The notes beneath the pieces are model-generated. The model made no database searches. It was not told the origin of the DNA and was given only the letters and a program-made list of their open reading frames with translations. A program made the translations under genes and the position numbers. This document shows positions 1-64,000 of a DNA stretch of 64,000 nucleotides, in pieces. The stretch lies in assembly GCA_030836185.1 (NCBI GenBank), contig JAURQH010000067.1, forward strand, positions 1-64,000, read 5' to 3'. Positions within the stretch are counted from its first letter, which is position 1. Each line of letters begins with the position of its first letter. The DNA comes from Planctomycetota bacterium. GTDB lineage: Bacteria > Planctomycetota > Planctomycetia > Planctomycetales > Planctomycetaceae.

Positions 1-120
1 AGAATGAGTGTGTTCAAGTACATCGAGACGTTTTATAATACCGAACGAATCCATCAGTCGTTAAACTACCAGACGCCTTAGGAAATCGAGAAAGACTACG
101 CAGCCAGGCTGGCTGCGTGA
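1..120 (+). pseudogene. IS3-family transposase (OrfB) C-terminal fragment with in-frame stop
   Basis: The frame starting at base 1 reads the typical end of an IS3-family DDE integrase: FYNTERIHQSLNYQTP, then a TAG stop at 79-81, then EIEKDYAARLAA and a TGA stop at 118-120. In this family the motif normally continues as YQTP-x-E, so the TAG most likely replaces a glutamate or similar codon just before the natural end. The catalytic part lies outside the window to the left. Loss of about a dozen terminal residues may or may not inactivate the enzyme, so calling it a pseudogene is inference; the family assignment is firm. Confidence 0.8.
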
Positions 121-167
121 ATCAAAGATTTGTTCTCCGTTATTGTTGGTCTACCGCAGAACGGACA
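1..167 (+). mobile_element. Right end of an IS3-family insertion sequence
   Basis: The transposase tail is followed by about 47 noncoding bases and then directly by porin coding sequence on the other strand. Read outward-in, a plausible terminal repeat starts with TGTCCGTTCTG, which would put the IS boundary near base 167; TG...CA ends are usual for IS3 elements. The left end, target duplication and full repeat are outside the window, so the exact boundary is inferred. Confidence 0.6.
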
Positions 168-1155
168 TTACGCCGGTATCCACAAAGGGAGGAACACCAT
201 CTTGGGGAGTCGGCAACAAACCACCGGTACTTTCTGTCACCTGAATTTCTGGCTGACTGGAAAATCGCATCGTATCGTCGGATGGATCGTGGAAGCTGTA
301 ATTCCCTCCCAAATGAATCCGTTGAGCATCACTCGAATCATCGAATGCCAGCAATGTCACCCTCCCCGCGAATCCCCAGCCTCCAGAATCACCCACGTTG
401 CCACCAAAATTATCGCTGGGAAAACGATAAGCCGACAGCGCCCAAGTGGCACGTTCATCGAGACTCTGATTTGCAAAACCGATTCCGGTTTGTCGAAAAG
501 GAGCGAAAGTAAAAATGGTAGGGCGTTCCAGAAATGGAAGCTCCTTGACGCTCGTCAACTCGGTCATCCCGAAAGGCTGTCTCCAGCGACCGATACGAAT
601 ATTTCCCAAACCGGGAACGTCCGAAAAATTCACCCAGTTATCCACAAACAATGAGATGCTTTCTCCAAAATCAAATTCCAGAATGTAACTGATCTCTTGG
701 GTAAGATCGCCCTTAAAGCCAACTCGTGCTCGACGGAGGTCTGCTCCATTTTCGAGATCACCAATCGTTGTTCGATTGAGTTCATCCTGATTGAAAATGA
801 CCAGATCCGCATGTAAGAATCCTGTGACACTCACAGTGGGAAAACCATCATCCGTACCCGTACATGAGAAACAGCGATCCACATCATGAGGATGATTAAC
901 AGCATCACCGGCGAAATCTGAGGAAGAAGTGGTTCTTGTGGAGACCTGTTCGGTCCTCACGATTTCCTGAAGCTGCTTCACTTGCGCTTCCAACTCTTCC
1001 AACCGCCTGCTACTGTCAACATCGCTCGATTCAAAGGGCAATGGAACCGAGGCCGAAAAGATGGTAACAGGTAAAATAAACAGACAAAACGATGTACAGA
1101 GTACAACAAATATTGGTCGCCTGATTTCACATATGAAAGTCTGTAAGTCGCTCAT
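151..1155 (-). pseudogene. OprP/OprO-like outer-membrane porin, 3' end cut off by IS insertion
   Basis: The reading frame encodes a phosphate-selective porin O/P type protein. The start at 1155 gives a hydrophobic signal segment (about residues 14-35), then a short coiled coil (RRLEELEAQVKQLQEIV) as in planctomycete porins of this family, then the beta-barrel region with typical strands (LRRARVGFKGDL, YILEFDF, NIRIGRWRQPFGMTEL, FLERP). Only about 330 residues remain, while family members are usually 400-500 long. After FVDTGV the frame enters the IS end and stops within a few codons, so the C-terminal strands needed for barrel closure and outer-membrane insertion are missing. The next gene upstream is an OmpR-type regulator on the same strand, which may once have controlled it. 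The first ATG of the open frame, at 1236, is less likely because it adds a long tail before the signal segment. Confidence 0.75.
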
Positions 1156-1341
1156 TTTTCCACCGAATATTGAGAATTTCTTATGCAGAGAATGATGCTG
1201 GCCCCAGTATGGTCTGGAACTTTCACCCGTATTCATCTACCTGAAAAATCGTCATAATCGGTATAGTCGGAATAGCTGAATTTAGCAGACTGAGGAAGTT
1301 GTAAGAAAACTCAGGGCTGATCATCTCTATCACAAATCATC

Positions 1342-2031
1342 CTAAACATTTTCAGTGTCGGCACTTGCGCGTAATGCATAGCCTCGGCCACGGATCGTTT
1401 TAATCAGTGATTCCATTTCACTGCGATCAACCTTGCGACGAAGGCGATTGATTTGCACTTCAATGGCGTTGGTGGATCCCCCCCACTCAAATCCCCAGAC
1501 ATGCTTACACAGCATGTTTCGAGTGACGACTCGCCCCTCGTGTCGCATTAATAATTCCAGCACGCTGAATTCGGTGGGACTCAAATCAATTTTACGCCCC
1601 TCAACTTCGGCCCTGTGTGTTGAGAGATCTAATGTGAATGCCCCCACGGCGAGAACCATAGCTGGTTGTAATGTGGTACGACGACTGACGGCTTCGATTC
1701 GGGCGACAAGTTCATCAAACGCGAAAGGCTTCACCAGATAATCATCTGCCCCCAACTTTAAGCCTTCCACTCTGTCCTGCACAGCACTCATTGCAGTCAG
1801 AATAATCACGGGTGACTTGACTCCCTGTGCACGAATCTCGCTGAGAATTTCCAATCCCGATTTCCCGGGGATCATCAGATCAAGGAGTATCAAATCGGGA
1901 GCTTGCCGAAGTATTGTTTCCACCGCACGATCTCCGTTCGCCGCCCCTTCACATTCATGCCCGAGATCTCCCAATCCTTTCAGTACTGATTTACGGATTT
2001 TTTCATCGTCATCAACAATGAGAATATTCAT
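1342..2031 (-). CDS. OmpR/PhoB-type response regulator without neighbouring kinase
   Basis: A 229-residue two-component response regulator. The receiver domain (about 1-115) has the acidic pocket D7-D8-D9, the phospho-acceptor D51 in LLDLMIPGKSG and the conserved lysine in LVKPF. The C-terminal winged-helix DNA-binding domain (about 128-222) carries the typical LSPTEFSVLELLMRHEGRVV and IKTIRGRGY motifs. Such genes are normally followed by their histidine kinase; here the downstream gene is instead the truncated porin and no kinase lies within the window. The protein presumably binds DNA as a phosphorylation-dependent dimer; target and signal are unknown. Confidence 0.9.
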   Translation of the reverse strand: MNILIVDDDEKIRKSVLKGLGDLGHECEGAANGDRAVETILRQAPDLILLDLMIPGKSGLEILSEIRAQGVKSPVIILTAMSAVQDRVEGLKLGADDYLVKPFAFDELVARIEAVSRRTTLQPAMVLAVGAFTLDLSTHRAEVEGRKIDLSPTEFSVLELLMRHEGRVVTRNMLCKHVWGFEWGGSTNAIEVQINRLRRKVDRSEMESLIKTIRGRGYALRASADTENV

Positions 2032-2421
2032 CCGCTTGATTACCGTCTCAGATTGATTACCGTCTCAGAAGGAAAAGAAAATCAGAAGGAAAAGTGAGTC
2101 TCAGTTCTCAATGCCACGCTGAGCATTGCTCATGGTTATATCGATAATGGAAGTCCGTTTCTAAGCCATCTGAATCTTCCTGACAACATCATAAGGCATT
2201 GTCCGTTTTTCGGTCTCATTGAATCCATTTTTTCAACTGCAATCTCCAAACCGATCTATCAGGGAATCACGATCTATTTACTATTGGGCATTGGCTTCCA
2301 GCCAACGCGTTAGGTAACGCCAGGCCAACAGAAAGTGTACTCTCGCGCATAGGTGGTTTTTCCGTTTGCTGCTGGGCTGCTCGTGTTTATAATGATTCTT
2401 TCAACACACCCGGAGAATATT
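2032..2421. other. Intergenic region with short tandem duplications
   Basis: No gene is supported here. Near 2036-2090 GATTACCGTCTCAGA occurs twice, 17 bases apart, and is followed by two copies of TCAGAAGGAAAAG. A small hairpin (TTGGCT/AGCCAA) sits near 2290-2304. The region should hold divergent promoters for the response regulator and the LamG-like protein, but I see no convincing -35/-10 pair. Confidence 0.5.
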
Positions 2422-3150
2422 ATGCCTCGTTGTTATCTCGTGATCGTTTTATTGTCGCTCTGCTTGTCGTCAAGCGATGCTGCCTCTCCTGATGAGTACA
2501 AAGCTCGTGGTCAGTTGATCTTTGAAGATGATTTCGAGCGGGACGAATCGACGCCCGGAAAAGAAGAAATCGGTAACGGCTGGACGAGCAACAGCCCGTG
2601 GAGAGCCAAAGGCAATCAGCAAGTCGATCTCGTCGATGGCGTGATGACAGCCGAACGTCACAAAGTCGCCGATCATGGAGTTGCCATCTTTCAGAAACTC
2701 GACTTTCAGGATGCAGCCGTCGAACTGAGATTCAAACTTGGCAAAGGAGATAGCCTCGGCCTCGACTTTGTGGATCGTGAAGTAAAAACCATTCACGCCG
2801 GTCATCTTTGTTTGGCGAGAGTCGCATTGAATAAATTGACAATGATGGATTCCAAAACCGGACACATGGACAACAAAATTCGTGACCGTCGTCAGACAGG
2901 AGAGAAGTCACCCGAATTGACAAAACTGATCAACAGCAAAAAGAAAGATGTGAAACTCGACCTGGCTCCTGATTCTTGGCACACCTTACTGGTCGTGGTT
3001 GAGGGAAAGATGATGGCCACTTATCTGGATGGCAAGTTGGTAGGAGAATTTGAATCGGAAGGCATTGCTCATCCGACAAAACGGATGATTACACTCGCGG
3101 TGGCAAAGAAAGCGACCATAGATGACGTGATGGTTTGGAAGTTGAAGTGA
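2422..3150 (+). CDS. Secreted LamG/DUF1080-like protein of unknown function
   Basis: The start at 2422 is preferred over the upstream ATG at 2353 because it has CGGAG seven bases upstream and puts a clean signal peptide ([20 protein letters not shown]) at the N terminus. The mature 220-residue protein begins with an [11 protein letters not shown] segment, then [12 protein letters not shown], and ends with an [20 protein letters not shown]-like strand pattern; this is the concanavalin-A-like fold seen in many planctomycete proteins near DUF1080 (3-keto-disaccharide hydrolase-like). No catalytic residues can be named. It stands alone between divergent and convergent neighbours, so context adds little. 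Export is well supported; binding or hydrolysis of a glycan is only an inference. Confidence 0.75.
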
Positions 3151-3271
3151 GGATGAGTGAAGTCAATTAACTCAGCGTGGCCCACCAAATGAACAGATCT
3201 TCTTAGGAATCGTTGGATGACGATTCGTTTCGCTCGGCTAACCTAACTTACGAATTTCGTGGCCGGTGGGG

Positions 3272-4834
3272 CTATTTATCAACATTCTTCACCACCGATT
3301 TGAAGGTGAACTCTCCGCCGTGTGGTTGGCCCACGATGAAACTCAAACCCCACGAGAGCAACATCGACAGACCAAAGCCAATCGGCCAGAACCAGATCGA
3401 GAACCATTCATCGAATGCGACCATCAGGTATAAAGTCGCGGTGGCAGAAATGAGCGTTCCTAAAAAGACGCCCGGCGTTGTCACTTTGGGAGAGAAAAAC
3501 GCTAACAGGAAGACGGCCAGCAACGGGCCACCAAAGGCGGCAGTGAGCATTTTTCCGATCGTGAAGACATCTCCCAATGGTCCGACAAAGAGTGCGAGAG
3601 TCACCGAGACGGCACCGATGCTGATGATCAAAATGCGAATCAGCCGGACATCGTCCTTTTCGTTTTCGGGCTTCAGATGAGGCAATAATCGGTCGCGAAA
3701 GTCGACGACGAATGCCGTAGTGACCGAGTGGATCCCCGAATCGATGCTCGACATGATGGCCGCCATCAACGCGGCCAGAAAAAGACCTTTGAATCCCATC
3801 GGGAAATGACGTTTTACAAAATGGGGGAGTGCTTGGTCTTGCAGCTTATTCGACACCATACTGGCATGAATCTCTTCAGAATTCATCGATGCCAACTCTG
3901 CCTCTGTCATCCCCGCTTCGACCAAAAGTGGATGCAGGTCGGTCGGGTGTTCTCCATAGTAACCGAAGAGTCCCACACCGATGACGAGCAAAGCGGGGAC
4001 AACAAGCCAGATGCCGATGACCGTTAAGACAAATCCTCGTTGAGAGGTCTTTTCCGAATCAGCCGCTAAATAGCGTTGGACGGCAACCTGATCGGCTCCG
4101 AATGCTGATAACGCTTCGAGAAAGATGCCAAACAGGACGACCCAACTTCCAAATTTGAGAGTCATGGAGGGTGTGAAATCAACCAGCATATGCGGGCGGT
4201 CGGAAGTGTATTTTTCGAACATCTCGGTGACGCCGCCCGATTGTTGAGAAATCAACAGCCCCAGCGCCATCAAGATTGTGATTGAGAAAATAAAGAACTG
4301 GATTACGTCGGTCCACATGACGGCCCGTAATCCTCCCATCATCGTGTACAGAATCGAGACAATGCCCAACGCAATGATAACGATATGCTGATCGACTCCC
4401 GAGACCGCCGCAACAACAAGAGAGGCCGCGAATGTGGCGGACGCCATCCAGCCAATGCGTAAAAGAATGAAGAGACCACTCGCCAGGCACCGGACCGAGA
4501 CATGAAACCGACGTTCGAGATATTCGTAAGCGGTGGGGCATTTCAGTCGTGAGTACATCGGAATGAACACCCAGGCGATCAGCGGGAAGATCGCGGTATG
4601 AGCAATGAGTGTCAACCAGATTTTCAAGCTGTCGCCGTACACAATGGAGGGGTAGAAGACGAAACTGTTGGACGAGAACAGAGTTGCCATGACGGACAGG
4701 CCAACGGTGAACCATCCCATCGAGTTGCTGGCTTCAAAGAATTCATCACGCGATTGATTGCGTCCAAACCAGACGCCCAACCCGACGGTCATCAGAAGAT
4801 AAGCGAGAACAACGAGATAATCGAGAGGTGTCAT
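3272..4834 (-). CDS. Sodium:solute symporter (SSS family)
   Basis: A 520-residue inner-membrane transporter with about thirteen hydrophobic segments. The N terminus (DYLVVLAYLLMTVGLGVWFGRNQ, then FFEASNSMGWFTVGLSVMATLFSSNSF) is typical of the solute:sodium symporter family, as is GLFLAALMAAIMSSIDSGIHS in the second half, which contributes to the sodium site. The start at 4834 was chosen because the longer frame to 4975 adds a polar stretch that would overlap the region upstream of hicA. No Shine-Dalgarno sequence is visible, which is common in planctomycetes. Substrate cannot be told; family members take up sugars, amino acids, carboxylates or sialic acid. It ends facing the secreted LamG-like gene (convergent). 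Confidence 0.9.
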   Translation of the reverse strand: MTPLDYLVVLAYLLMTVGLGVWFGRNQSRDEFFEASNSMGWFTVGLSVMATLFSSNSFVFYPSIVYGDSLKIWLTLIAHTAIFPLIAWVFIPMYSRLKCPTAYEYLERRFHVSVRCLASGLFILLRIGWMASATFAASLVVAAVSGVDQHIVIIALGIVSILYTMMGGLRAVMWTDVIQFFIFSITILMALGLLISQQSGGVTEMFEKYTSDRPHMLVDFTPSMTLKFGSWVVLFGIFLEALSAFGADQVAVQRYLAADSEKTSQRGFVLTVIGIWLVVPALLVIGVGLFGYYGEHPTDLHPLLVEAGMTEAELASMNSEEIHASMVSNKLQDQALPHFVKRHFPMGFKGLFLAALMAAIMSSIDSGIHSVTTAFVVDFRDRLLPHLKPENEKDDVRLIRILIISIGAVSVTLALFVGPLGDVFTIGKMLTAAFGGPLLAVFLLAFFSPKVTTPGVFLGTLISATATLYLMVAFDEWFSIWFWPIGFGLSMLLSWGLSFIVGQPHGGEFTFKSVVKNVDK

Positions 4835-4978
4835 GGATGGTGGGCTTTGATGGGAGGCACAGATGGTGTGTTTGTTAAGAATAACCGCAAGGTGATGAGT
4901 ATTCGATCTGTTTTTCTTGCCCAGAGAGTGTCTTAATGTATAGTTTTGTCTCGATTGGGGGGTACGGCAGTCCAAAAA

Positions 4979-5007
4979 TTGTGAATGGTATCACAATATG
5001 GTATCAT
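4979..5007 (+). promoter_or_regulatory. hicAB promoter with overlapping direct repeat
   Basis: TTGTGA at 4979-4984 and TATCAT at 5002-5007 are separated by exactly 17 bases, a good sigma-70 match. The spacer and -10 contain two copies of ATGGTATCA (4985-4993 and 4998-5006). A repeated site over the core promoter is what an autoregulating HicB antitoxin would bind; this is inference from the position. Confidence 0.6.
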
Positions 5008-5047
5008 TCCTCGTAAGGTGTTTGCCGATGATGAAGGTATTGTTCCG

Positions 5048-5299
5048 ATGGCGAAACATCAGAAAACGCTGAATTTGATTTTTACGAATCCAGTTCTCGG
5101 CAACATTGCCTGGCGAGAGATCGAAAAAATGTTGATGCATTATGGAGCCGAGATTTCAGAAGGAAGAGGATCGAGAGTTCGAGTTGCTCTCAATGGTGAA
5201 AAGGCTGTGTTTCATCGACCTCATCCTGAAAAAGAAACGGATAAAGGAGCTGTGAAATCTGTTCGCGAGTTTCTGGAAAATGCAGGAGTCACACCATGA
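5048..5299 (+). CDS. hicA: HicA-type toxin (mRNA interferase)
   Basis: An 83-residue protein of the HicA/YcfA family, a small dsRBD-like ribonuclease that cleaves mRNA and is neutralised by HicB. It shows the family pattern NIAWREIEKMLMHYGAEISEGRGSRVRVALNG, followed by the histidine-bearing AVFHRPHPE segment that corresponds to the catalytic His region, and ends VREFLENAGVTP. The start at 5048 is preferred because the earlier ATG at 4985 lies inside the promoter spacer. Its stop overlaps the hicB start (ATGA at 5296-5299), so translation is coupled. Confidence 0.88.
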   Translation: MAKHQKTLNLIFTNPVLGNIAWREIEKMLMHYGAEISEGRGSRVRVALNGEKAVFHRPHPEKETDKGAVKSVREFLENAGVTP

Positions 5300-5634
5300 G
5301 ATACAAAAGCTACACCGCACGGTATGAGTTGGATGAAGAGGCTGGCCTGTTCCACGGGCAAGTGCTCGGCATTCGCGACGTTGTTACATTTCAGGGGGAG
5401 TCTGTCGGCGAGTTGATTCAGGCGTTCCATGATTCTGTCGATGACTATTTGGCTTTTTGTGCAGAACGTGGAGAAGAACCCCAAAAGCCGTTCTCGGGAA
5501 ACTTCATGCTTCGCATCCCGCCAGATCTTCATCGGGCCGTATCAATGGAGGCCGAAAGTTCGGGATGTAGTCTGAATCAATGGGTCGCGAATGTCATTGA
5601 TTCCCGAGTCAAACAGATTTCGAACCCTACCTAA
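5296..5634 (+). CDS. hicB: HicB-type antitoxin
   Basis: A 112-residue antitoxin partner of the upstream hicA. The N-terminal half (YTARYELDEEAGLFHGQVLGIRDVVTFQGESVGELIQAFHDSVDDYLAFC) is the partially RNase-H-like HicB fold; the C-terminal part (FMLRIPPDLHRAVSMEAESSGCSLNQWVANVI) is a ribbon-helix-helix DNA-binding segment, so the complex is expected to repress its own promoter at 4979-5007. ATGA overlap with hicA shows an operon. The gene ends three bases into the converging DUF58 gene. Confidence 0.9.
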   Translation: MRYKSYTARYELDEEAGLFHGQVLGIRDVVTFQGESVGELIQAFHDSVDDYLAFCAERGEEPQKPFSGNFMLRIPPDLHRAVSMEAESSGCSLNQWVANVIDSRVKQISNPT

Positions 5635-6530
5635 AACCGTGCTTGCCGTTGTGACAAATATTCTAACAACGCCTTGTCGAATGGCATGCTTGTATCAAGC
5701 GCGACGTAATCAGCGCCGATCGAGAGGCATTCTTTTTTATAACGACCGCGGAGCTCTCCGACCGCGTCGAGATAATCGCCCCGCATGCCGTCCGCATCCA
5801 GGACCAGATTCTCGTTAGACTCGGGATCCTTCAGATCCACCATGCCTTCAAACGGAAAATAGACCTCGGCTTCATCGAGGACATGAAACAGAATGATGTC
5901 GTGTCCGGCGAAGCGAAGTTGTCGTAGTGAAGCGATGACTTCATCGGGGTCTGCCAACAAATCCGTGAAGATCATCAGCAGACTGCGAGTGCGAATCATC
6001 GCGCCAATGCGTTTCAGGTTAGCAGCGAGTTCCGTTTGACCGGCAGGCTTTGCCTTCGCCAACATGCCGAGCAAGTTTCCGAGTTGTGATCGTTTGCTTT
6101 TGGGGGGAAGAGAGTTCCGCAGTTTTTCATCGAATGTGATCAAGCCGACCGGGTCTTGCTGGTGGATCATCATGTAGCCCAGCGCGGCAGCAAGACAGAT
6201 CGCATAATCGAATTTGGTCAGGTCTTGCCGATAGGTGTAGCCCATACTTTCGGACAGGTCCATCAAGAGATAACCCTGAATGTTCGTCTCGGCCTGATAT
6301 TTCTTGATGTAATAACGATCGGTTTTTGCGTAGACGAGCCAGTCGATATCTTTCGGATCGTCACCCTGCGTGTAACGGCGATGTTCGGAGAATTCGACCG
6401 AGAAGCCGTGAAAGGGAGACGCATGCAGCCCTTGAAGAAATCCTTCCACGATAAACTTGGCCCGTAAATCGAGCCGGGAGACCGTCTGTATGACGGAAGG
6501 CTTGAGATAGGATTCGGCGGTTTTGGTCAT
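5631..6530 (-). CDS. DUF58 domain protein
   Basis: A 299-residue DUF58 protein. It has the family signature HGFSVEFSEHRRYTQGDDPKDIDWLVYAKTDRYYIKKYQAETN, followed by a VWA-like metal-ion adhesion fold beginning LLMDLSESM (DxSxS-like MIDAS). DUF58 proteins are nearly always encoded with a MoxR ATPase, which is thought to act as a chaperone for metal insertion or complex assembly, with the VWA-like protein as its substrate adaptor. Here the moxR gene is 500 bases upstream on the same strand, separated by an S23-type gene. Exact client is unknown. Confidence 0.93.
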   Translation of the reverse strand: MTKTAESYLKPSVIQTVSRLDLRAKFIVEGFLQGLHASPFHGFSVEFSEHRRYTQGDDPKDIDWLVYAKTDRYYIKKYQAETNIQGYLLMDLSESMGYTYRQDLTKFDYAICLAAALGYMMIHQQDPVGLITFDEKLRNSLPPKSKRSQLGNLLGMLAKAKPAGQTELAANLKRIGAMIRTRSLLMIFTDLLADPDEVIASLRQLRFAGHDIILFHVLDEAEVYFPFEGMVDLKDPESNENLVLDADGMRGDYLDAVGELRGRYKKECLSIGADYVALDTSMPFDKALLEYLSQRQARF

Positions 6531-6531
6531 T

Positions 6532-7042
6532 GGTATTTTGTGATTTGTTTTTTGTACTTTGTCAGTGATTCATCGTTTGACGGTTACATGATTGATCGAA
6601 TATAGGCATTCAGTCGTGGAGCGAGTTCATCCACCAAGGGTTTGAGTCGTTCAATATGTTGTTGATTGAGGAGATCTCTTCGATAAGCGCGTCTTAACCA
6701 ATGTTGAGTTTCGTTGAGCGAGCCCCTTGCCATTCTGGCAAATCTACGTGTATCTGGTTTTGAACCTCTGCCGGTTCCTTCCGCAATATTTGCCCCAATT
6801 GAATCGGCGGAGCGTACGATCTGACCTCCCAAGGTGCTTTTCTCAAACGGGCTCCACGATTTTATCAGTCGCCAGATCTCATCCGAGAGTTGTTCTGAAA
6901 GTTGGTAGATCTCCAAGTTTTCGAAATTCGTTCGAGGCATATTAATCCCTGTTTTGAGGAAAGGAGGGAAGTGATCAAACGAATATTATTCATCTTTTTA
7001 GATCAATACCAAAGAACAAAATACAAAAAACAAAGTACAGTA
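6532..7042. repeat. Inverted AT-rich repeats bracketing the S23-type gene
   Basis: TTTGTTTTTTGTA at 6544-6556 and its exact reverse complement TACAAAAAACAAA at 7022-7034 flank the four-helix-bundle gene, both embedded in longer stretches built from the words TACTTTG, TTTTG and GTGA. The left copy touches the start of the DUF58 gene and the right copy touches the stop of moxR, so everything between behaves like a cassette inserted into the moxR-DUF58 operon. Confidence 0.6.
6584..6940 (-). CDS. Four-helix-bundle protein (S23 / intervening-sequence type)
   Basis: A 118-residue all-helical protein matching the family first found inside 23S rRNA intervening sequences: FENLEIYQLSEQLSDEIWRLIKSW, then LGGQIVRSADSIGANIAEGTGRGS and FARMARGSLNETQHWLRRAYRRDLL. 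Homologues form pentameric rings; some are the accessory Avd protein of diversity-generating retroelements, where they bind nucleic acid. No reverse transcriptase or template repeat is visible here. The gene lies between moxR and the DUF58 gene on the same strand and is bracketed by inverted AT-rich repeats, which suggests a separate, mobile-like history. Confidence 0.88.
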   Translation of the reverse strand: MPRTNFENLEIYQLSEQLSDEIWRLIKSWSPFEKSTLGGQIVRSADSIGANIAEGTGRGSKPDTRRFARMARGSLNETQHWLRRAYRRDLLNQQHIERLKPLVDELAPRLNAYIRSIM

Positions 7043-8077
<1,035 letters not shown>

Positions 8078-8232
8078 ATGGGGTCGCGATCAATCAAATG
8101 GTAAGATTGTACTCACGAGATAGCCTACCGAGAATTGGCAGAGAATTCGATATGCCTCGGACTGGATCGAATGAATGAGAGCAAAAACGTGAGAAATCAG
8201 GAGTGATTCATACGTCTCAAATCAGCAATAAA

Positions 8233-8687
8233 TCAGTCGATTTCGGGATCAGGCTGGCCATACTTGATGGCCGGCATGTCATACTCGCTCAGGTTTTTGG
8301 ACTGGAGGCGTTCGGGATTGAAGATGTCGCGATCATGAAGGAAGGCCACCAGAAGTTCCCCCATTGGCTCCAGATCAAATTTGTGGGCTTCGCTGTAATC
8401 GATTTGAAAAATTTCTCGAAGAAAGTGCGGGCATTCACATACGAGTTGTGAGAGCCACTCAAAAGATGCAAAGCACCATCTTCAGTCTTATCGTTCGTAA
8501 AGCGGATACCGATGGCTCTCTGGACGCGATCAAAGAACAAAATGACGAATTGGTATTGATGCAAGCCATATTCCGAGCGAGCATCTTCGTTGAGCATCAA
8601 CTGACCATTCTGACGTATGGTGAGTGATGCGCTCAATCGACGATGAACGTCTGTGAATCGTTCGAAGTTTAGGGGGCCAACGGACAT
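8233..8687 (-). pseudogene. Conserved planctomycete hypothetical gene, frameshifted in an A5/T5 run
   Basis: The frame from 8687 reads FERFTDVHRRLSASLTIRQNGQL...QFVILFFDRVQRAIGIRFTNDKTEDGALHLL..., which I recognise as a small conserved planctomycete family without known function. At the T5 run (8407-8411 on the plus strand) the frame changes: shifting by one base restores FQIDYSEAHKFDLEPMGELLVAFLHDRD...NLSEYDMPAIKYGQPDPEID with a stop at 8233-8235. Without the shift the ORF runs on as an unrelated tail to 8289. One extra T would repair the gene to about 151 residues. Genuine mutation, programmed slippage and sequencing error cannot be told apart here. Confidence 0.7.
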
Positions 8688-8796
8688 ACAAAGAGTATGT
8701 ACGATGCAGGTATCTCAGTGCAGATTGTTGTTGAGTTTGAGGGAAACCACTACCCAATTGGCGGTCTCTTTGCCGGTTGTGACGATCTTGTGGCCT

Positions 8797-10209
8797 TTAT
8801 GCCGCACGGCGTGTTGTCGTCTCATCAATATCATCGTGAGTCGTAGGACGACGATTGGACCCCGGGCCTCCACGAGGAGGGTAGCCGTATTGCCTGAGTT
8901 TTCCTGAGAGCGTTCGCAAGCCGATGCCGAGAGCTTGAGCGGTCTGTTCTCGATTCCCGGCAAATCGATTGAAAGTGGCTTCAATCAGTTGTCGTTCCAT
9001 CTCGGCTAACGACATCAAGCCGACTGTCGATTCCACCTGTTCCGAATCGCTCTCAAGCCAGGTGCTAATCAATTCAGCGGTTACAGTGCTGCTATTGTTC
9101 AACAGAGTGATTTGTGACAGGACACGTTGCAACTGTTCTTCGTTTCTGGGCCAGGCATAATTCTCCAACAATTGCCATGCATCGGCAGAGAGGATCGGAG
9201 GAAGCTGTGCGAGCCGAATAGAGTGTTCTGCCAATGACCGCCGGATGATTTCACGTAAGTCGTCCCGTCTTTCATTCAGAGCAGGAATCGTGACCGGTTG
9301 GAGATCGTTACGTTCCTGGAGATACAAACTCAAAGGAGAGTTTCGTAGCGGCCAGTGTGACCCTTGAAACGAAAAGCACCAGCGGATGTTAATGTATCGG
9401 AGCGAATGGCTTTCGGGACGTGAAATGGCCGGAGATTCGAGGAAACGAATAAGTTTTTTTTGTGTCGTTTGTGAGAGGGTCTCCGGGTTTTTCAGAAGCA
9501 GTGTTCCGCCATCAACTTGTTCCAGTAGCGGGGGGACTTGCCCCTCAGAATCGTCGCGGTATTCGAAGAGTTCCTGCTCAAAGACTGTGGATGAATAACT
9601 ATCACAATCCAGAGTTAAGCATGGACTATCGACGCGAGAACTTGATTGATGGAGCGTCCAAACGACGGTTCTGTCATCGGCACCAGGTTTTCCTAATAAG
9701 ATCAGAGGGGTGTTACGATCAGCCTCGTTGAGGAGTTGAGTTTGTATTTCTTGCATCGGTTCGCTGTTGCAAACCAGATCACGAAACAGTTGTCTGGTAA
9801 ATCGGCCTCGCCAGTCGTTACGTTCTTCACAAAGAAGCGAGCTTTGGATGACGTGGTGAATCAGCGAAGAGGCTTGTTCGAGGTTTTCAGATATTGGCAG
9901 CCGCTCGGCAAGTTGAGTGAGTGTCTTTGGAATTTCGGAGGAGCTAGCCCAGAGGACTTGAGAGACATCTGAAGCCGAATCTGCGATGTGCTGTAACTGT
10001 GATTCCGAGAGATTCGGACCACAAATGGCAACATTCCAGGAGGAATCAGTCACGATTTCCGGGGATGACGTGTCGTCGTTCCAGCGGAACGCGCGATGTC
10101 CGAGCGAAAGAATCGCTTGACTGAAAAGAGTCGTCGATTCGTCCGAGCAACCAGCAATCAGGACAGAGGCCTGGCCGGGCTGCTGTGTACGCAGCTTGGG
10201 CAGAGTCAT
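8797..10209 (-). CDS. Degenerate sigma-54-activator-like protein with Fis-type HTH
   Basis: A 470-residue protein with the architecture of an enhancer-binding protein. Residues 1-90 resemble a receiver fold but lack a clear phospho-acceptor aspartate. Residues about 150-370 follow the AAA+ sigma-54 interaction domain (GGTLLLKNPETLSQTTQKKLIRFLE; LNERRDDLREIIRRSL; LLENYAWPRNEEQLQRVL), but the Walker A position reads GKPGADDR (173-180) with no GK[TE] and the GAFTGA loop is absent. The C terminus is an intact Fis-type helix-turn-helix (AEMERQLIEATFNRFAGNREQTAQALGIG), followed by an RGGPGSNRR tail. It therefore probably binds DNA but neither hydrolyses ATP nor contacts sigma-54. Confidence 0.8.
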   Translation of the reverse strand: MTLPKLRTQQPGQASVLIAGCSDESTTLFSQAILSLGHRAFRWNDDTSSPEIVTDSSWNVAICGPNLSESQLQHIADSASDVSQVLWASSSEIPKTLTQLAERLPISENLEQASSLIHHVIQSSLLCEERNDWRGRFTRQLFRDLVCNSEPMQEIQTQLLNEADRNTPLILLGKPGADDRTVVWTLHQSSSRVDSPCLTLDCDSYSSTVFEQELFEYRDDSEGQVPPLLEQVDGGTLLLKNPETLSQTTQKKLIRFLESPAISRPESHSLRYINIRWCFSFQGSHWPLRNSPLSLYLQERNDLQPVTIPALNERRDDLREIIRRSLAEHSIRLAQLPPILSADAWQLLENYAWPRNEEQLQRVLSQITLLNNSSTVTAELISTWLESDSEQVESTVGLMSLAEMERQLIEATFNRFAGNREQTAQALGIGLRTLSGKLRQYGYPPRGGPGSNRRPTTHDDIDETTTRRAA

Positions 10210-10391
10210 AGGATCGAACTCGATATGATTAAGGAAGTTCGGCGGGCCAACCCAACAGGAAGGAAAGGAGTGGTTGGTGCCAGTAGGGCGTGGGTTAACA
10301 GAAATGTTAAACCCACGAAAACGGATGGGACTGTGCTTTTAATATGTCGTGGAAGTTTCTGTCAAGAGGAGTTTTTATGTGTGGGGCGCAT

Positions 10392-10425
10392 AAAAAAAGA
10401 CGGCCCCGGAAAATCCGAGGCCGTC
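10392..10425 (-). terminator. Rho-independent terminator of the Cys-repeat gene
   Basis: On the minus strand a GACGGCC...GGCCGTC hairpin (10399-10425) with an inner CGG/CCG extension is followed directly by seven T. It lies 30 bases after the stop of the Cys-rich HEAT protein gene. Confidence 0.9.
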
Positions 10426-10454
10426 GAAATCGTCTCTAAGTAGACTAACTTGGT

Positions 10455-11846
10455 TTAGCGAGCCAAACCGAAGAGGTTAGCCAATCCGCTCTTGCTTACA
10501 GCAGAACGAATGTTCAATTTGCTCTTGAAGTTTGCTTCTTTGTCAGCTGGTGGAGCTGGAGGAGCAGATTTCTTCATAGGAGCAGATTTTGCAGGAACTT
10601 CGTGAGAAGCTGGTGCACAACCAGGTGCACAAGAATCGCCACAAACGTCGCCGCAAGTGTCACAGCAGCCATCAACGATTTCATATCCGCAAGCTTCCAA
10701 AGCTTCTTCTGCTTGTTTACGGACATCTTTGTCGCAATCGCCGAGAGCACAAGTCAAAGCGGCCACAACTTCAGGAGTGCAGCAGCATCCGTGCTTACGG
10801 ATTTGATCGCCGATTTCGTCGGCAGCTTCTTTACGAACACGTTCATCAGTATCGTTCAAAGCGTAAACCATGGCACAGATGATTTCTGGATTGCAACGAC
10901 AGTTGTAGTCGTCACCCAGTTCATCGATGGCATCTCTACGATCTTTGGCGTAGCAAGCAGTTTGCGATTGGTAGATCAGCTTGGCGATTTCGCAAGGATC
11001 AGCATCGCAACATTCGGTTCCACAGCAGCTGTCGCCACATGTGTCACCGCAGCTTGAGCCGCAGAGTTTCTTACCAAACAGTTTGCTGAAAAGTCCGCAA
11101 CCTTTTTTGCTTGTGCAGCAAGTTGAACCACAACTGTCGCCACAGGCGTCAGCAGGAGCACAACACTCAGCGTCAGCAGGTGCACAGCAGTCGGCAGGAG
11201 CACAGCACTCAGCGTCAGCAGGAGCACAGCAATCAGCTGGAGCACAAGCGTCATCGGCACAACATTCAGCAGGTGCACAGCAATCAGCAGGTGCACAGCA
11301 TGAAGATTCTGCAGGAGCACAGCACTCAGCAGGAGCACAGCATTCAGCGGCAGCAGGTGCACAACACTCAGCGGCAGCAGGAGCACAGCAATCGGCAGGA
11401 GCCGGGCAGCAGCACTCAGGAGCACACTCAGCAGGAGCACAGCAAGCAGCTTCAGCAGGTGCACAACAAGCGGCGTCAACAGGTGCACAGCAATCAGCTG
11501 GAGCACATGCATCGTCACCACAAGCATCAGCAGGAGCACAGCAAGCGGCGTCAGCCGGAGCACAGCACTCAGCAGGTGCACAACCACTGTCCGGGCAGCA
11601 AGTATCGCAACAAGGCGGCTTGATGTTCGAACATTGGCGTTGGTAAATGTAAGTCTTCGTTGTACAAGGCCGTGCAATGGTTGGCTTACAACATGTCGGT
11701 TGACATGTTTCGGCACAACCGCAGCTCTTCTCAGCCCCGCATCCTCCGCCCTTCATGAGATTACTAAGCAAACCACCGGCATCAGCGGCGGAGATGCTCA
11801 TCATCAGGGCGGCCACAGCAGCGGCACACATTCTGAAGAGTTTCAT
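10455..11846 (-). CDS. Secreted Cys/Ala/Pro-repeat protein with HEAT repeats
   Basis: A 463-residue exported protein. Residues 1-23 are a signal peptide ([23 protein letters not shown]). Residues 24-88 are Cys-rich with CC and CxC pairs. Residues 89-235 are a low-complexity array of about fifteen CCAP[AV][DE] units, broken by GDDACAPAD and [11 protein letters not shown] second Cys-rich stretch follows ([13 protein letters not shown]). About residues 290-385 form two to three HEAT-like helical repeats ([45 protein letters not shown]), and the end is Pro/Lys-rich. AAGGAGA at 11856-11862 supports the start, and a strong terminator follows. So many paired cysteines in an exported protein suggest a disulfide-linked envelope or extracellular structure; planctomycete cell walls were historically described as rich in proline and cystine. 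That role is inference; no homologous enzyme domain is present. Confidence 0.85.
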
Positions 11847-12424
11847 AAAATCGAGTCTCCTTCCCTTGGGAACTATTGTTCGGCCGTCCTTACCTAATAT
11901 TTATGCCGGTCTGAAATATCGTGATTCAAGAACGAGTCTCTTCTCTCGTTCAGTTGCGGCCTCCTGCCGCATATTCGTGTCATTTCCGACAGCGTCTTTT
12001 GAGTCCGACGGCATGACCATTTCTGGTCTGACTTCTCCAAGATGGTCATTGCCGGGGTGATCTCCTCACCACCCACTAAGTCCAACGGCAACAGCATCCA
12101 GATAGAGAAGACGGTCTCTGGGACTGAAGGAGATATCGGCGTGTTCCCAAGAGTGCTTGAACCTCTCAAGTCCCTATTCTGTTAAATGGTTACGACGATT
12201 GTTGTACTGATCGTGACGATTGGTCCGGTTAGGAAAACTTTGCGGGCATCCAATGCCAGAAGCTTTTTGCTAACCGTTACATCTTCTGAAAGATGCGTAA
12301 TTTGGATAGGCGCGGGCAAAATAGGGGCGAGCTGACCGCATGCGCCGATTGAGACCTTGAAGAGTCCGAAAGCAACACCTTTACAGAGTGTGTAAGTTGC
12401 TCCTGCCGGGATGCGAAGATTCTT
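11847..12424. other. Intergenic region, no supported gene
   Basis: Two open frames on the minus strand (11894-12169, and 12277-12606 which runs into the epimerase) have no recognisable sequence pattern and I do not support them. The stretch must hold the promoter of the Cys-repeat gene; a weak candidate is TTGAAT (11924-11929) with CATAAA (11900-11905), 18 bases apart on the minus strand. I see no structured RNA. Confidence 0.4.
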
Positions 12425-13402
12425 TCAGACGTTATAAAATTCGCGATACCATTCAACGAATTTTGAAATACCGGTTGCCAGAGGTGTTTGAGGGCGAAAG
12501 CCGGTGTCTCTTGAGAGACTCTTGATATCTGCGAAGGTTTCGGGAACGTCTCCCGGTTGCATGGGAAGCATCTTCTTCTGTGCGACTTGTCCCAATGCTC
12601 CTTCAAGCAGATGGATCATCTCCATCAAGTCTTCAGGTTGGTTGTTGCCAATGTTGTAGACAGAGTAGGGGGTGCGATTGTTGTCGTCGGCAGGAATTTT
12701 ATCTGCTGTTCTGATCACGCCTTCTATGATGTCGTCAATATATGTGAAGTCGCGTCGCATCTTACCGTGATTATAAACATCGATAGGACGACCATCGAGA
12801 ATCGCTTTGGTGAATTTGAATAACGCCATATCAGGGCGTCCCCACGGTCCATACACTGTGAAAAATCGCAAACCCGTTGTGGGGAGTTGGTACAGATGAC
12901 TGTATGTGTGGGCCATCAGCTCGTTCGCTTTTTTGGTCGCCGCATAAAGACTGATGGGATGATCGACATTGTCTTCGACAGAGAAGGGTGTTTTTTTGTT
13001 AGAGCCGTACACCGAACTGGAAGATGCATACACCAAATGTTTGACACCGCCGTAACGACATCCTTCGAGAATGTTTCCAAAACCAACGAGATTACTGTCG
13101 ATGTAAGCAGCCGGGTTTTCGAGAGAGTATCGAACGCCGGCTTGTGCGGCCAGATGAATGACAACATCAACCTTCTGCTGATCAAACAGAGTTGCGATGG
13201 CATCGCGATCAGCCAATTCCAATTGCTGAAACTCAAACGCCGATTCAGAGTTAAGAATTTCCAAACGTGCCTGTTTCAGCGAGACATCGTAATAGTCATT
13301 GAGATTATCGAGTCCGACAACCGTCTCGCCACGCTCCATCAATCGCCGGCTGAGATGAAAACCGATAAAACCGGCGGCTCCTGTCACCAAATAACGACTC
13401 AC
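12425..13402 (-). CDS. UDP-glucuronate 4-epimerase (extended SDR)
   Basis: A 325-residue extended short-chain dehydrogenase. The NAD-binding motif is TGAAGFIG (7-14), followed by [17 protein letters not shown], which is typical of UDP-glucuronate 4-epimerases (UDP-GlcA to UDP-GalA), and the catalytic YxxxK is [29 protein letters not shown] is the substrate-side signature of this subgroup. The GTG start at 13402 overlaps the upstream stop (GTGA) and is preceded by AGGAGGG five bases away, which decides against the ATG at 13483. It is translated from the same transcript as the UDP-glucuronate decarboxylase; both enzymes draw on UDP-GlcA, so the pair supplies UDP-galacturonate and UDP-xylose for surface glycans. 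Confidence 0.88.
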
Positions 13403-14343
13403 GATCCCTCCTGTGTCAGCAATTCGCGGTAATAGGCGATGGTCTTTTCCAGCCCTTGAGCGAGCGGAACTTTCGGTTCCCATTGGAGTGTCGCCTTGGC
13501 TTTTGTGATGTCCGGGCAGCGTTGCTTGGGGTCATCTTCGGGGAGTTCAACATGGCTCAGTTTTGATTTTGAACCGGTTTGCTTCAGAACTTCGTTGGCC
13601 AACTCGATCATAGAGTTTTCGACGGGGTTTCCGATATTCACTGGCCCGGTTTCTTGATCCTGATCCATCAATGCCATCATGCCGGCAATCAAGTCGGAAC
13701 AAAAGCAGAATGAACGGGTTTGTTGACCATCACCATAAATGGTAATTGGTTCTCCCCGGAGTGCCTGCGTGATAAAGTTGGAGATGACTCGACCATCGTT
13801 GGGGTCCATGCGTGGTCCATAGGTGTTGAAAATTCGGATCAAGCGAACTTCGGTCCCATGGTCGTGATGGTAATTCATGACGAGTGATTCGGCGACCCGT
13901 TTCCCTTCGTCGTAACAACTTCGCGGACCAATCGGATTGACATTGCCCCAGTAATCTTCGGTTTGGGGATGGATGGTCGGATCGCCATAAACTTCGGAGG
14001 TTGAAGCATGTAGGACCCGTGCCGAACATCGTTTGGCAAGTCCCATGACGTTCACGACGCCGACCGTTGAAGTCTTGATGGTCTTGATGGGGTTGTATTG
14101 ATAGGCAACCGGAGAGGCGGGGCAGGCCAGATTGTAAATCTGATCCGCTTCCACATAGAGAGGATGGACAATGTCGTGCCGAATCAATTCAAATCGAGGG
14201 TGGCCGACCAGGTGTCGAATGTTGTCTTTTCGTCCGGTGAAGAAATTGTCCACACAGATGACTTCGTCACCGCGTTCGATCAGTCGATCACAGAGATGGC
14301 TGCCGAGAAACCCGGCACCGCCGGTCACCAGAATTGTTTTCAT
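13399..14343 (-). CDS. UDP-glucuronate decarboxylase (UDP-xylose synthase, extended SDR)
   Basis: A 314-residue extended SDR with NAD motif TGGAGFLG (7-14), the UXS hallmarks [43 protein letters not shown] (catalytic Glu at 117) and YDEGKR (Tyr144, Lys148), and [21 protein letters not shown]. It converts UDP-glucuronate to UDP-xylose by oxidation, decarboxylation and reduction in the cytosol. Its stop overlaps the GTG start of the 4-epimerase gene. A terminator lies just upstream, so this two-gene operon is separate from the DUF1501 operon although all genes run the same way. Confidence 0.92.
13406..13412 (-). promoter_or_regulatory. Ribosome binding site deciding the epimerase GTG start
   Basis: AGGAGGG on the minus strand, inside the last codons of the decarboxylase gene, lies five bases upstream of the GTG at 13402. 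It supports the overlapping start over the in-frame ATG 81 bases further upstream. Confidence 0.75.
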
Positions 14344-14372
14344 CGCTCAGGTCGCTTTCATCAGCGCGCAGA

Positions 14373-14398
14373 ATAAAAAGTCCCCCGACGTTCGGGGA
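14373..14398 (-). terminator. Rho-independent terminator of the DUF1553-DUF1080-DUF1501 operon
   Basis: On the minus strand CCCCGA and TCGGGG form a six-pair stem with a three-base loop, followed by GACTTTTTATT. It sits between the DUF1501 stop (14482) and the start of the UDP-glucuronate decarboxylase. Confidence 0.75.
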
Positions 14399-14481
14399 GA
14401 TTCCTGAACTATCCCAGAATTAAGGAGAGAGGCAAGTGCGCGACTCGGAAATTCCCCAAATCATCACGAATGCTGTAACGA

Positions 14482-15786
14482 TTATGCGAACAGTTCGCGA
14501 ACAGGCTGTCCCATATCGGTAATCGGAACGGGGCGATCACCGTCTGCCGTCAATTCAAAGGAAGGGTCAATGCCCAATGTACAGTGCATTGTTGCGTGTA
14601 AATCGGGGACAGAAACTGGCCGAGAAACAATTTCTTTGCCCAGTTCATCCGTCTCGCCAATCGCGACACCCGTCTTCAACCCGCCTCCGGCCATGGCGAC
14701 AGAAAACGCCTTCGATTGATGACCGCGGCCACCACCTCCGTCAAATCCCGGGGGACGACCGAATTCGGTCGAGACGACAATCAACGTTTTATCGAGCAGT
14801 TTCTTTTCTTCGAGATCGGTGACGAGTGTGGAAAGTGCCGAATCGAGTTCCTGAATCAGGAGGTGTTGGTTCAATTGCCCTTCGTTGTGTGTATCCCAAC
14901 CGGTTCCGTTGACGAAATTCAAATTGTGAGAGACTTCAATAAAGCGAACGCCCGATTCGATCAAGCGTCGAGACAACAGGCATCGTTGACCGAACTCTCC
15001 GCCATATGCGTTCCGTAAGTCGGCAGGTTCGGCATCGAGATTGAACACTTTCATGAAGTTCGGGCCCGAGAGTCGTAATGCTTCGGCCAGTGTGTCGTCA
15101 TAATCTTTGACAAACTGATCCTGTGACATTTGCTGACGATAGCCAGCTCGCATCTTGGCCAGTAATTGTTCGCGTCGTGAACGACGTTCTTTTGTAATGT
15201 CGGTGGGGCGAGACAATCCATTCGGACCAGAACTGGTGTCGGTCAAATAGATGTAACCCGCCTTGGCTCCCAGAAAACCGGGACCACGGGTGATATTGGG
15301 ATAACCGATGAGTACATAGCCGGGGACGCCGTCGCCTGCTGGTCCACGTTGATGAGAAATAATCGAACCGACTGACGGATAGACGATGGTTCCACTTGTC
15401 GCACGGCCTGTGTGCATGCGGTTCGTTGCGGCAGCGTGTTCGTCGATCACTTCATGATGCACAGACCGCATCAGCATGAAGCGGTCGAGTACGTTGGCGC
15501 ATTTGGGAAGATGTTCGCAGACTTGAACACCGTCAACGGCTGTGTCGATGGCATCGTAATACGATCCTGGCTTGCGAGCTTTCGCATCCCCTTTCTTTTT
15601 CGGATCCCACGTATCAACGTGGCACGCTCCTCCACCCAGCCAGATCATGATGCAGTGTTCGGCTTTTCCCATCGGGAAGGGAGTCGTCGGTTCGCTTCCT
15701 GTGAGCATGCCGGGAGTGATGATTGAACTGGCGGCCCCTGCGAGGGCCGACGTTTGCAAAAAGTTTCTGCGTGTGAAATGGTTCAT
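14482..15786 (-). CDS. DUF1501 protein, Tat-like exported
   Basis: A 434-residue DUF1501 protein (alkaline-phosphatase/sulfatase-like superfamily). The N terminus [26 protein letters not shown] is a twin-arginine-type signal (TRRNFLQ). Family motifs include [48 protein letters not shown], and [16 protein letters not shown] with the conserved metal-binding-like histidines. DUF1501 genes almost always accompany DUF1553/DUF1549 genes in planctomycetes and are abundant there, but the reaction is not established. It is last in a three-gene operon. Confidence 0.92.
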
Positions 15787-15847
15787 GTGCTTATTCGCCT
15801 GAAAGGTTTGCGATTAATTTGTTTTTTTAGCGTTCAGATCGAGTTGC

Positions 15848-16624
15848 TTAATTTTCTGTCACAGTTTCGGTTTCTTCCACTGGCATTTCTCCGACAATTG
15901 GCTGGATGTTTCGCACCCAGATGTTGCGAAAACGGACCGGGTTGCCGTGGAATTGTAGAGAGATGGGACCAGTTTCTGCATGCTTAACGTAACCGGGTGG
16001 CTTGTGCCAGTGAGTCGTTCCTTGGAGTTCGTAGTTGTTCTGGACGACGACACCATTATGAATAACCGTGATAACGGCTGGTGACTTCACGCTGCCATCT
16101 TCCTCGAATCGAGGAGCCGTCCACATGATATCGTAAGTTTGCCATTCTCCGGGAGGACGGCAAGCATTCACCATGGGAGGCGATTGTTTGTAAATCGAAC
16201 CAGCCTGACCATCAAAGTAGGTCTCGTTTTCATAGCTGTCAAGAATTTGGACTTCGTACTGCCCCATAAAATAGACACCGCTGTTACCGCGACCTTGTCC
16301 TCGACTGGTGACTTTTTCGGGAGACGCCCATTCGAGATGGAGTTGAATATCTCCAAACTTTTCTTTAGTCGCGATCCCACCACCTTGGGAAATCGCATAG
16401 CCGTCTTCAATCTTCCATTTCTCGCCACCTTTCCAGGCGTCGAGGTTTGAACCGTCAAATAAGACGATGGCATCAGAAGGGGGAGCATTGGAGTCACCGG
16501 GAGTGATGACTTCAGGTTCCGGCCAGACCATGCCGCTCTTCCATTCTTTGACGAGGGTTGTCATGCCAAGGCCAGCGAATGTGAGTGCCAGAAGACCAGC
16601 CGTTAAAGTTCGATATGTGTACAT
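15848..16624 (-). CDS. Exported DUF1080 (3-keto-disaccharide hydrolase-like) protein
   Basis: A 258-residue protein with an N-terminal hydrophobic signal or anchor segment (about 5-24) and a DUF1080 concanavalin-A-like fold: VLFDGSNLDAWKGGEKWKIEDGYAISQGGGIATKEKFGDIQLHLEWA, GNSGVYFMGQYEVQILDSY, and the closing GPISLQFHGNPVRFRNIWVR. Characterised members hydrolyse 3-keto-glucosides; others are assumed to act on or bind glycans. It lies 45 bases after the DUF1553 gene and 61 bases before DUF1501, so the three are one transcription unit. Confidence 0.92.
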   Translation of the reverse strand: MYTYRTLTAGLLALTFAGLGMTTLVKEWKSGMVWPEPEVITPGDSNAPPSDAIVLFDGSNLDAWKGGEKWKIEDGYAISQGGGIATKEKFGDIQLHLEWASPEKVTSRGQGRGNSGVYFMGQYEVQILDSYENETYFDGQAGSIYKQSPPMVNACRPPGEWQTYDIMWTAPRFEEDGSVKSPAVITVIHNGVVVQNNYELQGTTHWHKPPGYVKHAETGPISLQFHGNPVRFRNIWVRNIQPIVGEMPVEETETVTEN

Positions 16625-16669
16625 AAGCGAGAAATTCCAGGTGTGTAGAAGTGTCTGTGTGGGTGTCGA

Positions 16670-19600
16670 TCAGGGAATGACAACGAACTCTGGCGAATTG
16701 ACGATAACCCACAGCATGTCTTCCATGCGTTCACGCCAGTCTGTTTCCAGGCGAATCGTGGGAGGATCGCCTTTACGAACCTTCGCTTCTTGAGCAATTT
16801 TGACTTCATTTGCTTTGGGGTCAAGATGATTTGACCAAGAGACGAGGGTCGTTTGTGGATAGTGATATTTGATCTGTTCGGGAGGAACATCGATTCGGCG
16901 TGATTCATAACCTTCTTGCAATAACTCTGTAAACAGGGCGAGTTCATCTGGCCGGGGTGGGCGTGTCAACGAGCGTTCAAACACGCGTGTGATAAGCGTT
17001 TTCAAAGGTTGGCTGTCGAGAGTCAACTCCGTGAAGATCGAATCTTCCGACATCCGGGTGAAACGCTTGGCGACGACGCCGTTAGCGATGATGGCCGGTT
17101 GTAACACGGTCACCGTGTCATCCCGTTCGGTGAGGGGATCTTGACGCGACGTTCTCCAGCCAAACGCTTTCATCATGGTCAGGAAATTCTCTGACAATGG
17201 AAGAGAAAGGCTGGGCCGATCACGTTCGTTTGAACTTGAAGTGAACATCCACGCACGATGTGGCCGTCCCAGATTGAGGGACGATTTGTAAGAGCGTGAT
17301 CCATCCACATCGATATTCATTTGGCCGGCATTCAGCCGTTTACCGGCCGCTGCAAACATCGTATCGACAATTTGTTCCGCAGAGAGATGACGCCGAACAG
17401 GGCCAGCAAAGCTAAACCAGTCGCTGTCATTCAGAGGAGCCTCTGCCACGACCTCACGTTGATAGGTGCGGGAGTTCAGGATCAATCGCGTGATCGCTTT
17501 CAGATCGAAACCGGAGAGCACAAGTTCTTCCGAAAGTTTCTTTAACAACGTGGCGTGTGTTGGGTCGGCAAATTCCCAGTCATCGACCGGCTCGACAAAC
17601 CCGCGACCCAAATATCGTTTCCACACACGGTTTACGATGACATTTCGAAACCGTTCATTCTGGCTCGATGTCACCAACGCCGCCAGTTGCTCACGACTAT
17701 CTTTGTTGTCCGAAAGGAGATGTTGAACATCCTCTGAGTCGATAATTACGTCGAACGTCCATTCGACAGGTGCAGTTTGACCCGGCTTGAGCGAGACAAC
17801 GACGATCAAATCTTCGAGTGCTTCGTCGCTGAGATTGATGGTACTGGTTTTCGGAACTCCTTGAGGTTTCCGCCCGAGCATCGCCGCCAGTGAGAAGAGA
17901 TCCTTTTGCCCCACATCATGAAACGGAGCATCGTGGCAGCGAGCACATTTCATTTGCACACCCAGAAATGCGGTTCCAATAATGTGCGCCTTGGCCGCCA
18001 TCGGGACGTCATTTTGAGACGCCATTTCGAACCCGCCTGGTCCGCCGTAATAGGTCGAACCTTGCATGCGGATCAGTTCGGTGACAAAGCGGTCGATGGG
18101 TTTATTATCGTAAAATGATTCGTGTATCCACCAGCGGAAAGGACCGGTGTTGTTGAGCGTTGGATTGACAATATTCGGGTTTTCGGCCAACACGTCTTGC
18201 CAATAACCGACCCAATTGTCGGCCCACCCCGGATGGTCGAGCAAACGATCAATGTAATGAGCGCGTCGTTCGGGAGATTTGTCGGCGAAGAATTCGCGAA
18301 TTTGTCGTGGTGACGGGTTCGTCCCGATGACATCTTGAGTCACTCGTCTCAGGAACGCCCAATCATCAAGAACCGGCTGAGGTTGGAGGTTTTCTTGATT
18401 CAATCGCGTTTCGATGAATGCATCAATCATCTCTGTGTCGAGACGTTGATCATCTTTAGGTAGCTTTGCTAACAAACTTTCACGAGCTTGTTGATGGCGT
18501 TGTTCCCAGCGCTCATTTTCAGCAAGTCCGACTTGCAGCCGTCTCTCGGCATTCAACTCGGTCATGTAGACACGATGCTCGTCCAGGAATGTGAACCAGC
18601 CATGATCGGTGAGCGGAAAGATTCCGTCGGGGCTCAACACGGCAAATGTGCCGTCCGCTTGCTTGAGGCTGAGAGACACTTCGCCGGTCTCGGGACGTTT
18701 ACTGCCTCCACCTATAAACATATCCATCGTGATGCGAACGGGAGCACCATCGGTCGTCAGTGTCGCGAGCTTTTCGTTTTCACCGGTTTGTAGCTGTCGT
18801 ATTTCGGTCGCTTTGACCTGATCCACTTTGCGAATATGTCCGTGTGCCGATCCAGAGATACTATGGAACTGCGTCGAAACAATTTCATTGCCGTTTGCCA
18901 GCACACGCACTCCGTTCAAAGACCGCAAGAGCAGCGTATGCTCACCGGCTGGCAGATCGAGCAGACAATGAGCTCGCATGACGAATGGATTACTGCGATC
19001 AATTTGAACTCCACGTTCGTTGTATTTTCGGGGGACTTCGGGGAAAGTCAGCCAGTTTGTCGTGTACTGGTCGTTGGCTTCGGGCAGGCGGAATTTCCAA
19101 TGCTTGACATTAGGAACACCTTCGTGGATCTGGACAAGAACTCTTCCCGGAGGAATTTCGTCGTTGGCAATTTGGCGGGCGGCTGGCTTGGGAGGACAGC
19201 GTGCTTCGATCTGTTTGTCAGTCAATGGTGTTCGGTAGAGTGCCAGTTCATCCATCTGGCCGGTGAAGGAATTGCTCGACGCTAGTGTGCCACTTGCTCC
19301 GATGCGAATCTCGTCATTATCGACGAGAGGGGCCACTTTGGTTTGCTTCCCGTAATCCCATTTTCCCGCAGAGGGGTAACCGTCGATCCAGCTTTTGATC
19401 GTTTCGGGTTTTCCGAAGGTGTAGGTGAACGCGACGTGATGCCAGCCCGATTTTACGGGGGCTCCCGAGTCCGAAGTCCAGCGATGCCAATCGGAGTTAT
19501 CGTTTCCACGGTTTCGTTCATCACGAAACAGAAAGCTGACGGCACCTGTGCCACCTTGTTCTCGCAATCGGACTGCCCAGTTCTGATTGTTGGCTGCAAA

Positions 19601-20086
19601 CCCTTTGTTGCCGGTGCGACCTTTACCGATGATATAGACATTGGCTCCGCCGCCAAGTTTTGTGCAGTTCACCCAGGCTTCAACACTGATCGTGTCGCCG
19701 TTGGTAAAATCAAAGGCGCTCTCATCGCCGGGGTCTTGAAGAATCAGGGCCGATTTGCCGTCGAGTTGCAGAACCCGATTGTCTGCCTGCATCAACGGAG
19801 ACTCTTTCGGCGTGGGGCCACCCGATGTGTATTTGGGTGTCCCTTTTTCTTCGGCCTTCCATAATTGTGAATCGTTCGTGTCCGTTTGATTCTTTTCAAA
19901 GCTCCAGTATGCCACCGGTTTGTCGGCGAGAATCAGTTCCTGATAACTCTGGAACTGCGATTCTTCTTCAACCACATCGGTATCATTCTGAGCGAATGCT
20001 GTGGTGGAAAGACAAGCCAGGAAAACCGCGCTGACGAAGAGCGAATGTCTGAACGGATCAATTGAGCTGCGAGGCGATTTCTGCAT
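16670..20086 (-). CDS. LamG + DUF1549 + DUF1553 exported protein
   Basis: A 1138-residue exported protein. The start at 20086 (M22 of the open frame) yields a signal peptide ending near TTAFAQ. Residues about 60-290 are a LamG/concanavalin-A-like domain (LDGKSALILQDPG, GDTISVEAWVNC, GWHHVAFTYTFG, GQMDELALYRTPLTD). DUF1549 follows (MIDAFIETRLNQENLQPQP, FLRRVTQDVIGTNPSPRQI, DNWVGYWQDVLAENP), with a CARCH haem-like motif near residues 710-716, and DUF1553 occupies the C-terminal third (VNRVWKRYLGRGFVEPVDDWE, LILNSRTYQREV, MLWVIVNSPEFVVIP). The frequent N-terminal planctomycete cytochrome domain is replaced by LamG. First gene of the operon with DUF1080 and DUF1501; function is not established. 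Confidence 0.9.
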   Translation of the reverse strand: MQKSPRSSIDPFRHSLFVSAVFLACLSTTAFAQNDTDVVEEESQFQSYQELILADKPVAYWSFEKNQTDTNDSQLWKAEEKGTPKYTSGGPTPKESPLMQADNRVLQLDGKSALILQDPGDESAFDFTNGDTISVEAWVNCTKLGGGANVYIIGKGRTGNKGFAANNQNWAVRLREQGGTGAVSFLFRDERNRGNDNSDWHRWTSDSGAPVKSGWHHVAFTYTFGKPETIKSWIDGYPSAGKWDYGKQTKVAPLVDNDEIRIGASGTLASSNSFTGQMDELALYRTPLTDKQIEARCPPKPAARQIANDEIPPGRVLVQIHEGVPNVKHWKFRLPEANDQYTTNWLTFPEVPRKYNERGVQIDRSNPFVMRAHCLLDLPAGEHTLLLRSLNGVRVLANGNEIVSTQFHSISGSAHGHIRKVDQVKATEIRQLQTGENEKLATLTTDGAPVRITMDMFIGGGSKRPETGEVSLSLKQADGTFAVLSPDGIFPLTDHGWFTFLDEHRVYMTELNAERRLQVGLAENERWEQRHQQARESLLAKLPKDDQRLDTEMIDAFIETRLNQENLQPQPVLDDWAFLRRVTQDVIGTNPSPRQIREFFADKSPERRAHYIDRLLDHPGWADNWVGYWQDVLAENPNIVNPTLNNTGPFRWWIHESFYDNKPIDRFVTELIRMQGSTYYGGPGGFEMASQNDVPMAAKAHIIGTAFLGVQMKCARCHDAPFHDVGQKDLFSLAAMLGRKPQGVPKTSTINLSDEALEDLIVVVSLKPGQTAPVEWTFDVIIDSEDVQHLLSDNKDSREQLAALVTSSQNERFRNVIVNRVWKRYLGRGFVEPVDDWEFADPTHATLLKKLSEELVLSGFDLKAITRLILNSRTYQREVVAEAPLNDSDWFSFAGPVRRHLSAEQIVDTMFAAAGKRLNAGQMNIDVDGSRSYKSSLNLGRPHRAWMFTSSSNERDRPSLSLPLSENFLTMMKAFGWRTSRQDPLTERDDTVTVLQPAIIANGVVAKRFTRMSEDSIFTELTLDSQPLKTLITRVFERSLTRPPRPDELALFTELLQEGYESRRIDVPPEQIKYHYPQTTLVSWSNHLDPKANEVKIAQEAKVRKGDPPTIRLETDWRERMEDMLWVIVNSPEFVVIP

Positions 20087-20268
20087 GATATTAATCTGCT
20101 CAGGAAGGTGTATGGGGTGGGAGCTGTGCAAATCAGCACAGGACTTCAATATACCACATTTGAGACATCATTGCATGAAAAATTCTTCGCAGATGGAGTC
20201 TGCGGCTCTCTCGTTATACAATGAATATCCTCAATATTTCGCTCATTTGATTGTGAAGGTGTTGCTCG

Positions 20269-21711
20269 ATGAAATTCTTTTCGTTTTTTCTCTTGATCAT
20301 CATGGCGTGCAGCTCCTCGGGCAATGCCGCTGATCGTCCCAATTTTGTCGTCATCTTGTGTGATGATTTGGGTTACGGCGACCTTGAGTGTTATGACCAT
20401 CCACACATTAAGACGCCGCATTTGAATCAGCTTGCCAGCGAAGGAATCCGTCTGACCGTTTGTTATTCGTCGGCTCCCGTTTGTTCGTCTTCCCGCGCAG
20501 GCTTATTGACGGGCCAGACACCGAATCGTGTCGGCGTTTATGACTGGATTCCTTCCGGCCATGTCATGCATCTTCCCGCGGATCAACCGACCATCGCGAC
20601 TTTATTGCAGCAGTCAGGATACAACACGGCTCACGTCGGCAAGTGGCATTGCAACGGTAAGTTCAATTCCGACGAACAACCGCAACCCGACGATCATGGT
20701 TTCGATCACTGGTTCTCGACGCAGAATAACGCCATCCCTCGACACGAGAATCCGAAAAATTTTGTCCGCAACGGAAAAGAAGTCGGGCCGTTGGAAGGTT
20801 TCTCTTGCGAGATTGTTGCCGATGAGGGAATCAAGTGGATGAAGTCGCAGCAGGATTCCGACGATCCTTTTTTTCTGTTCGCTTGTTTTCATGAACCTCA
20901 CGAGCCCATTGAATCCCCCGATGACCTGGTGAAAAAATATCTGCCCGTCGCCAAAGATCTCGACGAAGCCCAGTACTTCGCGAATGTTGAAAACATGGAT
21001 GCCGCTGTCGGAAAGATCATGTCGGCACTCGACGAAATGAATCTGGCCGAAGAGACTCTCGTCTTCTTTACGTCCGACAATGGTCCCGAAACGCTCGACC
21101 GCTATCGAACAGCAAATCGTTCATACGGATCTCCCGGCCCGTTACGGGGAATGAAATTGCATATCTATGAAGGCGGGATTCGCGTGGCGGGTCTTCTGCG
21201 TTGGAAGGGCAAGATCACGCCGGGAACAACCAGTGATCAGCCAGTCGGTGGTTTTGATGTCTTGCCGACCTTATGCGACTTGGCGGGAGTGAAAGTCCCG
21301 GAAACAATTCCGTTGGATGGTTGCAGTTTCAAATCGCTGTTGCATGGCCAACCGATCGAGCGTCCACAGCCAATGTTCTGGCATTATTATCGTTCGATGT
21401 CTGAACCGTGTGCCGCGCTTCGCGATGGTGATTGGAAAATCGTGGCTCGTTGGGATGCACCCCATGTCTACAAAGCCAGACTTCCCGGTGGCAACAATGT
21501 CACGCCGACAACGATGGAGATTATCAAGACGGCGAAGCTGACCGAATTCGAATTGTACAATCTGAAAGACGATCTCGCCGAGACAGACGATCTTTCCACA
21601 ACAAATCCTGCCATCCTGAAACGAATGAAAAAACAGATTCTTAGTCGTTATGACGAGGTTCAGAAATCTGGTCCTACCTGGACGTTTCCCGAAAAACCTT
21701 CAGGAAAATAA
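20269..21711 (+). CDS. Secreted sulfatase with variant C-S-S-S-R active-site motif
   Basis: A 480-residue type I sulfatase with signal peptide MKFFSFFLLIIMACSSSGNA. The metal-binding ILCDDLGYGDLECYD and the FTSDNGPE motif are present. The formylglycine site is C72-S-S-S-R76: the third position, normally Pro (or Ala), is Ser, which may affect maturation by formylglycine-generating enzymes. HVGKWHC and RGMKLHIYEGGIRV match substrate-pocket motifs of the family. Only two bases separate its stop from the next gene, so it is cotranscribed with a PAP2 phosphatase. Substrate sulfate ester unknown, probably a polysaccharide. Confidence 0.92.
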   Translation: MKFFSFFLLIIMACSSSGNAADRPNFVVILCDDLGYGDLECYDHPHIKTPHLNQLASEGIRLTVCYSSAPVCSSSRAGLLTGQTPNRVGVYDWIPSGHVMHLPADQPTIATLLQQSGYNTAHVGKWHCNGKFNSDEQPQPDDHGFDHWFSTQNNAIPRHENPKNFVRNGKEVGPLEGFSCEIVADEGIKWMKSQQDSDDPFFLFACFHEPHEPIESPDDLVKKYLPVAKDLDEAQYFANVENMDAAVGKIMSALDEMNLAEETLVFFTSDNGPETLDRYRTANRSYGSPGPLRGMKLHIYEGGIRVAGLLRWKGKITPGTTSDQPVGGFDVLPTLCDLAGVKVPETIPLDGCSFKSLLHGQPIERPQPMFWHYYRSMSEPCAALRDGDWKIVARWDAPHVYKARLPGGNNVTPTTMEIIKTAKLTEFELYNLKDDLAETDDLSTTNPAILKRMKKQILSRYDEVQKSGPTWTFPEKPSGK

Positions 21712-21713
21712 AC

Positions 21714-22484
21714 ATGGCTCCTACCAACTCAACGATCCAGAAGACGACTGAGAATCAGAAGAAGCCGATTCTGCGGATGCTCGATCCGTATGAGCGGTTG
21801 ATTCTGGGTGGGTTGTTGCTCGTCATCATGTGCAGTTGGGCGTTTATTTCGCTCTCGGCAGATGTTATGCAAGGGCAGACTCAGTCGTTTGATGAACGAA
21901 TTCTGTTGGCATTGCGAACAGAAGGAGATCCCACCGATCCCATCGGGTCGAAAGCCTGGGAGGATATCGGGCGAGATATCACGGCTCTCGGGGGGTATGC
22001 CTTTTTGATTCTTTTGATGATCGGAGTCTCAGGTTATTTGTTCTTGGCCCGTAAACGGGAAATGGGATGGTTTCTCATTGCTGCCGTGGTGAGTGGTTTT
22101 ATCATGACGATGACATTGAAGTCTGTCTTTCAAAGACCGCGACCCGATATCGTTACACACATTTCACATGTCTCGACGAGCAGCTTCCCCAGCGGACATT
22201 CAATGATGTCGATGGTGGTCTTTCTGACGATGGGAGCGTTATTGGCGAGGATCTCCACCCGCCGTCGGTTAAAGATTTACTGTATGACTGTCGCGGTCGT
22301 CTTGAGCTTATTGGTCGGTTGCAGCCGAGTGTATGTCGGCGTGCATTATCCAACCGACGTGCTGGCAGGTTGGTCGGCGGGAGTTGTGTGGGCAACGCTG
22401 GCCTGTCTCATTGCAAGCTGGTTAGAACGCAAAGGCTTCATCGGTTTGCACGAGCGGGTGAAGGAATCGGAGTCCCCGGAGTGA
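21714..22484 (+). CDS. PAP2-family membrane phosphatase
   Basis: A 256-residue integral membrane protein with about five or six hydrophobic segments and the complete acid-phosphatase signature: KSVFQRPRP (motif 1), SSFPSGHSM (motif 2) and SRVYVGVHYPTDVLAG (motif 3). Such enzymes dephosphorylate phosphatidate, diacylglycerol pyrophosphate or undecaprenyl pyrophosphate on the outer face of the membrane. The start follows the sulfatase stop by two bases (TAAACATG), so translation is probably coupled. It converges with the ArsC-like gene. Confidence 0.92.
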   Translation: MAPTNSTIQKTTENQKKPILRMLDPYERLILGGLLLVIMCSWAFISLSADVMQGQTQSFDERILLALRTEGDPTDPIGSKAWEDIGRDITALGGYAFLILLMIGVSGYLFLARKREMGWFLIAAVVSGFIMTMTLKSVFQRPRPDIVTHISHVSTSSFPSGHSMMSMVVFLTMGALLARISTRRRLKIYCMTVAVVLSLLVGCSRVYVGVHYPTDVLAGWSAGVVWATLACLIASWLERKGFIGLHERVKESESPE

Positions 22485-22550
22485 TAGACTCCGAACACGA
22501 ATTTGTGGGCTAGACTGATTCCCTTTGCATTATGATATTTTGCCACGAAC

Positions 22551-22892
22551 TCACAATAACTCATTCACATTCTCCGGCGGGCGTCCGAGGATTGCTTTGC
22601 GTCCCTTAACCACAATCGGTCGTTCGATCAACTTCGGATTCTCGATCATGATCTTCAAAGCCTGCTGGCGAGTCAGGTCTTTCTCTTTCAGCTTCAACTC
22701 TTTGTAGACCGCTTCGCCTTTCCGCATCACGTCTTGCGGTTCGAGCTTCAGTTTCTTCAAGATCGCATCCAAATCGTCAACGCTGGGCGTTTCTTTCAGG
22801 TATTCGATGATCTCGGGTTCGATGCCGGCATTCTGAATGAGTTGTAAGGTTTCGCGACTCTTACGGCAACGGGGGTTGTGATAAATCTTCAT
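22551..22892 (-). CDS. ArsC/Spx-family thioredoxin-fold reductase
   Basis: A 113-residue glutaredoxin-like arsenate reductase family protein. The start at 22892 gives MKIYHNPRCRKSRETLQLI with the catalytic Cys9 in NPRCRKSR, and the conserved arginines and IERPIVVKGRKAILGRPPENV segment follow, as in glutathione/glutaredoxin-dependent ArsC. No arsenic-efflux or arsR gene is nearby, so the true substrate is uncertain; many family members are of unknown function (YffB-like). Confidence 0.88.
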   Translation of the reverse strand: MKIYHNPRCRKSRETLQLIQNAGIEPEIIEYLKETPSVDDLDAILKKLKLEPQDVMRKGEAVYKELKLKEKDLTRQQALKIMIENPKLIERPIVVKGRKAILGRPPENVNELL

Positions 22893-22990
22893 GGTGAATC
22901 TGCTCTCTGAGAAGATGGGATATCTCAAAACGGTCAAGTCGTTTCAATATTATCAGCAGTGTTGCCGCAGGCAAAGCGGGACAAAGTTGT

Positions 22991-23728
22991 TTAAGCTGCC
23001 GGGACGACGAAGCAGAGAATCGCCACATAGTGGCAAACTGTTCCCGACACGACACACAAATGCCAGAGGCCGTGATGGTAATTCGTTTTGTGGTCGTTCA
23101 TGAAATAGTAGAGTCCGACCGAGTAAGAAACTCCACCCGCCAGAATCCAGATCAAGCCGGAAGTGGAAATCATTCCGCCGATGCGGAGCAAACTGATCGC
23201 GGGGAACCAACCGGTTATCGCATAATACCAGACCGGCACCATCTTCTGTTTGGTCACGAAGATTTTCATTGCCATTCCAATAGCGGCAATTCCCCAGGTG
23301 ATTGGTAAGACCAGCCACCAATGTTCGACCATTAAGAATCCGACAGCGAAGGGCGTGAAGGATCCTGCCATAAAGACAAAAATGCTGACCTGATCGATGA
23401 TGCGAAACCGTGATCGCCATTTCGGGGAAAACAGACAATGGGACAGTGTCGAGGCCAGATAGACTCCGATCAACCCAAAGCTATACACCAGACAGCCGAG
23501 AAACATCGGCAATGTTGCGTTGAATGCTGCCGTTGTGCAAAGGAGTACGGCACCACCGACGGCGGCTCCGAATCCTAAGCCGTGAGTCACGACGTTCACA
23601 TGCTCTGTGTGTAAAGAATCTTTGTCCCACTTGGACCAATGCAGATCTTCTTTATCGACAACGAGCCTCAATGACGGTTCCGAGATCATGGCATGCATCT
23701 CGGGTTCGTGTTGCGGCTGGGTATTCAT
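22991..23728 (-). CDS. Hemolysin III / PAQR-family membrane protein
   Basis: A 245-residue seven-helix membrane protein of the hemolysin III (adiponectin-receptor-like, PAQR) family. The metal-binding signatures are present: VNVVTHGLGFG near the N terminus, ASTLSHCLFSP after helix 2, and HHGLWHLCVVSG in the last helix, forming the Ser/His/His/Asp zinc site of putative hydrolases. A cytosolic N-terminal extension of about 45 residues precedes helix 1. It probably acts as a membrane hydrolase on lipids; the hemolysin name is historical. Confidence 0.92.
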   Translation of the reverse strand: MNTQPQHEPEMHAMISEPSLRLVVDKEDLHWSKWDKDSLHTEHVNVVTHGLGFGAAVGGAVLLCTTAAFNATLPMFLGCLVYSFGLIGVYLASTLSHCLFSPKWRSRFRIIDQVSIFVFMAGSFTPFAVGFLMVEHWWLVLPITWGIAAIGMAMKIFVTKQKMVPVWYYAITGWFPAISLLRIGGMISTSGLIWILAGGVSYSVGLYYFMNDHKTNYHHGLWHLCVVSGTVCHYVAILCFVVPAA

Positions 23729-24065
23729 GAAGATTCAATAAGTTAGTCTGGGAAAGCACCGGGTAAGATAACACCAATACCGAATGATAGAGGTGTATCA
23801 ACCACCCCTAGATATCGGATGATCTTGCTGTGGGACGGAGAGAGATTTGTAGGGTAAACCGCTGACGCCGTCAAGAAAGCACGAAAACGGCAGAATCTGC
23901 CGATATGCTCCGTGAAACCCGATAGAACATCAGACCTCAGAGGAATTGCAAACTGAAAATTCACCAGAGTTGATGCGTTGGAAATCTTGTGAGAATCCTG
24001 TCTGGAAGCGATATACTGTGGAGAGATTCCTCGAAACTTCGGCTTTGCTGAGGAGAATGTTGAAA
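23729..24065. other. Intergenic region with a short palindrome
   Basis: No supported gene. The only structure I see is the perfect palindrome CGGCAGA-A-TCTGCCG at 23888-23902. AGGAGA at 24051-24056 is the ribosome binding site of the next gene, and TATACT about 50 bases further upstream could be its -10 box. Confidence 0.4.
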
Positions 24066-24973
24066 ATGAAAATGCTCACACGATTCTGGTGTATGCTGGC
24101 AACTCTCTCAATTTCCGTACATTTGTCTGCCGAAGAACAGTACGTTTACTTCAACAACTCTCAATTTCTGGCGCTTGGCTCTCGAGAGTATTTTCTCGAT
24201 CTTCCACAAACTCAGCGTCCCGGTCAGAGTTTTCTCTTTGGAAATGTAGTCTTCGCTTATCACAAGCTTCAAGAAACGGGGCAGCCAGAGGAAAATGAGG
24301 AAGTTTCTCTCGACGATGTGATTTCCGTTCAGGAGGCGATTCGCAAGGGGGGGGGACAACAAATTTTCTGGATGCGCTCGTGACACAACAGTTAGGCGTG
24401 CCTCACAGCTTTGAGTTTGAGAAAGCCACACTCTCAAAAGGAATTTCGTATGAGAAGCATTACTGGAAAGTTCGCTGGGCGTTGTACCCGAATAGTGTAG
24501 GATTAACGGGTATTCCCTTTCGTTATCACGCGCGGCTCAAGGCTGATGGGACAGTGATTCCTCCTTCGCTTTATGTCGTCGAGCAATATCTCTGCCCTGA
24601 TCGAACTGGTTGGGTTGCCTGTCGTTTGGAATTGAGAAGAACGCACGAGAAAGAGATGCCTCAGTTGAAGGAAAAAGAGATTCGCCAACGCGCCTTGCAA
24701 GCATGGCAAAAATTTACCCAAAGTCATAAAAAGCTCGCCGAAGCGGGACATTTCCCCTCAAAAATTGTCGATCAGGAACGCTTGCGGATTCCGGTTGGGC
24801 AGTCGGAAGCAGGCGAGTTGCTCTACGAGGATGTTTGGGCAATTAAGATGTTCAATCCCAACGGCAAGAAGGAGGAAGAGACTTCACTACCATTGATACT
24901 TTACGTGCGAGTCACCGGTGAGGTTGGCAAGATTTTCTATCTCGACGGATTGATTGAGAAAACAGTGCGTTGA
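24066..24973 (+). pseudogene. Secreted protein of unknown function, frame broken in a G9 tract
   Basis: The first part (from the ATG at 24066, AGGAGA nine bases upstream) has a signal peptide (LTRFWCMLATLSISVHLSA) and then EEQYVYFNNSQFLALGSREYFLDLPQTQRPGQSFLFG, ending in frame at 24381-24383. The second part, open to 24973, reads back through NFLDALV into TQQLGVPHSFEFEKATLSKGISYEKHYWKVRWALYPNS and ends EVGKIFYLDGLIEK. The two frames join at a run of nine G (24347-24355); one extra G, or two fewer, restores one protein of about 300 residues. I do not recognise the family. If unjoined, the second part could start at the GTG at 24380, overlapping the first stop. Phase-variable slippage, mutation or a sequencing error are all possible. 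Confidence 0.65.
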
Positions 24974-26224
24974 TCAGTTCAGCAACGCAATGGCAAATGC
25001 TTGGCCGATCAAAGAATACGTTTTGGCCGAGCCGAGATAATGATAGCCGGCGTTCGATTTCGCCCGGGCCTCTAAATCTAGTTCTTCCTGGCTGAACAGT
25101 TTCTTCTCATACTCTTTCAGAAACTCCCGTTGGTCTTCTTTCGACATCTTGCCGTCGGCGTTCTCGTGATTCTTGTTCTCAGTTCGTAGCAGATACGCTT
25201 TTTGACGCAGATCGCCTCGTTTCTCATCGATGACGGCCAGGTCTTCATCCCAGAATGGACCGGTCTGAACCGCAAAAACATTCCCTTTGAAGTTGGGCAT
25301 GCTGGCGGGAGCCGCCATCGCGGCGCGGAACGGGATATGAGTCTGCTGTTGGCGCGGTTCCATTGATTCAATTTCGCCGCCGACACCCATCACGCCGATC
25401 ACGAAAGGCAGCTTGGGAGCTTTGAGATCTTTACGCACGTCGCGGATGAAGTTGGCCATCCATTCCGAATATTTGGCGAATCGGTTGCCCGGATTGTCCT
25501 TAGGTAAGTCGGGATAGACATTGCGTCCGACCATGTCGTTGAATCCCTGGAACCAGGCGAAGCCAGCCAGTTCATAACCTTGTGACGGATCGTAATCGGG
25601 AACGATTCGTTTGATGTCGCCCAACACAAATTGGACGTGCTCGATCATCTGGCGATAGCGGAGTCCCGTTTTTTCTTTGAGTTCCCGTTTTTGTTCAGCG
25701 GTTTCAAACTTGCCACGTTCGATGTCATTTTGTGAAGGGACATACGGCCCGGAACTCGGTGATCGATAATCGGTATGCAGCGATTGCCCACCCCAAGCGG
25801 TTTTGATAATCAGAATCGGTTGATCAAGTTCTTGTTGCATGGTGATGCCGAACGCCAGCTCGGGACCAATCTTTTCGCCCGGCTTGTCATAGTTGCGTCC
25901 CCCCTGATTGCCGAAACCGATTTCGAGTTGGCCGAAGACTTCCCGGTTTGGCATGTTGAGCCGACCCTGTTCCCCGGTCAGATAGGAAATGTAAGTGTTG
26001 GGGATCTTGCGATAACTGCCGTCAGATTTCTTCATCGCTTTCAGTAACGGAGCCGTCTTCGGATCTTCGCCCATGTAGTCAATGACACGAACGTGCGCGT
26101 GTCCTTCCATGTTGGATTGACCGGCGAGAATAAAGACCTTGAGCGGTTTCTTGTCGGCGGCATCGACGGAGGAAATGATCGACAGAACAACAATGCAGAA
26201 CGCAACGAATCGCGATGAAATCAT
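24974..26224 (-). CDS. Secreted GQSN-type carbohydrate esterase (sialate O-acetylesterase-like)
   Basis: A 416-residue exported SGNH-hydrolase. Signal peptide SRFVAFCIVVLSIISSVDA, then VFILAGQSNMEGHA with the catalytic Ser in GQSNMEG, PELAFGITMQQELDQPILIIKTAWGGQSL as block 2/3, and YELAGFAWFQGFNDM (the W-x-Q-G block typical of the sialate O-acetylesterase/DUF303 group). The distal DxxH-like block expected for the catalytic His is near NAGYHYLGSAKTYSLIGQAF. The start at 26224 is chosen because the long upstream extension would overlap the divergent gene. It likely removes acetyl groups from polysaccharides, in keeping with the sulfatases around it. Confidence 0.88.
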   Translation of the reverse strand: MISSRFVAFCIVVLSIISSVDAADKKPLKVFILAGQSNMEGHAHVRVIDYMGEDPKTAPLLKAMKKSDGSYRKIPNTYISYLTGEQGRLNMPNREVFGQLEIGFGNQGGRNYDKPGEKIGPELAFGITMQQELDQPILIIKTAWGGQSLHTDYRSPSSGPYVPSQNDIERGKFETAEQKRELKEKTGLRYRQMIEHVQFVLGDIKRIVPDYDPSQGYELAGFAWFQGFNDMVGRNVYPDLPKDNPGNRFAKYSEWMANFIRDVRKDLKAPKLPFVIGVMGVGGEIESMEPRQQQTHIPFRAAMAAPASMPNFKGNVFAVQTGPFWDEDLAVIDEKRGDLRQKAYLLRTENKNHENADGKMSKEDQREFLKEYEKKLFSQEELDLEARAKSNAGYHYLGSAKTYSLIGQAFAIALLN

Positions 26225-26407
26225 GGAAGGCCTCAAGGTGTGTGGTGTGAATAACATCTCCATTGAAGATAGCCATAAAATGACATGGAATGCAAAATAA
26301 AACAGGTGGGGAGTATAATATTTCATATTCTGACCACAGGATTTATGTGATCTGTAGAGAAGCTGTCCTCGTTGAAAGAGAGTCAGCGATTTTTTCAGGG
26401 TATCACA

Positions 26408-27139
26408 ATGAGTTGGAATAAACTGGACTGGGAAACGAGTGCAGCCGATATCGATCTCGGAAAACATAAACGGCTTTTATTTTGCATGTTGATGGGAATG
26501 CTCGTCACCTTCGCGTTTCTACGTTCTCAGTTTTCACATATGCACCCCTTTCCCGTTTTTTGGTGTAGTTCAGTGATCGGAGGAGTGCTGGGCTGTCTTG
26601 TCGGTTGGGAGTGGCAGGTTGCTGATGCTACGCGTCGAGCGACGACCTCGGGGAAGTTTATCCGTATGATTTTGTGTGTTTGGGGATTATTTGCTCTTGA
26701 GAGTGTATTCGTTTCCATTCTTGGTTTTGCCGAAACGGAAAAACATCGCACTTTTCTCCGCACTCTCGATAAGCAACCGCCTGAGGCATTTGAGTTTCAA
26801 TTTGAATGCGGGTGCTTACGCAAATCTGAGCCTGTCTTTGTGTTCGACTCTGTTGCGATTCAAGAGTTTGTTGAGATTGGCCACCAAAGTGAAGTACAGG
26901 TCAACGTGGACCGACGTGCTGCGGAGTTGGAGTTCGACTTCTCGATCCATTTCTCAAATGGTTCATTTGGCCGTTATCATGCAGAAGTTCCCGAGCGGGA
27001 AGATAGTAGGATGATGATTTCTTTCTCTACCCAAGCAGGGTTTCAAACGATTGAGATTCCTGGTGGATATCCCTGGCTTCAAAAGCATGTCTTGCAACAC
27101 CCCGATTTGGTGAATTGTCTGGACCATTCTGCAGATTGA
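26408..27139 (+). CDS. Membrane protein of unknown function
   Basis: A 243-residue protein not assigned to a family. The start at 26408 (after GGGTATCACA) is favoured over 26372. Residues about 20-115 contain three hydrophobic segments (LLFCMLMGMLVTFAFL, VFWCSSVIGGVLGCLVGW, MILCVWGLFALESVFVSIL), and the rest is soluble with a Cys pair (FECGCLRKSEP) and a beta-rich look (VNVDRRAAELEFDFSIHFSNGSFG). It is divergent from the GQSN esterase and followed by a transposase remnant. Confidence 0.65.
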   Translation: MSWNKLDWETSAADIDLGKHKRLLFCMLMGMLVTFAFLRSQFSHMHPFPVFWCSSVIGGVLGCLVGWEWQVADATRRATTSGKFIRMILCVWGLFALESVFVSILGFAETEKHRTFLRTLDKQPPEAFEFQFECGCLRKSEPVFVFDSVAIQEFVEIGHQSEVQVNVDRRAAELEFDFSIHFSNGSFGRYHAEVPEREDSRMMISFSTQAGFQTIEIPGGYPWLQKHVLQHPDLVNCLDHSAD

Positions 27140-27204
27140 GGAAATCTGAGGATTCTTCTATCTCTCTTACGGGAGTAGGACGCAGCGTGTCATAGCCAGA
27201 GGAA

Positions 27205-27620
27205 GTCATGCGAGGCTATGAACTCGAACGATTTGCTTGGAGTCTCGCGGTGGCTCGAAGCCAGTTGCTATCGATTTGTGGGCATATGCTTTTATGCCAA
27301 ATCACGTGCATCTCATCATTCATCCGCATTCTGTCGGATATCAGATTTCGGAAATTCTCAAACGGATCAAACAACCGGTGTCTCGTAAGAGTCTCGCCTA
27401 TCTGCGGAATACTACCCCTGAATGGATGGATCATCTCAAACAACAGCGAGGTCAAAAGACGGAGTATCATTTCTGGCAGCGAGGTGGGGGATATGATCGA
27501 AATATCACGGAAGGTGAAACATTGATGAACATGATTGACTACATCCATTTGAATCCTGTTCGAAGTGGTCACGTTTACCACGCGATCAAGAACACCACCA
27601 CCGGCTCGGCCTCCTCATAG
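27205..27620 (+). pseudogene. RAYT (REP-associated tyrosine transposase, IS200-like) remnant
   Basis: The frame opening at 27237 reads DLWAYAFMPNHVHLIIHP, the HUH motif of TnpA-REP proteins, then WMDHLKQQRG...YHFWQRGGGYDRNI and NMIDYIHLNPVRSGHV with the catalytic tyrosine region. The N-terminal strand is missing from this frame; another frame just upstream reads LERFAWSLAVAR, so a frameshift near 27255-27270 seems likely. After GHV the usual W-x-W-S-S end is replaced by a short unrelated tail and a stop. It is therefore a decayed copy at both ends. No REP-like palindromes are obvious around it. Confidence 0.75.
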
Positions 27621-27662
27621 TGTCACCCAAACCTCTTCACCCCAAAAACAGGTCGCACACAC

Positions 27663-29153
27663 CTACTCTTCCGGCCTTAACAGCGGGAAGAAGATGATGT
27701 CGCGGATGCTTTGCGAGTTGGTCAGCAGCATCACCAGACGGTCGATACCGATACCGAGTCCACCGGCGGGTGGCATGCCGACTTTCAGGGCCTTGATAAA
27801 GTCGTGATCCATCTTGGCCATCGAGTCTTCTTCATCCATGCCGGCAAGTTGCGTTTTGAATAACTCTTCCTGTAAGCGGGGATCATTCAATTCTGTGTAC
27901 GCATTCGCGAGTTCCATCCCTTTCACGAACAATTCAAATCGTTCGGCAATTGCAGGGTCGTCTTGCTTCCGCTTGGTTAAGGGACAAATACTGGCCGGGT
28001 AATCGATCACAAAGACCGGCCCGTCGAGATGGTCTTCGACGGTCGCTTCAAACACTTCGTTGACGATCACATCCGGGTGCATCTCTTCAGAATTCATCCG
28101 CTGAATAAACTCGTCGGCAATGTGGCCGTTTTGTGAGAGTTCGACGGCCTTCGCTTTGACGGCGTCTGCATCCGACATCTCGCAGCCAGCATGTTCTTTG
28201 AAGAGATCGCCGTACTTCTTGCGTGGCCACGGCGGGGTGAAATCGATTTCCCCCTCATCCCACGGCAAGATCATGGTGTCGCTGAAGCTCTTGATGGCGT
28301 TGCAGACAATGGCTTCGGTGAGGTCCATCATCGATTCGTAATTGCCATATGCCTGATAAATCTCGATCATCGTGAATTCGGGATTGTGAGTCGTATCGAT
28401 CCCTTCATTCCGAAAGACGCGACCGATTTCGTAAACCCGTTCGATGCCACCTACCATGAGTCGTTTGAGGTGCAACTCCAACGCGATGCGCAGATAGAGT
28501 TCCATGTCGAGGGCATTGTGGTGAGTGATGAACGGCTTGGCTGCCGCACCGCCGGCAATACTGTGAAGCACGGGAGTTTCGACTTCGGTAAATCGTTCGT
28601 CTCGCAATGTCTGTCGGACCGAATCGATAATTTTCGACCGGTTGAGCATCTTGTCGAGGACACCTTCGTTATAGATAAGATCAATGTACCGCTGACGCAG
28701 CAGCATCTCGGTATCTTTGGCACCGTGGAATTTCTCGGGAGGTTGAGCAAGTGATTTGCAGAGGATGGTCAACTTCTCAACGAATATTGAAACTTCACCG
28801 GTGTTGGTCCGTTTCATCTTGCCATCGATGCCGACCAGATCTCCCAGGTCGAGTTGTCGCATCAATTCCACTTGTTCATCGGGCAGATCGCCGCGAGAGA
28901 AGAGCAACTGCACGTCGCCGGTGGCATCCTTGATGTTGAAGAACCACAGTTTCCCCGCTTTACGTCGCAGCATAATCCGACCGGTCACACGAACAGCGGG
29001 GCCTTCGGTTCCTGATTCTTCGGGACAGAGGTCGCGAACTTCGTTGATGGGAGAGTAATCGTCGAACCGCTGGCCGTAGGGATCGTGTCCCAGTTCGACG
29101 ATCTTATCGAGTTTAACAAGGCGATCTTTTTCAAAACGATCAGGCTTCGACAT
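27663..29153 (-). CDS. lysS: Lysyl-tRNA synthetase, class II
   Basis: A 496-residue class II lysyl-tRNA synthetase. An N-terminal OB-fold anticodon-binding domain ([34 protein letters not shown]) precedes the catalytic core with motif 1 ([34 protein letters not shown]), motif 2 ([24 protein letters not shown]) and motif 3 ([27 protein letters not shown]). The start at 29153 is preferred because the upstream open frame adds a hydrophobic extension foreign to the family. Essential for translation; no neighbours with a shared role. Confidence 0.97.
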
Positions 29154-29446
29154 CGGGAACTCCGGGAGGTATGAAATGTGGGAAAAGTGAGAAAGGTTCG
29201 ATAAAAAGAATCCAACGTCGCGATCTAATTTCACGCATCAGCAGCCGACAAACGCGGCAACAACTGACTTTTGGTACTTTTCAAACTCTTCGTACTTTTC
29301 GTACTCTGAAAGGGCGTGAACAATCGCCACACGCCAAATGACGAATCAGGGCTCGATACTGACAAGCTCCCGATATTCAAGGATCGGCGGCAAATCTTCA
29401 ACTCTGCCGACCTAGTAAACTCCTTCATTGATGGGGATGTGACCGA

Positions 29447-31027
29447 ATGACATGGAATGAACTGAAAAAATTGCTTCAGCGTCCCGGTTTTTGGCCGGAA
29501 TCGGGGACTGTGGAAGTGATCGAAACTCACATCTCGGTCGTCTTTCTAGTGGGCAACCACGCTTATAAGGTGAAAAAGCCCGTCGATCTCGGCTTCGTGA
29601 ACTTCACAACTCTCGAACAACGCCGACATTATTGCGAAGAGGAACTGCGCCTGAATCGCCGTCTCGCCCCTGATCTGTATCTCTCTGTTTGCAAGGTGAC
29701 TCAATCCTCATCGGGACCAGAATTTGATGGGGATGGGACAGTGATCGAATACGCGGTCGAAATGAAACGCTTCGAGCAACAATCGCTCATGACAAACGCA
29801 GAACAAGCAGGAATTTTGACGTTCGAACACATGGATCAATTGGCGGAGTTGATTGCCGATTTCCATGCAAACTGTCCACCTGCCTCCGATGATGAATCGT
29901 TCGGTCAACCGGAGACCGTCTGCCTGCCGGTCGAGGAAAACTTTCGTCATTTGTTGCACGAACATCTGCCCAAGGAATTTAACGAGCGATTAAGGAGAGT
30001 TCAGGAATGGACACAACAAGAGCACCTCGAACAACGCGAAACTTTTGCCCAACGCAAAGTCGATGGATTTGTCCGGGAATGTCATGGCGACATGCACCTG
30101 GGTAATATGATTCTTCAAGAAGATCGCATCACCATTTTTGATTGCATTGAATTCAACGATTCCTTTCGCTGGATTGATGTGCTCAGCGAAGTCGCATTCT
30201 GTACGATGGATCTGACTGATCGTGGTCACCCGGAACTCGCGCATCATTTTCTCAATCGCTATCTCGAAATCACGGGCGACTACACAGGAGTTCGAGTTCT
30301 CCCTTATTACTTGTGCTACCGGGCGATGGTGCGGGCAAAAGTGACTTGGCTCAGGCTTCAACAGCAGCCTGATAGCAATGAGGAAGAACAACTCTGGTCT
30401 GATCTCGAAGATTATATCACTCTTGCCGAGCGTTATGCCTTCTCTCGCTCTCCCCAACTGATCATCACTTGTGGAGTTTCCGGGACCGGAAAATCTTTTG
30501 GAGGAGAACAGATTGTCCACGGATTGGGGGCAATTCGTATCCGCTCTGATGTTGAGAGAAAACGATTAGCGGAAGAGATTCTCAACGAAGAGGAACAAGC
30601 GAAGAATATTGACCTGTACGATTCTGAGATCACAGCATCCACCTACGAGCGTCTGCACTGGTTGGCGGAATTTGGTTTACGCGCTGGCTTTCCCATCCTG
30701 CTCGACGCCACTTATCTGAAACAGACGTTTCGGTCGGAAGCACGAAAACTCTCCGAAGAAATCAATGTTCCCTGCCATCTATTGAAACTGTCGGCGAGCG
30801 AAAAAACCCTAGGAGAACGCATTCGGAAGCGTCAGCACCAGGGAAACGATCCCTCTGATGCCGACCTGAAAGTACTCGATATGCAATTACGCAGTCAGGA
30901 CGCACTCACCAGTGATGAATGGGATCATGTCATTGAAGTTGATACCGAGCAACCTGACTGCTGGCAACGAGTTATTGAGAAGCGACTTGCCACTCACGAC
31001 AGAAAACGCACAAGCGATTTTCCGTAA
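29447..31027 (+). CDS. Bifunctional APH-like kinase / P-loop ATPase fusion
   Basis: A 526-residue fusion. The first part (about 1-330) is an aminoglycoside-phosphotransferase-like kinase with VVFLVGNHAYKVKKPVDLGFV as the ATP-lysine strand and ECHGDMHLGNM plus IFDCIEF as the catalytic HGDxHxxN and metal-binding DCIEF motifs. The second part is a P-loop kinase or ATPase with Walker A GVSGTGKS (343-350), IRIRSDVERKRL and LLDATYLKQTFR. This AAA-family fusion (zeta-toxin-like second domain) is widespread but its substrate is unknown. It is divergent from lysS. Confidence 0.9.
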   Translation: MTWNELKKLLQRPGFWPESGTVEVIETHISVVFLVGNHAYKVKKPVDLGFVNFTTLEQRRHYCEEELRLNRRLAPDLYLSVCKVTQSSSGPEFDGDGTVIEYAVEMKRFEQQSLMTNAEQAGILTFEHMDQLAELIADFHANCPPASDDESFGQPETVCLPVEENFRHLLHEHLPKEFNERLRRVQEWTQQEHLEQRETFAQRKVDGFVRECHGDMHLGNMILQEDRITIFDCIEFNDSFRWIDVLSEVAFCTMDLTDRGHPELAHHFLNRYLEITGDYTGVRVLPYYLCYRAMVRAKVTWLRLQQQPDSNEEEQLWSDLEDYITLAERYAFSRSPQLIITCGVSGTGKSFGGEQIVHGLGAIRIRSDVERKRLAEEILNEEEQAKNIDLYDSEITASTYERLHWLAEFGLRAGFPILLDATYLKQTFRSEARKLSEEINVPCHLLKLSASEKTLGERIRKRQHQGNDPSDADLKVLDMQLRSQDALTSDEWDHVIEVDTEQPDCWQRVIEKRLATHDRKRTSDFP

Positions 31028-31187
31028 ATCACCTCCTTTTATGCCTCAATCACGCAATAGAAAACCTTCGTAAGCGACAAGTCAATCTGTCCAGCCCCCT
31101 TGTGAGACGTATTGAAAAACTTCATAATAATAAATCCACGCACTTTTTTTTCTCCCACCTCATTGAATCCCACCAGAAAGGTCTTCC

Positions 31188-31943
31188 ATGCGTATTTTGT
31201 TGTTATCCGTTTCCTGTCTCCTGTTCTCAGCAGGAATCTCATTGGCTCAAGATGAAAAACCTGCCGAAAAACCCGCGGCAGAAAAACCAGAAACTGCCGA
31301 AAAACCATCACCTTTCAAATCTCTCAAAGACCGTTCGAGTTACGGAATCGGCCAGAATCTGGCTGCACAAATCAAATTCAATGATCGCCTCGATTTGAAT
31401 TTTGCGATTGTCATTGAAGGTTTCGCAGACGCATTAAGCGACAAAGAACCCAAAATGACCGAGCGTCAGATTCAAGAAGCCATGCTTGAATTGCAAGCTC
31501 AGTTAAGAGCGGCGGCTGAAGAAAAACAGAAAATGCAGTTTGCTGAAGCCATTAAAGCTGGTAAAGAATTCTTGGAAAAGAATGGCAAACGTGAAGGTGT
31601 CAAAACCACCAAAAGTGGATTGCAATATGAAGTGCTGAAAGAAGGCGATGGGAAAGTGAGTCCCAAACCGACCGACACCGTGACGACTCACTACCACGGC
31701 ACTTTGCTCGATGGAACCGTCTTCGACAGTTCGGTCGATCGTGGTGAACCGATTGATTTTGGTGTGGGTGGAGTCATCAAAGGTTGGACAGAAGCTCTCC
31801 AACTGATGACCGTTGGCGACAAATACAAACTCTACGTGCCTTCTGATCTTGCTTATGGTGCTCGTGGAGCGGGACAGAAAATTGGGCCGCATACCACTTT
31901 GATTTTTGAAGTGGAATTGCTGGCGATCAACGGCGAGAAGTAA
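31188..31943 (+). CDS. FKBP-type peptidyl-prolyl isomerase, Mip/FkpA-like
   Basis: A 251-residue exported PPIase. Signal peptide MRILLLSVSCLLFSAGISLA; a Lys/Pro/Glu-rich linker (KPAEKPAAEKPETAEKP); an N-terminal helical dimerisation region (SYGIGQNLAAQIKFNDRLDLNFAIVIEGFADAL, then QIQEAMLELQAQLRAAAEEK) and a C-terminal FKBP domain (TDTVTTHYHGTLLDGTVFDSSVDRGEPIDFGVGGVIKGWTEALQLM, VPSDLAYGARGAG, TLIFEVELL). It catalyses proline isomerisation during folding of exported proteins. A strong terminator follows. Confidence 0.95.
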   Translation: MRILLLSVSCLLFSAGISLAQDEKPAEKPAAEKPETAEKPSPFKSLKDRSSYGIGQNLAAQIKFNDRLDLNFAIVIEGFADALSDKEPKMTERQIQEAMLELQAQLRAAAEEKQKMQFAEAIKAGKEFLEKNGKREGVKTTKSGLQYEVLKEGDGKVSPKPTDTVTTHYHGTLLDGTVFDSSVDRGEPIDFGVGGVIKGWTEALQLMTVGDKYKLYVPSDLAYGARGAGQKIGPHTTLIFEVELLAINGEK

Positions 31944-31962
31944 TCGAAGTTATTGACACTGC

Positions 31963-32004
31963 AAACGGGAGATGGTGAAGCCATTCGCCAGCTCCCGTTT
32001 TTTT
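31963..32004 (+). terminator. Rho-independent terminator after the FKBP gene
   Basis: AAACGGGAG (31963-31971) pairs with CTCCCGTTT (31992-32000), followed by TTTT; together a run of seven T closes the stem. It lies 20 bases after the FKBP stop and upstream of the next sulfatase start at 32091. Confidence 0.85.
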
Positions 32005-32090
32005 GTGCGCGGAACATCGACAAAACAATTTGCCTCACTCCTGCTGATCGGGGTACGATGCTGGTCCCAAAATTTTACGGAACAACGAAT

Positions 32091-33500
32091 ATGACACGCT
32101 TTTCTGTCCTGTTTACAATTTTGTTTCTCTCTTTATTCGGCATCAGCGCAATGGGGGAGAATCCGCAACGCCCCAACATCATCTACATTCTCGCCGATGA
32201 TTTGGGATATGGAGACCTTGGATGTTACGGCCAGAAAGTGTTGAAGACTCCCCACCTCGACAAGATGGCGGCGCAGGGGATGCGGTTTACCAATCATTAT
32301 GCAGGCTCGACGGTTTGTGCTCCCTCGCGATGCGTTCTACTTACCGGACTGCATACCGGACATTGCCGAGTGCGAGGAAATGGGCCGGGGCAATTGACCA
32401 AAGAAGACGTGACGTTTGCTGAAGAGCTTCAGAAAGTTGGATACAAGACCGGTTGCTTCGGGAAATGGGGGATCGGTAATCCTCCTCCCATTGACGATCC
32501 GAATCAACACGGCTTTGACGAATTCTACGGCTATGTGAATATGTTTCACGCCCACAATTACTATCCGGAATTTCTGGTGCGTAACGGAAAACATGAACCA
32601 TTACGCAACAAACTCTATCCCGAATATCGTGATGACAGCACAGGAGCCAAAGAAGGAGCCGGTGTGGGCGAAGTCGCCGTTGATTACGCACCGCGCCTGA
32701 TAGCTGAGGAATTTTTTACTTTTGTGGAGAAGAACAAGGAGCAGAATTTCTTTGCGTATTACGCACTCAACATTCCACACGCGAACAACGAAGCGGGGCG
32801 CGAAGAACGCATCGACAAAAACGGCATGCGTGTCCCCAACTTAATCGGCTCCAAAAAACGAAGGGGCTGGCCCATTCAAGAACAGGGGTTTGCAGCGATG
32901 ATTGACCAGATCGATAGTGACATCGGACGACTGATGTCTTTGTTGAAAAAATTGGGGATCGAGAGAAACACGATCGTCATGTTTTCTTCCGACAACGGTC
33001 CGCATCAAGAAGGTGGCCATAAGATGGAATTCTTCAATTCCAATGGAGAGCTGCGTGGTATGAAACGCGATCTCTACGATGGTGGTGTAAAGGTTCCATT
33101 CATTGTCTGGGGACCGGGTCGTATTGCTGGCGCTCAAAAGTCGGAAGTGCTTTCTGGTTTCCAGGATATCTTCCCGACGATATTGGACCTCGCCGAGGTT
33201 AAGGGCTTTCATCCTCGCACCGATGGTCTTTCATTAGCTCCGACACTGACCAGACACCCCGAACGACAGCCAAAACACGAACATCTCTATTGGGAATTTC
33301 TGGAACAGGGAGGCAAACAGGCCGTTGTTAAAGGAGATTGGAAGGGAATTCGACTCGGAGCAACTAAAAATCCCGATGCACCTCTCGAACTTTATCACCT
33401 GAGAAATGATCCGAGCGAACAAAACAATGTTGCCGACCAGCATCCCGAAATTAGCAAAGAGCTCGTCAGTATCATGAGCCGAGAACATGTCAACCCATAA
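32091..33500 (+). CDS. Secreted arylsulfatase (C-A-P-S-R type)
   Basis: A 469-residue type I sulfatase. The start at 32091, not 31953, avoids the terminator and gives signal peptide MTRFSVLFTILFLSLFGISA. ILADDLGYGDLGCYG is the metal-binding start, C76-A-P-S-R80 the canonical formylglycine site, CFGKWGIGNP and MFSSDNGPHQEGGH the other active-site blocks. The closing region (ELYHLRNDPSEQNNVADQHPE) is typical of planctomycete arylsulfatase A-like enzymes. It is followed by a PIG-L deacetylase 58 bases downstream, so the pair may act on a sulfated, N-acetylated sugar. Confidence 0.95.
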   Translation: MTRFSVLFTILFLSLFGISAMGENPQRPNIIYILADDLGYGDLGCYGQKVLKTPHLDKMAAQGMRFTNHYAGSTVCAPSRCVLLTGLHTGHCRVRGNGPGQLTKEDVTFAEELQKVGYKTGCFGKWGIGNPPPIDDPNQHGFDEFYGYVNMFHAHNYYPEFLVRNGKHEPLRNKLYPEYRDDSTGAKEGAGVGEVAVDYAPRLIAEEFFTFVEKNKEQNFFAYYALNIPHANNEAGREERIDKNGMRVPNLIGSKKRRGWPIQEQGFAAMIDQIDSDIGRLMSLLKKLGIERNTIVMFSSDNGPHQEGGHKMEFFNSNGELRGMKRDLYDGGVKVPFIVWGPGRIAGAQKSEVLSGFQDIFPTILDLAEVKGFHPRTDGLSLAPTLTRHPERQPKHEHLYWEFLEQGGKQAVVKGDWKGIRLGATKNPDAPLELYHLRNDPSEQNNVADQHPEISKELVSIMSREHVNP

Positions 33501-33558
33501 CTCGGCTGCCTTCTTTCTCAGTAGCCCGCTTTCTCAATTCAACAGAGGAAACAAGATC

Positions 33559-34479
33559 ATGAAATGTTCCGTTCTCATCTTCATCTGCCTGACCGTCTTC
33601 ATCGGTTCTCAGTTCACTACGGCCAATGCACAAGACAAGGCATCTCCTCCACCAGAAAAAGTTCTGCGGATCATCGCCTTCGGTGCGCATCCCGATGACG
33701 CCGAGTTTCAGATTGGTGGTTGTGCTATTAAATGGGCCAAGCTGGGACACAAAGTGAAATTCGTTTCTTCGACCAACGGTGATATCGGCCACTGGAACAT
33801 GGCGGGGGGACCACTCGCGAAACGACGCACAGCAGAAGTGAAAGAAGCCGCCAAACGGATGGGGATCGAAGTCGAAGTGCTCGACATTCATGACGGCGAA
33901 CTGATCCAGAATCTGGAGAATCGCAAGACGTTCGCCCGACTGATTCGAGAGTGGAATGCCGACATCGTGTTTGGACATCGCCCCAACGATTATCACCCCG
34001 ACCATCGTAACGTCGGGTTATTAGTTCGCGATGCGGCGTTCATGGTTCGAGTGCCGTTCTATGTTCCCGATACCGAACCGGTCAAACACAATCCCGTCTT
34101 CATGTACTTCCCGGACAACTTTACTCGGCCTTATCCGTTTCAAGCAGACATTGCGATCTCGGTCGATGATGTGTTCGATCAAAAGCTACACGCACTTGAT
34201 GCGTTGGAATCGCAAGTCTATGAAGGGGGTGCTCTGGGTTCTCCCGAAACACTGATTCAAAGATCGGCTGATAACCCTGAAGCCCGCAAACTCTATTTGC
34301 GCAAAGCCTGGGATCGTCGGCAAGGTGGACTCGCCAATCGATTTCGCGACCAATTGGTCGAATGGTACGGTGAAAAAGAGGGCAAAGAGGTCAAATATTG
34401 CGAAGCGTTTGAAGTCTGCGAGTACGGCAAGAAACCTAACAAAGAAGAACTGAAAAAGTTGTTCCCGTTTTTTGAGTGA
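33559..34479 (+). CDS. Exported PIG-L family deacetylase
   Basis: A 306-residue LmbE/PIG-L zinc deacetylase with signal peptide (MKCSVLIFICLTVFIGSQFTTANA). Zinc ligands are in FGAHPDDAEF (H44, D47) and YHPDHRNVG; ADIVFGHRPNDYHPDHRN is the hallmark region. Enzymes of this family remove N-acetyl groups from GlcNAc-containing sugars. The start at 33559 is preferred over 33487, which overlaps the sulfatase end and precedes the signal peptide. Probably in one transcript with the upstream sulfatase, suggesting action on an exogenous amino sugar polymer. Confidence 0.92.
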   Translation: MKCSVLIFICLTVFIGSQFTTANAQDKASPPPEKVLRIIAFGAHPDDAEFQIGGCAIKWAKLGHKVKFVSSTNGDIGHWNMAGGPLAKRRTAEVKEAAKRMGIEVEVLDIHDGELIQNLENRKTFARLIREWNADIVFGHRPNDYHPDHRNVGLLVRDAAFMVRVPFYVPDTEPVKHNPVFMYFPDNFTRPYPFQADIAISVDDVFDQKLHALDALESQVYEGGALGSPETLIQRSADNPEARKLYLRKAWDRRQGGLANRFRDQLVEWYGEKEGKEVKYCEAFEVCEYGKKPNKEELKKLFPFFE

Positions 34480-34594
34480 CACCTGAACCAATCGCGCCAG
34501 CATCGACTGCTGTCTCGCCCCGACACCTTTCCCGGAAGCATCTTTAAGCACTTTACGTTAGTATGAGAATCATCCAAAGGAAGAAGGAACTCTC

Positions 34595-35548
34595 ATGCTG
34601 TCGATTATCGTCCCGTTGTTGAATGAGTCAGAATCGCTCCCACAACTGTTGAGTGAGATCCTGTCCGTCAAGCAGCAGAAACATATTGATTTAGAAATCA
34701 TCTTCGTGGATGACGGTTCGTCGGACGGCTCCTGGAAACTGATTGAAGAGTTCAGCCACGAACACAGTTTTGTCTCGGGAATACGATTCCGTCGAAACTT
34801 TGGAAAAGCCTCTGCCTTGACCGCCGGCATGCGGACCGCGCAAGGCGATGTCATCATGATGATGGACGCCGACTTGCAGGACGATCCCGCAGAGATTCCC
34901 AACTTTCTCGCAAAGCTCGACGAGGGTTTTGATGTCGTGAATGGTTGGAAAGAACGTCGTCTCGACCCTTGGCACAAAGTCTACCCCAGCAAAGTTTTCA
35001 ATTGGATGGTAGGAAAGCTAACGGGCCTACATCTGCACGACCACAATTGTGGCTTGAAGCTCTTTCGTAAAGAGGTCGCCAACGAGCTGAACATCTACGG
35101 CGAACTTCACCGGTTTATTGCCGTACTCGCTTTTTCGCGCGGCTTCAAAGTGACCGAAGTTCCCGTCCATCATCGCTCTCGTGAACATGGGCATTCCAAG
35201 TACGGAATTCGACGATTTCTGCGAGGATTTCTCGATTTATTCACGGTCAAGTTTCTGATTGGTTATGGGCAACGTCCCAGCCATATGCTGGGTGCGGTAG
35301 GACTCTTCTTTTTTGGATTAGGCTCGTTGGGGCTTTCCTGGCTGATGCTGGTCTGGATATTGATGAATGTGTTCGGCGTGATGGAAGTCGCACCCATTGG
35401 TCATCGTCCTTTATTAGCCTATTCGATTGCTTCGACACTTTTGGGAGCACAGGCCATCTCACTCGGTTTTATCTCCGAACTGATTGTGGCCAACACATTG
35501 AGAGGCGAAGCGACCTACAGCATCTCAGAGTCAACAAGTGACGATTGA
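34595..35548 (+). CDS. GT2 glycosyltransferase with two membrane helices (DPM1/GtrB-like)
   Basis: A 317-residue family 2 glycosyltransferase. [18 protein letters not shown] opens the fold, [13 protein letters not shown] and [11 protein letters not shown] carry the nucleotide-sugar and DxD-type metal sites, and [25 protein letters not shown] precedes two C-terminal transmembrane helices. This layout is that of polyprenyl-phosphate glycosyltransferases (dolichol-phosphate mannose synthase-like, GtrB, ArnC), which load a sugar on undecaprenyl phosphate at the inner membrane face. It lies 115 bases after the PIG-L gene, same strand. Confidence 0.92.
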
Positions 35549-35646
35549 AATCCGACCCTCAAAATAAATTCACACCTTGCAACATGGCGTGAACTCGCGG
35601 CATACTAGACCCAATAATAAACTGACAAATACCACATGAGGCTCAC

Positions 35647-37116
35647 ATGTCTTTTCGCATCATTTTACTTATCTGCTGTTCTCTGCTCCCCCTCTGCTCG
35701 CTTCACGCCGAGGAAAAGCCTGTCCGTAATGTTGTGCTGATTGTCGCTGACGACATGGGGTTTCAGATTGGATGTTATGGCAACAAAGTCATTCACACCC
35801 CCAATATGGACAAGCTCGCCGCAGAAGGGACCAAGTTCACGCACGCTTATTGCACCACGGCCAGTTGTTCGGCCAGTCGCTCGGTCTTGATGACGGGTCT
35901 CCACAACCACACGACCGGACATTACGGCCACGCTCACGGATACAATCACTTCAGCACTTTTGAAAGTGTGAAGTCGTTGCCGGTGATGATGAACGAAGCC
36001 GGCTATCGCACCTGCTCCATTGGTAAATACCATTTGGCCCCTGAGTACATCTATCACTTTCAGGATTACCGCAACAAAGGCGTACAGGGAAACCGCAACT
36101 CGGCAGTGATGGCCGATAACGCCAAAGAGTGGATCTCGGAAGCTCCCGAGAAACCCTTCTTTTTGTATTGGTGTTCTTCCGATCCACATCGTGGGGGAGG
36201 ACCGGGAGGGTTTTCTAACTTCAACAACGACCCCGAACATTACCCCGGCATCGAGCAAGTGCTTTACAAAGCGGATGACATCACGCCACCCGGTTGGTTA
36301 CCACAAACGGTGGAAACACAAACCGAATTGGCCGAATATTATCAGGCGATTAACCGCTTCGATCAAGGAGTCGGCAAGCTGGTTCAACATTTGAAAGATC
36401 TGGGAGTCTATGACAACACTTTGATTATGGTGACCAGCGACAATGGGCCTCCGTTTCCCGGTGCAAAAACATGCCTCTACAATCCGGGCATGAACTTGCC
36501 GCTGATTGTGCGGTCTCCCGACCAAAAGAAAAAAGGAGTCACCACGAACGCGAAGGTCAATTGGACCGATATGGTGCCCACCATTCTTGATTTCTGCAAT
36601 GTGACTCCGAAGCCTGTTCCTCCCATCAAACGTCGAGAAAACAAAGGAGCCCCCGACTTTGCTGGAAAAGGAAAACCGATTCCGTTTCCCGGTCAATCAT
36701 TCTTACCGGCATTGGAACAAGTAGATCCCGACGGATTCGATGCCATCTTTGCCTCGCACACGTTCCATGAAATCACCATGTATTACCCGATGCGAGTTTA
36801 TATCAAAGGGGACTACAAGCTGATCTTCAACATCGCACATCAACTCCCCTACCCCTTTGCTTCGGACTTATATCGGTCACCCACCTGGCAATCTGTCTTG
36901 AATAACGGCGGGGAGATGTTCGGCAAACGTCCCGTTTACGACTATCTGCATCGACCGCGTTTTGAACTCTACAACATCGCCGAAGATTATCTGGAACTCA
37001 ACAATCTGGCCACCGACATCAACCATCAAAAAATGTTGAAAGAGATGCAGGATGAACTGCAAGCGTTCCAGAAAAAGACCAAAGATCCGTGGGAACTCAA
37101 ATGGACTTATGAGTGA
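35647..37116 (+). CDS. Secreted sulfatase (C-S-A-S-R type)
   Basis: A 489-residue type I sulfatase with signal peptide [38 protein letters not shown] is the metal site; the formylglycine motif is C74-S-A-S-R78, the Ala form recognised by many bacterial maturases. [24 protein letters not shown] and [15 protein letters not shown] follow; this is the heparan N-sulfatase (sulfamidase)-like subgroup of planctomycete sulfatases. It converges with the NfeD-type protease gene ten bases away. Confidence 0.93.
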
Positions 37117-37126
37117 GGGTTGTAAG

Positions 37127-39352
37127 TCAGGAAACCTCACGCACTTTGATTTTCTGACCCGTTACTTCGATCACTTCGACCAGAGCTCCAGAATCAATCA
37201 TGGTCCCTTGTGAAACCACATCAAGCACCTGACCGGCAATTTTTGCTTTGCCGTAAGGCTTGAGTAGCGTGACCGCTTTGCCTTGTTCTCCCATGAGACC
37301 GGCAAATGCTCCATCTCGATACGAGTCTGGCTTTAACCGGGGGGCTTCGGGATCGTCGTGCGTGTCATGAATGGTCGGCGCGTGAATCATGGAACGCACA
37401 AACGGCAATCGCGGAATGAGGTTCGACATAAAGACCGCGAAGACGATCACCGTCACTCCGGCTCCAAATAAGGTTCCCAACGTCTTCATCACATTGTTCA
37501 CATTGCCGGGGTCGAGTCCGCTGAAGGTTTGACTGGCCATCACCAATGCCGTGATCACCAAACCAGTTCCCGCTATGCCCATCACTCCCAAACCGGGAAT
37601 AACGAAGACTTCAATCATGATGCAGATGATACCGAGTGTGAACAGTATCACCTCCAACCAACCCGCCGCTCCGCTTAAAAAGCGAGACCAGAAGAACAGC
37701 ACAAAACAAAGCGCGGAAAGAACCCCGAAGAATCCCGTAGGTAGATTCAACTCTAAATAGAAGAACCCCATCGCGGCCACGACGAGCAAGAACATCGCCC
37801 CCCGCGTATTGAGAACTCCGATCAGTCGATCATTCCAATTCACTTTCATCTGGAGAACATTGTCGTCTAAGGGAATACCGACTCGTTGTTTGAAATCGTC
37901 ATAAGAATCAACGGGAGACTCCGCGATCAACATGGTGGCGGCACGTTTCCCATCCAGCGTTAAAAACAACCCTTCCTGAGTCCCTTCCACCATCTCCTGT
38001 TTGACCCATTGATTCCCGGGCTGTTCAATCTCATTTTCGGAGGCATACCAAACTCGCCCTGTCTCGGAATCAATCACTCGATAGACGGGTAAATTGCGAT
38101 CAACCATCGACATCAGCAACGCCGGTGGACGGCCTTTTTTTTGCGCGAGGGAATTCACAATCTCGCGTAACATCGACACAATTTTCTCGTCGGCGTGCTG
38201 GAACTGACCACCTTCCCGCATTTCAATCGGACCGATGTCTCCAATGAAAGCATCGGGGTGCAAGTAAATTTCATCACAGCCGAACGCAATCAACCCTCCA
38301 CCGCTAATTGCTTCCTGAGGGACATAGGCAATCGTGCGTATTCCTTCATCTGTCAGGTTTGCCAGTTTTTCGGCCAAATTATGACTTGGTCCCAACATTC
38401 CACCGGGAGAGGTAATCTCTACGACCAGCGTATCGGCCCCCTGCGCAATGGCCCGATCAATCTGTCGTGTCAGATGAAACTCGGTCCCCCAATCAATGGG
38501 GCCTTCCAGTTTGACGAGACGAGCGACCGACTCTTTCCCCTGCTCTTGATTCTCCGGTTCGAGCAAAGCTTCACGCGGTAAGCCATAGCGTGTCTGCACA
38601 CCATTTCGAGAAACTTCCGTTTGTGAGATCAACATCCCGAGTTGCTTCATCCGACGACCCGAGAAACTCCCTTCAGAGCCTGCAGGTTTGACCTCATTCA
38701 CGCTGGGGACCATCATCCCTTCATCCTGCAATTTTCGAATCTCGTCAGAATTCAAAAACCGAACTTCACGAGATTCTTCCGCCCCCTCCCCGACGATGAC
38801 CGTTGCCTGTTGTAAATCGGCAGCCGGGTTCATCATCGCTTCAACAATCGAATCGTTGGCAAGCGGGTTTCGTCCTCGACGAATAAGCTGTCGGACTTGT
38901 TCGCGTTTGTCGGTTGAGACGGATTTGCCTCGACCGATGTTTCCCATCTCGGCATCGGGTGCGATGACAATTTCGTGAGCCGCCAAAGCCAGGATCGCAT
39001 TGTGACCCGTGACGGATTCCGGCAACCAGGCAACAACCGTCACATCGGGAATGTCTTGACCCGTCAAGAAATCAGCCAATCCGTAAACCTGATGAAACTG
39101 GCTGGCTCCATCAGGTATTTGAAGTACCAAGAACATCGGTCGTTGTTCTCGTCGCGCCTGATCCTGAAGTTTCAACGCCCAACGCGAAACCAACGCATAA
39201 TCTTCGCCGTCAATCGGGCTGGTGAGTGTCAGAAACTGACCATCGGGACCGGGAGCCTTCCCCTCTTGTGCAGAGAGTCGACCGACGGCCACGATCATCG
39301 AGACACAAAGGGTCAAACCGAGTAATAATTGTGAATTTTTCGAGCCAGTCAT
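37127..39352 (-). CDS. NfeD-type membrane-bound ClpP-class serine protease
   Basis: A 741-residue membrane protein. After a signal segment (about 1-30) come two ClpP/crotonase-like domains. In the second (about 285-500) TSPGGML and AISGGGLIAFGCDEIYLHPDAFIGDIGP contain the expected nucleophile Ser; in the first (about 35-180) the equivalent stretch ESVTGHNAILALAAHEIVIAPDAEMGNIG has Gly in that place. Four or five transmembrane helices (about 535-665) and a C-terminal OB-fold NfeD domain (GEQGKAVTLLKPYGKAKIAGQVLDVVSQG...VEVIEVTGQKIKVREV) follow. The family cleaves membrane proteins such as stomatins, which are not encoded nearby. Start at 39352 is preferred over 39433 because it puts the signal at the N terminus. 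Confidence 0.88.
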   Translation of the reverse strand: MTGSKNSQLLLGLTLCVSMIVAVGRLSAQEGKAPGPDGQFLTLTSPIDGEDYALVSRWALKLQDQARREQRPMFLVLQIPDGASQFHQVYGLADFLTGQDIPDVTVVAWLPESVTGHNAILALAAHEIVIAPDAEMGNIGRGKSVSTDKREQVRQLIRRGRNPLANDSIVEAMMNPAADLQQATVIVGEGAEESREVRFLNSDEIRKLQDEGMMVPSVNEVKPAGSEGSFSGRRMKQLGMLISQTEVSRNGVQTRYGLPREALLEPENQEQGKESVARLVKLEGPIDWGTEFHLTRQIDRAIAQGADTLVVEITSPGGMLGPSHNLAEKLANLTDEGIRTIAYVPQEAISGGGLIAFGCDEIYLHPDAFIGDIGPIEMREGGQFQHADEKIVSMLREIVNSLAQKKGRPPALLMSMVDRNLPVYRVIDSETGRVWYASENEIEQPGNQWVKQEMVEGTQEGLFLTLDGKRAATMLIAESPVDSYDDFKQRVGIPLDDNVLQMKVNWNDRLIGVLNTRGAMFLLVVAAMGFFYLELNLPTGFFGVLSALCFVLFFWSRFLSGAAGWLEVILFTLGIICIMIEVFVIPGLGVMGIAGTGLVITALVMASQTFSGLDPGNVNNVMKTLGTLFGAGVTVIVFAVFMSNLIPRLPFVRSMIHAPTIHDTHDDPEAPRLKPDSYRDGAFAGLMGEQGKAVTLLKPYGKAKIAGQVLDVVSQGTMIDSGALVEVIEVTGQKIKVREVS

Positions 39353-39715
39353 GTTGAACACCAGACTATTGGAGAAAGAAAGGCAACTGACAAATGAAGT
39401 AAGCCCACAAAGAGGCGAGGATTGTAAGGTCATTTGCTGTGACGCCCATTCTCTGTAACGTAATGGAATTCCCGACGGATCACGACAAAATGTTCGCAGG
39501 AAACATAGGAGTTTGAGGCCGAAAGTGTAGTTATCATCAACGATTATGGAGACACAGCGACATCTTAATCTTTCAATCCTTGCCCCACGAATCGTGGCCC
39601 GTTATCGTAGTAAGTAAGGAAATTCTAACGAGTTTTCGCCTACACACCGCCAATGAAGGTGGTCCCTCCTGAGAGTTACCGAATTCCATAACTTCTATCA
39701 TACCAAGAGAAACCC
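39353..39715. other. Divergent intergenic region, no supported gene
   Basis: Lies between the NfeD-type gene (minus) and the first beta-propeller gene (plus), so both promoters should be here. I see no convincing -35/-10 pair, hairpin or RNA gene. Confidence 0.4.
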
Positions 39716-42247
39716 ATGAACGGACGCCGACTTTTTATGTGGGCATTATTGACCTGCCTGGTCCTGCCTGTGATTGTTTCTGCTCAACCCTGGACGGCCG
39801 ATCCGATGGATTGGCCATTCTGGCGTGGTCCCGAACAGAACGGAATCTCGCGAGAAAAGAATCTTTCCGATTCCATCAATCCCAAGAGCGATTCCCTCAA
39901 GTGGGCGAACTCTGAACTCGGATCACGCTCGACCCCCATTGTTATGAATGGCAAACTTTATGTCATCAAAAACAAAAACCAGGGAACCGAACGGGAAATC
40001 GAAGAAGTCATCTGTGCCGATGCGGAAACCGGAGAAATTCTGTGGGAGAACGAGTTCAACGTCTTCCTGTCGGATGTCCCCAATACACGCGTCGGTTGGT
40101 CATCGGTTTCGGGTGACCCTTCCACCGGCAATGTTTTCGCATTGGGCGTGTGCGGATTATTCCGCTGCATCGATGGTGAAGGAAAAACGCTGTGGGAGCA
40201 TTCACTGTCCGAAGAGTACGGCCTGCTCTCAACCTATGGTGGACGGACCAATTTCCCCATCGTTCACGAAGACATGGTGATCATCAGCGCGATCATCATC
40301 GGTTGGGGAGAGATGGCAAAACCGGCGCATCGGTTCATTGCATTTGATAAGCGCAACGGTCAACCAGTCTGGTTCGAAGGAACAAGACCGCTTCCCTACG
40401 ACACAACGTACAGCACGCCAATCATCACGCGACTCAACGGCCAGACGGCTATGGTTTTTGGATCGGGCGATGGAGGCGTTCATGCTTTTCAGTTGAGAAC
40501 CGGAAAAAAAATCTGGACTTACAATGTCTCGAAGCGAGGCATTAACACGACTCCAGTCATCGCCGACAACGGTGTTGTCGTCTGCGGGCACAGCGAAGAA
40601 AACATCGACTCCACGACGATTGGTGCCTTGTTTGCCCTGAATGGCAACAAGACAGGCGACATTACCCAATCAGGCGAACTCTGGCGCAAACAAGGCTGGA
40701 CAGTCGGAAAAACCGCCCCGCTGATTGTCGATGGCCGCGTCTATTCGGTCGGTGACTACGGTAATTTTCGAGTCAATGACCTCGAAACCGGCCAAGAAAT
40801 CTACTCGATGAAAATCGGCACGCAAGGGCGCAGTAGCCCTTTGTATGCCGACGGGAAAATTTATATCTGTGAAGCTAACGGTCGTGGATTTGTCTTGAAA
40901 CCAACGGCTGATGGCATGGAAGAGTTGGAACGCTTCCGACTTCGTCGAGAAGAAGTTCTGGGATCACCCATCGTTTCTCATGGGAAGATCTATGTTCCCA
41001 CCACTCAAAACATGTACTGTTTTGAAAAACCAAACTCGGAACCGAGTGCCGATCCGAGACCAGAAACTCCTCCCGAAGTCGATGACCGTAAAGAGGGAGC
41101 CGCACAACTTCAATTGGTCCCGGTGGAAGCTCTGCTCAGACCCAATCAAAAGCAACCGTTTGTCGTTCGTCTGTATTCCAAAAACGGACTCTACATCAAA
41201 TCGGTTCCCGCTTCGGAAGTCGAATTCAAGCTGGATGGTCCCGGCACCATCTCACCTGATGGGCGTTTTGTCTCGGATGGTGCAACACCGCACGCCGCCA
41301 CAATTGTCACCGCAACCTATGGTGAACTCACGAATTCAGCCCGTGTTCGTGTCGTTCCCGACCTCCCTTGGAATGTTGACTTCAGTCGTGGGAATGTTCC
41401 CGTAAGCTGGGTGGGAATTCGATATCGCAATGTGCATGTTGATTACGATTTCTTCACCAAGTTGCAGAAAGAGAATGAGGATGCCGCACAGCTTTATCTC
41501 TATCTTCAATCTGGCATGGTCAACAGCGGACAAGACGCCGTTGCTTACGACAATGCCAGCCCACGTCAAACCTTGAGTAGCTTGTATATTTTCCGAGGAA
41601 TTGACGACAAGGTCACGAACATTGACGATGCCAAGAAGTTTCTCAATCCGGGGCTCGATAAGCTCGTGGAAGAAAAGTTCCTCGCAGAGTACGAGTGGAA
41701 AACCGAACCCGGCAAAGGTGTTGTCTTCACCGCAAAACGTGGTGAACGAGAAGATTCCGGCAACATTGTGATGATGAAAATCACCACCATCCCCAAAGGA
41801 ACTCGTAGCCAGGGATGGATGGGACACACCGATTTCGACGACTACACCACTCAAGCAGATGTCTTGGGAGCCACCAAGGATGGCAAAATGCCCGATATCG
41901 GCGTCATCGCACAACGCTATCGCTTGGAAATGCTGGGTGCCAGTCAGGAATTAAAACTTTACTCGTGGATTGCTCACGAAGAAAAGTTCATTAAAAAACC
42001 GTTCGAATGGAAACCGGAAGTCTGGTACACCATCAAACTGTCAGCCAGCCATGCCGAAAAAGATGGTGAATCTGTCGCCACTTTGAAAGGCAAAATCTGG
42101 CCACGTGACGAAGAAGAGCCCAAAGAGTGGACAATTACGTGGGAAGATGCTCCCGCCAACAAAATTGGTTCCCCCGGCCTGTTTGGGAATGCCAAGGATG
42201 CAGAAATTTTCTACGACAACATTGTCGTCACACCAAACGCAAATTAA
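39716..42247 (+). CDS. Secreted PQQ-like beta-propeller protein, large
   Basis: An 843-residue exported protein with signal peptide (MNGRRLFMWALLTCLVLPVIVSA). After PMDWPFWRGPEQNGIS, a WxxxRG/GP opening typical of planctomycete outer-membrane PQQ repeat proteins, six to eight propeller blades follow to about residue 440 (STPIVMNGKLYVIKN, DAETGEILWENEFN, IAFDKRNGQPVWFEG, LRTGKKIWTYNVS, APLIVDGRVYSVGDYG, SPLYADGKIYICEANG). The C-terminal half (about 460-843) has an Ig-like part and a concanavalin-like region ending DAEIFYDNIVVTPNA. PQQ binding itself is not shown. It forms an operon with the next propeller gene 63 bases downstream. Confidence 0.88.
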   Translation: MNGRRLFMWALLTCLVLPVIVSAQPWTADPMDWPFWRGPEQNGISREKNLSDSINPKSDSLKWANSELGSRSTPIVMNGKLYVIKNKNQGTEREIEEVICADAETGEILWENEFNVFLSDVPNTRVGWSSVSGDPSTGNVFALGVCGLFRCIDGEGKTLWEHSLSEEYGLLSTYGGRTNFPIVHEDMVIISAIIIGWGEMAKPAHRFIAFDKRNGQPVWFEGTRPLPYDTTYSTPIITRLNGQTAMVFGSGDGGVHAFQLRTGKKIWTYNVSKRGINTTPVIADNGVVVCGHSEENIDSTTIGALFALNGNKTGDITQSGELWRKQGWTVGKTAPLIVDGRVYSVGDYGNFRVNDLETGQEIYSMKIGTQGRSSPLYADGKIYICEANGRGFVLKPTADGMEELERFRLRREEVLGSPIVSHGKIYVPTTQNMYCFEKPNSEPSADPRPETPPEVDDRKEGAAQLQLVPVEALLRPNQKQPFVVRLYSKNGLYIKSVPASEVEFKLDGPGTISPDGRFVSDGATPHAATIVTATYGELTNSARVRVVPDLPWNVDFSRGNVPVSWVGIRYRNVHVDYDFFTKLQKENEDAAQLYLYLQSGMVNSGQDAVAYDNASPRQTLSSLYIFRGIDDKVTNIDDAKKFLNPGLDKLVEEKFLAEYEWKTEPGKGVVFTAKRGEREDSGNIVMMKITTIPKGTRSQGWMGHTDFDDYTTQADVLGATKDGKMPDIGVIAQRYRLEMLGASQELKLYSWIAHEEKFIKKPFEWKPEVWYTIKLSASHAEKDGESVATLKGKIWPRDEEEPKEWTITWEDAPANKIGSPGLFGNAKDAEIFYDNIVVTPNAN

Positions 42248-42310
42248 CAACAGATCGAACTCAAGATATTAGTTCGACCTCACTATATTCACACAAGAGG
42301 AAGCCACAGG

Positions 42311-44044
42311 ATGAATCGCAAATTTGTTTTTCCATCTGCTTCAATCGCATTGACCTCCATGATCTGCCTTTCGGCAATGATCAACGCGGATGGTCAAGAG
42401 ACTCCCAGCAAGACAGCAACACAGCCAACCGCAGCCAAAGCTGAGTTCAATCCGGTAGAAGCCGCCTTGGCCGATATCGCAAAGATGACGGTCAAAAAAG
42501 CAGACTGGCCTCAATGGGGAGGTTCCAAATACAAAAACAACACTCCTCCCGGCACCAACATCCCAACAGAATGGGACGTCAACGAAGGGACCAACATCAA
42601 ATGGAAAATTGGTATCGGCTCACAGTCTTATGGAAACCCGGTCGTTGCCAACGGCAAAGTCTATCTGGGAACCAATAATGGTGCGGGGCTCGTGAAACGC
42701 TTTCCCAACAATACCGACCTTGGATGCCTGGTCGCGATTGACGAGAAAGATGGCACCTTTGTCTGGCAACACTCAAACCCCAAACTTCCGACAGGACGAG
42801 TTCACGACTGGCCATTACAGGGCATCTGTTGCTCACCTTACGTGGATGGAAATCGGTTGTGGTATGTGACAAGTCGCGGAGAGGTCGCCTGTCTGGATAC
42901 CGAGGGGTTTTTCGATGGCAAAAATAACGGCCCTTATAAAGCAGAACCAAACGAAAATACCGACGAAGCCGATGTCATCTGGCTCTACGATATGATGGGG
43001 GAACTCGGCGTTTCCCAACACAACATGTGCAGTTGCTCGGTCACATGCATGGGTGACATCATGTTCGTGAACACCTCTAACGGCCTCGACGAATCCCACA
43101 TCAATCTCCCCGCCCCCAATGCTCCCAGTTTCATGGCCATGAACCGTGATACAGGAAAAGTTTTGTGGACGGACAAATCTCCCGCAACCAACATTCTGCA
43201 TGGTCAATGGTCTTCTCCGACCTTCGCTGAAATCGGTGGAGTGTCTCAAGTGATCTTTGGTGGTGGAGATGGTTGGATTTATAGCTTTGCTCCCGAAGGT
43301 GACGGAAAAGGGAACAGCAAACTGTTGTGGAAATTCGACTGCAATCCCAAAGAGTCAAAATGGGTTCTGGGAGGAAGTGGAACTCGAAATAACATCATTG
43401 CCACTCCTGTTGTCTACGATAACCTGCTCTATGTCGCGGTCGGCCAAGACCCTGAACACGGAGAAGGGATCGGCAACATGTGGTGTTTGAATCCTGCCGG
43501 TGCGGAAGGCGATGTCAGCCCGACATTAGTGGTTGATCAAGAAGGCAATCCGGTACCGCATCGCAGACTGCAAGCGCTCGACCCAGATGACGGCGAAAAA
43601 GAAATCGCAAACGAAAAAACCATTGTCGTCTGGCACTTCGATTCCATTGATGCCAACAAAGATGGCGAGATCGATTACGAAGAAGAAATGCACCGAGCCT
43701 GCGGAACTGCGACCATCAAAGACGGCTTGTTGTACATTGCCGACTTCAGTGGAATTGTTTACTGCCTCGACGCCAAGGCTGCGGACGAAAACAAACAACC
43801 GACTCTCTATTGGACGTACGATATGTTTTCTCCCGCTTGGGGCTCACCACTGGTTGTCGATGGGAAAGTTTACATCGGAGACGAAGACGGTGACCTCAGT
43901 ATTTTCGAGCACAGCAAGAAAATGAAGCAGATCAATGAAATTTACATGGAAGAGAGCATCAAAAGCACACCCATTGTGGCTAACAATGTCCTCTACATCA
44001 TGACCCTCAACACCCTCTATGCCATCACTCCCGATGGAAAATAG
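42311..44044 (+). CDS. Secreted PQQ-like beta-propeller protein with an EF-hand loop
   Basis: A 577-residue exported protein, signal peptide ending near INADG. Propeller blades include WPQWGGSKYKNNTPPGTNIP, NPVVANGKVYLGTNNG, YVDGNRLWYVTSRGEVACLD, FMAMNRDTGKVLWTDKSP, FGGGDGWIYSFAPEG, TPVVYDNLLYVAVGQDPEHGEG and SPLVVDGKVYIGDEDGDLSIFEH. Residues 447-458 (DANKDGEIDYEE) form a canonical twelve-residue EF-hand calcium loop inside a blade connection. With the upstream gene it makes a conserved planctomycete propeller pair; a dehydrogenase activity is possible but catalytic residues cannot be named. A strong terminator follows. Confidence 0.88.
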   Translation: MNRKFVFPSASIALTSMICLSAMINADGQETPSKTATQPTAAKAEFNPVEAALADIAKMTVKKADWPQWGGSKYKNNTPPGTNIPTEWDVNEGTNIKWKIGIGSQSYGNPVVANGKVYLGTNNGAGLVKRFPNNTDLGCLVAIDEKDGTFVWQHSNPKLPTGRVHDWPLQGICCSPYVDGNRLWYVTSRGEVACLDTEGFFDGKNNGPYKAEPNENTDEADVIWLYDMMGELGVSQHNMCSCSVTCMGDIMFVNTSNGLDESHINLPAPNAPSFMAMNRDTGKVLWTDKSPATNILHGQWSSPTFAEIGGVSQVIFGGGDGWIYSFAPEGDGKGNSKLLWKFDCNPKESKWVLGGSGTRNNIIATPVVYDNLLYVAVGQDPEHGEGIGNMWCLNPAGAEGDVSPTLVVDQEGNPVPHRRLQALDPDDGEKEIANEKTIVVWHFDSIDANKDGEIDYEEEMHRACGTATIKDGLLYIADFSGIVYCLDAKAADENKQPTLYWTYDMFSPAWGSPLVVDGKVYIGDEDGDLSIFEHSKKMKQINEIYMEESIKSTPIVANNVLYIMTLNTLYAITPDGK

Positions 44045-44071
44045 AATTCGTTGATTTCATTCAATCTCCCA

Positions 44072-44101
44072 CGGAGGGCTTCCAAAAAGCCCTCCGTTTT
44101 T
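44072..44101 (+). terminator. Rho-independent terminator after the beta-propeller pair
   Basis: CGGAGGGCTT (44072-44081) and AAGCCCTCCG (44087-44096) form a perfect ten-pair stem with a CCAAA loop, followed by five T. It lies 27 bases after the stop. Confidence 0.95.
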
Positions 44102-44442
44102 GCTGCGCCGGAAGAAACATGCACCACATATCCCTTTTCTCCACAACAGCTTACAGCATCCGGCAATTACTCCCCCCTTCCGACTAGACGCACCCCGATG
44201 TTTGGGTCAAAATGTGAGTCCAGTTGCGGAAGGTTCATTACCAACCTTTTCAAATTGTGTCATTCACCACCAGAGAGACTTTATATCGCGTTCAATTCGC
44301 TGCAACTCAGCACTCTCTCTAAGCACAAGTTGCTAGTTTCTCTTAGCCAAGTGGCCTTCATCTCTTCGATCAAAATTTGAGACTGAGTACGTCCACCACG
44401 ACCGAACCAAGTCCTTTATCAAAAGTCGCAGGTTTCTATTTT
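44102..44442. other. Intergenic region upstream of rpe, no supported gene
   Basis: Open frames here lack any family pattern. The stretch presumably contains the promoter of the rpe operon; I see no clear core promoter or structured RNA. Confidence 0.4.
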
Positions 44443-45156
44443 ATGAGCCGTCTGTCTACCCTCGAAAAACTTTCCACCAGCAGCCCCGTCATCGCCCCAT
44501 CGATGCTCAAGTGCAACTTCAGCCGCCTCTCTGATGAAGTTGCCGCGTTGGACGCAGCCGGATCGAAAGTGCTGCACTGGGATGTGATGGATGGACATTT
44601 TGTGCCAAACTTGTCTTACGGCCCCATGGTTTTCGCTGGCTTACGAGAACAAACCGATCAGATTTTTGATGCCCATTTGATGATTTCAAACCCGCAAGAC
44701 TATCTCGATACTTATCTCGAAGCGGGTTGCGACTGTATCACCATTCATATCGAGGCGGTTCCTGATCCCACAGAACTCCTCACAAAAATTCGATCCACTA
44801 ATCGTGTGGCGGGATTGTCTCTCAATCCTGGAACAAATCTTGAAGCGATTGAGCCATTCCTCTCGCTATGCGATCTTGTCCTCGTGATGAGCGTTGAACC
44901 AGGATTTGGCGGACAGGCTTTCAAACCGGAAGCCGTCCGGCGCATCAGTCGTCTCCGAGAGATTGCCTCTCCAGAAACAATCATTTCGGTTGATGGCGGA
45001 ATCGGGCCTGAAACAATTGGAGATTGCTCAGCAGCAGGAGCCAATCTATTCGTCGCGGGAAGTGCTATTTTTAACACCGACAATTACTCAGAAGCGATTG
45101 CCCAAATGCGATCACTTGCCGAAGATTGTCGGATTTCCGAGTCCTCGCAGGAGTGA
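44443..45156 (+). CDS. rpe: Ribulose-phosphate 3-epimerase
   Basis: A 237-residue TIM-barrel enzyme interconverting ribulose 5-phosphate and xylulose 5-phosphate (pentose phosphate pathway). Family motifs: VIAPSMLKCNFSRL with the active-site Ser, LHWDVMDGHFVPNLSYGP (metal-binding His and Asp), FDAHLMISNPQDYL, VLVMSVEPGFGGQAF and ISVDGGIGPET. The start at 44443 gives the usual length; the frame open to 44377 adds a polar leader. The histidine-phosphatase-like gene follows after 11 bases, so they are cotranscribed. Confidence 0.95.
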   Translation: MSRLSTLEKLSTSSPVIAPSMLKCNFSRLSDEVAALDAAGSKVLHWDVMDGHFVPNLSYGPMVFAGLREQTDQIFDAHLMISNPQDYLDTYLEAGCDCITIHIEAVPDPTELLTKIRSTNRVAGLSLNPGTNLEAIEPFLSLCDLVLVMSVEPGFGGQAFKPEAVRRISRLREIASPETIISVDGGIGPETIGDCSAAGANLFVAGSAIFNTDNYSEAIAQMRSLAEDCRISESSQE

Positions 45157-45167
45157 CCAAGGACCTT

Positions 45168-45767
45168 ATGTTTTCACTGACTTTGATCCGACCAGGATCC
45201 ACAGAATTCGATGAGCAACACCGTATTCAGGGAGCGCTCGATTTACCGCTCTCCTCTGAAGGCGAGCATGAAATCGATGCGGCTATTGAATCGCTTCGAG
45301 AACGCGGAATTAAAACAATTTATACCGCACCCAACGAGCCTGCTCTGTCGACCGCACAACGGATTGGAAAAGCACTTTCGATTCGAGTGAAGGAACTGGA
45401 AGGGCTTTCAAACTGTAACCTGGGTCTCTGGCAAGGCCTGACCATCGAAGAAATCAAACGAAAGTACCCCAAAGTCTACAAACAGTGGAAAGAATCTCCT
45501 GACCGGGTCAAACCGCCTCAAGGCGAAGACAAAGAAGATGCCCTGACACGAGCCATGAAAGCGTTGTCAAAACCTTTCAAGCGTGAAGTCCCATTCGGTG
45601 TCGTCGTTTGCGAACCCTTGGCCACATTTCTCGCCTGTTCGCTCAAACAATGTAAGCATGCATTACCCAATACCTACTGCGAGAAAGAGCGGGCTCCCCT
45701 GATCGAACAACTCGATCTTGAGTCTTCCGATGGAGAATTAAAAGCCATTGTGACAGGTTCCCGTTGA
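45168..45767 (+). CDS. Histidine-phosphatase-like protein lacking catalytic residues
   Basis: A 199-residue protein with the fold pattern of the histidine phosphatase (phosphoglycerate mutase-like) superfamily: LTLIRPGSTEFDEQHRIQGALDLPLSSEGEHEIDAAIESL, IKTIYTAPNEPALSTAQRIGKAL, and LSNCNLGLWQGLTIEEIKRKYPKVYKQW. The nucleophile motif RHG is RPG here (Pro9), and the second catalytic His, expected in a V-x-x-H stretch, is replaced in GVVVCEPLATFLAC. It therefore cannot use the usual phosphohistidine mechanism and may bind rather than cleave phosphate esters. It sits directly after rpe and 63 bases before accD. Confidence 0.8.
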   Translation: MFSLTLIRPGSTEFDEQHRIQGALDLPLSSEGEHEIDAAIESLRERGIKTIYTAPNEPALSTAQRIGKALSIRVKELEGLSNCNLGLWQGLTIEEIKRKYPKVYKQWKESPDRVKPPQGEDKEDALTRAMKALSKPFKREVPFGVVVCEPLATFLACSLKQCKHALPNTYCEKERAPLIEQLDLESSDGELKAIVTGSR

Positions 45768-45830
45768 CGCCAAACCTCAGATGCATCAAAATCTGATCAC
45801 TCACATTCTGAGCAAAAGACTATCACCGGC

Positions 45831-46685
45831 ATGAGTACCGCAAACCAGGCAAAATCCTCAATGGCATCAACTTCTCACTCAGCGAACAAACGCGGCGTTC
45901 CCGAGGGATTATGGATCCGTTGTGACGGTTGTGAGGCAACTGTCTATAAAAAACAGGTCGAACAACATCTGGGAATTTGTCCTGAATGTGGGCATCACTT
46001 CATCATTTCTGCTCAGGAACGTATTCGTCAGTTACTCGACGAAGATAGCTTCGAAGAATGGTTCACTGGCCTTCGTCCTTGTGACCCTCTCGAATTTGTG
46101 GATAAGAAAGCCTACAAAGATCGCCTCGTCGCCGAGCAAAAAAGAACAGGCATGACCGAAGCCTGTGTTGCAGGTCGAGGCTACATGCGTGGCCGTCCAC
46201 TGGTGATTGCCCTCACAGATTCCTCTTTCATCATGGGCAGCATGGGATCGGTTGTCGGTGAAAAATTAACCCGCTCCATCGAACATGCCACCGAACAAAA
46301 ACTTCCGTTGGTCATTGTTTCTGGTTCCGGTGGTGGTGCCCGTATGCATGAAGGAATTTTATCGCTGATGCAGATGGGGAAAGTTTCTGCCGCTTTGGCC
46401 CGTTATCGTGATGCGGGTGGCTTCTTTATCTCGGTCCTCACGAATCCCACGATGGGAGGGGTGGCTGCCAGCTTTGCCTCTCTGGGCGACATCACTCTGG
46501 CAGAACCAAAAGCGTTAATCGGGTTTGCCGGTCCTCGCGTGGTCAAATCAACCATCAAAATTGAACTCCCGGAAGATTTTCAGACCAGCGAGTTTCTTTT
46601 GGAACATGGCTTCGTGGATCGTGTTGTCGGTCGACCAGAATTACGCCTCGAAATTGCTCGTCTGATCGACTACTGCACTGGCTGA
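45831..46685 (+). CDS. accD: Acetyl-CoA carboxylase carboxyltransferase subunit beta
   Basis: A 284-residue subunit of the carboxyltransferase that makes malonyl-CoA for fatty acid synthesis. The N-terminal zinc ribbon uses C31/C34 and C50/C53 ([30 protein letters not shown]). The crotonase-fold core has [60 protein letters not shown] and [32 protein letters not shown]. The partner accA is not in the window. ATG at 45831 is followed by a 20-residue polar leader; slightly later starts are possible. Confidence 0.96.
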
Positions 46686-46849
46686 ATCCATAGTTTTCAG
46701 GCCCAGAGCATTCGTCTTCATATTTTGCAGACTGCATATCTTTCAAAATTGGCTGTAGTGACCTACCCAATTCGACGTTATGATGAAGAGTGATATTAGT
46801 CTTCTATTTCCCGACGACTTCAACCGATTCTCGGAGGGTTAAGCGTTCC

Positions 46850-47752
46850 ATGCTCCAGTTTTTCAAATCTCTCTTCAATAAAAATCCGCGCATCCAGAAA
46901 GTCGATTTAACAAAACGCTTCGAACTCATCGGACGTGTCGGCCAAGGAAGTATGTCTAAAGTCTGGAGAGCGCGCGACTCCATGACCGGCCGCATGGTGG
47001 CACTCAAGATCCTCGATAAAGAAAAAACAGATAAGCTCAATAGCCGATTCAAAGGTCTCAACAAACCCACCGAAAGTGAAATCGCCAGCTCATTAAGTCA
47101 CCCCAACATCGTAAATACGATTGAAACAGGATACACCCTCGAAAAAGAAGAGTTCCTGGTCATGGAATTCGTGGAGGGGTCCAGCCTCAGTTTTTTCATC
47201 GAGACTCAAAATGAGACCATGCAACAACAGCGCCTCAACTTCATGATCGAGCTGGGTGATGCGATTGAACACTTCCACTCTCAAAAATGGATTCATCGGG
47301 ACATCTGTCCCCGCAATGTCCTGATCAGTTCCGACAACCACGTGAAATTGATCGATTTTGGGTTGGCGGTTCCTAACACACCTGATTTCCAGCAACCGGG
47401 AAACCGCACAGGCACGGCCAACTATATGGCACCAGAACTGATTAAACGTAAAAAGACTGATGAGCGTATCGACATTTTTTCTTACGCGGTCACCTGTTAC
47501 GAAATGTGCTGCAAGAAATTGCCTTGGCCTGAAGGCAACAGCCTGGAAGCCGTCGTTCAACATATCAACAACCCTCCCAATCCCATCTCTTCTCATTACC
47601 CGGAAATTGACCCTCAACTCGAAGACTTCATCATGAAGGGACTTGCCCGGGAGCCAGCCGATCGATGGTCAAATATACGACAAATGACAGATCGGCTGCG
47701 AGAGATCGCCCCAGACATCTCCAGCGTCAAAGTCCCTCCTCGCCCCGACTGA
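46850..47752 (+). CDS. Serine/threonine protein kinase (Hanks type), cytosolic
   Basis: A 300-residue soluble kinase with no transmembrane segment. The glycine loop GRVGQGSMSKVW, ATP lysine K53 (ALKIL), catalytic loop HRDICPRN (D151), DFG at 169-171 and activation-segment end GTANYMAPEL are all present, so it should be active. A CGGAGGG lies about 11 bases before the ATG at 46850. Most planctomycete kinases of this type are membrane-anchored sensors; this short form lacks any sensor. It lies downstream of accD on the same strand with a gap of about 160 bases, so shared transcription is uncertain. Substrates unknown. Confidence 0.93.
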   Translation: MLQFFKSLFNKNPRIQKVDLTKRFELIGRVGQGSMSKVWRARDSMTGRMVALKILDKEKTDKLNSRFKGLNKPTESEIASSLSHPNIVNTIETGYTLEKEEFLVMEFVEGSSLSFFIETQNETMQQQRLNFMIELGDAIEHFHSQKWIHRDICPRNVLISSDNHVKLIDFGLAVPNTPDFQQPGNRTGTANYMAPELIKRKKTDERIDIFSYAVTCYEMCCKKLPWPEGNSLEAVVQHINNPPNPISSHYPEIDPQLEDFIMKGLAREPADRWSNIRQMTDRLREIAPDISSVKVPPRPD

Positions 47753-47890
47753 TTTCCCCTCTCTCAGAGCCAGTCTCCGACAATTATCACATTACAGTGA
47801 GGGACCACTCGATTTCTCACCCCGGATCCGTCAGACTGTTCAGACGACATCAAATGGATGTGATTGTTTGTCTTAACCGCTAAATCTCTC

Positions 47891-49900
47891 ATGCCTGCTC
47901 TCGACCTTTCTACTCTCAATCCGCCCCAACGAGATGCCGTCACAACACAGCAAGGCCCTCTGCTCGTTTTGGCAGGTGCTGGTACCGGTAAAACTCGTGT
48001 GATCACTTTTCGGATCGCCGAATTAATTCGGCGTGGTGTCTCTCCCGAACGTATTCTCTCGGTGACTTTTACGAACAAAGCCGCCAAAGAAATGCTGGAG
48101 CGAGCGAGCCACCTGCTTGGCAATAAAGGGGCCCGGAAAAAGCCGGTCATCAGTACCTTTCATTCTTTATGCGTGAGGATACTCCGGGAAGAAATTGAGA
48201 CGCTCGGCTACCCGAGTCGATTTGCGATTTATGATCGTGGCGATCAGGAATCAGCCGCACGGACAGCTCTCCGCGAAGTTCGCGTAGCCGATAACGCGAT
48301 GAGACCCGCTGATTTACTGAACGTCATCAGTAAGTGGAAAATGGCCGGCATCCCCCCAGAACGTGCCGCCGACTTTGTCGAGAACGATCAAGAGTTTTTG
48401 GCGGCGGTCGCTTATCGAAAATATCAAAAGAATCTGAGATCATCGGGAGCAGTCGATTTTGACGATTTACTTCTGCTGACCGATCATCTCTTCCAAACCA
48501 ATCCTGAGGTTTTGAAAAGACAACAACAAAAATTTGATTACGTGCAGGTCGATGAGTACCAAGACACGAATGGGGTCCAATTCCGATTGGTCGAAGCGCT
48601 GGTCGCTCCCCACAAAAATCTTTGCGTGGTCGGTGACGACGATCAATCCATTTATGGATGGCGGGGTGCCGAGGTCGAACACATTCTCGGGTTTGATCGT
48701 CATTTTCCCGGTGCGAAAGTTGTTCGGCTGGAAAACAATTACCGCTGCACCGATCAAATTCTCGATCTTGCCAACCGTCTCGTCAAACATAACAAAGGAC
48801 GATACGACAAAACTCTAATCGCTCATAAAAGTTCACAACACCCAGTTCGATTTGCGGAATTTGAATCAGAGGTCGAAGAGGCTGAAAAACTGGTCGCTGA
48901 GATCAAATACCTGATCGAAGAGAAAAACTTCCCTGCCTCGTCAATTGCCATTCTCTTTCGTACCAACGAACAACCCCGAGTGTTCGAAACGGAACTGCGG
49001 CGCATGGATATCCCTTACGTCCTCGTTGGCAGTCAATCGTTCTTCGACAAAAAAGAAGTTCGAGATCTAATGGCCTACTTGAAGGCACTCGCGTTTCCTC
49101 AAGATGACATTTCGCTCATGCGAATCATTAACACTCCGACGAGGGGAATCGGCGCATCGACGGTCGAAAAGATTTCCACCCGAGCGGTCCAACAAGGTTG
49201 CCATTTTTTTGAAGCGGTCGAAAGCTCACTCAAAGAGGGCGACATCAGCCAGAAGGCAGCCGACTCTGTCAGAAACTTTCAAAGGTTACTCGAAACATTT
49301 CGGAGACGCACGCACTCGGAAGTTCATCGCCTGTCCGACCTCGTTCATGAACTCATTAAAACCATCGACTACGATTCTGAAATCTGCCGGCAATACAAAG
49401 ACGAAGCTCAACAAATTACACGCAAAGAAGTTCTCGAAGGATTTGTCTCTTCGGTGAGTGATTACGTGCAACAAGCCGAGAAGCCATCATTGTACGAGTT
49501 TATTGAAAACTCAGCTCTCGGAGGACGTGATGAAGAATCCAACAAAGAGGACCAACTTGCCGGACAGGGAGTGAAATTGATGACTCTGCATTCCGCGAAA
49601 GGCCTCGAGTTCCCGTGGGTCTATCTGGTGGGTCTTGAAGAAGGCTATCTCCCGCATCGACGCAGCGTCGAAGATGCGAGCCGCAAAGCGATCGAAGAAG
49701 AACGCCGACTCGCTTACGTCGGCATCACACGCGCCAAAGATTATCTCACCATTTCACGAGCCGGTACACGGAAGAAGTGGGGTAAGAAACGCCTCTCACT
49801 TCCTTCTCGCTTCCTGCATGAAATGAAGGGCGAGACGGCACCTCCCGAAGTGGCGGCAGCCATCACATTGGCGGAAGACTCATCCGCTGTGGGCGATTGA
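47891..49900 (+). CDS. UvrD/PcrA/Rep-type superfamily 1 DNA helicase
   Basis: A 669-residue 3'-5' helicase. Motif I AGAGTGKT (28-35) follows LNPPQRDAV (Q motif); SVTFTNKAAKEM (Ia), STFHSLCVRIL (Ib), VQVDEYQDTN (II), VVGDDDQSIYGWRGA (III), RLENNYRCTDQIL (IV), MTLHSAKGLEFPWVYLVGLEEGYLPH (V) and EERRLAYVGITRAKDYL (VI) complete the set. The length is slightly below that of E. coli UvrD because the C-terminal extension is short. The ATG at 47891 fits family starts. It unwinds DNA in repair or replication restart; it converges with purH nine bases away. Confidence 0.95.
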   Translation: MPALDLSTLNPPQRDAVTTQQGPLLVLAGAGTGKTRVITFRIAELIRRGVSPERILSVTFTNKAAKEMLERASHLLGNKGARKKPVISTFHSLCVRILREEIETLGYPSRFAIYDRGDQESAARTALREVRVADNAMRPADLLNVISKWKMAGIPPERAADFVENDQEFLAAVAYRKYQKNLRSSGAVDFDDLLLLTDHLFQTNPEVLKRQQQKFDYVQVDEYQDTNGVQFRLVEALVAPHKNLCVVGDDDQSIYGWRGAEVEHILGFDRHFPGAKVVRLENNYRCTDQILDLANRLVKHNKGRYDKTLIAHKSSQHPVRFAEFESEVEEAEKLVAEIKYLIEEKNFPASSIAILFRTNEQPRVFETELRRMDIPYVLVGSQSFFDKKEVRDLMAYLKALAFPQDDISLMRIINTPTRGIGASTVEKISTRAVQQGCHFFEAVESSLKEGDISQKAADSVRNFQRLLETFRRRTHSEVHRLSDLVHELIKTIDYDSEICRQYKDEAQQITRKEVLEGFVSSVSDYVQQAEKPSLYEFIENSALGGRDEESNKEDQLAGQGVKLMTLHSAKGLEFPWVYLVGLEEGYLPHRRSVEDASRKAIEEERRLAYVGITRAKDYLTISRAGTRKKWGKKRLSLPSRFLHEMKGETAPPEVAAAITLAEDSSAVGD

Positions 49901-49909
49901 CCGCTTCTA

Positions 49910-51481
49910 TCAATGTTTGAAGTGGCGGCAGCCAGTAAAGATCATTGCCATTCCGTGCTCGTTACAGGCCTGGATAACTTCTTCATCATTGCGAGACCCG
50001 CCTGGCTGAATGACGGCTTTGATCCCTGCTTTGGCCGCTTCGTCTACTCCATCGCGAAACGGGAAGAACGCATCGGAAGCCACGACTCCACTTTGCGAGC
50101 GATCACCCGATTTGTAAGCCGCAATCATGGCAGAATCAAGACGACTCATCTGCCCTGCCCCAACTCCCACAACCATGCCACCCTTCACATAGACGATGGC
50201 ATTTGATTTAACATGCTTGCAGGCGGTCCAGCCGAAGGTCAAATCGATCATCTCTTCTTCCGTCGGCTGTCGGTCGGTGACGACATTCCAGTCACCCGTT
50301 GATTCGGCAGCTTCATCCCGATCTTGAACCAATAAGCCCCCCGTGACTCTTCGGTAATCGAAACTTGGCGTTCGCTCCTCTGTCATGCCGGGACATTTCA
50401 CAAGCCGTACATTGTTTTTCCACTTTGGTTTGGTGGTGAGTGCTTCAACAGCATCGGCATCAAAATCTGGGGCGATAATTGCTTCAATGAATCGCCCCGG
50501 TTCGCACATTTGGTCGGCGGTGGCCAAATCGAGTGTACGATTTAATCCGATGATCGAACCGAACGCACTCACTGGATCACCTTCATATGCTTTGCCGAAT
50601 GCTTCGGAAAGTGACCCACCGATGGCCAATCCACAAGGATTATTATGCTTGAGTACGGCGGCTGCCGGTTGCTCGAAATCACTCGCGATCACAAGTGCTG
50701 CATCAAGATCGAGCAGGTTGTTGTAAGAGAGTTCTTTGCCATGCAGTTGTTCGGCAGAAGCCAATGTTCCCGCAGCGGGGTTCAGTTCTGTATAGAATGC
50801 AGCCGACTGATGCGGGTTTTCGCCATATCGTAACGACATCCGTTTCTCGACGGTGATCCCCAACGTCTCGGGAAACGCTTCTTCCGGTTGAGTCACCTTG
50901 TGCAGATAATCGCTGATCGCTCTGTCGTAACGGGCCGTCATTTCAAAAGCCGCCGCTGCTAACTCTCGACGTTGAGATTCATCCATGCTGCCGTTCTTCA
51001 TCGAATCCAAAACCGATTCATATTGAGACGGCTTTGTGACAATGGCCACATACTTGTGATTTTTGGCCGTCGAACGGACCATACTGGGGCCACCAATATC
51101 AATCTGTTCAATCGCTTCGGGAACACTGACTCCCTCTTTCGCAATCGTTTGCTCGAATGGATACAAGTTGCAGACCACAATCTGAAACGGAACGATTCCG
51201 TGTTCGGCAATCGCCTCAGCATCTGCAGATAAATCGGGCCGCCCTAAAATCGCACCATGAACTTTGGGATGCAAAGTTTTGACACGGCCATCCATTATCT
51301 CGGGAAAGCCCGTGTACTCCGAAATATCCATGACGGGTATTCCCCCATCGGACAGCATGCGTCTCGTCCCACCGGTCGAGATGATCTCGAAGCCAATATC
51401 AACCAAACCTTTCACGAAGGGTTCGAGTCCAGATTTATCACTGACACTCACAAGTGCTCGTTTTGGGAAGGAATCGGTCAT
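49910..51481 (-). CDS. purH: Bifunctional AICAR transformylase / IMP cyclohydrolase
   Basis: A 523-residue enzyme for the last two steps of purine synthesis. The N-terminal MGS-like IMP cyclohydrolase domain (RALVSVSDKSGLEPFVKGLVDIGFEIISTGGTRRML, MDGRVKTLHPKVHGAIL, IGGPSMVRSTAKNHKYV) is followed by the transformylase domain (LRYGENPHQSAAFY, KELSYNNLLDLDAAL, AAAVLKHNNPCGLAIG, KSNAIVYVKGGMVVGVGAGQMSR, DAFFPFRDGVDEAAKAGIKAVIQPGGS). The start at 51481 is typical; an earlier ATG at 51499 adds six residues. A terminator lies between this gene and tsf upstream. Confidence 0.97.
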   Translation of the reverse strand: MTDSFPKRALVSVSDKSGLEPFVKGLVDIGFEIISTGGTRRMLSDGGIPVMDISEYTGFPEIMDGRVKTLHPKVHGAILGRPDLSADAEAIAEHGIVPFQIVVCNLYPFEQTIAKEGVSVPEAIEQIDIGGPSMVRSTAKNHKYVAIVTKPSQYESVLDSMKNGSMDESQRRELAAAAFEMTARYDRAISDYLHKVTQPEEAFPETLGITVEKRMSLRYGENPHQSAAFYTELNPAAGTLASAEQLHGKELSYNNLLDLDAALVIASDFEQPAAAVLKHNNPCGLAIGGSLSEAFGKAYEGDPVSAFGSIIGLNRTLDLATADQMCEPGRFIEAIIAPDFDADAVEALTTKPKWKNNVRLVKCPGMTEERTPSFDYRRVTGGLLVQDRDEAAESTGDWNVVTDRQPTEEEMIDLTFGWTACKHVKSNAIVYVKGGMVVGVGAGQMSRLDSAMIAAYKSGDRSQSGVVASDAFFPFRDGVDEAAKAGIKAVIQPGGSRNDEEVIQACNEHGMAMIFTGCRHFKH

Positions 51482-51525
51482 GGCATCAACCTGCATCAAT
51501 CTTGATGGTTCAAATGGGAAATACT

Positions 51526-51564
51526 CAAAAAGAAACGGACATCGGCGAGTTGACCGATGTCCGT
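51526..51564 (-). terminator. Rho-independent terminator of the rpsB-tsf operon
   Basis: On the minus strand ACGGACATCGG and CCGATGTCCGT form an eleven-pair stem (51535-51564) with an eight-base loop, followed by TTTCTTTTTGAG. It starts 29 bases after the tsf stop. Confidence 0.9.
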
Positions 51565-51592
51565 AGGAAAATCAATTTCGGCATCGATTCAA

Positions 51593-52435
51593 CTATCCGC
51601 CAATCACCCAACGAACGTAAGTGCTGGCCGTCAGACCTTTTTCTGCCAACGCCTGTTTGACAGTTTTGCTGTCGTCTTTGGCGAAGGGTTGGAAGATCAA
51701 CACCTTGGCTTCTTCGGCGTACCATTTCTTCATTTGGCCATCAACGATTTTCTCGATGATGTTGTCTGGCTTGCCACTGGCTTTGGCTTCTTCGGTCAAT
51801 CGATCCCGTTCGGCTTTGACGGTCGCTTCGTCGAGGTCTTCGACATTAGAAGCAGCCGGGTTCAACGCCGCGATGTGCATTCCGATATCTCGCAACAGTT
51901 CGAGATCTGCAGAATCGCCTTCCGCGGCAAACAACACGCCGGTCTTACCATCGTGGTGAATGTAACCGTTGACTGTTCCCTGACCGTCCATGACGGCAAG
52001 TCGCGAGAGAATAATCTTCTCACGAATCTTGTTGACCATTTCTTCATAAATCTCGTTAAGCGACTTGTCCTGACCTTCAGCAGTCTGGGCGAGAAGTTCT
52101 TCGGGAGTCGCCGCACCGGGACCGTTCAATAATTGCCCCGCACAAAGATCGGTAAAACCGAGAAAGTCTTCGCTGCGAGAAACGGGTTCCGATTCGCACT
52201 GCATTTCGATCATGACGGCTTTGGAATGATCATCGTTGAACTTCACAACGATACGACCCTCGGTCGTCGTGTTATCAGCTCGTTTGAGCATCACCTTGCC
52301 GACTTGTTCACGCAGGATCGAAACGGCTTTGTCCTGATCGCCTTCAGCTTCGACAAGTGCTTTTTTACAATCCATCATCGGCAAGTCCGTGAGATCACGC
52401 AGCGCCTTCACGGCTGCAGCGGTGACTTCTGCCAT
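51593..52435 (-). CDS. tsf: Translation elongation factor Ts
   Basis: A 280-residue EF-Ts, the nucleotide exchange factor of EF-Tu. The N-terminal UBA-like region [38 protein letters not shown] is diagnostic, followed by [33 protein letters not shown] and the dimerisation-core HIAALNP signature. The ATG has AGGAG nine bases upstream. It lies 181 bases after rpsB on the same strand, the standard order. The central segment contains a slightly divergent [13 protein letters not shown] in place of the usual YIHxxGRIGVLV. Confidence 0.96.
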
Positions 52436-52616
52436 GGTCTTTTCTCCTCAAGTTAGACAAAAACGAGCCCCAACCGGAGCCTGTCAGTTGAACGAATCGC
52501 AAGACCGCCGTTCGCGACGATCATCGGTATCAGATATCAGACCGTCTCAAGACATCGAGGGTTCACCATCCGTAAACCCTCTGAACCTCAGAGGCGTCAT
52601 CCCTATATAACCGTTA

Positions 52617-53414
52617 TTATTTGATGGACGGAATCGGTTTCAGATCGTCTTCGCCACCGGGAGCCTGTTGCTGTTTTTTCTGTGGCAACTTGGCTTTACC
52701 GAGCGAAACGCCAGCACTGAGATGAGCCAGCACAAGACGAATAGAACGAATGCTGTCGTCGTTGCCGGGGATCGGCAAATCGACATCATCAGGATCCGAA
52801 TCGGTATCGATCAAGGAAACAACTTTAATGCCCAGCTTGTGGGCTTCCCGAACTGCATTTTTCTCTTTACGAGGATCGATAACGACCAATGCTTCCGGCA
52901 TCCGGTTCAATGTCCGAATTCCGTTCAGGTTCCGAAAGATTTTGCGTTTTTCACGCAACAGCGTCGATTGCATCTTCTTGGAAAACTTGTCCAGATCGCC
53001 ACTTTCTTCCATCGCTTCCAGCTCTTCCAGTCGTTTGAGGCGTTGACGAACGGTGCGGAAGTTGGTCAACGTCCCACCCAACCAACGTTCGTTGACATAG
53101 GGCATTCCGCAAGCTTCCGCGGCTTCCTGAACCGGTTTAGCGGCTTGCCGCTTGGTTCCGGCAAACAGGATCAAAGACCCTTGAGAAGCGACTTTTTCGA
53201 GATATTTTCGTGCTCGCAGCAATCCGCGAACTGTCTCTTTGATATCGATGATATGGATATCATTGCGGCGACCGTAGATGTAAGGTCGCATCTTGGGATT
53301 CCATCGAGCCGCTTTGTGCCCGAAATGGACGCCGGCATCAAGAATGTCTTTAATGACAATCTTGCCGGTCTCAATTTTTTCTGCTGCTGGTGTTTCAGTA
53401 GCGTCAGTCGACAT
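52617..53414 (-). CDS. rpsB: 30S ribosomal protein S2
   Basis: A 265-residue S2 protein: [88 protein letters not shown], and [50 protein letters not shown] polar N-terminal extension of about 20 residues and a C-terminal [20 protein letters not shown] tail are additions to the core. AGGAGAGA lies just upstream of the ATG. First gene of the rpsB-tsf operon, driven by the promoter at 53545-53573. Confidence 0.97.
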
Positions 53415-53544
53415 AAACTCTCTCCTGATATAGCCTTAAGGACCGCCTTGAAGCAGGACAATCGGGCCAAATCGAAAAAAAACATGAACGGCACCCCGAT
53501 GCTCGAAACCATTTCGATGTCAACTCGGAATACGCGAGCAAGTA

Positions 53545-53573
53545 TCGTAACGAGTGAAGAGAAACCCGTCAAT
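53545..53573 (-). promoter_or_regulatory. rpsB-tsf promoter
   Basis: On the minus strand TTGACG (53568-53573) and TACGAT (53545-53550) are 17 bases apart, a strong sigma-70 match. It implies a leader of about 125 bases before the rpsB ATG, long enough for autogenous control by S2, although I do not recognise the known S2 leader motif. Confidence 0.65.
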
Positions 53574-53674
53574 TCAGCGGAACTGAGCGCAGAACGATTC
53601 CCGCTTTGCAAACTGACCGAGTCAGGCTAAATTCAAAATTGAGCGACTCACCCATAGCGATATTGAGAATGATC

Positions 53675-54310
53675 ATGAAACGAATACAACGACACGGCTC
53701 TCTGGCCTCGTATTGGTTGATACTTCCTGCACTATTTCTGACAGGATGCGGGTCGCAACCATCGAATGAGGAAAAGATCCTGCCCCCCATTCAGACAGCC
53801 GCTTCCCTAAACAGACCCAAAGTCAGCAACAACGGATCCAGTCAGGTTTCGACATCGCCCCAAGCGGTCGATATTGAGGGAGTCACATTCACAATTCCCA
53901 CAGGCTGGAAACGAGCTGACTTAATGCCAGCACAAGCGGGAATCATTGCAGCACGTTACCTCATCCCCGTAGACGGTGGAGAATTGCAACTGACATTCAC
54001 CAAAGTCAGAGGCGGCATTGAGGCGAACTTTGCACGTTGGACACAGCAGATGGAGTTGGACAACGATCCGATTGAGGATCGTATTACGTTGTCAGAGGGT
54101 GACGCCTTCTGGATCGACTTGCGTGGAACTTATCGCGCGGGGGGAGCCGGCTTCTCCAGTCCCGACCCCGAAACCAACACTCGCATGCTGGGTATCGGAA
54201 TTCCCATCGGTAACGAAGAGTTATACTTGAAGTTGTTGGGGCCGACCGATCAGGTGGCTCAAATTGCCGATGACATCCGCAAACTGGTGAAGTCGGCCGA
54301 CCTACCGTGA
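53675..54310 (+). CDS. Lipoprotein of unknown function
   Basis: A 211-residue predicted lipoprotein. The start at 53675 gives a short basic N terminus, hydrophobic core and lipobox LFLTGC, with the lipidated Cys followed by GSQPSNEE. The mature part has VDIEGVTFTIPTGWKRADLMPAQAGIIAARYLIP, EANFARWTQQMEL and LYLKLLGPTDQVAQIADDIRKLVKS, a beta-rich fold seen in several uncharacterised planctomycete proteins. Upstream ATGs (53606, 53669) would lengthen the leader. It precedes priA on the same strand. Confidence 0.75.
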   Translation: MKRIQRHGSLASYWLILPALFLTGCGSQPSNEEKILPPIQTAASLNRPKVSNNGSSQVSTSPQAVDIEGVTFTIPTGWKRADLMPAQAGIIAARYLIPVDGGELQLTFTKVRGGIEANFARWTQQMELDNDPIEDRITLSEGDAFWIDLRGTYRAGGAGFSSPDPETNTRMLGIGIPIGNEELYLKLLGPTDQVAQIADDIRKLVKSADLP

Positions 54311-54380
54311 GTTTGATTTCCTGACCGCCAGCTCTTCACCTTCTCTTTCTTCTTCACAAAATATATGATCTGACGAACTT

Positions 54381-56666
54381 TTGCCTGAGCAACAAAAAAA
54401 CCTGTTTGGTGAAGGCTTCGACGAGCCCGAGCCTTGGGAACTGGCGGCAGAAGAAGACCGCTGGGGGGCGGAAGTTGCGCTCAACGTTCCGATCGATCAG
54501 CTTTTCACTTATGTCGTTCCCGATCCACTCCGCGACAAACTCCACCCCGGACAACGAGTGAAAGTTCCCTTCGGTCGGGGTGGTCGAACGATGACCGGCT
54601 TTTGTGTTCGAGTCGGTCCGGTCGGGAAAGTCACGCGGAAGCTGAAAGAAGTCGCCGAGGTAATCGACCGCGAGCCACTCATCAACCAGCACATGCTCGA
54701 TCTGACCGAGTGGATCGGCAAACGGTATCTGTCCGGTTGGGGACAAGTTCTCGAATCGGTGATTCCTGCGGGTGTCAAGAAACTGGCCGGAACCCGAGAA
54801 GTCAAACTCTATCAAGTCGCCGAAGGTCTTGATGCTGACGACTCGCGACTCACGAAAAAACAAGCCGGTATTGTGACAGCATTACTCTATGCCGGTCGGC
54901 CCATGCGGGGAGATGAACTCGCCGACGCCGCGAGTTGTGGAACATCGCCCATCAAAACATTAGAGAAGAAAGGACTGCTTGTCACTCACAGCGAGCGACA
55001 GTCGGCATTCGAAGCCGACATCGGTCATGTCCAAAAAGAAGAAGACCTCAAGCTGCATGCAGAGCAACAAAATGCCCTCAATCGAATTCTACATTCTGTA
55101 CGCAATGGAGAGCACGAAACAATTCTGTTGCACGGCGTGACAGGTAGTGGAAAGACGGAAGTCTACATTCAGGCGATTCGCGAAGTGGTCAGCTATGGAC
55201 GGCAGGCGATTGTATTAGTCCCGGAAATCAGTCTCACGCCACAAACCATTCGTCGCTTCCGCAGCCGCTTCGATTCGGTGGCCGTCTTGCATTCCCACCT
55301 GACCGATAGCGAACGCCATTATCACTGGAAGCGGATTGCCAGTGGAGAAGTTCAAGTCATTGTGGGAGCACGCAGCGCGATCTTTGCACCAGCACCACGC
55401 TTGGGACTCGTTATTATCGACGAAGAACACGAGACGTCCTTCAAACAAGAGACCACGCCCCGCTATCACGCTCGGGAAGTGGCTCGTAAACGCTGTCAAA
55501 TGTTGCGTGTGCCTCTCATCCTGGGAACAGCCACGCCGACTCTCGAATCATGGCGTCGAGTCGAAGAGAAGAAGGACGTTCTGCTTTCCATGCCTTACCG
55601 AGTGAACGGGTTGCCGTTACCGCCAGTGAGTATCATCGACACCCGACAGGATAATGATGTTCAACGGGGAGCCGCCCTCGGTCGCCAACTTGTCAACGGA
55701 ATCAAGATTGCCTTGAAAGACAAAGGGCAAGTCATTCTGTTTCTGAATCTGCGTGGATTCTCAACGACCATCTGGTGTCGATCCTGCGGAGAGTCCACGA
55801 AATGTTCCGAATGCGATCTCTCGCTCACCTGGCATCGGGATCGGGGCAAAGCGGTTTGCCACAGTTGCGGCCTCGAAACCGATCCACCAGAAGCCTGCCC
55901 ACACTGCCAACATCCGGGGCTCAAATATGTCGGCATCGGTACTCAGAAATTGGAACAGGAAGTCAAAGCCCGTTTTCCCGGTGTCCCCTGCGTGCGTATG
56001 GATAGTGACTCGATGCGAAAGCACGGTAGCCATGACATCGCACTAGAAGCGTTTCGCCGCGGTGACACAAAGATCCTCTTAGGCACCCAAATGATCGCCA
56101 AAGGTTTGGATTTTCCCAACGTGACATTGGTTGGTGTGGTTAATGCCGATACCGCTTTACGACAACCCGATTGGCGAGCTTCCGAAAGAACATTCCATTT
56201 GTTGGCACAAGTGGCAGGCCGAACGGGACGGAGTGATCGAGGAGGCCGCGTCTATGTACAGACGATGTGCCCCGAAGAGCCTTCTGTCGTGAAAGCCTCT
56301 CACCACGACTTCCTCGGCTTTGCCGAAATCGAACTCGAACACCGTCGAGATCTGTATTATCCCCCCTACAGTTGCCTATCGCGAATGATTTTTCGTGGCG
56401 AGATCGATGAAGAAGTGCAGGCCGGTGCCAAACAAATCGCCACAGTTTTGCGAGAAACGATCAAAGAGTCTGAACTGGACGTCCAGGTTCGTGGCCCGGC
56501 TCCTGCACCGATCACTCGTTTGAAAAAGTTTTATCGACATCATTTACAGATCATCGCGCCGGATGTCGAGACTCTGAGAGAATTCTGGCTGATCGCCCGC
56601 GACAAGTTTCCGACGTTGTCTAATGTTGACTTTCAGATCGATGTCGATGCAATTAACTTGAGATGA
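54381..56666 (+). CDS. priA: Primosomal protein N' (replication restart helicase)
   Basis: A 761-residue PriA. The 3'-DNA-binding domain (LFTYVVPDPLRDKLHPGQRVKVPFGRGGRTMTGF) is followed by the helicase core with Walker A GVTGSGKTEVY, VPEISLTPQTIRRFRSRF, IIDEEHETSFKQETTPRYHAREVA and TATPTLESW, and a zinc-binding insert (CRSCGESTKCSECDLSLTWHRDRGKAVCHSCG...CPHCQHPGL). Motifs V and VI are LLGTQMIAKGLDFPNVTLVGVVNAD and QVAGRTGRSDRGG. A stop lies 15 bases before the TTG at 54381, so TTG is the only plausible start that keeps the N-terminal domain. No Shine-Dalgarno sequence is visible. Confidence 0.96.
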   Translation: MPEQQKNLFGEGFDEPEPWELAAEEDRWGAEVALNVPIDQLFTYVVPDPLRDKLHPGQRVKVPFGRGGRTMTGFCVRVGPVGKVTRKLKEVAEVIDREPLINQHMLDLTEWIGKRYLSGWGQVLESVIPAGVKKLAGTREVKLYQVAEGLDADDSRLTKKQAGIVTALLYAGRPMRGDELADAASCGTSPIKTLEKKGLLVTHSERQSAFEADIGHVQKEEDLKLHAEQQNALNRILHSVRNGEHETILLHGVTGSGKTEVYIQAIREVVSYGRQAIVLVPEISLTPQTIRRFRSRFDSVAVLHSHLTDSERHYHWKRIASGEVQVIVGARSAIFAPAPRLGLVIIDEEHETSFKQETTPRYHAREVARKRCQMLRVPLILGTATPTLESWRRVEEKKDVLLSMPYRVNGLPLPPVSIIDTRQDNDVQRGAALGRQLVNGIKIALKDKGQVILFLNLRGFSTTIWCRSCGESTKCSECDLSLTWHRDRGKAVCHSCGLETDPPEACPHCQHPGLKYVGIGTQKLEQEVKARFPGVPCVRMDSDSMRKHGSHDIALEAFRRGDTKILLGTQMIAKGLDFPNVTLVGVVNADTALRQPDWRASERTFHLLAQVAGRTGRSDRGGRVYVQTMCPEEPSVVKASHHDFLGFAEIELEHRRDLYYPPYSCLSRMIFRGEIDEEVQAGAKQIATVLRETIKESELDVQVRGPAPAPITRLKKFYRHHLQIIAPDVETLREFWLIARDKFPTLSNVDFQIDVDAINLR

Positions 56667-56723
56667 TGCCGCTCGAACAAATTTCCAAAAACGACCAGTA
56701 CCTGTGACAGATCGAATAACACT

Positions 56724-57203
56724 ATGACCACATTACTCACCATCGACGGCCTAGTCGCTTCACCTCAATCGTGGACGCTCGCAGACCTCCAATCTTTAGC
56801 GGGAGAGATTCAGATTCCCGACGTCACTGAGAAAATACCGGACCGCAAAGGAGCCGGATTGACGCTCAAAGGGATCCTCAATCTCGTCCAGCCCACGATT
56901 GACGATTTCTGGATCACGTTCCACGCATCCCATGATAATTTTTCTTCCAGCATCCCGGCTGACGCAACAGTCATCGACACCGGTATTGTCATTTACGCTC
57001 TTGATGGAGAAGCCTTGCCCGTTGAGAAAGGAGGACCAACTCGGTTCGTCATCCCCAACCCGGCAGCCTGCCAAACGGCTGAACTCGACGAATGTGCAAA
57101 CGTCAAATTCCTGGACCGGATTGAAATCACGGCAGAACGTGGACGCGACACGCGACCCACCAATGAGGAAGAACACGCTGCAATTCACGATCACGATCAT
57201 TGA
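56724..57203 (+). CDS. Single-domain molybdopterin-binding oxidoreductase-like protein
   Basis: A 159-residue protein matching the oxidoreductase molybdopterin-binding (sulfite oxidase) fold: LLTIDGLVASPQSWTLADLQSL, KGAGLTLKGILNLVQPTIDDFWITFHASHDNFSSSIP, LDGEALPVEKGGPTRFVIPN. No signal peptide or dimerisation domain, so shorter than the usual 250-400. The usual cofactor-ligating Cys position is not clearly conserved. The C terminus is acidic and His-rich (NEEEHAAIHDHDH), possibly a metal site. It follows priA after 57 bases; a MobA-like cofactor gene lies 6 kb away. Confidence 0.78.
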   Translation: MTTLLTIDGLVASPQSWTLADLQSLAGEIQIPDVTEKIPDRKGAGLTLKGILNLVQPTIDDFWITFHASHDNFSSSIPADATVIDTGIVIYALDGEALPVEKGGPTRFVIPNPAACQTAELDECANVKFLDRIEITAERGRDTRPTNEEEHAAIHDHDH

Positions 57204-57236
57204 ACGCATTCGCTATTCGTAATTAAAATTAATAGA

Positions 57237-57272
57237 GGTCGGGGAGTCCGAAATCAATCGGACTTCCCGACC
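57237..57272. terminator. Bidirectional terminator-like hairpin
   Basis: GGTCGGGGAGTCCG pairs with CGGACTTCCCGACC (one G-T pair) around an AAATCAAT loop. It lies between the ends of the converging molybdopterin-like gene and the DUF1559 gene. On the minus strand it is followed by a T-rich stretch (TCTATTAATTTTAATT), on the plus strand by CCCTATATAA, so it fits the minus-strand gene better. Confidence 0.7.
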
Positions 57273-57302
57273 CCTATATAATCTGGGGACTGACTGATGA
57301 CT

Positions 57303-58280
57303 TTAGAATTGCCCAATGGGGTTGCCGTCATTACGGTTGAGCAGATTCTGGAACAAAAAGTTTTCGTTGCCATCGGTCGGATCGGGGTCATTCTCGATAT
57401 TTTCGCTAATGAATCGCACGGCCCCATCACCTAACAGGAAATGTGCCCCACCCGTATGGTTACTACTGAATCCGCGAGCGCATTCGGCAACCGTGAGTCC
57501 CGACCCAGAATCTGTCCCCAAAGGATTGATGCCAAAACGACCAATCGCGATGATTGTACGACCACGCATTACCGAAGCATCTCCATCAGTTCCAAAGATG
57601 ACACCTGCGTGGCAGTTGCCGTTTCAACCATTGTCATTCAGTTTCCAGTTTCGCTCACCGACCACAATCGTATTACTCAGACCATCTGTGTAATCGCGAA
57701 AGCTCCGATTGGTATTTGCGAAAAATGTGCCTTGATGCTGCTCTCCAGTAACATTTGACCAATAATCACCATCATGCACTCCCAAATAATTAGAACTGGC
57801 GACTTCTTGCTCGACATCATTCACATCTCGAAGAGTATGCTCGTTGTTAACCTCGGGGGAAGTGTCTGAGGGACATCGAAATCCGCTAATCGGTTTTTGC
57901 ATAAGATCGAGTAAATTCGCATTGGTCAGAGCGGTAGCTAATGGTTGCGACCCGACATCAAGCTGTTGATAAAGCGGAGCCTGATCGAGAAACGGAAGAA
58001 GATAAGAGGACCACCCCCAACTTGACCGGAAATCAATCTGTACGACATATCCTGGGGGCAATGCCGTATGGGTGTCGTGATAATTATGCAAAGCCAGACC
58101 AATCTGTTTGAGATTGTTTTTGCAGGATGATCGTCTTGCCGCTTCGCGAGCTTGTTGGACGGCGGGCAACAGTAAGGCCACCAGAACAGCAATGATGGCG
58201 ATTACAACAAGTAATTCAATGAGCGTAAAACCGCGTTTAGTTCTCGCACCAGAAGTGCAGACTTTTTGAGTGGAAGACAT
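57303..58280 (-). pseudogene. DUF1559 prepilin-like protein, interrupted by an in-frame TGA
   Basis: The N terminus is a type IV pilin-like signal ([56 protein letters not shown]), diagnostic for DUF1559 (SBP_bac_10) proteins abundant in planctomycetes. Translation proceeds to NWKLNDNG and meets TGA at 57624-57626. The same frame continues without it as NGNCHAGVIFGTDGDASVMRGRTIIA...SSNHTGGAHFLLGDGAVRFISENI...LFQNLLNRNDGNPIGQF, the normal family ending, to 57303. Reading through gives about 325 residues, the expected size, so a single nonsense change (for example TGG to TGA) is likely. The start at 58280 (ATG) is preferred over the TTG at 58304. Confidence 0.82.
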
Positions 58281-58462
58281 CAGTGGGGCTTTCTGAACAG
58301 TCAAGAGGGGAATGGCTCGTTCGCCGTAAAAGCGAGCAATCTACACGAAACAACCAGTGTAGACTATGTTTAGTTCGCGTCAACGAGCTAGTAAAATATT
58401 GGGAAAGTTTTCCTCAGTAAAAGATGAGATCATCACAGACTGATGAAAACTGAAATGACTGA

Positions 58463-59341
58463 CTATAACCCGGTGCGGTCGGTCGAGCGGCGGTCGCTGA
58501 CCGGTTGTCCCGAATAGAGTTGTCCCTGCATGCTGGCTTCTCTCCACGGGCCGGGAGCATCAAACAACGTCGGATCAAGTTTCATATCAGTGATCAACAC
58601 GCCGGGGGTGTGCAGCTTCAATTTTCCCACGATGGCACCATCGGGACGAACTGCAAAACTGGGCCAACAGGAAGGTCGTGCGGTGCTGTTGTTGGCTGAG
58701 ATCCAAAGATGATTTTCAGCAGCGCGACAGGCCATTGTCGAAGGAACAATCGTTTGCCAGATGTTGTAGTCGTCATCGGCCACTGTCGTTTTGCGGGCGT
58801 TGTGAAACGACTGTAACAGTATCTTCACTCCTCGCTTGAGATAATCACGATACAGTTCGGGGAACCGGTACTCGTAACAAATCGCCACGCCGCAAGTAAT
58901 CCCTTTGATCTTGAATGTTACCGGTCGATTGCCGGGAGAATAATGAGCCAGATCGAGAGTCGGCTTTGGTTTCTGTTGACCGGTACAAAAGCGTTTATCG
59001 TATCGGTCGATGATCTTCCCGCCGTTGTCGATCACATACAGACAATTATGCGGTTTATGCGCACCCGTCAAACGATGCGACGAACCGAGCAAAGTCCAGA
59101 GTTTCAATTTTTTGGCTGCCGCCTGAATCGTTTGTGTGGCGGCTTTCAGATTGTCCCAATCAAAACCCACGAATGATTTGAACTCAACCCCCGCGTATCC
59201 TGAAAGGGCACACTCCGAGAAGTGCGCGATGTCGGCGTTTTGCTCGGCCGCTTGCCGCATTTGTTTCAGAATGTAACGGCAATTGCTATCGATATCGGAT
59301 TCAACAGAAAATTGACAGGTGGCAACGCGGAGAGATTTCAT
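58463..59341 (-). CDS. Carbon-nitrogen hydrolase (nitrilase superfamily)
   Basis: A 292-residue hydrolase with the Glu-Lys-Cys triad E43 (FSECALSGYAG), K116 (RYDKRF) and C155 (GVAICYEYRFPELYRDYLKRGVKILLQSFHNA). The C-terminal strands WISANNSTARPSCWPSFAVRPDGAIVGKL match the fold. The substrate, an amide or nitrile, cannot be told; the extended LQSFHNARKTTVADDDYN loop differs from omega-amidase and N-carbamoylputrescine types. It stands alone upstream of the DUF1559 gene. Confidence 0.92.
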   Translation of the reverse strand: MKSLRVATCQFSVESDIDSNCRYILKQMRQAAEQNADIAHFSECALSGYAGVEFKSFVGFDWDNLKAATQTIQAAAKKLKLWTLLGSSHRLTGAHKPHNCLYVIDNGGKIIDRYDKRFCTGQQKPKPTLDLAHYSPGNRPVTFKIKGITCGVAICYEYRFPELYRDYLKRGVKILLQSFHNARKTTVADDDYNIWQTIVPSTMACRAAENHLWISANNSTARPSCWPSFAVRPDGAIVGKLKLHTPGVLITDMKLDPTLFDAPGPWREASMQGQLYSGQPVSDRRSTDRTGL

Positions 59342-59466
59342 AAGGAGGGCAAACAGTGGAGATGAAGTAATCGATCAGGTCCATGAGAGGAGAAGACATC
59401 TTACTCAAACTTGATATGGCATCCCAATAAAACTAATGACTTCGCCAAAAATAGATTGATGACCAC

Positions 59467-60144
59467 CTACGAGCTTTCCAAAGCTTGTCTCAAAGGGCAG
59501 TCTTGCGGAACCGGATCACCTCGCCGATACGCTTCAAGCAGAACTCGAGACTGTTGCGCCAGTTGCCGTCGCACTTCACGCCGGTTGCCTTTGATACGGG
59601 CAATCTTCATTTCGTCGTACGCCGTAGTGGCGTGTCTCAGCCAGGCGATGACTGCCGACTCGGCTCGTTGTTCCAGCGGAATTCGTTCTGTCCGCGCGAC
59701 CGTCCCGCTGCCGACAGGAGTTGCATGTGCGGTGACAGCATCGGCCAATTGCTTTGCCTGCGACTCATAGACCGCTGCAAAGTCCAAAAACGTGAAGACC
59801 GCCTTGCGGAACTCTTCGACGTACTGATTGTGTTTTTTCTCTTTGCGGGCGAGATCGGTGGCTCGCTTCTTTTGATAGGCATCCGTCGAACGCTCGGCAT
59901 CCAGCTCTTCACGTATCGTCTTAATGCGTTCGGCATCTGCCCAAACACCTTTCGAGAAATTTTTACGCCCTTTCTTCTCCTGAAGCGTCCATGTCGGACC
60001 GCTGGCTTTGACGCGACGAGTGAGAGTGGCATCGCCGGGAGGCAACAATTCCCAATCTGCCGGCACTTCGAGTTCTAGTCCGTCAGAGGTCCGCACAACG
60101 CGTGTGCTTGGCCCCGGTTGAACAATCCGTGTTGTCGTGGGCAT
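59467..60144 (-). CDS. DUF2293 domain protein
   Basis: A 225-residue protein. Residues about 15-90 form a small beta domain (LELEVPADWELLPPGDATLTRRVKASGPTWTLQEKKGRKNFSKGVWADAERIKTIREEL), the usual N-terminal part of DUF2293 proteins, and the rest is helical (FRKAVFTFLDFAAVYESQAKQLADAVTAHATPVGSGTVARTERIPLEQRAESAVIAWLRHATTAYD), including the DUF2293 core with its conserved Arg/His residues. Function is unknown. No operon partner. Confidence 0.82.
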   Translation of the reverse strand: MPTTTRIVQPGPSTRVVRTSDGLELEVPADWELLPPGDATLTRRVKASGPTWTLQEKKGRKNFSKGVWADAERIKTIREELDAERSTDAYQKKRATDLARKEKKHNQYVEEFRKAVFTFLDFAAVYESQAKQLADAVTAHATPVGSGTVARTERIPLEQRAESAVIAWLRHATTAYDEMKIARIKGNRREVRRQLAQQSRVLLEAYRRGDPVPQDCPLRQALESS

Positions 60145-60200
60145 CCTGCCAGTTCTTTCTGTGGGAGTTGGATACGTCTTTTTTTTTGATCACGCCAAGG

Positions 60201-60321
60201 CGCAGAGGCGCAAAGGATTGAAATGAACGACGATTATAAACTCATTTGACGTTGTGCTTTCAGGCGCAAAGATTCGTCATGGGATTCATCTCTCTTTTCT
60301 CTGCGTCTTTGCGGCTCTGCG
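60201..60321. repeat. Inverted repeat CGCAGAG-N-CGCAAAG
   Basis: CGCAGAGGCGCAAAG at 60201-60215 and CTTTGCGGCTCTGCG at 60307-60321 are inverted copies differing at one base, and GGCGCAAAG occurs again in between (near 60263-60271). The word family (GCAAAG/GCAGAG) is a common intergenic repeat in environmental bacteria. It lies in the gap between DUF2293 and pyrD, which holds no gene. Confidence 0.6.
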
Positions 60322-60424
60322 TGCCAAACTCAAGTCACAATGATTCAATCCACGACGACCAATCGTAAATCTAAAAGAAAGCAATAATGACTTCAGAATC
60401 TTTCACGCGAAACTCAATGCTGAT

Positions 60425-61342
60425 TCACTTTTTAGGGAATTGCAGCGTGCCGACGAGTTCCGAGATGTTGGCACAACTCTCTTCTTCACAAATACGATCC
60501 AACTCCTCAACAAGTTGAGACGAGAGGCCGGGATTGTAGAAGTTGGCGGTCCCGATTTGGACAGCACTCGCCCCGGCGACGATGAACTCCATCACATCGT
60601 CGATGGATGATATCCCACCAATACCGATGATCGGGATATCGACCTTGCTGGCCACCTGATAGACCACACGTAATGCGAGTGGTTTGATGGCCGGGCCCGA
60701 GAGTCCACCGATGCCGTTACCGAGAATTGGTTTTCGTTTGCGCCAATTGACGGCCATCCCTTGAAAAGTATTCACCAGCGAGACAGCGTCAGCCCCACCT
60801 TCTTTCGCCCCTTGAGCGATCAATGGAACATCGGTGACGTTTGGGGTCAACTTGGCGATGACTGGTAAATCGCACGACTCACGAACGGCTCGCACCACTT
60901 CTTCCGTCAACTTGGGATCGGTCCCCATATCAACACCGCCCGTGACATTTGGGCAGGAGATATTCAATTCCAACCCGGCGACACCTTCAATGCCCGCAAG
61001 ACGTTCGGCCATCATGCGGAAGTCGTCGACCGACTTGCCGGCAATATTGGCGATGACGGCAGCTTCCAAGCTCAGCAGATACTGTAGATGGGTGTCGATG
61101 AAGGTATCGAGTCCATCGTTATCGAGACCGATGGAGTTAAGCAGCCCAGACGACGTTTCAACCGTCCGAGGTGGTTTGTTTCCGATCCTCGGGGTAGGAG
61201 TGATGGTCTTGGGAATCAAGCCGCCAAGTTGAGAGAAATCGACAAACGCCTGCATCTCTTTCGCATAGCCAAATGTTCCCGAGGCCACAAGAATGGGGTT
61301 CTTCAGAGTGAGTCGATTGAGTTTGACTTCGAGGCGGTTCAC
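60425..61342 (-). CDS. pyrD: Dihydroorotate dehydrogenase, class 1B catalytic subunit
   Basis: A 305-residue flavoprotein oxidising dihydroorotate to orotate in pyrimidine synthesis. [48 protein letters not shown] with active-base Cys130 (the class 1 hallmark), [43 protein letters not shown] and [33 protein letters not shown] are all present. The Cys base and the lack of a membrane-binding N terminus indicate class 1B, which normally pairs with PyrK; no pyrK is next to it. The GTG start at 61342 fits family length better than the ATG at 61384. Confidence 0.94.
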
Positions 61343-61581
61343 AGAATTCCCGTGTATTTCGAATCGATGATTTATTAGGAACATCGAATGTAATACCGAG
61401 AGACCTCGGTGGCAACGCCGCAGAAAGAGTTTCCACGACAGAATGCTAGCGCAGAGCGAACATAAGTCGTCGCGGGACTCGAAAAACTCAAGTCCGCGTC
61501 GATCATAAGGCCATCATCGTCACGCTCTACCCACCTCACTCGAAACCAAGAATCGAGTGAGGGTATTGGCTGAACAATGAA

Positions 61582-61803
61582 CTAGATGACGCCGCCATGC
61601 ACACGGTAAGGTGTGGCAAAATCTGGAGCATCAAGGAACCAGATTCGTTCCCAGATCTCATTGATGTGCCGTTGTGACTCCGAGGAGTTAATCAATTGTC
61701 GTGCCCGTGTATCCCGGTTCGATGACCAGATGGGGACAAAACAACCGACTTGAACCGCAGAGATGGCCAGCATCAGTCCGGTGAGAACAAGTTTCCGCAT
61801 CAT
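61582..61803 (-). CDS. Small lipoprotein-like hypothetical protein
   Basis: A 73-residue protein. MMRKLVLTGLMLAISAVQVGC is a lipoprotein-type signal (lipobox-like VQVGC), followed by FVPIWSSNRDTRARQLINSSESQRHINEIWERIWFLDAPDFATPYRVHGGVI. GGGAGA lies just upstream of the tandem ATG start at 61803. Similar short proteins ending in HGGVI are common in planctomycetes; no function is known. Confidence 0.72.
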   Translation of the reverse strand: MMRKLVLTGLMLAISAVQVGCFVPIWSSNRDTRARQLINSSESQRHINEIWERIWFLDAPDFATPYRVHGGVI

Positions 61804-62127
61804 GCTTCTCCCTGATCTTTGAGATCCGAACCTCCTCACCAGCAACCTTGCTGGCGCAAACGAAGTCCGTTTCTCCGGTCCGTAAGGACCCGATGTCGTG
61901 AATTAGTAACAGGTTGTTGAAACGTTGAAGGTCGTTGATTCCGAGGACCTGAACCAGTAATTCGATGGGTCATCAATTGTGATGCGGGAAATCACGATGC
62001 AGGATCAGGACGATCCTTGAAAGGTAGGAGCCGGATTTTTACCGGTCTGTCCGATCTACGTCAAGAATGATTTCCTGACGCATCGGAAAAGTTGTATTGG
62101 GGCCAGCCAAATTGGAATTCCGTCGGT
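61804..62127. other. Intergenic region with small hairpins
   Basis: Between the small lipoprotein gene and the end of the HU gene. It contains hairpins CCAGCAA/TTGCTGG (61839-61854) and GGTCC-GTAA-GGACC (61877-61890). Neither has a T tract, and no gene or known RNA family is recognised. Confidence 0.4.
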
Positions 62128-62553
62128 TCAGAACGACGGAGATCCGGGTGGTGGCGGAGTTTGTGGCGGCGGGGACGAATGTCCCAAAGGTGGTTGGCTC
62201 TGCACGGGTGGCGGACTCATGGGGGAGGTTGTCCCCGAATCCTGCTGAGTGATGGAAGCGTTATGCTCATCATCGCTCATTTGCTTGACCCGTTCCTCCA
62301 TCTCCTTACCAGGCTTAAAGGTTACGACGTATTTTTCTGCGACGTCGACCCGTTCTCCGGTTCGAGGGTTACGTGCCTTGCGAGCTGCCCGTTTCTTCAC
62401 CTCAAACACACCGAAGTTCCTTAACTCAATGCGTTTGTCGGTTACGAGAGTTTCCACAATCGCGTCAAACGTCTTCTGCACAATCTCTTTGGTCTTGAGT
62501 TGTGTCAGTCCGATGTCGTCTGCGATGGCCTTAACGATTTCTTTCTTCGTCAC
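62128..62553 (-). CDS. HU-family DNA-binding protein with Pro-rich tail
   Basis: A 141-residue histone-like protein. Residues 1-90 are a standard HU/IHF fold ([36 protein letters not shown], then [47 protein letters not shown]) with the DNA-intercalating RNPRTGE arm. Residues 91-141 are an added tail rich in Pro, Ser and Gln ([15 protein letters not shown]). The GTG start at 62553 has AGGAGA at 62563-62568. It likely compacts and bends DNA as a dimer; the tail is unusual, probably flexible and of unknown role. Confidence 0.93.
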
Positions 62554-62964
62554 GACTCACTGTCTCCTGTGAGGACGCTGCGAGAGGCTGATTTGCTCCT
62601 TCGGGAGCAGGGCCGAATATGACTCAACTTTATGCCTAATGCGGACTTACTGTCAAGACGGATCTTGCCAGGCGGTCCTTTCACCAAGCCTCAAGGAGCT
62701 TTTTATCGTTCGGCCAACCAGTTCGCACCATCTTCAAATCATTTGCGACCTGTCAGCGATTCAATTGTCAAAGATCTGATGTAAACTGTTTGATTGAAAC
62801 AGATTACAGAATATTTGTGGCCCCAAACAATACTCTGGGAGCGAGCCGAAAGACTCTCCACCTTTAACTCATCGGCAGTCCGTCCGCAGCGACTCCATGA
62901 AAAATCGACAGAATCGTTAGATTTTTCCTAAACCCACCTTTGAGAGATTTTCCGCAACTCCTGA
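62554..62964. other. Intergenic region upstream of the HU gene
   Basis: It holds the HU promoter and leader. GCTCC-TTCG-GGAGC at 62595-62608 is a hairpin inside the leader (a UUCG tetraloop on the plus strand, CGAA on the transcribed minus strand). The rest, toward the YkgJ-type gene end, shows no gene. Confidence 0.45.
62627..62656 (-). promoter_or_regulatory. HU gene promoter
   Basis: A perfect TTGACA -35 box (62651-62656 on the minus strand) is followed after 18 bases by TAAAGT (62627-62632) as the -10. Transcription would start near 62620, giving a leader of about 67 bases that contains the CGAA hairpin. Confidence 0.55.
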
Positions 62965-63405
62965 TCACAATTCGATCTGCGACGCGCGATGTTCGATTTC
63001 CTCAAGAGAAACGAAGTTACCCTGCCCCGCTCCGGGGCATTCACGCTGCGTTTCTTGCCAGTCCTTGGACGAAGCTATGTTTGATCGCCAGAATGGCCAG
63101 GTGCGACATTGAATGGGCCGTGCTTCATAAATTGTACAGCCACGAGACTCGCCATCAAAAAAGACGCAGTCGCCATTGGCGTATTCGCGGAGTGAAAGCC
63201 TTCCACGAACGATTCGTGTGTGCATCAATCGTACTTCGCCGATGCTCTTGTTCAGATGATCGGCTATGTCCTGAAGTTCATCCTCACTAATCCAGACAGC
63301 TCCAGGGGCTCCCGTGCAACAATTGCCACACTGCGTACACTCGAATTTCAAACCCTCGGCGTACCAAGGTTTGGAGGAGATTGGTTCGTCCTGCTGATCT
63401 GCCAT
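62965..63405 (-). CDS. YkgJ-family cysteine-cluster protein
   Basis: A 146-residue protein with the zinc/iron-chelating CxxCxxCC pattern: FECTQCGNCCTGAPGAVWISEDE near the N terminus, GDCVFFDGESRGCTIYEARPIQCRTWPFW in the middle. The start at 63405 (MADQQDEP) is preferred over 63480, which would overlap the divergent MobA-like gene. The family is widespread, presumed to bind metal or an Fe-S cluster, and has no settled function. It is divergent from the MobA-like gene by 48 bases. Confidence 0.9.
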   Translation of the reverse strand: MADQQDEPISSKPWYAEGLKFECTQCGNCCTGAPGAVWISEDELQDIADHLNKSIGEVRLMHTRIVRGRLSLREYANGDCVFFDGESRGCTIYEARPIQCRTWPFWRSNIASSKDWQETQRECPGAGQGNFVSLEEIEHRASQIEL

Positions 63406-63453
63406 CAATTGGCCCTCTGGTTCTCGGAATGAATTTCTACAATAATCGTTATC

Positions 63454-64000
63454 ATGACCAACCTGCAATCCTCTGCACAATTTCCTGAAACCGCCGGCAT
63501 CATTTTATGTGGTGGAAAGTCTTCACGGATGGGCCGTCCGAAATGGTCTCTCCCTGTTGGTGAAGAAAACTGCCTTCAACGTACAATTCGCATTCTCCAG
63601 CAAGTTGTTTTTCCCGTGATTGTCGTCGCCGCAGAAGATCAAAACATCACCGATCTGCCGGATGGTGTGACACTCGTGCGGGATGAAGTTCCCGAAAAAG
63701 GGCCGTTAGCGGGACTCAGTGCAGGCTTCGACGCCTTAAAATCAAATTCACAAATCCACTCTGCCTACGTGACTGCATGTGATGTACCGTTGCTGAAACC
63801 CGCATTTGTCGCAACGATCATTTCCCAGCTTAAAAATCACGATTTGGCCGTTGTGAAGGAGGCGAAGTTTTATCATCCCCTGGCAGCCGTTTATAGATTG
63901 GATCTTGCTGACCGAGTGGCGTCTTTATTGGGTGCCGACCGCTTGCGACCATTCTTTCTCATTGACGAATCCAACAGTCGTGAAATTGAAGTGAATGAAT
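63454..64000 (+). CDS. MobA-like molybdenum cofactor guanylyltransferase, partial
   Basis: An open frame from ATG 63454 runs off the end of the window. It starts MTNLQSSAQFPETAGIILCGGKSSRMGRPKWSLPVG, the nucleotide-binding LxGGxSxRMGxxK signature of NTP transferases, continues PEKGPLAGLSAGFDAL and AYVTACDVPLLKPAFVATII, and matches MobA-type enzymes that link GMP to molybdopterin; related MocA/cytidylyl enzymes cannot be fully excluded. At least 182 residues are visible, most of the usual 190-210. It could serve the molybdopterin-binding protein encoded at 56.7 kb. Confidence 0.85.
   Translation, partial: MTNLQSSAQFPETAGIILCGGKSSRMGRPKWSLPVGEENCLQRTIRILQQVVFPVIVVAAEDQNITDLPDGVTLVRDEVPEKGPLAGLSAGFDALKSNSQIHSAYVTACDVPLLKPAFVATIISQLKNHDLAVVKEAKFYHPLAAVYRLDLADRVASLLGADRLRPFFLIDESNSREIEVNE

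Follow-up and report, generated by a model that had tools for sequence, protein, structure and literature searches.

Organisation of the locus

The window, a 64,000-nt stretch of planctomycete DNA, carries an ORF at positions 10455–11846 of the reverse strand, strand and coordinates that proved exact on checking. It encodes a predicted exported Cys-rich HEAT protein of 463 aa, in which cysteine makes up ~18% of the residues (82 in total, 81 of them beyond the signal peptide). The anatomy described here was derived from alignments of 16 full homologues and 21 HEAT cores, and all features listed lie on the reverse strand. A Sec-type signal peptide, already proposed by an earlier sequence-only reading of this DNA, is predicted at residues 1–23 (11778–11846), with cleavage between ADA and GG, and every full-length homologue has a signal-peptide-like N-terminus. 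Next comes a conserved N-module (residues 36–84; 11595–11741; CGCAxTCQPxCCKPTIxRPC...YQRxCSxIKPPCC), in which C48, Q49, P50, C53, K54, P55, P60, C61, Q69, R70, P78, C79 and C80 are invariant across the 16 homologues. A CCAPA/E repeat arm (residues 89–236; 11139–11582), modelled by AF2 with low confidence, leads to an amphipathic LF spacer (residues 249–261; 11064–11102), a HEAT core of three repeats, or six helices (residues 284–388; 10683–10997), and a C-terminal tail (residues 428–463; 10458–10565; PAPP...LANLFGLAR). Parts conserved across homologues are the N-module, the HEAT core, the 'LFGL' tail and, outside the reading frame, a 17-nt leader.

The LF-type motif occurs at residues 25, 251 and 454, and averages 1.3 per homologue against 0.03 in shuffles. 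The tail, with the consensus PAPPEEPxAYFPSR...LAxLFGL among homologues, was used as a search profile. At E<1e-3 it was found in 12 of the 38 panel genomes, each match falling on this Cys-rich family, HEAT-less homologues included; genome G066 had two copies. One marginal match outside the family was to a stop-containing frame in genome G070. Long antisense ORFs across the repeats were rejected as composition artefacts.

Expression signals and genomic context

Directly 5′ of the ATG lies the conserved leader TCCCAAGGGAAGGAGAC (11855–11871), which includes a Shine–Dalgarno sequence, AAGGAG. Downstream is an intrinsic terminator (10399–10425) with a 12-bp stem, nine GC pairs and a T run, so that the strong ribosome-binding site and terminator of the sequence-only reading are both borne out. 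The leader matched at a single site in the window, even when three mismatches were allowed, and, of 162 loci fetched, 52 contained one exact copy each of the 16-mer CCCAAGGGAAGGAGAC; in the homologues examined it stands just 5′ of the start codon, and close variants precede the HEAT-less homologues. Conservation of TCCCAAGGGAAGGAGAC across genera extends beyond the needs of the Shine–Dalgarno sequence alone. Variants such as TTCCTTGAGAAGGAGA could fold into a small hairpin covering the Shine–Dalgarno sequence.

The high expression that had been suggested receives moderate support. Codon usage is the most ribosomal-protein-like among the 42 window genes (0.091, versus a mean of −0.055 and a standard deviation of 0.030), but the rank falls to eighth with the codons for Cys, Ala and Pro excluded, so the score comes partly from repeat codons.

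A synteny comparison found no gene neighbours conserved beyond the genus, so that the surroundings of the gene give no clue to its function. Given this and the simple terminator, the gene appears monocistronic. Elsewhere in the window, the gene for a 23S rRNA-intervening-sequence-type protein (PF05635; 6584–6940, reverse strand) is flanked on one side by a MoxR AAA gene and on the other by a DUF58 gene.

HEAT core

Pfam HEAT_2 (PF13646) aligned with residues 289–384 at 36.2 bits, above the curated cut-off of 27.7, in agreement with the HEAT-repeat domain first read from the sequence. For a 133-aa core construct (residues 278–410), AF2 predicted a three-repeat alpha-alpha solenoid of six helices with a pLDDT of 86.7, while in the full-length model confidence was low everywhere except in the HEAT region. 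No other strongly conserved part of the protein is as long as the core, which has a mean column identity of 75% over the 21 aligned cores. Foldseek matched it to alphaRep HEAT proteins (TMq ~0.62–0.65), which it also matches in sequence. The fold search returned mainly designed HEAT binders, and as the best solved matches are artificial, they carry no functional meaning.

Eight cysteines within residues 298–386 are invariant (298, 316, 318, 354–356, 371 and 386), and all of them are placed by the AF2 model in loops, whereas the variable cysteines 324 and 366 of the same region are placed in helices. The modelled loop placement fits exposed edge cysteines open to bonding.

Repeat arm and cysteine spacing

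The sequence-only reading counted about fifteen CCAP[AV][DE] units. There are indeed 15 CCAP units, although only 13 follow that exact pattern, and the protein has 27 overlapping CC pairs in all. Shuffling the mature protein gave a mean of 0.23 CCAP and a maximum of 4, which puts the repeat far above chance.

Among 37 homologues, the arm ranges from 69 to 205 aa and its repeat type differs between species (CCAPA, CAAPACAP, CGPACAPK and CGNGNG), with cysteine at ~23% throughout. Adjacent cysteines in these arms favour a spacing of 1 or 4–8 and avoid 2 and 3: the counts are 3 for CxC and 11 for CxxC, compared with ~211 and ~160 expected from shuffled arms, and they are descriptive rather than a statistical test since the 37 arm sequences are related. 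The near absence of spacings 2 and 3 disfavours both metallothionein and CxxC redox readings. The mature cysteine count is even in 19 of the 37 homologues and odd in 18; full pairing within the chain is therefore not required.

Distribution and relatives

The sequence-only reading had proposed a search for the repeat across planctomycetes. Within the protein's own family, probably Planctomycetaceae, 125 of 150 genomes gave a homologue (106 of 119 among the well-completed ones), usually in a single copy, and 138 of 170 gave the HEAT core. A search of the class produced matches in 75 genomes, each of them from this family, and no homologue was retrieved from ~214 genomes of other families. The sole match outside the family in the phylum search was weak (E 3e-12) and spanned just a repeat stretch. 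Genus g23 (G066; loci L100, L101 and L102) has three HEAT-bearing copies rather than one.

The gene is absent from genus g4 of the same family. Since g4 is nested among gene-bearing lineages in the YTV gene tree, the protein is not indispensable. The combination with HEAT repeats, previously considered unusual for a surface protein, turned out to be the rule within the family. Three homologues lack HEAT (G007, G061 and G050; loci L155, L156 and L157) and consist of signal peptide, Cys arm and tail; the N-module is recognizable in G007 and G061 and vestigial at most in G050. Arm and terminal parts can thus exist without HEAT. With g4 amid gene-bearing lineages and the HEAT-less G050 unplaced, the YTV gene tree leaves gain versus loss of HEAT unsettled. 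The G050 homologue has repeats of the KKGLFSCFSKKDKGCAPAGCAP type.

The source genome also encodes a HEAT-less paralogue that combines a signal peptide with CCAPE repeats. Its parts lie at the ends of two contigs, C5 (L111, G000:C5:1-3000) and C40 (L004), a break that presumably reflects failed assembly of the repeats.

Possible roles

Reports from the 1980s describe planctomycete envelopes as rich in cysteine and proline and stabilised by disulfides. On the sequence evidence, the protein is probably a lineage-specific structural component of the envelope, exported, monocistronic and disulfide-cross-linked, that would act alongside the YTV wall proteins found throughout the class. Once the protein is exported, its vicinal CC pairs, whose members rarely bond mutually, would each join different partners, and the arms would form a disulfide mesh with their own copies and with other wall proteins. 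Partner proteins could dock on the HEAT domain and on the LF motifs, and the loop cysteines would lock this contact.

Several observations argue for an envelope role. The gene is near-universal and usually single-copy in one family, with none detected in other families; cysteine density is kept while the arm varies in sequence and length; and cysteine spacing favours 1 and 4–8, the invariant cysteines of the HEAT region sitting in loops. The mixture of odd and even cysteine counts, the HEAT-less homologues and the HEAT-less CCAPE paralogue in the same genome point the same way. There is also chemical precedent. The high cystine and proline of planctomycete walls invoked by the sequence-only reading is in line with a Pro- and Cys-rich, disulfide-stabilised envelope protein of Planctomyces relatives (PMC3035269), and YTV proteins provide a second parallel (PMC8567305, PMC5287468).

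Against an envelope role stand the absence of the gene from g4, the lack of neighbours conserved outside the genus and the missing oxidation machinery. Neither VKOR (PF07884) nor DsbB (PF02600) was matched in the 98%-complete source genome, in searches that were positive in control genomes. This raises the question of how such Cys-rich exported proteins would be oxidised: either an oxidase that goes unrecognised acts on them, or oxidation is non-enzymatic, or the thiols serve something else. A more far-reaching version of the envelope reading is rather unlikely. It would make the protein a second, Planctomycetaceae-specific wall scaffold in which HEAT bricks, through their edge cysteines, and CC-rich arms are held in a covalent disulfide mesh, oxidised without DsbB or VKOR and controlled through the conserved 17-nt leader, and which would partly explain the Cys- and Pro-rich envelope chemistry recorded for Planctomyces relatives in the 1980s.

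The main rival is a function in the matrix, a stalk or an appendage, where the Cys arm would be a crosslinkable thread of a holdfast or fibre and HEAT would bind another fibre protein, outside the wall proper. Planctomycetaceae such as P. limnophila do make stalks and fibres (PMC5394234), and the wide variation in arm length is as in fibrous proteins. We nevertheless regard this as rather unlikely; the absence of the gene from g4 may count against it.

Still less probable is a regulatory or redox-sensing scaffold, with HEAT as the active part that binds a periplasmic partner and cysteines that switch on oxidation. HEAT domains in general bind proteins, and the strong conservation of the core would suit such a role, but three homologues retain the other parts without HEAT, more than 60 cysteines are excessive for a switch and the arms contain hardly any CxxC redox motifs.

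An extracellular or periplasmic metal-binding protein of metallothionein type, chelating soft metals through its CC pairs, is equally improbable: the 81 cysteines of the mature chain and the CC pairs known from some metallothioneins favour it, but CxC and CxxC are far too rare in the arms, the gene is core in the family rather than patchy and, having no conserved neighbours, it does not travel with metal-resistance genes. Of the two fates that the sequence-only reading gave the paired cysteines, a cross-linked network or metal binding, structural cross-linking is accordingly the better reading and metal is disfavoured.

Comparison with known envelope proteins

In the literature searched we found no earlier description of this Cys-rich HEAT family, which therefore appears to be new. 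By fold and sequence its core resembles HEAT and alphaRep-type solenoids in having three two-helix repeats. It differs from them in being part of an exported protein, in its Cys-studded loops and in the Cys-rich arms on its flanks.

Chlamydiae, of the same superphylum, have envelope proteins of the OmcA/OmcB type that are cross-linked by disulfides, and they possess DsbA/DsbB (PMC6752827). The likeness would be one of working in outline; unlike in chlamydiae, no DsbB was found in the source genome. We know of no CCAP repeats or HEAT domains in chlamydial Cys-rich proteins, and a Pfam search of the window protein at E<=1 gave no match to chlamydial Cys-rich outer membrane proteins, returning HEAT-type models and one weak, non-significant match.

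Among candidates for the Cys- and Pro-rich envelope material of planctomycetes, only the YTV proteins are, to our knowledge, well known. They are recognised as Cys-rich major wall proteins (PMC8567305, PMC5287468), and one of them is among the essential genes of P. limnophila (PMC10632474). YTV (PF07639) was present in 192 of 199 class genomes, and the source genome encodes two YTV-like proteins (L113:1069-2355, reverse strand; L077/L112), one of them confirmed by a PF07639 match at 3e-25 (P0002). One YTV-like protein of this genome also has CAAP/CCAP stretches. Both kinds of protein, then, are found in this genome, and both are Cys-rich, repetitive, planctomycete-specific and exported, as predicted here. 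They also share a short start after the signal peptide, CGA...CQPxCC, a weak resemblance; HHalign of the N-module against the YTV N-terminus scored 17.6, more than any of 30 shuffles (maximum 13.7), but with a probability of 7% the match is not significant and no homology is claimed.

The wall role of YTV proteins is supported by wall proteomics. The window protein differs from them in several ways: it has no PF07639 match at E<=1, its repeat is CCAP, it possesses a HEAT core and an LF tail, and it is confined to one family while YTV is class-wide. By these features it is a family separate from YTV and limited to one lineage. Conserved, usually single-copy and lineage-wide, the Cys-rich HEAT family is a further candidate for the same envelope material, and its member in the window probably serves, through disulfide links, as a building block of the tough protein envelope of these budding planctomycetes.
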